The notes under the pieces: model-generated | Database searches by the model: none | What the model was told of the DNA's origin: nothing | The model's input: only the letters and a program-made list of their open reading frames with translations | Position numbers and translations under genes: made by a program | In this document: one piece after another, positions 1 to 45,445 of the stretch | Layout: each line of letters begins with the position of its first letter | Position numbering within the stretch: position 1 is the stretch's first letter | From: Darksidea phi | Lineage: Eukaryota > Ascomycota > Dothideomycetes > Pleosporales > Lentitheciaceae | NCBI GenBank assembly: GCA_030770425.1 | Contig: JASJFT010000301.1 | Location: forward strand, 1-45,445 | Direction: 5' to 3' | Length of the DNA stretch: 45,445 nt

Positions 1-616
1 TACTGTGTACAAACTCCTACTGTGTTTCGTGCGGACCTTCTGAAGAGACTCCCACTATGCAAATCCAAATCAAATAACTATTAAACTTTTTAATATTAAG
101 TTACCTTATATTTGTTGCCTTATCTTACGCTTGGACTTAATGTGTAGCGTTCTACCAGGGTCAACGCTGCTATCCGTAGCACGATGGCTATCACTTCGAA
201 GGTTCGGGCCTGACTGGTTCAAGTAGATGGACCTTGTGGAAATGAATTGGCTTTATCAGCGTGCCAGCTTCGCTGATTTGATTTGATCAGCTTTTCATCT
301 CCGCGGCTGCACTAATTATACCTTGGACTACGCTTCAGCACAGGTGAGGCGGTATTCACAGCTATCTTTGGGAAGTTTGGATGGCGTTTTGGAAAAATCG
401 CGCAAAGTCAACCGAAGGCGATCAAATAGATAATTTGACCCAAGGCGTGATGGCTGTCCCACCCAGTCAGTGTGATAGCCGTGCCGTGATTCAGAAAGCG
501 GTGCTTGTTTCTCATGATACACGTTAGTTTTGAAAATCCAAAATTCGAAAAGGAATCAAGATTGAGCAAGGTTTCAATGGCTATCTATCATCAGGATTTA
601 CGGACTACCGCAACTT
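1..616. other. No gene recognised at left edge
   Basis: I see no convincing coding region here. Short open frames occur on both strands, but none has recognisable family motifs, a good start context or plausible introns. Nothing suggests an RNA gene. The stretch around 60-120 is AT-rich. Confidence 0.5.
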
Positions 617-958
617 TCAAGTCTCACAACCGTCATCTTCAATGGATTTCACGCATGTCTTTAATCGTGGAAGCCCCACATTCAAAGCCTGCTCTTCCAC
701 GGCGAAGCTAATGCGACACCAACCCAGCTCTTCAGTAGCGAAACAGCTTCCCTAAGAAACAACGACACCCGCCCCGAGAAAGCGCTTGAAGAGCTTCACT
801 TCCCGATCGCGGTCTACATCGCCCACGGAAGTCGCTGGTTCGGGTGCCGAACTTCCATGAAGATAGCGACGCAGGTCTACCCAGACGAAAACACCGGCAT
901 GCCTACATATAGCAGTTGAGCGCCGCCCACGTATACATGATTGTTGGAGATACTCACA
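617..958 (-). pseudogene. ACC-synthase-like aminotransferase, C-terminal fragment
   Basis: One minus-strand frame reads like the C-terminal end of fungal PLP-dependent aminotransferases of the 1-aminocyclopropane-1-carboxylate synthase group (fold-type I, class I/II). It contains HAGVFVWVDL, then an acidic/basic linker and KRFLGAGVVVS. An in-frame TAG at 752-754 follows, and then EELGWCRISFAVEEQALNVG and a terminal helix ending at TGA 617-619. The family normally has a Q/P-rich 'GxxxSPGxxF' stretch where the TAG sits, so CAG-to-TAG (a RIP-type transition) is a reasonable explanation. The large N-terminal domain with the PLP lysine is not found upstream; above about 958 the frame no longer resembles the family. 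It lies 3' of the O-methyltransferase-like gene on the same strand, and the two may be parts of one decayed metabolic locus. Family assignment is from motif memory only. Confidence 0.6.
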
Positions 959-1552
959 CATTAGAGTAGTACGGAATGTAATGAGGATAACAGGCACATC
1001 TGTTCCAAGGCGTCACTCAATGTGATACTTGAGTATTCAGCTAATATATTTCCCTGCTGTTTCCAGGCCCCTCTAAAATGGGAATATCTAACCAGGAATG
1101 CCTACCAACGTGTATTTTGCCTCGATGGAGAACATACATTTTAGGTTGGCGGGTTGTATGAAAAAGGTGGCTTCTCATCTACAAATGATTACCGGTTTTG
1201 AGGCAATTCTGCGATTTGACGGAGTCTTGGGGTTTTAGACGAAACTTCGTCGGCTAAGCGCCGAGGCAAAATCGACGTGATTTGTAAGTGCATAAATTTG
1301 CCGTGTGAGACGCTTCGGACGATTGAAGAAGGAGACGGCTCGGGAGAGAAATCTGTAAAAGCTAGAGGTAATTTACTACATTTGTCGCCGCATCCCCAAC
1401 GAGCCTGTAATGATTGAAATATGAATTTGAAAAGAAACACTCAAAAGGGTTCGACGACCACAGGATCCATCGCGTCTGCGATGACCCTACTGTGAAAATG
1501 ACCGACGCATCCGGAGCTTGTGGTTTCTTGTCTGACGTTTAAAGAGATCCCT
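959..1552. other. Spacer without recognisable gene
   Basis: Between the aminotransferase fragment and the methyltransferase-like gene I find no frame with family motifs. A short open frame at 1189-1440 (minus) has no supporting signal and is probably chance. Confidence 0.5.
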
Positions 1553-3095
1553 TCAGGCGTTCCAGTGAACCTCTATGATACCCAGCAAGGAGTCCTTGGG
1601 TACGAATACCTGATGAAGAACGAATCGTTCATCAGCCGCAGCAAGTAAGGCTTTCCATTCGTCTAGGTATCGTTCACGACCGTTGGAGAAGCACTCTAGA
1701 GCCAAATCCACTGATCTGTGAGGTTCTGTTAGCAGGCGCTTTCATGTTTCATGATTCGTTTCGACACGCGGCGACATACCTTGCAACTCGGTCCTTCCAC
1801 AAGGGAATGGCTTCCGGCTCCGGCATCACCACATCCTGAATTAGGATCTTCACTCCAGGTCGAAGAGCCGGAATTTGCGCCTGCAAAGCCTTGGTCGCGA
1901 AAGCGTCACCTAAACCTCGGAAGACCATGCGGAAGAAGTAGACATCCGCCTTAGCATCCTGCGACGCGAAGAGCTCGTGTTCCTCAAACGTAACCCGACC
2001 TGCCAATTCCGAAGGGATGGTTGAGTTTACGCCTACGAGGGTGTCCTTGGAGTCTTGGACAATGAACTTGAGATTCGTAAAGTTCCTCGCCAACTCAAAG
2101 GCAGCTTGGCCCCGAGATCCCATACCAGTGACAATTGTCGCGTTTCCGAGGGATGCCCAATCATAGACCGTGGTAATGTTCTCGATCGCGTAACCTGGAA
2201 CGTGGTTGATGGCTTGCATCCCAGCTCCAAAGCGCGCCGCCACCTCAGGGTTCGAAGCGACGACCTCCGGGACTGTCTTGCCATCGTTGGCAAGAACAAA
2301 ACCCTGTACAAATCAGCAAGAGCTCTACCTTGCCCATTTAGATTCGAGATGCTCTGGGAGACAGAGTGCATCATTGGCTCTACGATAGTGGCAAAACTCA
2401 CAGTCTCGTTTGGTAGCTGCGAATTGGGCCATTTCTGAAGAGCGTCTATGATCTGCGATGGACCACATGTGTTAGTTCATTTCTACGCGTTCCGAGGTTA
2501 TTCTAAAACCTTACGCACTTACTCTAGTATTAGCAGGCCAGGTGTCCCTGGCCTCGAACTCGACCCAGCCATTGATGTACGGAATTGTCAAGAACTTGGA
2601 GATTTTGCTGTGTGCGATCACTTCATGCTCTGGTTCATCAAACATGCGCATGGTAATCGCGTGTCGGACAAGACGTCTGACAGCATATTTTGCAAGGCCT
2701 GTTTTTTCAGAAATCTCGTCAAAGGTAATCTTCCCTCCAGCAGGTATCATATCCGGGATTTTGTAGCGGCATACTCCGTCCATGGTGACTAGATTCTCGA
2801 TCTGTAATTATTAGCTCATTAGAAAGCGCGTCGAAGTCCGAGTAAGACTTACGGAAGCGAATTTGAAGAGCAAGACCAGAGGATCCAGGAGAATCTCGTG
2901 TAGCTCAGCAGTCGCATCGAGCACAACATCTTTGAGGCTGGAAACGTCATCGGGCAGCAATTCAGGGCCGGTTTCAGCAAAGGACGGGGTTGCCGCGCCT
3001 TGAGCTGATAGCTTCTCTTGCAGTTTGGTGACGGAACTACTGATCTGCGCAGCTAGCTCGACGATTCTCGGAGTCGTATTGTTGCTGGAAGCCAT
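1553..3095 (-). CDS. O-methyltransferase-like protein (fungal secondary-metabolism type)
   Basis: I read this as join(1553..1715,1780..2303,2402..2452,2523..2801,2853..3095) on the minus strand, 419 aa. All four introns (51-98 bp) have GT..AG ends and restore one frame. The start is ATG at 3095 (MASSNNTTPRIVELAAQ). The N-terminal half holds the dimerisation/winged-helix region typical of class I SAM O-methyltransferases (KITFDEISEKTGL, then AVRRLVRHAI). The C-terminal half has the Rossmann region (TIVTGMGSRGQAAFELA, FIVQDSKDTL) and the conserved end (IPALRPGVKILIQDVVMPEP, DEWKALLAAADERFVL, IIEVHWNA). Two things are odd. The glycine-rich motif I lacks its usual leading acidic residue, and where the family has its catalytic His (HDW or HGLGD) this protein reads FRGLGD, an Arg. 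It may therefore be inactive or do a non-methyl-transfer job. A truncated P450 starts about 0.5 kb upstream in the opposite direction. Confidence 0.85.
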
Positions 3096-3624
3096 GGTGA
3101 ATGGGATACAGGACAGGGTCAAGGAGAGACATACCTGGTGTTCTAGAGGGTTGGGAAGATGTGATGAGGATTCACTGGTTCCACTTCTGCAGCTGCGAAG
3201 GCAGAGTCAGTTCCAATATTGCCAGGGTCAATCTTACACAAGTTTCGCGTGGCACTGCGGCAGCCACGCCCCGAAAGTCGGGTCAGTGATTGGCTTGTCC
3301 GCCGCGGAAGTCGTGTTCGGTCCAATCACAGGCGGTTGGAGGTTGTTGGTTTCTTCCCGAATGGTTCGCCAACATGCCCAAGTGTGGCACAAGCGCGGCT
3401 TCTCCAACCGACGCTTAGCTCCTTCCTTTTTCACCGTACACTGCCTTGCCGGGGTGCGCGCCGCAATGAAAGAAGATGGCTCTTGGTGAATGCTGTGCCA
3501 CTCCGTTTGCCCAACAAACAAGGATTAATCAGGCAACCACCAGAGCAGAGTTTCAGCCTGATCTAGAAGGAGGTGCGAGAGTTGCTGACCACCTACCCCG
3601 CTCCGTAGAAACGAGACGTCCATG
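3096..3624. promoter_or_regulatory. Divergent spacer upstream of the O-methyltransferase-like gene
   Basis: This 0.5 kb separates the 5' end of the methyltransferase-like gene from the truncated P450 on the other strand. It probably contains the promoter of the former. I see no clear TATA box or known operator. The open frames here (for example 3025-3489) lack domain signals. Confidence 0.35.
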
Positions 3625-4296
3625 CTTACACAGACCCACTTTGATCTAATTGGCCGAAGTGGGCACACTCACGAAGGGAGTACTTGTCCCGAGGTCTTCA
3701 ACGATGCTGAGATTCTGCAACGTCTCCGGGCCGAGCTCAAGACAGTCAATTCCTCTTCGGGTGGTACCGTAGATTTGAAAACCCTGGAGCAGTTGCATAA
3801 TGGAAGCCATGCGACCGAGCCCGGCGATCGCGTCACGCATGGCCCGTGTTGATTCTGGCAGAGACCTATACTACGGAGGTTGGAGCATCCCAGCCGGAAC
3901 GCCTGTCGGTATGACGACCATCTTGATGCATCTTGACGAGAATCTGCACCCGGAACCATACAGCTTCATTCCTGGCCGTTGGACGGACATAGAGAAGCGT
4001 AAGACGTCTGGCAAGATCTATGCACCCTTCTCGAGAGGAACAAGGATTTGCGCGGGCATGTAGTATGTTCACCTTTCTTCTTACATTCCATTCCCTAGAC
4101 TCTGTGCCTCTTCTTGACTGATGCATGATACGGCCTTGCTTGGGCCGATTTATACTTTACTCTCGCCGCCCTTGCTCCTCGCTTCAACTTCGAATTCGAA
4201 GACATTCATGCTTCAGACCTCCGAATGTCGAGCGATGAATTTGTCATTGGGACAAAGGTCAAAGCAACACTCAAATGCCATGTAACCCGACCGTAG
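3625..4296 (+). pseudogene. Cytochrome P450, 3' fragment with lesions
   Basis: The C-terminal half of a fungal microsomal P450 is readable. It begins with PEVFNDAEILQRLRAELKTV (helix I-J region), then LKTLEQL, MEAMRPSPAIASRMAR (remains of the E-x-x-R helix), PAGTPVGMTTILMHLDEN, FIPGRW, and the haem-binding loop PFSRGTRICAGM (F-x-x-G-x-R-x-C-x-G). After an intron it ends LAWADLYFTLAALAPRFNFEFE and stops at TAG 4294-4296. There are three lesions. The N-terminal membrane anchor and oxygen-binding helix are absent. About 20 bp are missing with a frame change near 3796 (LEQL is followed directly by IMEA). The acceptor of the last intron near 4131 reads TACGG rather than TACAG, with an otherwise perfect frame continuation. 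It cannot encode a working enzyme. It is probably a relic of a pathway shared with the neighbouring methyltransferase-like gene. Confidence 0.8.
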
Positions 4297-5021
4297 GTTT
4301 AGCGTTGGAGTTAAGCAGGCCTACATTTAGGCTAACCTCACGAGTAGAGCCCAACTCGTGATTTCCCCACGGTTTGGCCTGTTCTCGTTGCCGGCCTCTC
4401 TGGCTGAAGACCTGGCGGATATACGTCGGGCCGGCCCCGGTACGTAACCGACTCTTATATATACCTACCCTATATAATACGAGTTGAAAGGATTTTTTTT
4501 TAGCGCGAAACTAGCGAGGCTGATTCATGAGATAACGAAAACCAGACTAAGCGAAAAGTCAACCGTCTCAGACCAGAAAATATTGTCCCGGAATCGCCTG
4601 GCCACTATGAAGCTGACTGCGTTCGGCCTCCTTTACGTGCGGGAGTGCGAAACGCGCCGCGCTGGCCGACTGCTCAATGGCCGCGATAGCATCGCCCATG
4701 TGTTGTTTGGCCTCTTCACCACTTGCCGCATCATTCACGAATGGACGATTTAGGAAAGGTGCTGATATGTGATAGTACCATAGTATTCGGCTCGTCGGTC
4801 GCTTTTCTAGCCCTTAGCACTGCCATATGGTACTCGTAGCTACATATTGTCTCAAGGATTGTGCCGCCCTTACAACATACAGGCCTGAGAGGCCTATTCC
4901 TACATACTAAAAGTCCGATGTAGACCATAGAGAGTCTGGAAGTCGGGAAAAATTCATAGTTAGGGCACCTCCACCTTTATCCCCCTTTAATCCGCGGTCT
5001 CCATCTGCTCATCAAGCACAT
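4297..5021. other. Intergenic, nothing recognised
   Basis: Moderately AT-rich in parts (4450-4500 is TA-rich with a T run). The open frame from 4484 has no ATG at its start and no domain resemblance, so I do not call it. Confidence 0.45.
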
Positions 5022-6197
5022 TTACTGCTCTTCGCCCCGTCGTTGGAATGCTAAACTGATTAGCACTGCACCTTGTGTTGCCCAGGAAATAGACTCACCA
5101 CCAGGAATTAAAGCTGCCGAATACATCACCAGAGTGATTGGGCGCAAATCCTCTTCCGCATTGATCCCAGCGGTGTGACTAGGCTTGGGTTCTGGCACCA
5201 GGCCTGCATCTTCCCAAGCCCTCAACACAGTATCTGCCCTGTCCGACCACTTCTGCGGGTCCCGGGGGGCTAGTCCGCATTTAATCCCCAGTGCAAGGCC
5301 GAAATCCCGAAAAGCTAGACGTCGACTGGTCGATCGCTGGAAGTGCGCAGATTCCCAGAAGTCCTCAATATCCCGTTCAGCACGATCAAGCAGACCTTGA
5401 GCCCAGACGTCATCCTCCCAGTGCGCGGTCCAGAGGGTCATTCCAAGATCCAGGGGGTCAGAGCTGGAATAGTTCTTCCACTTCGTCTCGACAATGCGCC
5501 GATAGTCGTCGATTTCTTCAGCTAGCCGGGTACTACGCGTGCCGTCTGTTTTCTGGAGGAGACTGAAGACCATCAGGCCATCGACCGGGTCGAGATTTCC
5601 TTCAGACAAAACTAGCGGCTGCTTGAGATCCATTGACAATTTCCAGTACATTCGCGGACGAGTGCTGTTACGGTTGTAGACGAAACGCGGGTGGATGGCT
5701 TTCGCAAGAGAAATGGCTTGGTCATTGTACTCTTTCTCTCCACTAGAAATAGCGAGGCGATTCAGCGCAAACATCCAGAGAGTCAGATAATGATGATACT
5801 GCCCGTCTCCATCGGGGCCAGTGGCATCTTCTTTCCCGATTCGAAGTCCGCCACCAAGGGGGTTAGAGGACGATGCTCCCGGAAGGTAAGAAGACAGATC
5901 GCGCGTCTTTCCCAGCGTTGAATGTACTACGGTCACCAATGACTTGGCGTGGTCAAGATAGAGCGGTTGGGTAGTAATACGATGTAAGGTAAGGAAGTTC
6001 AAGACTCCCTAAACCAGGTCAGTTCGTGTATGCGTGAAAACTAGCAAGCAGCATACGAATGCGTCTGTCCATAGGTATCGTCCACGATGCCCTGCGGATG
6101 CAGGCGGGGGAGTCCAACTTGATGACTCTGTTGGAAAAGCATAGACACGCTGCATAGCAGCGATGAACCGTGGCAGCCTGTCGCCTGTCGAGCTCAT
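5022..6197 (-). CDS. Conserved protein resembling six-hairpin glycosidases
   Basis: Two exons, join(5022..6008,6057..6197), 375 aa. The 48-bp intron has a GTATGC donor and TTTAG acceptor and joins GRYLWTDAF to GVLNFLTLHRITTQ in phase 0. I chose ATG 6197 (MSSTGDRL) because it has A at -3; ATG 6209 would add four residues. The body has spaced helix-pair motifs: QYHHYLTLWMFALNRLA, YNDQAISLAKAIHPRFVYNR, SEGNLDPVDGLMVFSLLQ, DPLDLGMTLWTAHW, RLAFRDFGLALG and a C-terminal ELRPITLVMYSAALIPGGE-like block (here DLRPITLVMYSAALIPGGE). This organisation recalls a family of fungal proteins often described as six-hairpin (alpha/alpha)6-barrel glycosidase-like. No signal peptide is visible, so it should be intracellular. 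The catalytic residues and substrate cannot be named. Gene reality is well supported; the fold assignment is tentative. Confidence 0.75.
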
Positions 6198-7304
6198 GTT
6201 TCCTTCCATCTGGACGGAGGGTTGGTAGCGGGCATAAGTAAATCTGGGAAGCTGGTATCGTTGAGGCAAGGCAGAATGCAGAAACAGGCCTATTTGTCGT
6301 GTCTGATGACTGAAGGGTTGCAGCGTAAGAATGATGTCAATCTGTGTAATCCATGGGACATGGATCCCGGAGAGCAATAGCCTGAATTGCAGGAGAAGAA
6401 TCTCGAGAGGAACTTCTGGGACCCACAGAATCCATTTTCTTCGCGCGTGGGCTCTTCGCAACTCTTCCTCGTACCTACGAAGTTGGAGTGGTCTTTCGCC
6501 GCACAGGGGGGAGGTTAATTAATCTAACTAACTACGGCTAGGTCTATCACGGGACCACGCGACGTATGGCACGTGATCACTATCTCGCCTCGAGCCTGAC
6601 GGGCCAACACTATCGTTACCGTTCCTCGAGCATCACTGCCGAATTGATTTCGCACGTGAGCCTTTACACTATGGGTCCCTTTTCTGTTCGCGTAATTAGC
6701 TGAGGTAGAGCACGACTCCGGACCTACGCTTGACTTTTCATTGGCTGAAGTGGAGACGCCGAGGCCGCAGGAAGCTAGTCCTACCTCGGAACCTTGCCCG
6801 TCGCATCTCCGCTCCCGATATCGCGCCTGGCTTTGGATTTGTCCTTCGCACCCCTTTCATATTCTCTCGCGGCTAAATCCCTACCACTCCTCTCTTGGGT
6901 TCCCAGGCTTCAGAATCCCTTATCGTCGCATTGCTCAACCGTTCGAGCCTCTCCTCTACCGCGACCATGTTGTCCGGTGTTTTATTGCCGATAAAGTCCT
7001 TCTCTCGCACTTCTCGAGGTTATAATATATGTAGAAGAGAAAACTAGACTACGTGATTTGGAGACAGGGTCTTCACCCGTCGCTTACGCATGCACTTTGC
7101 GGGGTTGTCAAAGGCTCGCCAACAGTTCTCAACCAGCTTCACTTTTCGTCCATTCTCGACCCAATTCTATGATGCGAATTGTATTCGGGTTAGGGTAACT
7201 TTTCCAGCTCCCGGGACCTCGCGCTATATCGTAGATTGCATCGCTCCCTGGCCCGGCCCGCGCGCAGGCGGCGGGTGAAGCGCCACCCCCTCCCTTGCCC
7301 GGCT
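6198..7304. other. Intergenic region between divergent genes
   Basis: This 1.1 kb separates the six-hairpin-like gene (minus) from the first NACHT gene (plus) and presumably carries both promoters. Pyrimidine-rich stretches run from 6790 to 7010, and a GC-rich stretch with GGCCCGGCCCGCGCG sits near 7250, just ahead of the NACHT start. The open frames at 6741-7025 and 7090-7278 lack domain signals. Confidence 0.4.
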
Positions 7305-10300
7305 ATGGCAGCTCCAATAGGGATAACCAGACCTGCTATTGAAAGATCTGCCATGTGAGTACTCTCGAATCACACAACGATGTTCTCATCTGACATTTCG
7401 GGTCCGCTAGCAATGACCTCTGGGCTCGCGCAGTCGATCAACTTTCTTCAACGGATAAGAAAGCGATCAACTTCGACCGCCCCGATAAACTCAATATTCT
7501 GAAGGAGCTACACTATGAGGCCGAGCAAGCCAGGCAAACTGCTGTAAAGAAGCAATGGACGTTTCGTCGCAAAAATGGAGAGACCGTCATCGTGAGGGAC
7601 GTGTTCGAGAAAGTCATCCGATGGCTTGATACATTCAAGCAGGTTGGTGATGTTGCGGTTCAATACGATCCGGCACATGCTGCCCTGCCATGGGCCGCAA
7701 TTCGCTTGATTTTGCAGGTAAGGTTGCGTATGTAACGAAATCAAAATCAATTAACCTTTTCCAGATCGCGGTTAATGATTCCAATATCCGTACTGCTGTC
7801 GTCGAGGGACTTGCGCTGGTAGCGGAAATAATCTGTCGCTGTGCCGTGGTTGAGAACTTGTATCTTCCTCAACAATCTGACGCGGGTGTTGAGCTGAAAC
7901 GAGCCCTCGTGCAGCTTTACGCGAGTATTTTGATGTTTCTCTCCGAATCCACACGGTATGCAAAGAGAATTACGAATGGTTGGTTCTAGTTAGTACAGCA
8001 TCGGATGCCAATAATAAGAGTATGTAGGGAAATCCATTCTCGGTACGCTAGCTGGCACAACTCAGCTCGACGCGACTCTGGGCCAGGTTCGACTCAACGA
8101 AGAGATCGTACAACGATGCCAATCACTCGCTGATAAGGCCGGTATGTTTGACGACGAGTGGATTCCAGTGCACTAAAGGCTGTCAGATTCAGTGCGTGGG
8201 CATACTGAGCTTAAGGCCCTCCTGGAGAACATTGATGCACCAATGCAGAGAGTTGACCAGAGTTTGAGGTCACTTCAGGATGACCTTGACAGTAAGTCCC
8301 ATTCCGGTCACGATGGCTAGCGCACTCAAGCTTTACAGCTAGACGACGGATTCAAATATTACAATGGCTTTCACCGGAGCCATATCTTCAACATCACAAG
8401 CAAGCTATCAGGGACACGCTCCCTGGTACTGGGCAATGGCTGCTCTCGGATGTCCAGTTCAAGCAGTGGAAGAAGGAAAGTGCATCCACTATCCTTTGGC
8501 TCCATGGGGCTCCAGGAACGGGTAAAAGCAAGATCATGTAAGTTCTCACTTCGTCTGGATAAAATAATGACGCGTTTACTTAAGCATTCAGGTCTATCGT
8601 CATAAAAGATCTTATTCAAGGCTTCAGAGCTGGGACCAATACCCAGCCAATCTTTTTCTATTGCTCACGGAATCCAGCAGAAGCTTCACGATCTGATCCC
8701 CAAGCGATTCTCGCCAGCATAGCAAGACAGCTTTCTGCTGCAGAACTCGGAAAATCTCTACTAGACCCAGTGATCAGAGTCTTTCTGGAGGAGGAATCGA
8801 CTGGCTTCGCATCTGGCCCTACGTGGCAGCCCGATATCGAGGAAAGCTGCGAATTGATCATAGATCTTATCAAGTTCTATCCGATGACTACCATTGTCAT
8901 TGATGCCATGGATGAATGCGATTCTACAAAACGAACCGATTTCCTCAAAACCCTGCAAACAATTCTCCAAAAGTCAACTTCACTCGTCAAGATCTTCATC
9001 TCCAGTCGGGATGATCTGGATATCAAATTGATGCTTGAAGATTACCCGAACGTGGTACTTGATCATTGGAAGAATCGGAATGATATTGATCAATTCGTGG
9101 AAAAGGAGACTGATCAGCTTATCCGGGATGGAAAGCTTTTTCGTCATAGTGACTCCAAAGACGAAATGAGAGATGTCGTAACCAGCGAAGTCAAGAAAAA
9201 AGCAAAGGGCATGTAAGTTGCATGGATATAAATTATGAAGACAAGCAGTATTGATCCCCAACAGGTTTCGGTGGGCCAGCTTACAACTCCAATACCTTTG
9301 CACGTTTAGCGTTGACGCCGACATCAAAGCTAGCCTAGGGCGTCTCCCTCCAGGACTGCATGCTTCATATCGACAAAATCTGACAGCAGCGACAGAGAGA
9401 CCAGGAGAGCATCATGCATTGATTCGTAAGAACATCTTCAGCTGGCTTCTGTGCGCGCAGTCCTATCTCAGTACTGAGCGACTACTGTCCGCCGCATCCA
9501 TAGGCATAGAGAAAGGTTGCAGGGTCCAGTACTGCACCGTTGGTCTTATTCTAGACATATGCAATAACTTCGTGGTCCTCGATACAGTCCAGAACACCTT
9601 CCGATTCGCCCACCTGTCAGTTCGAGAGTTTCTCGAAAACGAACCAGAGTTTTCTTACCCATCGAGCAATGCTCTCATCGCTGAGGTCAGTCTTTGGATC
9701 ATGCTTTGTGGAAGCAAGAGCCCTTCCACAGAGGAAGTTATGGCGCATGTGAATTGGAATTCACAGGCCGCACTCGGCCATGCCGAAGAAATCGCCGAAT
9801 ATTGCTTCCGTTTTTGGATCGGACATTACAAATCAGCCAGAAAGGAGGACTTTTCGAGCGCATACAAGATTGCCTTATTGTTCTTTCTATTTGGAAAGAG
9901 CGAAACCATCTTCCATTCAAAGGAGTGGATGAGCCCCGTTGACGAAATCCTGTCGCAGGTGTATCTCAACCAACTCATGGGGGATATCTCCAATGTGGAT
10001 CGGAAAGGATCACCGCCGCCGGAACTAGCCATATGGGAGAAAAACGCCAGACTACTTAGGGATCGGCTCAGAGCCGAACGTGTGCCAGGGGTGAAAATTC
10101 GGCCCATAAAAAAGCGTCGAAAATGGCAGCGCTTTGATGATGCAACAATTCTTGCTCCTCCGACCGGCAAGGCAGGGGTCTTCCTTTGCTCAGCAAATGA
10201 CCTCATCGAACCACTTCGAGCCGTCGACGCAAAAGACTTCGTGGATTACGGTTGGACCAACGCGCAAGGTCTGAACATACTCCAGGTCGCCGCAAAGAAC

Positions 10301-11083
10301 GGCTGCTGCACCGTGTTGAATTACTTTATGCACCAGACCCTCGCTACAATTGACTTCAATGAGGATGTCTTGGTCGCACAGGCGCAGAGTGAGAGCGGCG
10401 CTGAGATTCTCAGACTATTCCTTGATCGACGTAGCGGGCCAATGGCGATTACCGAGAAGGTGATCATCGAGGCTTCTCGAAACAAGCGCTGCGGGATCGC
10501 GATTCTGGAACTACTTTTGAGTACGGGACAACAGCTTCCTGTCACTGACAGTGTCTTTCTGGCAGTCGTACAGAGTCATGGAGATAGAAGCACCATACTT
10601 GAGATTCTCCTCCGCCGCCAACGGCCAGCATTTCAAGTGACCAGGGAGGTAGTCACGGCTGCACTGAAATACACCTACACGCACGAGGTCATGAAGGCAA
10701 TGGTGCTCAATGGTATACTGAAAGACTATGGTGCCGATCCGGCTACTCTATTGCTCGCCTCCGATCCAATCGGGAACGCCAGGAAGACATATTTAACCCA
10801 GCACCGGGGTGTTGTTGGAGCGGGGCAGTATGGCGTCTCAAGCCTTCCACGGTTGCCACTCGAGCCATGGGCACAAGAAACATCCGGCCCGCCGCTTCAA
10901 GTAGTCACAGCTCGTGAAATTTTGAGCAAGAATCTTATCAGGGTGAGGTACAACGGGTCTAGTCGTTGGGTCTATCTGAATGTCAAGGATATTGGGGAAG
11001 ATGAAATGCAAAGAATCTTGGCGTTAGATGTATGGGAATATCCAAGGAAAGAGAAAAAGCCCGCGGTTCAGGCTAAGCCTTGA
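7305..11083 (+). CDS. NACHT STAND protein (NLR) with degenerate ankyrin-like C-terminal repeats
   Basis: Eight exons: 7305..7354, 7411..7717, 7765..7978, 8028..8141, 8187..8291, 8339..8537, 8592..9212, 9265..11083; 1142 aa. All introns are 45-56 bp. The junction 7978/8028 is the least certain (donor GTTGGT). Residues about 18-200 form the helical N-terminal region common in fungal NACHT proteins ([17 protein letters not shown], then [17 protein letters not shown]7708/NACHT_N-like). The NACHT core has Walker A GAPGTGKS (320-327), Walker [11 protein letters not shown] (around 430-439) and sensor ISSRDD. After it come [13 protein letters not shown] and the winged-helix motif [12 protein letters not shown]. 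The C-terminus has about four 31-32-residue units starting (I/V)T-x-x-V and ending I-L-x-L-L-L. By family knowledge it is a nucleotide-switched sensor of non-self that triggers cell death. The ligand is unknown. No lesions were seen. Confidence 0.85.
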
Positions 11084-12086
11084 AGCAGCCACCATAGTGG
11101 AAGCCGAAGCTCATATATCTAAAAATGGATTACACCCGGGAGATAGTGAATATGAAACGCCATTGATGCGTTGAAACTCAATTTTCACATCACAGTGCTC
11201 TTCATTACCGGTTTTCAGATATAGCTCACTCTGAACACCAGCTCTACATGGGCTTTCAGGTTGCGGGGGTTCATAGCACGCAGGCTCTGTACGGTAAACG
11301 AGTCTCGGATATTCACGACGACCTCACGTTGTGCTTGAGCGGACGGGCCATTGGGACTCTGTGATTATATATGCCTGCTGGTGTCTAGCCTATAGCTGCC
11401 ATGGCAGCGTAGGTCATGTATCTATTTACCTGATTCTGCATTCCCTTAGTCCTGATCTCCCTCGTTATTTCCAAGAATGCCTTGCTAGTTTCCGATGCCC
11501 TTGCTTCCTCTCCTGTATTAATATTCTGCTATGCGGCTACAGTGGACTACCGTACGGCTTCAGTAGTGTTTTTAAGCTTATTTTTTAATGTCGCTGAGGA
11601 CCCTAAAAAATAAGCTAGCTTCTATTAACTTCTTCTTACTTATAGTATATAGTAGTATATTAGTTTTCTTTCTTTCCTATATTAAGTATAGTATTAGTTA
11701 TACGATAAGTAGGTCTTATAGTTAGCTTCTGAACTAGAGCAAGTAGATGATAATAGAATGTATATAGCTGGCGTATCGTAACAGCCCATACCCGCAGGGT
11801 GCATGGCCATAATAGAATACATACACACACGCACGCACCGGAGGCGTTAGGCTTTTTGAAGAATAGTAATAGAGTGTACATGTAAATGTTACTGCTGAGA
11901 GATGTCTCACACACGCCACGAGTTAGTGCGCGGCCGTGCTATGCCGTAATTGGTTAGTTGATGTGGATCTCGGGAGCGGGATCGACTTGCACCAGACCCC
12001 GCTGCGGGAACCAGTTCCAGACACCACGGTAACTACCACTACAACTCCAAGTATTATACGTTTCAAGCTGCGTCTATTAAACCATC
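11084..12086. other. Intergenic, AT-rich and repeat-bearing
   Basis: No gene is recognised. From about 11580 to 11720 the sequence is strongly TA-rich, as expected for RIP-altered DNA. A CA-rich tract at 11818-11836 is followed by ACCGGAGGCGTTAGG, which resembles a sequence after the (CA)n at 19261. The segment 11930-12030 resembles 14590-14680. Confidence 0.5.
11930..12030 (+). repeat. Dispersed repeat copy A
   Basis: The segment reads CTATGCCG..GGTTAGTTGATGTGGATCTCGGGAGCG..GGGAACCAGTTCCAGACACC. A diverged copy at 14590-14680 reads CTATGCCG..AGTTAGATCTCGGAAGCG..GGGAATTAATTCCGGACACC. Many of the differences are C/T or G/A, with small indels. Both flank the kinase/YTH block. The boundaries are estimates by eye. 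Confidence 0.5.
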
Positions 12087-12630
12087 CTATATATCCTCTG
12101 ATCCCTGAAGAAATTCTCTAACTAGAAATCTCTGCATCAATTCAACGCCTGAAGAAGAGCAGATCTCCGTACTACTCCAGACCCGGGTGATACGGTTACC
12201 CTCATTGCCTTCTTTCATATGCAAATGCTCAACGTCATCGTAACCGATCTTACTCCACGACCTCCACTCCATTTCAAAATTGCTGCCAAGCTTCGTAAGC
12301 GCATACGTATCAAAAGAGGACATAAGGTGCTCACCCTTTCCACCCGAGCTCTTGCCAGTGTGGAAGCGTGGGTTCAAAGTCGACAGCGCTTGTTATCGTA
12401 GCAACACCACAAAATTTCCGACTGAGGCCGTTATATTTCACTAATAGGAATCTGAGAGGGAGATAACCATACCTTCCGACGATGGAGAAGATTAGGTAAA
12501 CTGGGGCGCGGGTTTCCACGAAGGCTTTACTCAATCGCTGATTTGTTCGTTGGCCACATGTCCAAGCACCCAAAGCAATGCTCGTCTCAATATCGAGTGC
12601 GTTGTTCGATCTTAGGATGAAGAAACGAGG
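12087..12630 (-). CDS. YTH-domain protein (RNA m6A-reader fold), N-terminus not resolved
   Basis: Three exons on the minus strand, join(12087..12282,12335..12421,12473..12630), give 146 aa that read as a YTH domain. They run from PRFFILRSNNALDIETSI and ALGAWTCGQRTNQRLSKAF through APVYLIFSIVGSRKFCGVA, ITSAVDFEP and ELGWKGNFEMEWRSW to NEGNRITRVWSSTEI and GVELMQRF. The two introns (52 and 51 bp) have GT..AG ends and are supported by rejoining of this family pattern across them. YTH domains bind N6-methyladenosine in RNA through an aromatic cage; the Trp of GAW would be one wall, and I cannot assign the other cage residues securely. The 5' end is unclear: exon a begins at an acceptor (AAAAACAG) after 12630, and no clean start precedes it. 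The kinase pseudogene ends only about 185 bp upstream on the same strand, so this may be the 3' part of a kinase-YTH gene or a separate gene with a lost first exon. Confidence 0.6.
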
Positions 12631-12815
12631 CTGTTTTTGTTAGTGACTGCAGAGGCTACAGATCATAGCAGGAGACATGAACCTGCATCAAAGTTTTAGA
12701 GATTGGCACGGTTATTGGAGCAGCTCCCGAATGCAAGACTGGAGCTGCTCTACGTTAACCATTCGACAGATAGCACATTATGCACTGGATACTTCTTACA
12801 AGTTAATTCTTCACG

Positions 12816-14250
12816 CTACTCATCTTCACTCGGCACGTCCTCAATCGTACCCAAAGTCATTGGGACAGCTTCAATAGAAGGAAATATCTTAGCATCTCCA
12901 ATCTCAGGCTCAAATAAAAGCGAATCTTTGCTTGTGCATAAAGGGGCATCGTCCATTTCCACGTCTCGAAACTGTTCGTCCTCCAATCTGCAGCATATTC
13001 CGCAGAGTTCGCCTATTCCACCAGAGGAGGACCTATATGTTGCTATCTCCAGGGCAAATTCTTCTACTTTGGGCCGACCGAGGCGATCCTCAATAAGCAT
13101 GGTTTCAATCTAGCGTGCCGGATCGTTATCTCGCTAGTCGGTGCAGGCTCGGCGTATAGTTAAAAGCCATTCCCGAACGGCGTTAGTATTAGCCTAGTAC
13201 GCCGCACTGTTGTTGTCGTATAGGTCCTCGCCCGTTCCGTAGTCTCGCATGCAACCCGATAGCTTCTCTACTTCGAATCTATTCAGGACACTGAAAATCT
13301 CCTAGAAAATGCACCCTAGGGACTATATATTGGCAGAGAAGCTCCGCCGTCCGTGATCCGCAACCTTGGGGACGTTGTACTTCGCTGTGGTTCTGGTCGG
13401 GGGCCCTTCGGTTGTGCTTCTGGTATCGTTACAATCTTTCGAAAATCTGAAATCAGTAATCAAGACATTCGATCCAAGTACTAAGATATTCGGTGGTTTT
13501 AAGTCCCGGTGCCGGATTCGATTGGCGTGAAGGTACGATAATACAGTAGCTAGACACCCAAAGAAGGTACGCATAGTGCTGCGGCTATAGAGGCTACTTG
13601 GTGCAACGTTCTTGAGGAAGGCAGACAAATCCCAATCGGTGACGGGTGACATGATTAGAGCAGCGTATTGGTTGTCGGTATAGCTGCCAATGATCTTTAC
13701 GATATGCCGGTGCTGGAGTCGCTTTAGGATTCTCAATTCATTCTCTAATATTTCTAGAGATTTTTGGTCTCGGCTAAATCTTCCTCGATGGATAAGTTTC
13801 CGCCCGAGCAGCTTGGTGGGATCAGGATGATCTACACCAGCTGGATTTCGGGGAAAGACCGATTGAACCTCCGCACTACCGCCTCCTCCTAATACCGCTC
13901 TCGTGACAAGGGGAACATGATCGTAATGCTCAAAGCGTACATGTTCTCCCATTTCCCATTCTGTGATCTTCACATTGCTCGTGAGAATGCATTTCTGTGC
14001 TTGAATGAACAGCCTCTTCTTACACTGTTCTAGACCGTCTGGGAGGTTAAAGATTGAATAGGGGAAATAGGAATCCGTATGCTGTGCGGAAAGAAATAGA
14101 TTGAGCAATCTTAGAAGTCCGATAGAATGAAGAACTAGATATAGCCGCGGAACATCGGATCAAGTCTTAGAATGCACTACTTTAAGAAGCCTAGAAACTT
14201 CTGTGACCTGCTGACTAATATAGCAATCATCGCATCCGTGGCTCTTTTAG
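12816..14250 (-). pseudogene. Protein kinase gene inactivated by RIP-type stops
   Basis: A single continuous minus-strand frame encodes a Ser/Thr kinase-like protein. It has a loop like LGGGGSAEVQSV, GRKLIHRG (beta-3 Lys), ENELRILKRLQHRHIVKI, HRDLKPPNILVLGSN and VLITDFRFSKD, where DFG has become DFR. ARTTAKYNVPKVADHG replaces the family's YxAPEV, and the frame ends in SLGCIF..EIFSVL and RDNDPAR..IETMLIEDRLGRP. The frame is broken by TAG codons at 13323, 13302, 13194, 13134 and 13110 (lowest positions) and a TGA near 14160. Most fall where Trp, Gln or Arg would fit (TGG/CAG to TAG, CGA to TGA), and DFG to DFR and APE to VPK are also G-to-A changes. No insertions or deletions are needed. This is the signature of repeat-induced point mutation. 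A second, apparently intact kinase lies at 39585. Confidence 0.85.
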
Positions 14251-14589
14251 CTCATACAAATAGCGGTCAGTCGTTGATCTGCTTCTGTGCCTGTGTGATC
14301 GAAGTTAACGGACCGAAAATAAAAGGAATATTATAAACGTACGAGCAATGCGAACCGAGTTCGTTATCTTAGTGTAGTTTGAGAATGACCTTAGTACTAG
14401 CAAATCTTGATACAGTAGTTCCCCAGAAGGTGAGGGATGAGGTGGTGAGAATAGTTGAAGTTAGCCATGCTGGCCCTCAGGCTGAGGACTGCTGAGGGGC
14501 TGTGGGCTGATTGGAAGGTGACTGTGCACCTCAGTGCGTAGTCACCACCAACTTCCAGGCGGTGTCGCACGCACCGTAAGTTTCGCATC

Positions 14590-14680
14590 CTGCTGCACTA
14601 TGCCGTGATAAGTTAGATCTCGGAAGCGACAGCGCCTGGAGCGGACCCTACCACGGGAATTAATTCCGGACACCCTGGCC
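14590..14680 (+). repeat. Dispersed repeat copy B
   Basis: Partner of the copy at 11930-12030, sharing CTATGCCG, GATCTCGGRAGCG, CGGGAA and TTCCRGACACC in the same order and strand. Many differences are transitions, as expected if duplicates were altered by RIP. The origin is unknown. Confidence 0.5.
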
Positions 14681-14746
14681 TAGTTGCACCAAGTTTAGCC
14701 CCCGCTCTCTTCCAAGAGATTCTGGAGCTAATCAAAATTTGCCTGC

Positions 14747-15072
14747 TTAAGCGAGGCCGCAAGACTGAGCAGACATTCACCGGTCTAGAGGGGTCGGCAC
14801 GTCCGCTATTGCGCGTTCGATGGCTTGATCTGTTTGGCTCATGCTATTAGCCAACTGCGTGATAATGATAGGGGCTTAGAAAAACTTTATTGCTTATGGT
14901 ACTGTGACATTAAAGCAATCTTTAAATCTACCTATTAGATCACAAAGCTAGAAGTTATCTTGCAGCATGGCATATCAGCTGAACGGATCAAGCCGTCGAA
15001 CGCGCAATAGCGGACGTGCCGACCCCTCCAGACCGGTGAATGTCTGCTCAGCCCCGCAGCCTCGCTTAAGGA
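14747..15072. repeat. Inverted repeat with about 85-bp arms
   Basis: The left arm (about 14747-14838) and right arm (about 14983-15072) are reverse complements. Shared blocks include CTTAAGCGAGG, TGAGCAGACATTCACCGGTC, AGGGGTCGGCACGTCCGC and TATTGCGCGTTCGA. The roughly 145-bp spacer is AT-rich. Mismatches between arms (for example CTAGAGG/CTGGAGG, GATGGCTTGATCTG/GACGGCTTGATCCG) are nearly all transitions. It looks like a non-autonomous DNA transposon or transposon termini altered by RIP, though no target-site duplication was identified. Confidence 0.7.
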
Positions 15073-15395
15073 GACTAGCGCCAGACATCTCTCAGCGCAC
15101 CGTATCGGCACGAGCGCCGTATCCGTTTTACCGGTAGACTCAGCGACCACGTCAATACATATGCATAAGTAGCCCGTAGCTGAAAGCGCCAGCCATGGTT
15201 GGAACACCGCATGCCAGCTTTCTTTGTGCGGTCAGCTCAGCCTCGCAGTTCTCGCTTAAGAGGGCATCTCTTAGTTAGCGCTAAAATTAATCTAGGAGGG
15301 AAAGCGGGAGCAGGCCTCTACGCAACGTAACTTTAAATATGCCACCGGTTCACTAAACTCTCCAGCAAATACGTACAGAATCTGCCTTCTCAAAA

Positions 15396-15441
15396 CAACC
15401 CTGTGGCCGGAGCGGGTCGTTCCCTCCTTGCTAATAGTGGC
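15396..15441 (-). repeat. Dispersed about 40-bp repeat, copy 1
   Basis: On the minus strand it contains GGGAACGACCCGCTCCGG followed by CCACAGGGTTG. It belongs to the family with copies at 18727, 32780, 35407 and 37700, whose core is roughly GCAGGGAGGACGGCCGAC followed by CGCTCCGGCCACAGGGTTG. It is probably an end of a transposon family. Confidence 0.6.
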
Positions 15442-15622
15442 GACTAGAGTACCGGACATCGGAACTACTGTTCGCTATCCGCCTATTAATCACGCTCACG
15501 CAGACACGTGATACTCAGCACCAGCCACTCAGCCTTGTTGCTGTCCCCAAACCCCAACTTCTTACAGATTTTCATTCTTTGAACTTCTCAGCGCAGTTAG
15601 GACTTTCAGAGCAAACGCAGGT

Positions 15623-18052
15623 ATGCCTCCTGGGAAACGCGTGAATCTGCAAAGCTCGAGAAGAGTTCTAATAGCAACTCCTACGACCTTGGAAGTTCCT
15701 CGACCTCAACGTCCAACAACACCATTCCCACCGAAATGGCTCAAGAGCCATGGCTGTTGGAGGTTCTCCTACAACACCCATCCCGAAGGCGAAAACGTCT
15801 TGTATATGGGGACGCTGCATGAGCTGCGCGGGCGGACCAACTGCGGATTCTGCCAAAAGCTTTATGGATATCTGAAAGATGAAGATGGCTTGTTCAGAGG
15901 ACACCCAGAGAACCAAGTTCTCTGCGGCGTCAGGAAGGGGATAGTCTCGGAGTATTTCTTGACAATGAGCGTAAGTCCCGATTGGCCCTCATACATTCTA
16001 ATAGCTTTCATCTATATCAGCTAAACCCAGTAGTGCCCAGGCTCTATCATCAACCTCGAGCACCCCATCTTGAAACCTGTTGGGAATTTTCCAAATGGGG
16101 CTAAGCGACTTGACCCTGAATGGATTTGCATAAATGATGTGGAAGACTGGATTCGTGTCTGCGACGAAAGCCATGGTTGCCGCGCGCATCCCGACAATAC
16201 AAGGCCAAAAGACTCCCCCATACTCACGTTAATCGACGTCTCAGCGGATTGTTTGGTTGTAACAATGCCACGAACACCATACCTCGCTCTCAGTTACGTT
16301 TGGGGAGGAAAAGAAACCTACCAGTTGGCTCAGGATGACTTCCCTAAACTGCAAGAGGTAGGGTCGCTTCGAGAAATTCGGGACAAAATTCCGCAGACGA
16401 TTAAGGACGCTATGGTACTCACTGCACGTCTCGGATACCGTTACATCTGGGTGGACACTCTGTGTATTGTCCAAGATGACTACGAAAACAAACTCAAGCA
16501 CATCCAGCAAATGTCGTCCATATATTCGAATGCCTCTATTACAATTGTCGCCGCTGATGGCGAACATGCTGAACACGGACTGAGAGGCGTACCGGGCTGC
16601 CTGCCTCGTTTTGATCCTCCCCAGGATCTTTTCGAATTCTCTCCATCATATCAGGTTATCATCGCTACAATGTCATTAAGTTGCCAACCCAAGAAGGAGT
16701 ACTTCACAAGAGGATGGACATATCAGGAATATCTTCTTTCCGCTCGGTTGCTTGTCTTCGTAGACAACAGGGTTGTATGGCTATGTCAAGAGCACGAATG
16801 GCAAGAAGGGTTCCATGAGGCTCGGAATTGCCATAGTGCCCATACCGCTTTCCTGACTGAAAGGGTCATGAGGAAGGAGTTGACATATCCAGATCTGTGG
16901 ACCTTCAAGGAATACGTGGAGCAGTACAACACGAGGAACTTGAGCTATGATTATGATGCATTGGCCGCTTTCTCGGGTGTTCTCAGTCGGGCGAGCTCAG
17001 CGTTTGTGGGTGGATTTTTACAAGCTCTTCCCGAGTTCTACTTCGACATCGCGATCCTATGGCAACCAGCCGATCCGCTTCGTCGCAGGGTAGCTGATCA
17101 AGAACGGTACTCGGCCCCAAGCTGGTCGTGGGTGGGCTGGAAGGGCACACTAGATCTTGACTTATGGGAATATGGAATATGCAACCCAGCCACTGCAGGC
17201 AGGTCGTACGAGATAGAAGTTTCCCCCTTGGTAACCTGGTCAAAAATGACAAAGCCTCACGGAGCTCGTTTGCCAATCGACAATTCCTACCATGAATACT
17301 ACCAACTAAGAGTGCCAGAACGCCGAACCGGAACTGTCGGGAATCAGCATCAGCACGAACCGGACTTCCTCAGTCGGATCACAAGCAGAAATTCACATGT
17401 AAAGTTATACTTGAAAGGTTGGAGCCTTTCGACTTGGAACATTGTCCAAGGATCCACATCATGGCCATGCTACCGACACTCAGCTGTCTCCACACCATGT
17501 TCGTATCCAATCTCAATCCAGAGGTCCGTAACCTCACTGCAAAGCCAAGATTACCTGTACCTGCACTGTAAAACGGCTCGGTCATACTTCCGTATTGGTG
17601 GGCCTCTCGACCGGCGAAAAGAAAACGTACCAATCTCCTGTATGTCCATCACCTTGGTGGATAAGTCAGGAGAAATAGCTGGAGTTATTCGTCTGAACGG
17701 GAAGCAGATACTCTCCGAAGAGAGTGTACTGTGCGAACTCGTAGCCATTTCGAAAGGCCAGGCTAATCTCGGGTTCATTGGGCCAGAGTATACCCTAGAT
17801 GAAGGAAGTGACTTGAACTGTTTACGCCGCCTTACAGACATTCGCGGTGGATCTGATGACTTCCTTTATAATAATTTAGAGGAGAAAACCGAGGAGCAAT
17901 ATCTGAGAAATTATGTAGGATATTATGAGTTCTTCAACGTGCTATTGGTAGGATGGAAGGGTGGCGTAGCGTATCGGAAGGCCTTGGGAAGAGTGTTTAA
18001 GGAAGTCTGGGAGGCTCAGGCTCTAGAAGAGGTGGATCTGGTTTTGGGCTAA
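15623..18052 (+). CDS. HET-domain protein (heterokaryon incompatibility type) 1
   Basis: Two exons, 15623..15970 and 16034..18052, 788 aa. The 63-bp intron (GTAAGT donor, CTAAAC branch, CAGTAG acceptor) joins EYFLTMS to CPGSIINLEHPILKPVGN. An earlier acceptor at TATCAG would lead into a stop. The HET domain starts near residue 198 with PYLALSYVWGG, continues with PQTIKDAMVLTARLGYRYIW, VDTLCIVQDD and IYSNASITIVAADG, and is followed by the usual RGWTYQEYLLSARLLVF. The N-terminal exon has an NCGFC pair and basic, proline-rich start. HET proteins trigger programmed cell death on non-self recognition in ascomycetes; this one has the complete domain and no lesions. A broken TPR gene end follows within 100 bp. 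Confidence 0.9.
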
Positions 18053-18137
18053 GGTGTGACGGACGGCGCTAGAGTAACAACGAACTTCTATTCCCTGTTC
18101 AAGCGAAGGTCCATAGACTAATTAAGTACTAATCTCC

Positions 18138-18375
18138 GCAGAGGCGGAGTAGATGCGTCGAGAGACGCTGGCACTGAAGGAGAAGGTATTGAGCAAGGAG
18201 TACATTGATGAGTGTCTACCAGCTAGCCTACCTGTTGCATCACCAGAATAAGTACGGAGATGCTTTGCCCCTCTACGGACGGGCCTGCACAGGCTACCAG
18301 GTCACACTTGGCCGGATCATCCGATTACTCGAGCGTGCGTAGAGCACTACACTTCCGTCCAATAGCAGTTAGTGG
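18138..18375 (+). pseudogene. TPR (tetratricopeptide) gene end, fragmented
   Basis: Three plus-strand frames succeed each other and together read as the last repeats of a kinesin-light-chain-type TPR protein, the usual sensor region of fungal NB-ARC proteins. First comes AEAE, then TAG (Gln would fit), then MRRETLALKEKVLSKE. After a frame change near 18204 comes MSVYQLAYLLHHQNKYGDAL, then PLYGRACTGYQVTLG. After a one-base loss near 18311 comes PDHPITRACVEHYTSVQ and a stop near 18365. The first frame change fits loss of about eight bases (the 'HPD' codons of the normal repeat). No NB-ARC part is found upstream, where the HET gene lies. This is an inference from repeat resemblance, but the three-frame match is strong. 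Confidence 0.7.
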
Positions 18376-18726
18376 ATGCGCAAACTTCGGTGAGCGAGGG
18401 GCATGAGTTCATAAACGTCATTTCTGAGCGTACGCAATCGGATCTCAAGGTTAGAACATGGCCGAACTAGCGTTGGCTTCTAAGAAGGAACGGCCGTGGA
18501 GGCTAAGGAAGCGGAAGTTCAAGGAATAGAGACTAAGTCGAGGCGGTTTGTATAATTAGTAAGGGAACACGCAGACACGAAACCTTGAAATGACTCGTTG
18601 TCAGTGGACATGCAAGATAGTAGGCTACCGAGCTAGTGCATTGAAGCAACGGCAGGGCTTGGTAAGCATGGTTCAAAGACGATAAGGAACAGTAACGAGT
18701 GGTGCGGTATTGAATGTCGCCTCAAC

Positions 18727-18766
18727 AGGCAGGGAGGATGGCCGACCCGCTCCAGCCACAGTGTTG
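18727..18766 (+). repeat. Dispersed about 40-bp repeat, copy 2
   Basis: Reads GGCAGGGAGGATGGCCGACC then CGCTCCAGCCACAGTGTTG. Compared with copy 4 (35407) the changes are mostly transitions. It is followed by GCGCCGGAGGCGTTGGG, which resembles sequence at 11834. Confidence 0.6.
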
Positions 18767-19092
18767 CGCCGGAGGCGTTGGGATTTTGGGCATATATGAC
18801 GTGGGAGGGGAGAGTGAGTTGCTGCTTCCAGGGAGCACATGACTTGCTGGGATCATGTAGCGAGCTCCAAAACCGTACCCATGGGAAAGCGGAACCGGGC
18901 TAGGGTCTCCGAACGGAAGCGAGAGACCGAGATCAGAAAGAGTCCACCGCGGGAACCAGAAAAGGATCTGCCGAAGCTACAGTAGAGCAGGTACAGCTAA
19001 CGCGCACTAGGAGCGGGCGACTCTTCTTGCACACACTTACGCCATGAGCCTCGAGTGCGTACACACATTAGGATTGAGAAGATATGTTAAGA

Positions 19093-19179
19093 GTCACCAG
19101 CCAATCAGCATCGGTTCACTGGCACAAACGGTCGACAGTCTGACAATTTGTGCCAGCAAACTGGCGCTGATTGGCTGAC
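19093..19179. repeat. Hairpin-forming inverted repeat
   Basis: The left arm (19093-19128, containing AGCCAATCAGC and ACTGGCACAAA) is the near-perfect reverse complement of the right arm (19147-19179, containing TTTGTGCCAGC and GCTGATTGGCT). The arms are about 33 bases and the spacer is 18 bases. It could be a miniature inverted-repeat element or a strong cruciform; nothing ties it to a gene. Confidence 0.7.
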
Positions 19180-19260
19180 GCTTATGGGCAAATACTAACT
19201 ATATATAGCTTAGTGATATAATGTTAGCAATGTAATGACCCAGAATTGCATGCGTAAATA

Positions 19261-19287
19261 AACACACACACACACACACACACACAA
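19261..19287 (+). repeat. (CA)n microsatellite
   Basis: About 13 uninterrupted CA units. It is followed by AGCTGGAGGCGCTCGATTTTT, resembling the sequence after the shorter CA tract at 11818. Confidence 0.9.
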
Positions 19288-20076
19288 GCTGGAGGCGCTC
19301 GATTTTTCGGTGTGGATGAAGAGAGATGTTAGCATGGTGTTTCTGAAGGGGAAGGTAGGCGAAGCAGCAGTCGCCAAGAGGTTTGAAGCACAGGCCATCA
19401 TCTGATCATGTAGATCTGGAGAGGTTAAAATCTGGGACCTGCCCTCGGAACCTGGTCCACCGCGGGGGCCCAAAACATGGTCCGCTGCGAGACTCAAAAT
19501 GGGCCCTTGTTTCCAGGAATAATGCTAGCCCAAGTTTGGATCGCGGCCAGATTTTAAGCATGCCTAGCTTGATTAGTGTAGCTTGTTGACCGTCCCAGAC
19601 GCCCAGGTTTTCTCCGGGTGGTTTCGGTTTAGTTCCAGCGGTGGAGCCTGGTTAAGCCCCACGCAAAGAATTAGGCGCTGCTGGACAAGGTCCTAGTAGG
19701 AGCGGTTCGGCCGTTCTCCCTGCCAGTGTGAAAATCTAGTTGATAGAAGAACTCTGGTAAGATAAGGATATATTTGATCTGTCCATGTTAGTGGGGTAGG
19801 CTCAATGGGGTTGTGACAGAGGTCTAGCGCGACGAGCGTGGCGGCGTGACGCGCGGAGCGGGGGAGGCGTGTGGCGTACCATTCATTATTCACAAGCTGA
19901 TCACCCCACTAAAACGCAGGGCGTCTGGGCCGCAGTAGGTGGTACGAAAAAACAGTCATAGGCATGTGATTGCCTCTACTTTGATTCACCGAGGGGCGAG
20001 GGTCAAGTTTAATTATGAAAACGACACACAATTTGGATCTCTCTTACTGAGCACCAAACTCTTCCGAACTTACACG

Positions 20077-20357
20077 ATGGCGACTCCAGTGATCGTGGAT
20101 ATTGTGACTTACTTCTATCCTGTCGGAAACACTTCAGCCGTTCATTTAACGCGGAATCTTCCCCAGGGACAAACAGTGCGGATTCTGCTCTTAGGGTGCG
20201 GCGACATCCGAAACATTGTGTTCACAATCTATATGGACCAAGACTCGGGCAAGCAAATTTCACCGGGTGCCTTTGAATTTCTCTGATACTGCTCAATAGG
20301 TCGGAGTCTAGACTTTACATGCTGCGATATCCAACCCGATACTATTGGTCTCTGATA
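20077..20357 (+). pseudogene. DUF4470/MYND-type protein, N-terminal fragment
   Basis: ATG 20077 opens MATPVIVDIVTYFYPVGNTS, then NLPQGQTVRILLLGCGDIRN, the typical start of fungal proteins with a DUF4470 domain (often with a MYND finger). A short intron probably ends at CAATAG near 20299, after which LDFTCCDIQP continues the family pattern. The frame then stops (TGA near 20355), and the following 250 bp hold only scrambled resemblance. The gene is therefore truncated to roughly its first 90 residues. The function of intact relatives is not known to me beyond domain names. Confidence 0.65.
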
Positions 20358-20612
20358 ATGAAACGAACAGCCTAGAAAACTCCACCTGGGTTTTTGCTCG
20401 GATTGGAATATGCGACCATCTAGAAGATCTTTTATAATCCCAACGACTTACTGGATGCCGAGCTTTCTTATTAGTAGCAGCAACCGCAGCTGCGTGAACC
20501 ACGATGGGCTCATCTTCTTGGCCGACGAAGAAGGTAAATTAGTGCGATTGGATGAGACTGTCGGGCTCAGCTTATTAAGGAATGGTCAGGTCCACTACGA
20601 TTAAAACTAATG

Positions 20613-20735
20613 TGCAATGTTTGGGGCAACGTACTCCAGGCGGCTTCATCTGGAGGCCACGAGGCGGTGGTGAAGCTGCTGCTCGACAAGGACGCCGAAA
20701 CAATAAGTAGGTGTATAAGAGGCATGACTGCGTGA
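20613..20735 (+). pseudogene. Ankyrin-repeat scrap
   Basis: One ankyrin repeat is readable: WGNVLQAASSGGHEAVVKLL followed by LDKDAETIS, then a stop at about 20733. No further repeats are found on either side. It is probably a leftover of an ankyrin-type NLR, and it abuts the small HeLo/SesA-like gene. Confidence 0.65.
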
Positions 20736-20817
20736 ACTGTATCCTAATAGGTTATTTTTCTCCAGAACGGTATCATTGTAAAATAAGTGCAATTTGTACA
20801 CGCATAGCCTATCAGCT

Positions 20818-21724
20818 CTATAACCCCCTTTTTGCCCGTAGGATTGCTGCAATTCCTTCCCCGTCAGCATTGCCCTGGAGGATAGTGCTCGTCCCATGGG
20901 CCTTGTTGCCTTCGTATAGTCTTTCTATAGGCACATTAGCCTGCCGCTCCACAAGATCTGTGTTGAATATATCTGCGTCGTCAAACGCCTCATTACCGAT
21001 CCACGACACCTTATTCACGAGGTTCAGCGCTCGTATATCCTCATCTGTAAGAGGTACCGTGCCATTACCTTGCAGAGTTAGCGTGAATAAAGATGCTTGT
21101 GTGGATATACAGTACTGTTTCCGTTGGAGCTCCTTCCTTCGAGCTGGGCGGCGATAGAAAGCCTCTGGCCAAGGATTAGTTGCACGTTTCTATCGACCCG
21201 TTGAACAATCGCTAAAGCTGCCGTAAGCCCGTCGCGCATACTGCCGCTTAGTCCAACATGCGCCGTGAGGATTCGTGCGGTGAGGTCCGCCTTTGCCTGA
21301 CTCAAGCGAGCGAAGAGATCATCTAGGCGTTTTTCGTCGCGGTCTCCACTCGTAAATGCATGCGTATACTGCCTAGCTTTGCTGTTTCCCAGGCGTGTAG
21401 AGAGAGCATCCAGCTCGTCCTGCAGCTCTTTCCCTAGCTCTATAATCACCTGGATCTGCTCCTGGATCGCTGGCGTCCGCAGCTCTGCTTCGTCTTGAAC
21501 GAGCCTCAGCGTGCTAAGCAAGTTCTCAAGCTGGTCCTTATATCCATCAAGCCGGTTCGACGCGCCGTGTACCTTATCCCTTGCATCGCGAATCTTTTGT
21601 ACGATGGTGATCGCTTGAGCAAGCAGCTGAGAGACGGCAGCCGTGCCACCGATCACCTCCTAGTATGTTCTGTTAGGCTTCTCCTTTTGTTGCAAATGAT
21701 TCCAAAACATACCAATCCTGACAT
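20818..21724 (-). CDS. Candidate prion-type cell-death effector: HeLo/SesA-like domain plus C-terminal amyloid-like motif
   Basis: Three exons, join(20818..21068,21116..21659,21713..21724), 268 aa. The first exon is only 12 nt (ATG TCA GGA TTG). It splices through a GTATGT..ACTAG intron to GAGGTGATCGGTGG, giving MSGLEVIGGTAAVSQLLAQ, the usual start of fungal STAND-associated N-terminal helical domains (HeLo-like/SesA group). Residues about 1-180 are predicted helical (DARDKVHGASNRLDGYKDQL, then ALSTRLGNSKARQYTHAFTS). The second intron (GTACTG, CTAAC branch, GCAAG) restores NGTVPLTDEDIRALNLVNKV. Near the C-terminus (236-257; DNA 20854-20919) is LYEGNKAHGTSTILQGNADG, which matches the N-terminal motif of the divergently transcribed NACHT-WD40 protein. 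By analogy with HET-s-type pairs, it should switch to amyloid when templated by the NLR, the N-terminal domain then damaging membranes. The pairing is an inference; the motif match is seen directly. Confidence 0.8.
20854..20919 (-). other. Amyloid-like signalling motif in the small effector gene
   Basis: Encodes residues 236-257. Pattern: Y-E-G-N-K-A-H-G-T-S-T-I-L-Q-G-N-A-D-G-E. The G-x-S-x4-G-N-x2-G spacing is that of HET-s-related amyloid motifs (HRAM). Nine of twenty positions are identical to the NLR motif at 22101-22169, and two more are conservative (K/R, E/D). Confidence 0.7.
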
Positions 21725-22070
21725 TATCACTCGATCGTGTGTTCCGTATATTCACAAAGACAAATGATGGATCGTGCCGTTCTTTTCTCTGTATTCAGCT
21801 GAGGCAAGAGTACTCGGCAAAGTTGGATGCGCGCGGTTCAGCTGGGGCTTGGCAGGACCACAGCCTTGCTGAACCGCCAGATCTTCTGTCTCCCTTCAGC
21901 TTGCAGCATCAGCTATTAGATCCTTCTCGGACTGTTCACATTCGACATTTGCTTCCCAAGACCCGCACAGCAACTCCCTCCCGTTCCTCAGTCTGCCGGC
22001 TAGCTGGAGTGAACTAGTACACTTCCTCCGCTAGCGCAAAGCCATCCGAGACGGTGCGTGGACCGCACCG
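21725..22070. promoter_or_regulatory. Bidirectional promoter of the effector/NLR pair
   Basis: This 346-bp spacer lies between the divergent start codons at 21724 (minus) and 22071 (plus), so it must hold both promoters. No other gene fits. No clear TATA box was identified. Shared control would keep the two partners co-expressed, as in known NLR/effector pairs. Confidence 0.6.
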
Positions 22071-24834
22071 ATGCAGCCCACCACTCCCCGCACCGTCACG
22101 TACGCCAGCAACCGAGCGGACGGCGAGTCGACCAACATCTACGGAAACGTCTATGGCGACGTGCACTTTCCCGGCAAGCCCAGCAAGGCTGGCGAGTTAA
22201 CCCCTCAGCAGTGCCTCCATGACCTGCGGGTGACGGACCCGCGCGAAGACCGGGCGAGGATCGAGCAGGACAAGGACAGGCTGGTTAGGGACTGTTATGC
22301 ATGGATATTAGAAGATCTCAGCTTCCAGCAATGGCAGACACAGAGCGACTCGCGGCTGCTGTGGATCAAGGGCGACCCAGGCAAAGGCAAGACGATGATG
22401 ACGATGGGTGTGATTGCGGAGCTGGGTCAAAGAGACGGAGCCGGAATTAAGCCAAGATGGATGTCGAGGATGCTAGCGAAACTGAAGCTCAGCTCCAAGC
22501 CCTGCCTGGTAGCCTACTTCTTCTGCCAGAGCACGCGGCCAGAGCTTAACAATGCCGTCTGCGTCCTGCGCGGTCTGATCTATCTGCTTGTAGAGCAAAA
22601 GCCAGAGTTGATGCGATACGTGCAGAAGCGGTACGAGACGGCAGGCAGGCAGCTTTTCGAAGGTGCTAATGCCATCTATGCGCTGCGGGAGATGCTGTCG
22701 GAGATGCTAAACGACGACGCCCTACCGATGACGTACCTTCTCGTTGACGCGCTCGACGAATGCACCTCTGGCTTGTCGGATCTGCTGCACATCATCACCG
22801 ACGCCAGCCTTGCACGACGGGCGACGGTCAAGTGGCTGGTGACGAGCCGCAACCTGCCACACATCGAGCGGCATCTACAGCCGGACTCGCGCGGTATCAA
22901 GGTCAGCCTCGAGGTCAGCGCCAGGCATGTGTCGAAAGCAGTGGCGGCGTTTGTCAACTTCAAGGTGCGGCGCCTGGCAGCTGTGCAGAGGTACGACGGC
23001 GAGACGCAGGCAGAGGTGCAGCGGCAGCTTGGCGACAAGGCCGAGGGCACGTTTCTGTGGGTGTCGCTGGTGTGTAGAGAGCTGGAGGGTGTAGAGCATT
23101 ACCGCGTGCGAGAGGTGCTACAGGAACTACCGCCTGGGCTGGACCCGCTGTACGAGCGCATGATGGGACACATTTTAGCCCAAAAACGCATACAAACAAC
23201 CACTTTTTGCAAAGACATCCTCCGGTCAGTCACGCTCGCGTACCGTCCGCTGCAAGTGGAGGAAGTAGCTACTACTACCGGCCTTCCCCTAAACCAGTTC
23301 GGCAGTGTCCAAGGCGTCCTCGACCTCATCAGTCGCTGCGGCTCGTTCCTGACAGTCCGAGACGGCACGGTATTCTTTGTTCACCTCTCAGCTAAAGACT
23401 ACTTTACGTCAGGCAATGGTAAGCAGATATTCGATGGCGCAGTGGCAGACGAGCAAGGACGGATGGCCCATCGGCTGCTAGATGCAATGGACAGTACGCT
23501 GCAAAGAGACATTTGCGGTCTGCAGAAGCCAGGAGCGCGAATACGGGAGGCTACAAATAAGATTAAGAACAGTAGTCTCCCGCGACTCGCATATGCGTGC
23601 GAGTACTGGATTCAGCACCTGCAGGCAAGGGCTAGAGACAGCGGTGAGATACTGGTAGACGGCGGCAAAGTCCACAGGTTTCTTCAAAAACATCTCCTCC
23701 ACTGGCTAGAAGCTGTAGGTCTGCTGCAGAGGATGCCGGAAGCTATATTAGCGTTGCAGGCGCTGCAGGATATGCTTAAGGTAAGCTGTAGGCGGACATG
23801 AAGGTAGCTATATTGCTAATACTGGTAAGGGGCCTAAAAGCATAACAGTGTCCGAGGCAGTTCACGATGCGCTGCGGTTTGCGATGTGGAGCGTAGCTGG
23901 GGTCCAAGAAGCGCCGTTGCAGGTGTACTACGGTGCGCTTGTGTTTGCACCAGAGCAAAGCATTGTGCGGAGGCAGTACTTTCGAGACATACTAGGACGG
24001 GTGCAGGTGAAATGTGGACTTGATAAAGACTGGGGACGTCTACTGCAGACGCTCGAGGGCCATACGGACGATGTCACCAGCGTAGTCTTCTCGCCGACGG
24101 GAGATCGACTGGCATCGGCTTCAAGGGATAAGACGGTACGGGTGTGGGATGCGAAAATAGGGCAGCTACTGTATACCCTTACGGATTATACAGGTGATAT
24201 CAACAGCGTAGTCTTCTCGCCGACGGGAGATCGACTTGCATCGGCATTGGCGGATGAGACGGTGTGGGTATGGGATATGAAGACAGGGCGGCTACTATAT
24301 ACCCTCAAGGGCCATACGGGCTTTGTCACCAGCGTGGTCTTCTCGCCGACGGGAGATCGACTAGCATCGGCATCGGCGGATGAGACGGTGCGGGTATGGG
24401 ATACGAAGACAGGGCAGCTACTACATACCCTCAAGGGCCATACGGGCTTTGTCACCAGCGTGGTCTTCTCGCCGACGGGAGATCGACTAGCATCGACTTC
24501 GTGGGATGAAACGGTGCGGGTGTGGGATGCCAAGAAAGGGCGGCCATTGCACACCCTCCAGGGCTGTAGGGATATCAGCCTGATTTCTTTTTCATCGGAT
24601 GGATTTTGTCTTAAAACAAACAGAGGGACTATCTCGTTATCATCGTCTCTATCTATAACTTCTCTATTATCCTTCCAGCAGCATATTCTTGTAAAGCACG
24701 GCTGGCTAACAGTAGACTCAGAGGATACACTTTGGCTTCCTATTGAATTTAGACCTGGTCCTATTTCTGTCCTAGATCAGCAAGTTGCTATAGGTTATTT
24801 GTCTGGTCGTATTCTATTAGTAGAGTTTTACTAA
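22071..24834 (+). CDS. NACHT-WD40 STAND protein (NWD type) with N-terminal amyloid-like motif
   Basis: Two exons, 22071..23780 and 23830..24834, 904 aa. The 49-bp intron (GTAAGC donor, GCTAATAC branch, GGTAAG acceptor) keeps phase 0. There is no large N-terminal effector domain. Instead the first 35 residues carry NRADGESTNIYGNVYGDVHF, which matches the C-terminus of the divergent small gene. NACHT follows: LLWIKGDPGKGKTMM (Walker A 101-108), TYLLVDALDEC (Walker B, about 222-231), VTSRN, LGDKAEGTFLWVSLVCREL and VFFVHLSAKDYF. Then four near-identical 42-residue WD40 repeats (VFSPTGDRLASAS, VRVWDAK), a degenerate fifth, and a closing DTLWLPIEFRPG/GYLSGRILLVEFY block. By family knowledge the WD40 propeller senses non-self, NACHT oligomerises, and the N-terminal motif templates the effector. 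The gene appears intact. Confidence 0.88.
22101..22169 (+). other. Amyloid-like signalling motif at the NLR N-terminus
   Basis: Encodes residues 11-33 of the NACHT-WD40 protein: Y-A-S-N-R-A-D-G-E-S-T-N-I-Y-G-N-V-Y-G-D, then VHF. It aligns without gaps with the C-terminal motif of the divergent gene and fits the HRAM spacing G-x-S-x4-G-N-x2-G. Confidence 0.7.
24040..24543 (+). repeat. Four tandem 126-bp WD40 units, near-identical
   Basis: Units begin at 24040, 24166, 24292 and 24418. The blocks GTCTTCTCGCCGACGGGAGA and TCGACT(G/T/A)GCATCG are shared by all units. Differences concentrate at a few codons: the residues after GHT/YT (DDVT, GDIN, GFVT, GFVT), the position before DET/DKT (SR, LA, SA, SW) and the D/M/T/A of WDxK. 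This is the high-internal-conservation pattern known for fungal NLR repeat domains. Confidence 0.85.
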
Positions 24835-26400
24835 ATTCTATTTCTTATTACGTAATATCTCTTACTATTTTCTAACGCTGATCCCTTTTGTCTTCTTAGC
24901 TATTTATATGTATAGCCGTGTATATATATACCGGTAGTCTTTTTTTTAACCTATAATTACTTATATTATGTGATGTAAAGCGTATAGTACTCCTAAAACT
25001 ACTACTTGCTGACACATCCTTCCTATAAGTTACGCTTTACCGTATGTAGTAAGTAGCGCTTGGACATATTCGATGAACAGGTGTTGCAGCCGCGTGCGAG
25101 GCTGCTATGGCCCTCGAGCATCTGTAGGCGCTCGCTCTAGCCGTCGCCTATAGCCGTCTTAATAGCGATCTATTCCAGATCTTCGTGCTGAAATAGCCTC
25201 TTTACTAAACTCGTTATTAGACTGAACAACAGCGTAGATGTATATATCTGAAGAGGGCTACTCTTAATTGCCCCCTTGTTAGTCCAATTTTTCTTTAAAC
25301 CTTACATAACTGGGGCTCTTTTTAATACTGTTCGCGCGTTGACCTATTGAAAGGGAAACTTACGAGAGACGCCAGTGTTAACTCTTGTAGCCCCGTTCAA
25401 TGCCCTTGTATAACTTATTATAGGTCAGTAGTACTAATCGTAGTGTTATTAGTTGGCCCTGGACCTGAATCCTGCGGACTCGGCGCTCTATTAGTAGTAA
25501 TAGTAATAGCCTCCTCTCAACACTCTTAGACGAGTATAAGAACAGCCTCCTTCCCTTCACTGGTAAACTCTACACCCTCACCGGTCAGATCCCCACCAGA
25601 CTTCTTAGCCTGTCTTCTATCACTAGCTACTATAAAGCTCCTTAATTTGCTCACTACAGCCTTTATATTTGCTGGAGTGTCCTTCGCCCTTCCTACATCC
25701 GAGGGAGCGGTCGAACCTATTACTAGGGATATCGTCTCTACGGGAACCACCGAGGAAGGCCTTCCTTTTACTATTACGAAAGGCACGCGTACGGTAACCG
25801 ATACTAAAAGTAAGTTTTACCTCTAGGGAGTTTGAGTAATCGACGGTAGATAAACTCAAGAGTAGGGAGTTAAGAAAAGAGGCTAATATATCTTAAAATA
25901 GTCGCCTAGTAACTTATAGGATTTCTTAAACGGAACCGAAGTTAGTCTTACGAAACGTAAGTATAGCTTTACGTAGACAACTTAGAAGGTACTAGAGAGG
26001 ATACTACCCTAAACTATAACTAATAGTATAGTAATAAGTACTACTACTATAATAGGGTAATAAGTAACCGAGGCGACTCCTACTAGGGATTCTAGGACTA
26101 CTATACTACCCATACTATTAATAGGAGTAGTACTAGTATTTATAGTAACTCTAAGTCGTATACAGTCGTATACGATTAAGTAGCTACCGATAGTTAAGAT
26201 TAAATATAAAATTATTAACTTCTATAGCTAGCCGTATATAGTAGAAATAGATAAGTATAGAATAAAATTTTTAGACTTAATTAACTAGTATTAATAGACT
26301 TAGAATAGTATAAGGAAAGATATATTCTAGCTTAATAATTATATCTAGTACTATTTCGACGTAAACTCTAGGTAAAGAAGAAGAGAAGAATTCGAAATAG
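24835..26400. repeat. AT-rich RIP-like island with transposon-relic appearance
   Basis: The sequence turns strongly TA-rich after the NLR stop, most clearly at 24840-24980 and 25860-26400, with long runs built from CTA, TAG, ATA and AGTA. A less altered middle (25060-25860) shows open stretches on the minus strand (25526-25859), none with motifs I recognise. This composition is what RIP leaves of a transposable element. No ends or coding domain can be identified. Confidence 0.6.
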
Positions 26401-27514
26401 AATATTAAGATAATGACGTGTGCTGCAAACCTCTTGGAGACCACTTCTTCACCTGCTCCCCTTCGAAACACCAACGCTCACGCCAACATCTCTGACCTAC
26501 ACCGACAAATTGAGCGTCTCCAGCGCAACCCTGCGGCCGGTGCGGATTGACTATGCTCCCTGCACCTGGTGGCGACATATGACGCTGAGCCACTTTCATT
26601 ACCGTACCCTTCTTCGTGCCCATGCTTACACTAAGTTAATGTCTGGAGAACATTGCGCGATTTGCGACACAACGCGATAACCTCTAGGCAGAGTGGCGTC
26701 GCGTGTGCGCGGCGGAATGCGTTCCCGCTTCCGCAAAACGAGCTACGGGCCTTAGACGTGAAGTCATCAGTAAAGAGGGTCTGGTCATTGCTTGCACAAA
26801 AGCATTCTTGAGCTTCATCGCAACTCCTGCGCTCGCAATCCGCCTTAGAAGCCGAGTAATGTTTAATAGAAGAAAGCAGGCCTGCAACGTCGGCGGCGTC
26901 GTCTGCGTGGAAGACCGACGTCGTTGGAGCCCAAACAACCACGCAGCGCACGCCCGCCCATCGGAAGTTGCCGGGCGCACGCTCAGAAAATGAAAAGCGA
27001 TATGCGGCGCGTGACTCAGGGGAGACTTAAAAGACGAAGGTGAGCCAGCAGCGAGCAGGACCACGGCTCCGAGTCTCGGAAACGGAAGGATTCCACGTTT
27101 GGTCCGGTTCGTCGATTACCTGCGCTACTAGCAGTCAAGGCGTGCGCTGTTGACGACCACGGCGCGTGGATCATATCGACCAGATGCACGCAATCGAGTG
27201 GTCCGTGGCGCACACCACACGCCACCATCATTCAGCATATGCATGTCAATCACACAAGTCTGCCTCCCGCCGATACGAGGTCGCCCCAACACCGTGCCGC
27301 TATGTGAAAAGCACAAAGTTTACATTTCTTTTTCGCACACCGATCGAGCCGTCGTCTACGTATCGCCCCTCTCTCCATCCAGCGGATACAAATACTGCAG
27401 CGAGACTCATCCGCACGGATGAGCGTAGCATGGTCGCCGGACGTCAGTCCCCGCTTCGTTTGTTTGAATGCTTGGACCTTTGATTGACTTCGACATTTTG
27501 TGTGCGTCGACGCC
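26401..27514. other. Intergenic, normal composition
   Basis: Composition returns to balanced at about 26405, a sharp boundary with the island before it. I find no gene; the open frames on both strands (26420-27483) overlap each other and lack domain signals. The last few hundred bases should contain the promoter of the rhodopsin-like gene. Confidence 0.45.
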
Positions 27515-28580
27515 ATGGCGACAGAACAGCACGCGCGGCTGAATGCCAGCAATGCGATTTCCGGGCTCGTTGGTGTTGTGTTTCTACTAGCCATCGCCCT
27601 ATTCACCTACACCGTCCGCATGTACACTAGGATCCGTCCCGTGTTCAAGTTAGCTGCCTCCGACTACTTTGTGACAGCTGGGCTAGTAAGTCGACTCCCG
27701 CACTCGTCTCACTGCAACCGCTCTAAGACATCACGCACAGGTCTGCGAGCTGATCACGCTCTCTTTTCAGCTGGCCACCATAGATCTAGGCGCGTCGGGC
27801 TACGACGAATACATTTCACCAACGGCCCGGATCAAGATCGGGAAATTCTTCTTTGCCCTGGGTCTCGTGTCATTCTGGGCTTCGTCCCTGGCGCGGATAT
27901 CGATAGGATGCATGCTCCTCCGCTTTCCCATATCCAAGGCCTGGAAAATGACGCTCTGGATCCTGCTCGCCATCCAGCTCATCATGCCCATCGGCGCCAA
28001 CATCTGGGCCCTACTGCAGTGCCGGCCCGTCCGCGCCATGTGGGAGCTCGTACCGACGGCAGTCTGCTGGTCGGACACGGTCTCCCAGATGTACGGGTAC
28101 ATATACGCAAGTAGGTTCCCGCAGCCATCACCATTCAGCAAACGCTAATATATAGTAGGCTTCGGCACGCTAAGTGACCTCATCTTTGCTACCATGCCCG
28201 TCCACCTCTTCTGGTCGCTGCATCGCCCTGTCCTGGAACGCATGCTAGGAATTGTGCTCATGGGCTTCGGCACCATCGCGGCCGTAGCAGGTGCCATGAA
28301 AATCTACCACATCAGCGCGTGGAACCCGCGAGAGGCGCAATTCAGGGACTGGGTCCCGCTTTTGTGGTGGTATCGCGTCGAAGAGATTGGGCTGATTGTT
28401 GCGGCTTGCGCGCCGTTCCTTAAGCCGCTAATGGAGCGCGCTCTGCAGGGGCTTGGTGCTTCGCCGTTCCGGTTTCGCACCATTAGACTGAATACGTTGC
28501 GCGAGGAGAAGGCCCAGAGGAGGAGTAGTCCTGGAAAAAAGGAATTGTCGGATGCGACTCAGTGTGGCTTGCAGAAGTAG
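27515..28580 (+). CDS. Rhodopsin-like seven-TM fungal membrane protein
   Basis: Three exons, 27515..27685, 27741..28110 and 28159..28580, 320 aa; introns of 55 and 48 bp with GTAAGT/CACAG and GTAGGT/AGTAG ends. ATG 27515 (MATEQHARLN) precedes the first hydrophobic segment directly. Seven hydrophobic helices are visible: SGLVGVVFLLAIALFTYTV, YFVTAGLVCELITLSFQLAT, FFFALGLVSFWASSLARISI, LWILLAIQLIMPIGANIWAL, FGTLSDLIFATMPVHLFWSL, LGIVLMGFGTIAAVAGAMKI and EEIGLIVAACAPFLKPLM. The motifs R-x-Y-x-R after TM1, LLQCRPVRAMWE and EEIGLIVAACAPFLKP are typical of the large fungal 'rhodopsin domain' integral membrane family often found in secondary-metabolite clusters. The family's role is poorly defined; these are not light-sensing opsins. 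It sits alone between a RIP island and a PD-(D/E)XK pseudogene. Confidence 0.88.
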
Positions 28581-28780
28581 ATTGCAGTAACGTGCATCCA
28601 ATCGTAACGGAACAACCGCCGTGGTGGAACACCACCAGCACTTTCTACCACAACAACGCCAACAACGACCGCACCGCTTAGATACTCTCGGGATAGATAC
28701 TTGGGCTCTTTAGATTCCCATATACTTGATATCTTGGGCGTGACTGCCCTGTCGACTTTATAATATCGCATCTCACTAAG

Positions 28781-29510
28781 GTGCATCCCTGCGTAGCGGG
28801 ACGGCTAGTGGACGAGCTGCTGTAGGAGCTACCTACTATACGGGATATTATTTCGCTGTCGTACCGGTGTTCGGTGAATCGAGACTATGAGACCGAGTGG
28901 AATAATCGCGTATATACTAAGGTACTAGAGCTGGCGTTGGGAAATGATAAGATGAGTGTTAGGTTCCGAAGCGTATAAGTACTCTTCTACCCTTTAAGGA
29001 CTTGGGACACTTAAAGAGCATCGCTAACCAGAGTGATCTCTAGAACTGTAGCTAGAATCGTACCGGAATATCGCCATATACATTCGAACAACCTTACCAC
29101 TAGTAAGATCGTCGGTTACGCTATTTATCTTAAGCCCTCCGGTCCCGTACGCGACATTATATTATCCCTTATCGGTATGTCGACCGATTCTATTAGCTAC
29201 GTTGGCTACGAGGGTCTGTGTACTCGACCTATCGCTATATCGATCGAAACCAAGACCGAGAGTCGGACCGTGGAGGAGGCGAAGGTACAACTGGGCGTGT
29301 GGGTTGCGGCGCAGGTGGTATAGATCGAGGCACTCGTGGGGCAGCTTGCTCCGCTTAGGGTGAAGAAGTTGGCAGCAGAGGTACGGCCTGGCCGACCGGA
29401 ATCGGAGATGGTCACACGAGGTCGACGGAAAGCCGCGGGAGCGGTGGCAGGATGTCGCGAGCGGAGCAGCCACAGACGCAGGAACCCACCCCGTCTCCCA
29501 CCGACGTGAT
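28781..29510 (+). pseudogene. PD-(D/E)XK nuclease-like gene, degraded (copy 1)
   Basis: One plus-strand frame from about 28781 reads EWNNRVYTKVLELAL, then a stop near 28975. A second run (29033-29323) reads TVARIVPEYRHI, TSKIVGYAIYLKPSGPVRDI, YEGLCTRPIAISIETKTESR and TVEEAKVQLGVWVAAQ. This is the fungal PD-(D/E)XK-like family: an acidic residue in the [KM]-x-[DG]-Y-[AC] strand, then (S/D)-x-E-x-K. Here the usual VDYAI/VDFCI reads VGYAI, so the Asp is replaced by Gly. Stops occur at about 28823, 28975 and 29321. The proteins are of unknown function; catalytic activity is not established for the family as far as I know. A second copy lies at 35524. Confidence 0.65.
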
Positions 29511-30170
29511 GGTCCCGGATCCCTTTGCCTACTCACATCCTTACCGATGTCGCCCATAGTCTCCTGCCCGACATCGAATTACTCTCACCTGCGGTCTAGC
29601 GTCATTCTTAATCCTCCACCTGTTCCCTCTACCGCCCACACGCACGCCGAACCTAATAGCACGACATGAGGGAGCTGGGCAGGCTCCTTCGTTGTCTGTG
29701 TTTGATTGTCATATTTCAGTTTCGGCTCCTGCTCGGAGGTGGAATATGGAGTGCTATGTCCTAGAATAGATGTAGCTGGGGTGCAAAACAGGAACCAGTA
29801 ATGACGCGTAGGTGAATTGGCTAAGCCAGGAGTAACTTAACTTACTCGTTTCTGGATTGCGGGCATGCGGCCGTCCTATACGCAAACCCGCTGCTCCTTT
29901 GCGCTGCTCCTAGCACCCTCTACACAACCCACACCCTAAGCCCTTCTCCGGTGGACTGGTGTTGGTGGCCAATGTGGGATGCGGGGTTACAACCTCCTGT
30001 ACAGACATTATGGATTGGATCTTCCTCAGCGCCCTGCACCCAGATTACCACGACTCCTCCTGATGATTGCGTTACGCACCTGATCAACAAGACACAATCA
30101 CTGCAAGAAACAATGTACGTTGACCAAAGAGCCCCCCACACCCCCAGGAAGAGAGGAAGAAGCCAGCGCG
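29511..30170. other. Intergenic, nothing recognised
   Basis: Spacer between two pseudogenes. No frame shows domain motifs; compositional bias is mild. Confidence 0.45.
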
Positions 30171-30545
30171 ATGGGAGTCACAGCAAGTCTGCCTATGTAT
30201 ACTGTGGAAGATGTACCCGGGAAGAGCAAAGTTCTCATCGTAGCTAAGAATATTCCTAAGGGTACGCACATCCTTTCTGAGATACCTATTATGACTTCGG
30301 GACAAGATAACGTAGACATGGAGTCGCTAGGGATTCGTATCTATTAGCAAGTTCGCTTATTAAATAAAGACCAGCGACGAGAGTTTATCTCTATGGCTAA
30401 TATCTATATATACACCGACGCCACCGATAGGTACCAAGGTATCTTTCGGACGAATGCGCTACCTACTGGACCGTGCCTAGATATTGGGGGTGTTTTTCTG
30501 ATCGCGTCCCGTATCAATCATGCCTGTGACAACAACGCTAAGGGA
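30171..30545 (+). pseudogene. SET-domain protein, truncated with in-frame stop
   Basis: ATG 30171 starts MGVTASLPMYTVEDVPGKSK, then IVAKNIPKGTHILSEIPIM (the SET N-terminal strand), TAG at 30345-30347, and in the same frame QVRLLNKDQRREFISMANI, YTDATDRYQGIFRTNALPTG, DIGGVFLIASRINHACDNNA. The last holds the SET core R-x-N-H-x-C. After about 30545 the sequence departs abruptly from the family, so the rest of the SET domain and the post-SET cysteines are missing. Fungal SET proteins of this group are often found in expanded, poorly characterised families. The stop could be a CAG-to-TAG change. Confidence 0.75.
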
Positions 30546-31268
30546 GGGCAACGTAAATGTAGCAGGAGAGGCGCGTATTGGCTGGTTGGTTGTCTCCCTT
30601 CGGCCTGGAGTGAGATGTTTTTCGGCACTTCCCGGTGTCTCCCCATCGATTAGAGGCGGTGCAAAATTTCTCACTTACTAGCTTTCTTTGAGAGTGCCCA
30701 GAGTGGAAGAGGCGGTTTTGGTGGACATGTGTGCGCCATCTTTGATGGAGAGTCGAGCAACCAAATCATGGCTAGAAGCACTAAATGTTCTACTGAAATC
30801 TGGCATCACTGCATCGAACCTCCACTATATTCGGGTTTACCCCGAAATCAACAACCCCACATTGCCGTGGATCCTTTATTCCTTCGTGTTTGCACTCAAT
30901 CGGATAGTTTTGCTGGCATTCAGCTGCCCAGCTTTGGTCTGGACCGCCTCTCGGCTGTAGGTACTGCAAGTGGCTCCGCCCAGCTTCATCAGCTACAATC
31001 AACGTGTTACAATATTCCGGAAGAGGCAATACACAGCGAATATGTTCGTGTCACATATTGGCAGCCAGCAAAGCATCTCAGCCGTACAGAGGCATCAGTT
31101 ACCGCAACTCTGAGCTGCTTGAGCAGGTGACGTATTTAGACTGCGACCCATCCGCCGAAATGGTAAATCAAGAGAGCAGAAACTATCTCCCAGAACTCCA
31201 TTACAACTGACTTGTCTTCCTTCTGAATTCAATATAATTGCAACACTTCCAAAACTACATCATAAACA
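30546..31268. other. Intergenic, origin of sequence unclear
   Basis: The sequence after the SET break does not resemble any family I know. Open frames on both strands (30688-30960, 30729-31130, 30790-31029) overlap and compete; none is convincing. The last 100 bp should hold the promoter of the secreted protein gene. Confidence 0.4.
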
Positions 31269-31859
31269 ATGCGTTCTCCCACCTTTTCCACCATTCTCCC
31301 TCTCCTCTCCCTCGCAGCAGCAGACTTAATCCCCGCCGTCCAACGCGACGCAGCCGCACCCCACATCGATAAACGTCAAAGCCCCAACCCCTTCCTCGGA
31401 AAACGTGCCGCCTGCAATGCATACTACCCCGAGATCTGCTACATCGACAACGGTCCTGCACTCTGCGTGGCTGTCGACGAAACATGTTGCGCGAACCCCA
31501 CGACTGACGGAGGAGCAATCATCTGGGCATGCCCGCCCACATATCCGTACTGCTGCAATCAGGACGGCTATCCAAGGTGCGGAACCGATGCCAGCTGCGA
31601 GAGTGGCCAATTTGAGGCTGCTCAGAGCCATGCTGCGTATACAGAGACGACGGGACCAAAGCCGACGGCGAAGAGCCCAAGTGTGGCGCCGAGTGTTGCA
31701 GCGACTGTCACCGCTACAGCGACAGGGAATGGGCCAACGACGGTTGTGACTGCTAGCCCGGTGGCCTCTAAACCGAATGCGGCCGGAAGTCGTGGTGGGG
31801 GAAGTATGGATGGTGGCATGCTTGCTGCTCTTGTCTTGGTAGGGTTGGCTGTGCTGTGA
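31269..31859 (+). CDS. Secreted Cys-rich protein, probably GPI-anchored
   Basis: Single exon, 196 aa. The N-terminus MRSPTFSTILPLLSLAAADL is a signal peptide with likely cleavage near residue 18-20. Dibasic sites follow (DKRQ, GKRA), suggesting Kex2 processing. The mature head (about 47-110) has ten cysteines in the order C, C, C, CC, C, CC, C, C (ACNAYYPEICYIDNG, DETCCANPTTDG, YPYCCNQDGYPRC). A Thr/Ser/Ala/Pro-rich stalk follows (TATATGNGPTTVVTASPVAS), then AGSRGGGS and a hydrophobic tail GGMLAALVLVGLAVL with no charged residue after it, as for GPI attachment. It should sit on the plasma membrane or cell wall. The closest comparison is small fungal surface or effector-like proteins; no specific function can be given. 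Confidence 0.8.
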   Translation: MRSPTFSTILPLLSLAAADLIPAVQRDAAAPHIDKRQSPNPFLGKRAACNAYYPEICYIDNGPALCVAVDETCCANPTTDGGAIIWACPPTYPYCCNQDGYPRCGTDASCESGQFEAAQSHAAYTETTGPKPTAKSPSVAPSVAATVTATATGNGPTTVVTASPVASKPNAAGSRGGGSMDGGMLAALVLVGLAVL

Positions 31860-32289
31860 GGGGATGAGCAGGGTGGCTTGTACCGAGCTATGGTACTTTA
31901 TACGTGAGACCTCCTGCCTGTTTGCAACAGGAGGGACCAAAACGGGGGACCTTCAGATGTTTTTTTTTTGGCCCCCTGTTTAATTTTGTGCTTCGCTAGG
32001 GCCTATTTCTGTCCATCGCTAAACAGTAGCCATAAAAGCGCAATGGTTGGCGCGGGCCAGGAGGCACGCTGGGAAAACATCAGCACTACTCTCGGCTCAA
32101 TAGATTTGCCGAAGTCAGTGACTGAGCAAATCCGCAGTCAGAATTCGGCTTTTTTTGAAACTACAAGACTTGTCATGCAAGTACATCTGCTATTACCCGC
32201 AAACGCCCCTAGCACGTTAGCTTGACACCTACAAAGAGCGCGGAAGCGCACAAGCAGGCGACGAATACATCGCAAATCAACCAGACAGC

Positions 32290-32670
32290 CTTCTCTCTCG
32301 TCCTATTAAAGAAATACTAAATTTTTAAGTACCATTTAAAACCTTATTAGCGAACTTTTCTATAAGCTCTAGGTCGTCGATATCATTCATCTTTATAAAA
32401 GTATATAGTAGGAAACCGGTCTTTTGCTTCGCGAACTATTACTACTCCTTTCCAAACCGCTAGAGAGTAAAAATACTAGTAGGTAGTATATTAAGAAGAA
32501 TCGTAAATCATACGGCGTTGAAAACCTTAGTATACGTCGAGGAAAGAAAGACGCCGTCTATATAAGTAATAATTGATTATAGTAAGACTATAAAGTTCGT
32601 ATTAGGGGTGATAAGGTTCTATTCTAATAGCTTGTGTATTAATTACCACTCAAATTTATATATATAAACA
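32290..32670. repeat. AT-rich RIP-like island
   Basis: Dense in TA, CTA and TAG words, with no open frame of note, abruptly bounded by normal sequence. I read it as the remains of a transposon. Confidence 0.5.
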
Positions 32671-32779
32671 TCTACTTCATGGAGAGTTCCTTTACAGGTC
32701 ACGCATCGTAAAGGAAATATTACGGTAACTATCCGGTATCTTTCGCAAATCCGATCGTAGCTCTGACCACCAAGTTACC

Positions 32780-32823
32780 GCAACCCTGTGCCCGGGGGCG
32801 GTCAGCCGTCCTCTCTACTAGCG
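32780..32823 (-). repeat. Dispersed about 40-bp repeat, copy 3
   Basis: The minus strand reads CTAGTAGAGAGGACGGCTGACC, then CGCCCCCGGGCACAGGGTTGCG. It matches the family core with several substitutions. Confidence 0.55.
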
Positions 32824-33243
32824 AATTGGGGTGCTAGAATCTTAAGTTTGCCTAGCGTTTGGCCACGTCAACCATGCGCCACTATTTATGGAGTGGGCTG
32901 TGCAAAACTTCAGAAAACTCTATATTTCAAAGAATCCGGCATTTTTCCTTTGGAGATATTTAGTATGTTCTACGTTTTTGCTCTGCTAAACTTTTACCCT
33001 AAATATATAACCGACCGCCAGGCAATCTATTTCCGTGGTCACTTTGAGGGATTTGTCACCCTCAACTGCGTTTCTAGAAAAAAGAAAAACAAAAAATGGT
33101 AGGCAACAGCATATTCGAGAATGTATAGGCTACCTTCGCTTTGTCTCAACTATGTATTCTGATGAGGTTACCCCATTCACACCAAGCTTTTTCTTCAAGC
33201 ACTGACAGGTGCAATCAAGGTTCAACCGGTAAATGGATCTCAG

Positions 33244-35136
33244 ATGTCCGACGCGGAACAAGGTCACAAATATCAGCCACTGGATCTTTCAACGGACGAG
33301 ATCCGGTTACTTACACTTCATCCTGAAAGAAACGGTGACGAAATCAGTTGCACATTGAGTCATCACAACCTTACGGACAACACAGAGTATGAGGCGCTCT
33401 CATACACATGGGGAGATAATGCGAACCGACGCACTATTATCTTGGATGGCATTCCTTTCCAAGTCACAGCGAACCTTGAAACCGCCCTGCGCCATCTTCG
33501 GTACCCGCCACCGTTGAGTTTACAGCCACATATAGAGAGTAGGCTACATACCGATGATCAACGCAAAGACAGAGTACTATGGATTGATGCACTCTGCATC
33601 AATCAAAGTGACAATGCAGAGACTAGTCAGCAAGTAGCAATTATGGCTGAAATCTATTCGCATGCTAGCCGGGTGCTGGTATGGCTGGGCGAAGAAACAG
33701 AAGAAGTGAGGGACGCATTTGCGACAATGAAAAGAGCGCTATCTTACTTTCCACCCGCAAGCGAGGACTCACAAGTGGAAGGAAATCCGGACCAGCGGCT
33801 TGTGCATACCCTAACGACTTCCCACAGTGAACTTGACAGACTGTATTCGTTTAATTGGATTCCGCTCGGGAAGCTGCTTTCTCGGGCCTGGTTCCAACGC
33901 AAATGGGTCATCCAGGAGGTAGCTCACGCACGCGAAGCGTTGCTTGTATGCGGACATCAGACCCTCCCGTGGGACTCCATCGTCGATTTCACTCGCCGCT
34001 TGTATTCCTTCGGCATGAACCACGTGGTTTCTATAAAACTTGGAGAAGTCAACGACGAGGCGCCAATAGCATATCGGCACGTTATCGTAATGACGGCTTT
34101 CCGGGGCATTCAGGAACCAGAAGGTTCTCCTACCTTTACCCTGCTCGATCTAGTGTGTTTGACCCGACAATTCAAGTGTACCGATCCGAGAGATCACATA
34201 TTCGCAATACAGAGTCTCTCCTGGGGACAGGAAAGTCGGGAGCATAGCTTCCCTATTGATTACAGTCAAAGTGTGGAAGAGACGTACCGTAGGTTTGCAG
34301 CCTGGAGCATTGTTGGGAAGAGCGGTCTACGGTTATTGTCGGTGCCCACCAATCCCTATCAGCAGTCAGAATTGAGTTTGCCGTCGTGGGTACCAGACTT
34401 AACTCGGCTTGATCAAGCAACCCCTTTAGGCTCGCATGCGGTCTCTCCATACAATGCAACCGCGGATACATCCCCGATCGTGCGGCTCTCTCACAATAAT
34501 AGTATTCTACATATAAGTGGAAAGGCTATCGATCGAGTACATACTCTAGGGAGCACGCTCGAAGACACAAAGCTGCCTCTCGGAACCACCTTGCCAAAGA
34601 GCGCAGATCCGAACGTAGTTGCCCAAATCCGCCGACAACAGCTGTGGTTCCTCGAATGCCAAAATATCGCTCTGGGTGACGATGTGACCATGTCTCCTCA
34701 AAGGTTCGAAGAATTCTGGCGGACAATGTTATACGATGTGAAAGGTTTACAAAACATGCACGAGCGCGCAACGGCAGAGTATGCTAGCTACTTTCTACAG
34801 TATTCCGAGGTCCTGCATGCTGAACCTAGAGAGAGGAACTCGAATTGGCACAAGGACCGTTTTCAGGGCGCCATCGCGGTCCAGCGATCGCTGCTTGCCC
34901 ATTCCGGTCATCGCTGTTTCTGTGCTACGAGCGGCGGGCGTCTCGGCCAAGTTCCCCGCGGCGCAGCCGTCGGAGACTTGATATGCGTTTTCTATGGCGG
35001 TAGTGTCCCCTATGTTATACGCCCTGGCGACGATGGATTCTTCACGTTCGTCGGGGAATGCTACGTCCACGGACTCATGGACGGAGAAGCAATGGAGGTG
35101 GAAGGAATTCGGGAGCAGGAGTTTGTTTTGCGTTAG
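33244..35136 (+). CDS. HET-domain protein (heterokaryon incompatibility type) 2
   Basis: Single exon, 630 aa, ATG 33244 (MSDAEQGHKYQPLDLSTDEI). The classical HET layout is complete: IRLLTLHPERNGDEI, YEALSYTWGD (from residue 49), ALRHLRYP, LWIDALCINQSDN (from residue 112), QQVAIMAEIYSHASRVLVWL, and then SRAWFQRKWVIQEVAHA. After the domain come FKCTDPRDHIFAIQSLSWG, YSQSVEETYRRFAAW, LSLPSWVPDL and the C-terminal RCFCATSGGRLGQVPRGAAV/GDLICVFYGGSVPYVIRP, the usual end of this 600-700 aa class. By family knowledge it controls incompatibility-type cell death. No lesions were seen and codon use looks normal, so it has escaped the RIP affecting its neighbours. It has no detectable partner gene beside it. 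Confidence 0.93.
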   Translation: MSDAEQGHKYQPLDLSTDEIRLLTLHPERNGDEISCTLSHHNLTDNTEYEALSYTWGDNANRRTIILDGIPFQVTANLETALRHLRYPPPLSLQPHIESRLHTDDQRKDRVLWIDALCINQSDNAETSQQVAIMAEIYSHASRVLVWLGEETEEVRDAFATMKRALSYFPPASEDSQVEGNPDQRLVHTLTTSHSELDRLYSFNWIPLGKLLSRAWFQRKWVIQEVAHAREALLVCGHQTLPWDSIVDFTRRLYSFGMNHVVSIKLGEVNDEAPIAYRHVIVMTAFRGIQEPEGSPTFTLLDLVCLTRQFKCTDPRDHIFAIQSLSWGQESREHSFPIDYSQSVEETYRRFAAWSIVGKSGLRLLSVPTNPYQQSELSLPSWVPDLTRLDQATPLGSHAVSPYNATADTSPIVRLSHNNSILHISGKAIDRVHTLGSTLEDTKLPLGTTLPKSADPNVVAQIRRQQLWFLECQNIALGDDVTMSPQRFEEFWRTMLYDVKGLQNMHERATAEYASYFLQYSEVLHAEPRERNSNWHKDRFQGAIAVQRSLLAHSGHRCFCATSGGRLGQVPRGAAVGDLICVFYGGSVPYVIRPGDDGFFTFVGECYVHGLMDGEAMEVEGIREQEFVLR

Positions 35137-35523
35137 CCGCTTTTTATCCTGCTCATAAAATAGCCACTTAACTTCTCGGAAGATATCTGATGCCCTTAAC
35201 CTTCTTCCGGAGGCGTACATACCTTCCTTGGCATTCTGGGCAGCTTCGTCTACCTGTATGGCGATTTGACTATGGGGTGAGTCTGAGTAGTTTTGCCACA
35301 TACTCGGCAGTGCACTTCGTTCTCGCACAAGAGGTGTTCAGCCGCAACCTAATTAGCGGTGTTTACTGCTAGTGGTTAAAGCATAAAATACTTCAAGCGC
35401 CACTGCTGCAGGGAGGACGGCCGACGCGCTCCGGCCACAGGGTTGTTGAACTGCACGGGATCAAATGAGCTAGGGAGAGAACTGTGAGCAACCCTCAAAC
35501 CAGCAACCCTCAAGCGAACAAAT
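35137..35523. other. Intergenic with dispersed repeat
   Basis: No gene is recognised. A copy of the 40-bp repeat is at 35407. Open frames on both strands lack domain signals. Confidence 0.5.
35407..35447 (+). repeat. Dispersed about 40-bp repeat, copy 4
   Basis: The least altered copy by eye: CTGCAGGGAGGACGGCCGAC then GCGCTCCGGCCACAGGGTTG. Its many CpG dinucleotides suggest that it is young or has escaped mutation. Confidence 0.65.
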
Positions 35524-37539
35524 ATGATGTTAACTCATGCCATTTCTTGTGGACTTCCAGCCTTTCATTATGACTACCCCGCAATATTCGCCCAAGCGAA
35601 AACATTCCGATGGCATCTTCGACCTGCTACACACGACCCTATCGAAAAACGCCCCCACGTTGCGTGCTGGATAAGCGAGTGCGGTCGACCTACTATTCGT
35701 CGCAAACACCGCCGAGTACTAGCCAATATATCCCACAAGCACTACCCTCAACCTCATCAACACCCTACCATGAGCGGGAATTTTCGGAAACAGCGAAAGG
35801 CTAGCGATGAGGACACTCGAGCGACGCGGAGTCACCCAAAACGCGGCAAGAATAGGGTCTGCGTTGTCGCTTCTGTCGACGAAAGGGAAGTCAACAACTG
35901 AAGATGGAGACCGGGCACCTCTAAGAGAAGACGCATCAGTTGCATCGGAATTTGACACGATATCGGAAGCGCCGTCTTTCCCTCTGCCGGCCACCGTTTC
36001 GCCAATGACGTCGCGGTCTCTTACCCGCACCCGGTCATCATCGCCGAAAAGGTGCACAAGCACAAAGCGTGGAGATCTAGCCTACCTTAGCCCATGCATC
36101 GAACTTAAAGAGATGAGACAGGCTGAAAGTCTTGGGATTACACTCCCCGAGTCTGTAGAGGCGCTCTGGGAGCGCTGCGAGGTATGTTGCCGGTAGTTGT
36201 CGCATCAATGGGATGATTGCTAACATGGCACGCGGTTAGCAAAAAAGCCCGGACACCAAAACCCTCAGCCATCTCAGTCCTAAATAATTTCTTAAGAAGT
36301 TTCCTTACTAGAATAAGTTTAAAACTCGAGGGCTTATAATAGAAGGCTACAGTAACGTCTTATAGAAGTTTATTAATAAGTACGTAAATAGTATACCCTA
36401 GAGACTATAGGATTGTATCGATATAGGGGGTAAGATAACTAGGTCCTAATTACGAGCCTTCTACAACTCTAAGAAAACGTCCTGTATAGAGATATTAATA
36501 TATTTCTATAGCCTTAAGCCCTATTAATTAATATTATACGAAAAACCCACAAAAAACCTATTTATATAGGGTTTTGTATAGGTGAAAGGTTTGGTGAGGG
36601 CTTTGGTGTCCGAGCTTTTTTCCGCGTGCATGGTAGGCCCGACGCAACGCATCTCCCTCTGCAAACCCCCCAATTCGTCTGACCGCAGCAGACACTGAGC
36701 TCGTTAATAGCACATTGATGGATGCGTTTGATATGGCCGAGAAATGGCGCTCTACCAATACCACAGAGTCGCACTGGATTTCGGTCGTCGTGGCCCGATT
36801 CTTCACCTGCTCCGCCGCCTCTACCAGTTTCAGAAGAAGAATGGAATAGGGAACGAGAATATTACCGTATTCGATATGTATGTTCCTCTTACAACATAGC
36901 ATAGATTCGTCTGTGTGGTGCAAACTCCGTTAATGTCCTTTTTGCTACACATCCGTTGAAATATCTCCGCCTGAGCTTTGCCCATACTCCGAACCCGACC
37001 TTTTCAAGGATCTCGACAAGAAGATTGATTACGCTGTCGGCCTGGACATCGGCCGACATGCTCTCCTCACCCTGCAAGCGGCACCAACCGTTACCAAGTC
37101 GATCAACCAGACAGCCTCGTTCACAAACTATTACCCTATGTTCCTTAACGTGGAGGTCAAAAGAAACCACGTGAATAAAGATCCAGCGATACAATTAGCG
37201 GCGTGGATAGCAGCGGCGTTCCGAAAGCGGCAGCTCGAAGGATGGCCTCTTTCTATGCTCGTCTTTGCAGTGGAGATTCAAACTGACGTATGGCTTCTTC
37301 GTGTTGTGGCAGCCGAGGAAGTTCCGGAGAGACCTGATGAGTTCAATATGTTCTTCTTGGGGCCACTGAGGTTAGGAGGTACTTACTCCATAGACGATAC
37401 GAAGAGATTGTTTGATAATCTTTGTGACATTGCACTGTGGGGTCGGACCGAGTATAGATTATGGTTTGAGAAAGAAATTTTATCACTATATAACGAATTA
37501 ATACGGAATACTACTCCTTCCTTTGATATCCATCGGTAG
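35524..37539 (+). pseudogene. PD-(D/E)XK nuclease-like gene, interrupted (copy 2)
   Basis: Pieces of one fungal PD-(D/E)XK-type protein lie in order on the plus strand. The N-terminal low-complexity part (MSGNFRKQRKASDEDTRATR, then in another frame SRSLTRTRSSSPKRCTSTKR) is followed by SLGITLPESVEALWERCE and a likely intron 36182..36239. An AT-rich insertion follows (about 36270-36560), then ELVNSTLMDAFDMAEKWRST and ESHWISVVVARFF. The nuclease core (about 36975-37539) reads EISPPELCPYSEPDLFKDLD, KKIDYAVGLDIG (candidate Asp), FLNVEVKRN (E-x-K), then IQLAAWIAAAFRKRQLEGWP to the stop at 37537. A frame change near 36955 and one near 35870 are needed in addition to the insertion. The C-terminal 190 residues could still be expressed alone. 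The core keeps D..E-x-K, unlike copy 1. Confidence 0.65.
36270..36560. repeat. AT-rich insertion inside the PD-(D/E)XK gene
   Basis: About 290 bp of TA-rich, RIP-like DNA splits the N- and C-terminal parts of the nuclease-like gene. It has sharp composition edges. I found no terminal repeats or target duplication by eye. Confidence 0.55.
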
Positions 37540-37699
37540 CTTTGGCTTGCACGAGCAATCCAAAACAAATCGGCTCGTTAACGCACCGAGTGCAACTTCC
37601 CACAAGGAATTCAGGCTCTAAAACTGGCTAAGACATAGCAACGGCGGCATCGCCGTTACAACGCCACTAACGTCAAAAAGTGGACTTCCACAAGCTTCT

Positions 37700-37736
37700 G
37701 GCCGGATAGGTCGGCAGCCCTCCCTGCTAGTGGTGG
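37700..37736 (-). repeat. Dispersed about 40-bp repeat, copy 5
   Basis: The minus strand reads CACTAGCAGGGAGGGCTGCC, then GACCTATCCGGCC; related to the other copies but more diverged. It borders a TA-rich island, as copy 3 does. Confidence 0.5.
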
Positions 37737-37917
37737 TAATATCAAGTACTATTTCTCTAAACTACTCTTCAATAAATAAGTACGTTCATGAAGCTACGTA
37801 CTAATAACCCTTATAGCTTAGCCTCGTAGCTACTATCTACTCTATTAACTTATCTAGCCTAGTTCTAGTTCCAGATTTACTAATAATCTTCTTATAACCC
37901 TTCTATAAACTGAAGAA

Positions 37918-38019
37918 GGAGGGATGGTCGAGTGGTGTGTGAGCACTCGTCCTGGAAGTCAACATCATCCTGCCAGTGAATTGACTGTGGGTTCGATTCG
38001 ATTCCCGCTCCCTCCACCA
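37918..38019 (+). ncRNA. tRNA-like sequence (possible Ser-type pseudo-tRNA)
   Basis: GGAGGGA (37918-37924) pairs perfectly with TCCCTCC (38009-38015) and is followed by A and an encoded CCA (38016-38019). After the acceptor strand comes TGGTCGAGTGG, as in class II (Ser/Leu) tRNA D-arms. A T-arm GTGGG/CCCGC (37987-37991 with 38004-38008) forms five pairs. The T-loop is TTCGATTCGATT, 12 nt rather than 7, explained by a tandem CGATT duplication. The middle does not fold into a clear anticodon arm, although AGTCAA/TTGACT (37957-37962, 37981-37986) can pair. Eukaryotic nuclear tRNA genes do not encode CCA, so this may derive from a mature tRNA (retro-copy or tRNA-derived SINE) or an organelle. Probably not functional. 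Confidence 0.4.
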
Positions 38020-39584
38020 ATTTTCTCACACAGCCCAGAATGTGGAAGGCGGGGACCACTTCCAGGCGGCAAAAATCGCCCCTCAATTCCGTGTGCCGCT
38101 TGATCACGGAAGCGAGGGCGAAGCGAGCGCGGCGCCCGTTCCTCGGCCTGATCAGCCCGGCTCAAAATCGATTTTCGCCACCCACCTCCGAACCTCTCCC
38201 CCCGGGGATAATAGCCACGTAGCTAGAAGTTCTACCGGCTTGTTTCCAGCTTCAAAAGCCGGAATAATAGAACTTGCCCTAACCCCCCTATTAGAAGAGG
38301 TGGATATTGTGTTATCTCAACTTGGCAGCCTACGGTCAATTTACTGTGTATTCGCCTAGGGTTTTGTACCGAAGAAGTTTTCCCCTAGATATGCAACCAA
38401 AGCTGGATTCGTTCAACCCCCCGACTGTGTTTCGTGCGTTCTGTATATACCCATATATAGTTACCACAATGGAAATCCTTACCAAATAAACTGAAGAGAA
38501 TAGTATGTTTAGCCTAATTAAATATTTAAGTAGTTATATTCCACTAAATATAATTCTTTCGTATACCTAGTACGTAGGTCATCCGTGAGTTGCCCAAGAA
38601 CTTCAAATGAGCGTTAAGCAAGGAGTTGGTTTCGTTAGTCTCAACCAGCCTATATTCCTATCGGCTCCTCTCGTTCGAAGCCCACGTCTGCTGCTGTTTT
38701 CCGAACCGATTCTGATGTCGTACGCTAGCTTTGTGTGCGCAACGATCTGTAAATTAAGGCTCGAGTCATACTTAGGAGCGCACGTGTAGCGTTAATATCG
38801 GCAGAAGAATGGGGTGTTCTAAAAGGATGTATCCGCGCTAAGCATAAGCGGAAGGCAATACGTGACGAGACGAAGCCTTCAAGATGCCGTCTATTCTTCA
38901 TACTACTGAAGATTGGAGGAATTCTGAAGTCACGTGCATTACGACCGTCATATTGTTCCGCTCCGTCCTGAGCAGCCTTCCACATGGTACTTGCCTGGAA
39001 CGAATTTGCGCTTTTCATCTGATTCTGTGATCAGCAGACACTGTTAGTGGGAATGCCCGCTGTGGTGTGCTTACGTGACCTCGGCTAGCGCACACTGTAT
39101 ACACATAACCCCAATACACTTCAAGCCCTCCTTGCGACAGACACTAACTAAAAGGTGTTTCAGATTCAATCGTATGCGGGTTCAACATGAAGCGAAGTGT
39201 ATCAGCTTAGAGCACGCATGATTGTTACATCTGTTGACTGATGTGGCAAACATTCGGCGATGGGCTGGGTTCGACATAGCTGCGCTAGCCGCATAAGAAA
39301 TTACGTCGCATGGTGGCTTGTATTCCCCCGCTCAACTTGAATCAGCACGCATCCGCCTTAAGATCTTCCATCCTCCACATATCCTCCTAGGAGCCTTCGC
39401 TCGCTTCTTCCTCGCTAATTGTCCGCTACTTTCCTCGGCTCCGGCGATTTAGCCACCCGTCCTATTCAATTTGCGCGCGAGGCTGAACCTGCCGTCGCGT
39501 CGTTGTATCTCGTATAGAAAACTGCATTTTTCGTTCGTCCGTTGAGTGGCGAATCCTATGCCACACCCATAAGCCGCCCACAGT

Positions 39585-41291
39585 ATGTGCGTCCATGCTA
39601 CTCGCTACCCTGTAGCGTCATGTTCAATTGTGGAAAGAGACTCTAACAGCGACGGTCTTGGGAACTTTAGGCCCTGCCTGACAGATTACTCAGAGCGCCG
39701 GCAATACTCCAACAACGACGCGAAAGCAAGCATAGAAAGCGGATCGAAAACTATGATGGGAACGCCCGAAGCACACGTTGCCGAACCTCGGGTTCCCGCG
39801 AATGGACGCCACAACACTGAGAGACTTGAGCAGATGGTCTGTCTTGGAGACGAGCACGTTTCTATGTCCGATGTGTCAATAAATTCACCCTCTCTCATGG
39901 GCGAAGTGAGCTTGGAAGACTCTATTAGCGAATTTTCAACCGCACAGACAGCTCAGTCCAAAAGCACTTTCTATACCGCTGAGCTTCCTAGGGAAGATGC
40001 GAGCTTGCCAAACGCTGCTCGCGCCCTTCCTTTCAGGCATGATCGCCAATTACCCCCTAACATCAATAATGATCGACCGACTGCGCTGTGCAATAGCGAT
40101 CACGAGTACTACAGGATCCTTCAGAGCAAAAGCCTCTGGCCGGTGGATTTCATGGAAGAGCAAGACTGGTCTGGACGAGGTCAACATGCGGAATTCCAAA
40201 GGGATGAACGAAACAAAGTCGACGAAATCCTCAGGGTGCAGGAGCTTCTAGGAAGTACAAGCTCGGCCATCGTTCACAGCGTAAAATGCAAACGGATCTT
40301 TCTTGCCCGCAAAACAATATTGTGTAACCGCCGCATGACTAAAGCGAAGGCAATCGAAGAAGTAGCACATCTCTACCGCCTTTCTCATGCACACGTTGTG
40401 CGAGTTGTTGGGACATATACGCTCGGGGCGGAGCTCTCCATCCTCATCTATCCGGCCGCCGAGTATAACTTGGAGACCTTTCTGGATAGGCTAATTTCTC
40501 GGGTCCCTGCAGGTCTCGGCTGGAAAACGATGCTAAGAGCTCTCCCTCAATTCGTCGACTGCTTGGCCAATGCGATGGCACATATTCATGACAGGATGAC
40601 GAAACATATGGATATCAAGCCGAGGAATCTCCTCGTCCGGCACATTTGCATTCCCCCTTCAGATCCGCGCCACGTCGGCGGTGGCCTCTTCGGATACAAG
40701 ATATACATTGCGGACTTTGGTATCGCGCGGTCGTACGCCACGCTGGAAGACATGGAGACTGAAGGCCCTCTGATGTTCACGCGCAAATATGCTGCACCGG
40801 AGGTCGTGGATAAAGGCCCAAGAGGACGGCCCGCCGATATTTTCTCCCTGGGTTGCGTGTTTGTCGAAATATATGCGACGTGGCTCAGTGCAGTACAGAT
40901 AAGATCTGCCCACGTGCGCCGCGAGGGAGCAGCTCACGGAATTAGGGAGAAAGCTGAATCCGAAATCACTCCGCTTTTCATACTGCAAGACCTCCTTATG
41001 GCGAACAGCTACGGCGATTCCTCATATCAAGCTAACATCGATGCCGTGAAAAGCTTTCTTAGTTCCATGAGCGAGAACACTGGACTTGATCTTCGAGAGC
41101 TAGCTCAGGGAATGATTCTCGAAGACCCGGCTAAGAGATTAACCGCTATTCATCTGGTCAACCGTGTGGGGACAGCTCCCTGCTGCAAGGCGGGTTCGGA
41201 TCGCCTGGAAGCCGCTCGATGGAGGGAGATCGAAATCGAAGAATCATACAACATGATGAACGGAACTAGATCGCTGCTCAGCGTGTCTTAG
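39585..41291 (+). CDS. Protein kinase-like protein, non-RD (HMD) type
   Basis: Single exon, 568 aa, ATG 39585. The first 190 residues are low-complexity and Ser-rich (MSDVSINSPSLMGEVSLEDS). The kinase domain follows: a weak glycine loop (LLGSTSSAIVHSV), beta-3 Lys K243 in FLARKTI, an alpha-C region with EEVAHLYRLSHAHVVRVVG, a catalytic loop HMDIKPRNLLV (His341-Met342-Asp343, where most kinases have HRD), IADFGIARS (Asp377), TRKYAAPEVVDKG and ADIFSLGCVFVEI. The key K, E, D and DFG residues are present, so activity is plausible. Met in place of Arg makes it a non-RD kinase, normally not controlled by activation-loop phosphorylation. The domain resembles the RIP-damaged kinase at 12816-14250 in layout. 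The substrate is unknown. Confidence 0.88.
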   Translation: MCVHATRYPVASCSIVERDSNSDGLGNFRPCLTDYSERRQYSNNDAKASIESGSKTMMGTPEAHVAEPRVPANGRHNTERLEQMVCLGDEHVSMSDVSINSPSLMGEVSLEDSISEFSTAQTAQSKSTFYTAELPREDASLPNAARALPFRHDRQLPPNINNDRPTALCNSDHEYYRILQSKSLWPVDFMEEQDWSGRGQHAEFQRDERNKVDEILRVQELLGSTSSAIVHSVKCKRIFLARKTILCNRRMTKAKAIEEVAHLYRLSHAHVVRVVGTYTLGAELSILIYPAAEYNLETFLDRLISRVPAGLGWKTMLRALPQFVDCLANAMAHIHDRMTKHMDIKPRNLLVRHICIPPSDPRHVGGGLFGYKIYIADFGIARSYATLEDMETEGPLMFTRKYAAPEVVDKGPRGRPADIFSLGCVFVEIYATWLSAVQIRSAHVRREGAAHGIREKAESEITPLFILQDLLMANSYGDSSYQANIDAVKSFLSSMSENTGLDLRELAQGMILEDPAKRLTAIHLVNRVGTAPCCKAGSDRLEAARWREIEIEESYNMMNGTRSLLSVS

Positions 41292-41784
41292 GGTGGTTAG
41301 TTGGAGGCTAAAAGTTGGGCTGAGTTTAGATCCTTAAGGCGTTGCGCTTAATTCACCACATTTTCACCGCCCACACTCCCTAAAAGCCATTCCGTCGCTG
41401 GTTAGCTAGTAAGGCACAATGTTTTACGTGTTGTATCCCGTTAGTATCAGAGCGGAATGTTGCTGTTTTATCGAGCCGTTAGGCCTGCGGGGTAGATGAG
41501 CACGATTCTTCTGCCAGTGTTTTATTTCTTGTTAGATGGTATGGACTCGGTAAGTATGCAAGCTTGGAATGATTGAGCGAGGCGATTGCTGGATAATTGC
41601 TGTCGAGTCATATAGGTGCATACAGGATGTATACTTGGATGATTGAGCAAAGGAAACAGACCTTAGTTCGAAGGATGAAGGATGTTTGATATTGGATTGG
41701 GCATCATCGTTCACCCTGTCTAATGCAGCCCTCTCTGCACCGCTTACAAGGGTTGAAAAACTCAATTGCTGGCCTCGGTTTCCG
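41292..41784. other. Intergenic between kinase and ankyrin fragment
   Basis: No gene is recognised. The open frame at 41532-41792 (minus) overlaps the ankyrin fragment end and lacks motifs. Confidence 0.45.
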
Positions 41785-42060
41785 TTACCCATATTGCTCT
41801 AACGTTCCCAGGTTCATCGACTCGATGATGGCGCCTATCGGCTCGCATTCTTCTAGACCATACTTGTCACTTTTCCAGTTTTGAATCATACCAGCCAATA
41901 CGCGATGGCCATGCACCCATGCACCCATGCCTTATACAGCGTTCTCCTGTAATTTACGTTCATTCTGCCCCGAATATCCGCTCCCGCCTCTAGCAAATAG
42001 CTGACAAGATCCAAGCGAGCCCATTCAGCTGCGCCTTCGATAGCAGGTCTTTCTTCCCAG
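41785..42060 (-). pseudogene. Ankyrin-repeat protein C-terminus, broken by an 8-bp duplication
   Basis: The minus strand reads RPAIEGAAEWARLDLVSYLL followed by EAGADIRGR, a clear ankyrin repeat. It continues NYRRTLYKAWVHG and, after a frame change, HRVLAGMIQNWKSDKYGLEE to a stop at 41785-41787. The frame change coincides exactly with a tandem 8-bp repeat (ATGCACCC twice, 41911-41926). Counting only one copy gives one uninterrupted frame. The upstream repeats are gone beyond about 42060. This is the usual end of fungal ankyrin NLR proteins. Confidence 0.7.
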
Positions 42061-42565
42061 TGGGACGGCGCACGGGAGCTAGTTATAAAGCGCCAGTATT
42101 AGTACGATCGTATTGTAGAATTGCTATATAGTAGCCTTTAAGAAACTTTTTATCGAATGAGTAGTACCCATCGCGTCGTCAAACTCGCGGAATGACCCAA
42201 AAAGGTGACGCAAAAAAGCATTTCGTCTCGAATACCTTGAAACGCGACAAGGTTGTTGGTTGCCATCATTGCCTGGGGCTCACTTCACGGCATGGCTTAT
42301 TCAGTTTCTTTATAAAATATGTTAAGTATTTATAGAAATGGAAATAACTTTATCTTATGCTATCTCCGCTGAGACATGCGCAAAAGGAATTGCGGATTGC
42401 GAGGTGGTGGTGGGGCTATAGACCGGGTATGGAACGTCTTGTACACTCTGCGGCACAGAATAACTTTTAAAATTTGGACTTAACCCTCAGAAACATACAA
42501 CTTGTATTCATCCCATCTCATTTCACATTTTCTCAATGCCCCATCTCGGGCAGCAACAGTTCGAC
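42061..42565. other. Intergenic, nothing recognised
   Basis: Partly AT-rich (42090-42140, 42310-42350). No domain-bearing frame on either strand. Confidence 0.45.
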
Positions 42566-43366
42566 TCAAGACGGGAACAGCTTAGTATCCCCAAGATCAG
42601 CCGTAGCCTCCTGCAACAAGTAGTCCGTATTATCGGGGTTATTCGCATGCCCCCAAGGCGTAATCCCCTTCGTCGCCCTCAACTCCTTGTCCAAATGATA
42701 CAGACCATGCCCCGGCTGCTTGCTCACCCGCGCGCACTGCTGCAGCAAATCGCCCATATCCTTCACATGCTTGGTTTCCTTCTTCAAGAACCGCGTTTCA
42801 ATGACGTCCTCGAGAGCATAATCGCCATGCTTATCTGCCGTGGCGCAGAGGCGCTGAAGGTCTTCGAGAAGACTCTTTTCGACTTGGAGCGCTTCATAGA
42901 CGGGCTGAACTGGGTCGACCGGGTCGTCAGGCCATTCGATGTCCGGGGCGGGGATGTCGCTAGGTTTGGAGCGCCCGCCGCGCTGGACAAGGTAGCCTTC
43001 GAGCCACATGCCGTCTGCGAAGCATTCGGTGGCGGCGCGCTTCCAGAGCCTGTTTGACTGTAAATGGATGGATTTGGCTACAATGTGTTTGGGTCTTACT
43101 TACATGCCGAAGCCATGTAGTGCCACATTTGAACGGGCACAATCTGCACTTAGCTTGCGGAAGAAGAACCAGCTCTTCCATTCCAGATAGATGTGGCCGC
43201 GGATAGCCTGGGGCAATTGGTGAGCCGTTCGTACTGGTTTGAAGGCAAGACTTGTTTTGCTTACCTCTGCGACTTCGTCGTGGAAAGACGTTGCTTTGAC
43301 GTAGTCGTCTATATTCGCCTCTGAATGGGTCTTGAGAGCTTTCTGGACTTGTTCAGTATGAGACAT
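42566..43366 (-). CDS. Ferritin-like protein
   Basis: Three exons, join(42566..43049,43104..43207,43265..43366), 229 aa. The introns (54 and 57 bp) have GTAAGT/AACAG and GTAAGC/CCCAG ends; the 57-bp one has no stop in frame and could be retained. The four-helix ferritin pattern is visible: helix A HIYLEWKSWFFFRKL with Glu43, helix B LWKRAATECFADGMWLEGYL followed by VQRGGR, helix C PVYEALQVEKSLLEDLQRL, and helix D LEDVIETRFLKKETKHVKDM followed by GDLL. Mapped by eye on human H-ferritin, the ferroxidase ligands E27, E61 and E107 are kept (Glu43, Glu77, Glu126). Y34 is Phe50, E62 is Cys78, H65 is Asp81 and Q141 is Glu160, so iron oxidation may be altered or lost. Iron storage is the family role; here it is an inference. 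There is no signal peptide, so it is cytosolic. Confidence 0.8.
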
Positions 43367-45445
43367 GATGGGCAGTGAGCTGGTGATTGTTGCTTGCAAT
43401 TCCAATGATCAACTGGCACTGTTCGTTCCTCAGGAGCGCCCTTTATGTCTTTCGCTCACGAAATATATGGGGTGACTTGTATTAATGCGCAATGTTTACT
43501 TGCATATGAAGCCGGTTCCTTTCTCCAGCCAATAAAGAAGCATGAATGCGAGAGTATGCTCTAAGTATCTAGTCATTCTTACATCAGCCTCCCACCACTT
43601 TCCCCGCATTCCGCAAGTGTGCTGACGGATCGCTTCTGACGGCGGGTTTTTGCGGGGTAACATTGTCTCCAATTGGCCAAGATTCGGCAGCTCGGGTGTA
43701 CATGAAATTATTCATGTGCAATTGAAATAACAACTACGAAATCAATACAAAATATGGCTCAACGATGACGCGTAGATTGCAGCGGTCGACGTCGCTTGGG
43801 TTGTGGGTGCCCGCGTAAATGGATTACGACCGCATTTTCGGGACGGAAGAGGGGTGGGCGATGCTGGGCTGATCAGCGAGCCATCCACGAACGACACCGA
43901 AGTTGAACATTGGGCAAGATGATGGGCATGGGAAGCGAAATTGGAAAGGCTAAGGATGTCTGAGGTCTCGATTGCTTGTTATTCGGGAGCGTTTCTTTGA
44001 TCGGCGGCGCACAGGTTGTCGCTGGCCACAGTGCATCTGTCATGCGATGGGCGGCGCGCCTAGAGGTTTGGCATTCAAGATGGTCGTAGAACGAGTAGCG
44101 ACGATACATGATGATCCATAGCCACTAGTTCGAAGAGATTCGGGTGTGAAGCGGAGAGGCTTTTGAAGATGAAGAGGACGAAAAGGAAGTGGAAGACGGA
44201 TGAAGGTCTTCTCTCGGCGAATTATTATGCCGGTGGCTCGAGCGGTGGGGTACGCTCTAAAGACGGCATACATGGACCTCGACCTCAACTTTCGGGAGAA
44301 TGGGTAGTCAATGACACATCCTCATGAATACCTGCTGCAGTGGCAATCCATCAAAAAGACTGCAACCGGCACGGCTCGGTCGCTCTGTCCGCTAGCGTTG
44401 GCAAGCTGTAAAGAGATGAGGACGAGATCTTGTGAGTTAACTTTGATGTCACCGGTCGGTTGAAACATGTTTCCGCAGCCCAAGGTGCGGACAGGACGCC
44501 CGCTTCTAGCTGCCCCTAGCGACTGAGGCCTGTAGTTCTTAGCATTGCCTGCCGTACTTGGCTTCATCAGCCGGGAATGTTACTGCGACACCTTCCGCAA
44601 TACAAGTACAGAGAAGCTCAAAAGTGGCTTTGAAACAGGGCGGTGCGATGACGCGAAAGTTGCGCTTGTAAGACAGCCCGGCGACGAATTGTGGAGACTT
44701 TTACATTCAATACTAAAGACAAAGTCTTGCCATACCATTGTTCCCGGTGTAGTGCAGTCAGTGTGCAGTATGCGTCGGCGGCGGACACGCGCTAAGACAT
44801 CTTTAGCGAGGACCGGCTGGACTACACTCCCATGCTCGCGCGGTACACATCATCTAGCCAAGCCTGATATGCCTTGCCGACAACAAACTCCAATTGAAGT
44901 ACTAATGCCCCCGGCTCCTCGGGCATACAACGCTTTGCCCTGAAGCTCTAAAATGATGAAGGGCTGAAGCAAAGTTACGAGTCGGCCTGTCTGGCTATGG
45001 AGCATTTACCTCGGCTTTTACAACATGCCTTAGCGGGGGTTGGCGACCATTTCCAAAGCTACAAGTTGCACTATATAGAGGCTAACACGACGAGGGGCTT
45101 TCTATTCTTATTTCGTCACCGGGAACGCATCTACAAAATTCGGTCTAACCTGCTAGACCCAAATACCTGCAATCCGATCCGGATAAGCCCGATCCATGAT
45201 CTGCGGGATGTCATGGACGGCTAGTTCGGCACTCTTCTCCTGCCAATCACATCGCTTATAGCAGATTGATACAGCCATTTAGAGACACATTCTAGCCGAG
45301 AAAATTTCGTGAAGCGGTGTTATTGCTTCGGGAGCACTCTAGCAAGCTTTCCAGGATAGTAACAAACGCCTAAGAGCCACTACTGCGACCTTCTATACCT
45401 CTGTCTAACGAAGGCGCCATACGCAACCAGCTCTCTGAACCCCCC
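43367..45445. other. Right-edge region without recognisable gene
   Basis: The first few hundred bases are upstream of the ferritin-like gene. Further right, several overlapping open frames exist on both strands (for example 43873-44109 and 44040-44288 minus; 44545-44943 and 44997-45224 plus), but none carries a domain I recognise. There are no strong repeats or AT-rich islands. A gene entering from beyond the right edge cannot be excluded. Confidence 0.45.

Follow-up and report, generated by a model that had tools for sequence, protein, structure and literature searches.

A head-to-head NACHT-WD40 receptor and small effector of Darksidea phi look like a divergent amyloid-signalling module

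In the window analyzed here, a 45,445-nt stretch of DNA from the fungus Darksidea phi (contig JASJFT010000301.1), an NLR gene and a small effector gene lie head to head, and the question is whether the two products act together through a sequence motif that they have in common. The locus had been read from its sequence as a recognition and execution module with a shared amyloid-like motif, and this proved to be the best reading, with most of the evidence in agreement, including motif sharing, another such pair in this genome, charge pairing and the predicted fold. We regard it as very probable that the two genes form an amyloid-signalling module of NWD2/HET-S type whose motif has diverged. It appears to be a variant of an already known type of fungal immune switch.

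Features of the locus are listed in Table 1. The head-to-head arrangement and the distance between the two start codons were confirmed, and both reading frames were open once the introns were removed, as originally proposed. An alternative NLR intron (23781-23856) also kept the frame and yielded a product of 895 aa, while the spliced effector product was matched along its length by full-length relatives (14 aligned, with 49-79% identity). The two genes adjoin, the N-terminal motif of the NLR takes the place of an effector domain, and the matching motif is found at the effector C terminus, as in known NLR/effector pairs.

Table 1. Features of the effector/NLR pair, with positions in the window
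Feature	Position	Strand	Details
Effector gene	20818..21724	-	ATG 21724, stop 20818, 268 aa spliced
Effector exons	21724-21713, 21659-21116, 21068-20818	-	
Effector introns	21712-21660 (53 nt), 21115-21069 (47 nt)	-	both short
R2, second pseudo-repeat of effector tail	20866..20928	-	residues 233-253; Y-x-G-N-[KE]-A-H-G-x-S-T-x-x-Q-G; motif of the original prediction
R1, first pseudo-repeat of effector tail	20953..21015	-	residues 204-224; W-x-x-N-[EK]-A-F-x-x-A-x-hydrophobic-F
Region common to both genes, between start codons	21725..22070	.	346 bp
NLR gene	22071..24834	+	ATG 22071, stop 24834, 900 aa; short N-terminus, NACHT (NPHP3_N), WD40
R0, single motif at NLR N-terminus	22089..22151	+	
NACHT-type nucleotide-binding domain	22296..22850	+	NPHP3_N PF24883 E 4.1e-32; NACHT PF05729 E 7.8e-8
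NLR single intron	23788-23848	+	
WD40 repeats	24040..24564	+	126-bp unit, 4.2 copies, 84% matches

Together with the NACHT domain, a WD40 profile match (E 2.6e-52) identified the receptor as a NACHT-WD40 NLR. The effector had been described as HeLo/SesA-like. Its residues 11-124 matched the SesA profile (PF17107) weakly, with 16.7 bits (E 0.0083) against a cut-off of 26.3 bits, and the protein was not one of the 19 SesA matches in the genome; neither the HeLo nor the HeLo-like profile was listed for it at E 1. At the level of sequence, support for that description is weak. The small effector is probably a cell-death executioner.

We then compared the motif peptides of the effector (Y-E-G-N-K-A-H-G-T-S-T-I-L-Q-G-N-A-D-G-E) and the NLR (Y-A-S-N-R-A-D-G-E-S-T-N-I-Y-G-N-V-Y-G-D), and a recount by eye gave the same 9 identities in 20 ungapped positions as reported before. 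When NLR residues 1-50 were scored against the effector, the top ungapped BLOSUM62 score was 49 and located at the motif. When both sequences were shuffled 2000 times, this value was never attained (mean 22.7, sd 3.6), and hhalign matched the motif profiles of the two proteins (13 effector rows and 18 of 35 NLR rows) with a probability of 83.6 and a P of 8.2e-6. From the shuffle test and the profile-profile match, the similarity exceeds chance. The motif spans few residues, and the highest-scoring shuffled pair, at 48, came close to the observed score, as would suit a chance or compositional match of G/N-rich sequence; however, the motif recurred in many relatives (34 NLRs and 69 effector tails), a second pair exists in the genome, and charges co-vary between repeats, and a chance match is refuted, with next to no probability left to it.

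The effector tail also contained an additional, cryptic repeat, R1, which lies 29 residues upstream of R2 and had escaped the original prediction. The layout is therefore 2+1, with two repeats of about 21 aa separated by an 8-residue loop in the effector and a single R0 in the NLR, in line with the HRAM layout of two such repeats, a loop of 6-18 aa and one NLR repeat. In NLR relatives, R0 reads T-Y-x-G-N-R-A-D-G-D-S-T-N-I-Y-G-N-V-Y-G-D, and it was more similar to R2 than to R1. For the effector tails, 69 of 73 rows were kept, the remaining ones (P0161, P0162, P0164 and P0165) lacking R2; A4 took in 95 of 131 effector proteins or parts, A5 55 of 60, and A3 18 of 35 NLR N-termini. As in HRAMs, the two repeats were complementary in charge when placed in register, at positions 2, 9, 13 and 20, with strong co-variation at position 9 only. 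At this position R1 and R2 carried opposite charges in 57 of the 69 rows and like charges in 1, it was the strongest among 2211 column pairs, and E/K reversals had occurred repeatedly.

Evidence on linkage and co-variation between receptor and effector came from relatives. With equal-sized contigs as a proxy for linkage, 9 of 32 NLR contigs had an effector counterpart and 23 did not. In 10 pairs, R0-R2 similarity was greater than after re-pairing (p 0.022; Mantel r 0.71, p 0.0008, with shared ancestry left in), while R0-R1 similarity in the same pairs was not (p 0.16). The window provided one of these pairs, Macroventuria and Decorospora contributed same-species pairs on unequal-sized contigs, and one of the two NLRs of the contig 53077 pair was entered. 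The co-variation of the NLR and effector motifs, on which the proposal was to be checked, is present but modest, and the strong co-variation sits between R1 and R2 instead. An NLR motif next to an effector without a match would have counted against the proposal; neither of the genome's two whole-motif NLRs was in this situation, and the Paraphoma effector model, paired by proxy with an R0-bearing NLR on an equal-sized contig, lacked R2. Gene models from Lindgomyces, Plenodomus and Alternaria also appear to be without R2. Taken at the level of sequence, the data show motif sharing, the 2+1 layout, in-register charge pairing of R1 and R2, and conservation and linkage of the pair.

Elsewhere in the genome, three HeLo or HeLo-like effectors ended in related double repeats, and the gene of one of them faced another NLR gene of the R0 family in head-to-head orientation, a pair that had not been noted earlier. 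The tails on C29 and C58 carried H at position 3. Inspection by eye of the frames of 100 aa or longer, over 9.5 kb surrounding the C452 effector and over the initial 6.5 kb of C58 (contig end), revealed none of NACHT type; both neighbourhoods were profile-scanned in part, and the C452 effector entered the R0-profile scan as its second exon frame only (139 aa). Judged by their sequences, other HeLo-type effectors thus do carry a related motif.

AlphaFold modelled the effector tail as two identical β-arches, and the first AF2 model had rungs of 21 residues and an 8-residue loop. Compared with 350,542 PDB chains, the predicted β-arch structure had as its top two matches, with weak scores, the prion amyloids of HELLF and HET-s. 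Sequence searches of solved structures returned nothing at E 10 for the tail profile and weak matches to unrelated enzymes alone (E about 1) for the C29 and C58 tails, and in the viral structure library no match fell below E 0.86. On the prediction, the tail may adopt a two-rung HET-s/HELLF-like fold. Modelled as a monomer the tail was fairly confident (pLDDT blocks up to 89-91), and charge pairing within one chain would suit a soluble fold as well, so that R1 and R2 might instead form a small globular β-fold to which R0 docks as an extra strand or rung, in a one-to-one complex free of prion templating. We consider such soluble docking improbable, as the best structural matches were amyloid rungs and the 2+1 repeats, with their C- and N-terminal placement, are those of amyloid modules.

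Because the matching repeats are predicted to form a stack resembling that of the HET-s prion, the receptor probably turns on the executioner by passing on a protein shape. For this amyloid-signalling module we infer a chain that leads from the sensing of a ligand through amyloid formation and templating to cell death. The WD40 part would bind a non-self cue and the NACHT domain would oligomerize the receptor, upon which the clustered single R0 motifs would assemble as stacked β-arches. These would template the natively open effector tail, R1 and R2 adding one rung each, and conversion of the tail would free the N-terminal helical domain, which would probably attack the membrane and kill the cell.

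The spacing G-x-S-x4-G-N-x2-G had been called HET-s related, and this held in part. With the arch glycine (19) as anchor, which fits better and is backed by the 21-residue AF2 rungs, G-x6-G-N corresponds to G12, G19 and N20 of HET-s numbering, while other HRAM features were absent. An earlier alignment, in which the motif N was set at position 3 of HET-s, was dropped; with it the motif seemed to fall short of HRAM length by five residues.

It is possible, if rather doubtful, that the motif is an ordinary member of a published HRAM subfamily such as HRAM3 or HRAM4, and not new. The predicted rung and loop lengths suit this, as do G12, G19 and N20 in R2 and R0; in the portions of the HRAM literature compared, Q18 (40 of 69 R2) is described for HRAM4 and H3, seen in the C29 and C58 tails, marks HRAM3, which is listed there for several fungi. 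These fungi belong to the Pleosporales. However, G19, expected in every HRAM repeat, was found in 68 of 69 R2 and 35 of 35 R0 but in 5 of 69 R1. The hydrophobic and basic HRAM core (5, 8, 10, 16, 18, with R/K at 15) was not seen overall: position 5 was W/Y/F, in keeping with it, but position 8, hydrophobic by the HRAM rule, was N in 66 R1 and 60 R2 of 69; position 10 was mostly A; position 16 was hydrophobic in R1 and most R2 and N in 33 of 35 R0; position 18 was mostly N/Q, with Y in R0; and at position 15, D/N prevailed in R1 and T in both R2 and R0. Position 3 was V in R1 and R in R2. The Pfam HET-s (PF11558), sigma (PF17106) and PP (PF17046) profiles gave no listed match to the tail at E 10, under HMMER filters that drop most matches above 0.1, whereas the genome's own HET-S tail matched the HET-s profile with E 3.2e-24; nor did the R0 profile recognize this HET-S (18 of 400 shuffles were as good). 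Some of the sequence features defining published HRAMs are thus missing.

Tentatively, and with considerable reserve, the motif may represent an undescribed amyloid-signalling family, a HET-s-like β-solenoid in which N residues form a ladder at position 8 of the core and the arch glycine is missing from the first rung, common to SesA/MLKL-like, HeLo-like and HeLo executioners of one genome, with at least two related receptors and with E/K reversals as specificity switches. If so, reversals between rungs would keep parallel death circuits from cross-seeding. The locus adds a well-conserved, possibly unclassified, predicted amyloid signalling motif and suggests that a fungus may use one motif family with several executioner domains, a point relevant to insulation versus cross-talk of parallel death circuits. 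Relatives with the inter-rung pair reversed (E/K to K/E) offer natural variants for testing charge pairs as prion seeding barriers.

NWD2/HET-S of Podospora anserina (HRAM1) likewise has adjoining divergent genes, a NACHT-WD40 receptor with one N-terminal motif, a small effector ending in two repeats of some 21 residues each, an R0 nearer to R2 than to R1, and inter-repeat charge complementarity that includes position 13. In contrast to HET-S, the window effector has no recognizable HeLo domain and no PF11558 match, and its motif lacks N3 and R/K15, has N at core position 8 and is without G19 in R1. FNT1/HELLF of the same fungus (HRAM5) shared 14% identity in the structural alignment and differs in its HeLo-like effector domain.

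In the text portions of PMC4518210, PMC9815663, PMC5485727, PMC12261475, PMC3321046, PMC7889193 and PMC7885112 that were compared, the window motif is not described. As far as those portions go, sesA/sesB/het-eN (sigma) of Nectria haematococca similarly combines a SesA-type effector beside an NLR with a common C-/N-terminal motif (PMC3321046), although by inspection the window tail lacks the sigma submotifs GxGxQF and GGTQN. The same portions describe a recent motif-sharing pair of Fusarium oxysporum, GDQN, with a probable NLR and a SesA-associated protein (PMC12261475), whose published NxxxGxQYxxxGxGDQNxVSxxxxQxN the window motif did not match by inspection. For the PP motif, FxGx(x)NxGLQLxGxNxGxL, the tail likewise had no profile match listed at E 10. 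The sigma matches of the genome were on C423, where SesA domains mark another, sigma-type locus, and PP matches were on C54 and C223 and, below the cut-off, on C8.

The head-to-head arrangement and intact frames of the original prediction are borne out: in this 51.35-Mb genome (477 contigs; fungal, judging from relatives), whose contig C226 is the window, the effector and the divergent NLR gene both give complete products once spliced. The NLR intron can be placed at 23788-23848 or 23781-23856, either of which keeps the frame; the flanking protein sequence, -VHDALRFAMW- or near, was present in four of the eight relatives looked at and does not discriminate between the two introns; the remaining four gave no match to it.

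Coordinates of the gene pair, the HET-domain frames and two further effectors of the same genome
Feature	Location	Position	Strand	Details
HET-domain frame	window	16034-18049	plus	PF06985, E 2.4e-31
Effector gene	window	21724-20818	minus	268 aa once spliced
NLR gene	window	22071-24834	plus	900-aa NACHT-WD40 protein once spliced
HET-domain frame	window	33166-35133	plus	PF06985, E 1.4e-31
Effector, terminal double repeat	L066 (contig C452)	4267-5362		HeLo-like, PF17111, 71.2 bits
Effector, terminal double repeat	L067 (contig C58)	680-1690		HeLo, PF14479, E 1.1e-54

The nine identities claimed between the NLR N-terminal motif (R0) and the effector tail repeat R2 held up (9/20 ungapped, above shuffles). 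With the NLR start compared against the whole effector, the R0/R2 stretch was the best local ungapped match, and its score of 49 was reached by 0 of 2000 double shuffles; profile-to-profile comparison of the effector and NLR motifs of relatives gave a probability of 83.6 (P 8.2e-6). The shared R0/R2 motif is real. R0 was present in 34 other proteins, and Y5, N8, A10, and G19 are invariant in all 35 sequences, the window included.

A second pseudo-repeat, R1 (W-x-x-N-[EK]-A-F-x-x-A), lies upstream of R2 in effector tails at a spacing of 29 residues, with two residues more in sequence P0149. When the effector-tail profile was compared with itself, offset 29 scored highest (9.1; next, -3.7; mean, -15.4; sd, 7.5). 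With two pseudo-repeats in the effector and a single one in the NLR, the layout is that of Podospora HET-S/NWD2, where, as described in PMC4518210 and PMC3321046, R0 is also more like R2 than R1. Likewise, R0 was closer to R2 (4-10/16 identical) than to R1 (2-8/16) in most of 10 pairs. At the sequence level, motif sharing and the 2+1 layout are established.

Charges were compared in 69 effector tails with both repeats. At position 9, right after the conserved N, R1 and R2 were of opposite charge in 57 tails and of like charge in one (45 E/K, 2 E/R, 10 K/E, and 1 K/K, with 11 neutral on at least one side), and this pair had the top corrected mutual information (0.460; next, 0.268; sd, 0.061) among the 2211 pairs of columns separated by four or more. 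The K/E state occupies, as judged by eye, five separate places in a tree built without both position-9 columns, whose support is limited by its ~70 residues, and Pagel-type tests of correlated change gave LR values of 21.3 (p 2.7e-4) and 21.1 (p 3.1e-4). Positions 2, 13, and 20 were also complementary (opposite/alike, 59/2, 40/0, and 25/2), with strong co-variation at position 9 only (r -0.83 versus -0.43, -0.10, and -0.08, respectively). For HET-s, PMC4518210 lists three positions at which salt bridges link the repeats, and position 13 is one of them. Net charge pairing was best at offset 29 of 35 offsets (184; next, 136), and the effector repeats on contig C29 show the same complementarity (N-K-V-L-G-E versus N-E-V-S-G-K). 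Signals for R1-R2 stacking can be read from the residues themselves.

We consider it quite probable that the pair is an amyloid-templating cell-death module of the NWD2/HET-S type, and its mechanism is most likely that of NWD2/HET-S. Ligand-driven NLR oligomers would nucleate the R0 fold, which would template R1-R2 of the effector and free a membrane-active helical domain; sensing, templating, and cell death are attributed to the pair by analogy, and the fold is predicted. HRAM systems would work alike, and the pair is predicted to have the HRAM fold; however, published HRAMs are defined by sequence features of which the motif lacks several, and it is for this reason not filed as a member. It may be a sixth HRAM subfamily or form a family of its own. 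Systems of this kind are already known, and the version in the window looks new.

Scanned exon by exon, this genome gave at least 12 scored matches to the N-terminus of the NLR family; of these 12, only those of the window and C29 span the whole motif. The C29 NLR (start L031:3409) is head to head with a HeLo-like effector (PF17111, E 2.4e-30), with 286 bp between start codons; the effector tail has two repeats with the N-to-G spacing of the window effector, and the N-to-G interval of the C29 R0 is one residue shorter. A SesA-domain frame adjoining this pair (L031 1427-1960, plus strand, 58 bits) may be a third gene of the locus or a relic. A double repeat of this type also terminates the C452 and C58 effectors. 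Reading of their flanking sequence revealed no NLR, and the two are possibly orphans under a distant receptor. The best 22-mer for an R0-only NLR profile was a C-terminal tail repeat in 4/4 effectors (0/400 shuffles as good in each), and this profile did not recognize the genome's canonical HET-S protein (18/400 shuffles as good). The latter (PF11558) lies separately on C120; also separate are a sigma locus on C423 and PP-type matches on C54 and C223 and, below the cut-off, on C8. Close to the canonical HET-S frame, another NLR (L032 ~7592-7780, C120) starts with a different amyloid-looking stretch, NVHGNDNSKIHVGNNTYYQ, in which the window motif is not seen.

Relatives of the effector number 71, alongside 60 separate tail exons that come in part from the same contigs. 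Ten of the 71 carry a species name, namely nine Pleosporales (including Alternaria) and the lichen fungus Peltula. Of these 10 gene models, six have both repeats, two have no R2, and two have neither repeat, through either annotation error or loss; because R2 is absent from four, our confidence in the templating module is slightly reduced. Linkage outside the source genome was inferred from same-sized contigs: NLR contigs equaled the contig of an effector part at 9 of 32 distinct sizes, the species named being Didymella keratinophila and Paraphoma chrysanthemicola. The expectation that the neighbor of a motif-bearing NLR has a matching motif agrees with the C29 pair, which has the repeats, and not with the annotated Paraphoma effector, which lacks R2.

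HET heterokaryon-incompatibility frames flank the window pair, one per side, and the window therefore looks like a non-self-recognition cluster.

Farther upstream, the plus-strand frames 8584-9213 and 9239-11080 are perhaps another NLR, possibly broken; the second contains a winged-helix stretch (GPIID_WHD, below the cut-off) and a DUF7104 match. Just beyond the effector stop codon, a lone stretch that is ankyrin-like by eye, GGHEAVVKLLLDKDAE (20640-20710, plus strand), may be what is left of an ankyrin-type NLR. Beside the NLR, the AT-rich segment 25501-27000 carries a strong signature of RIP, with a TpA/ApT of 1.76 and a composite index of 1.18, and alone among the 30 bins of the window passes the usual cut-offs for both indices.
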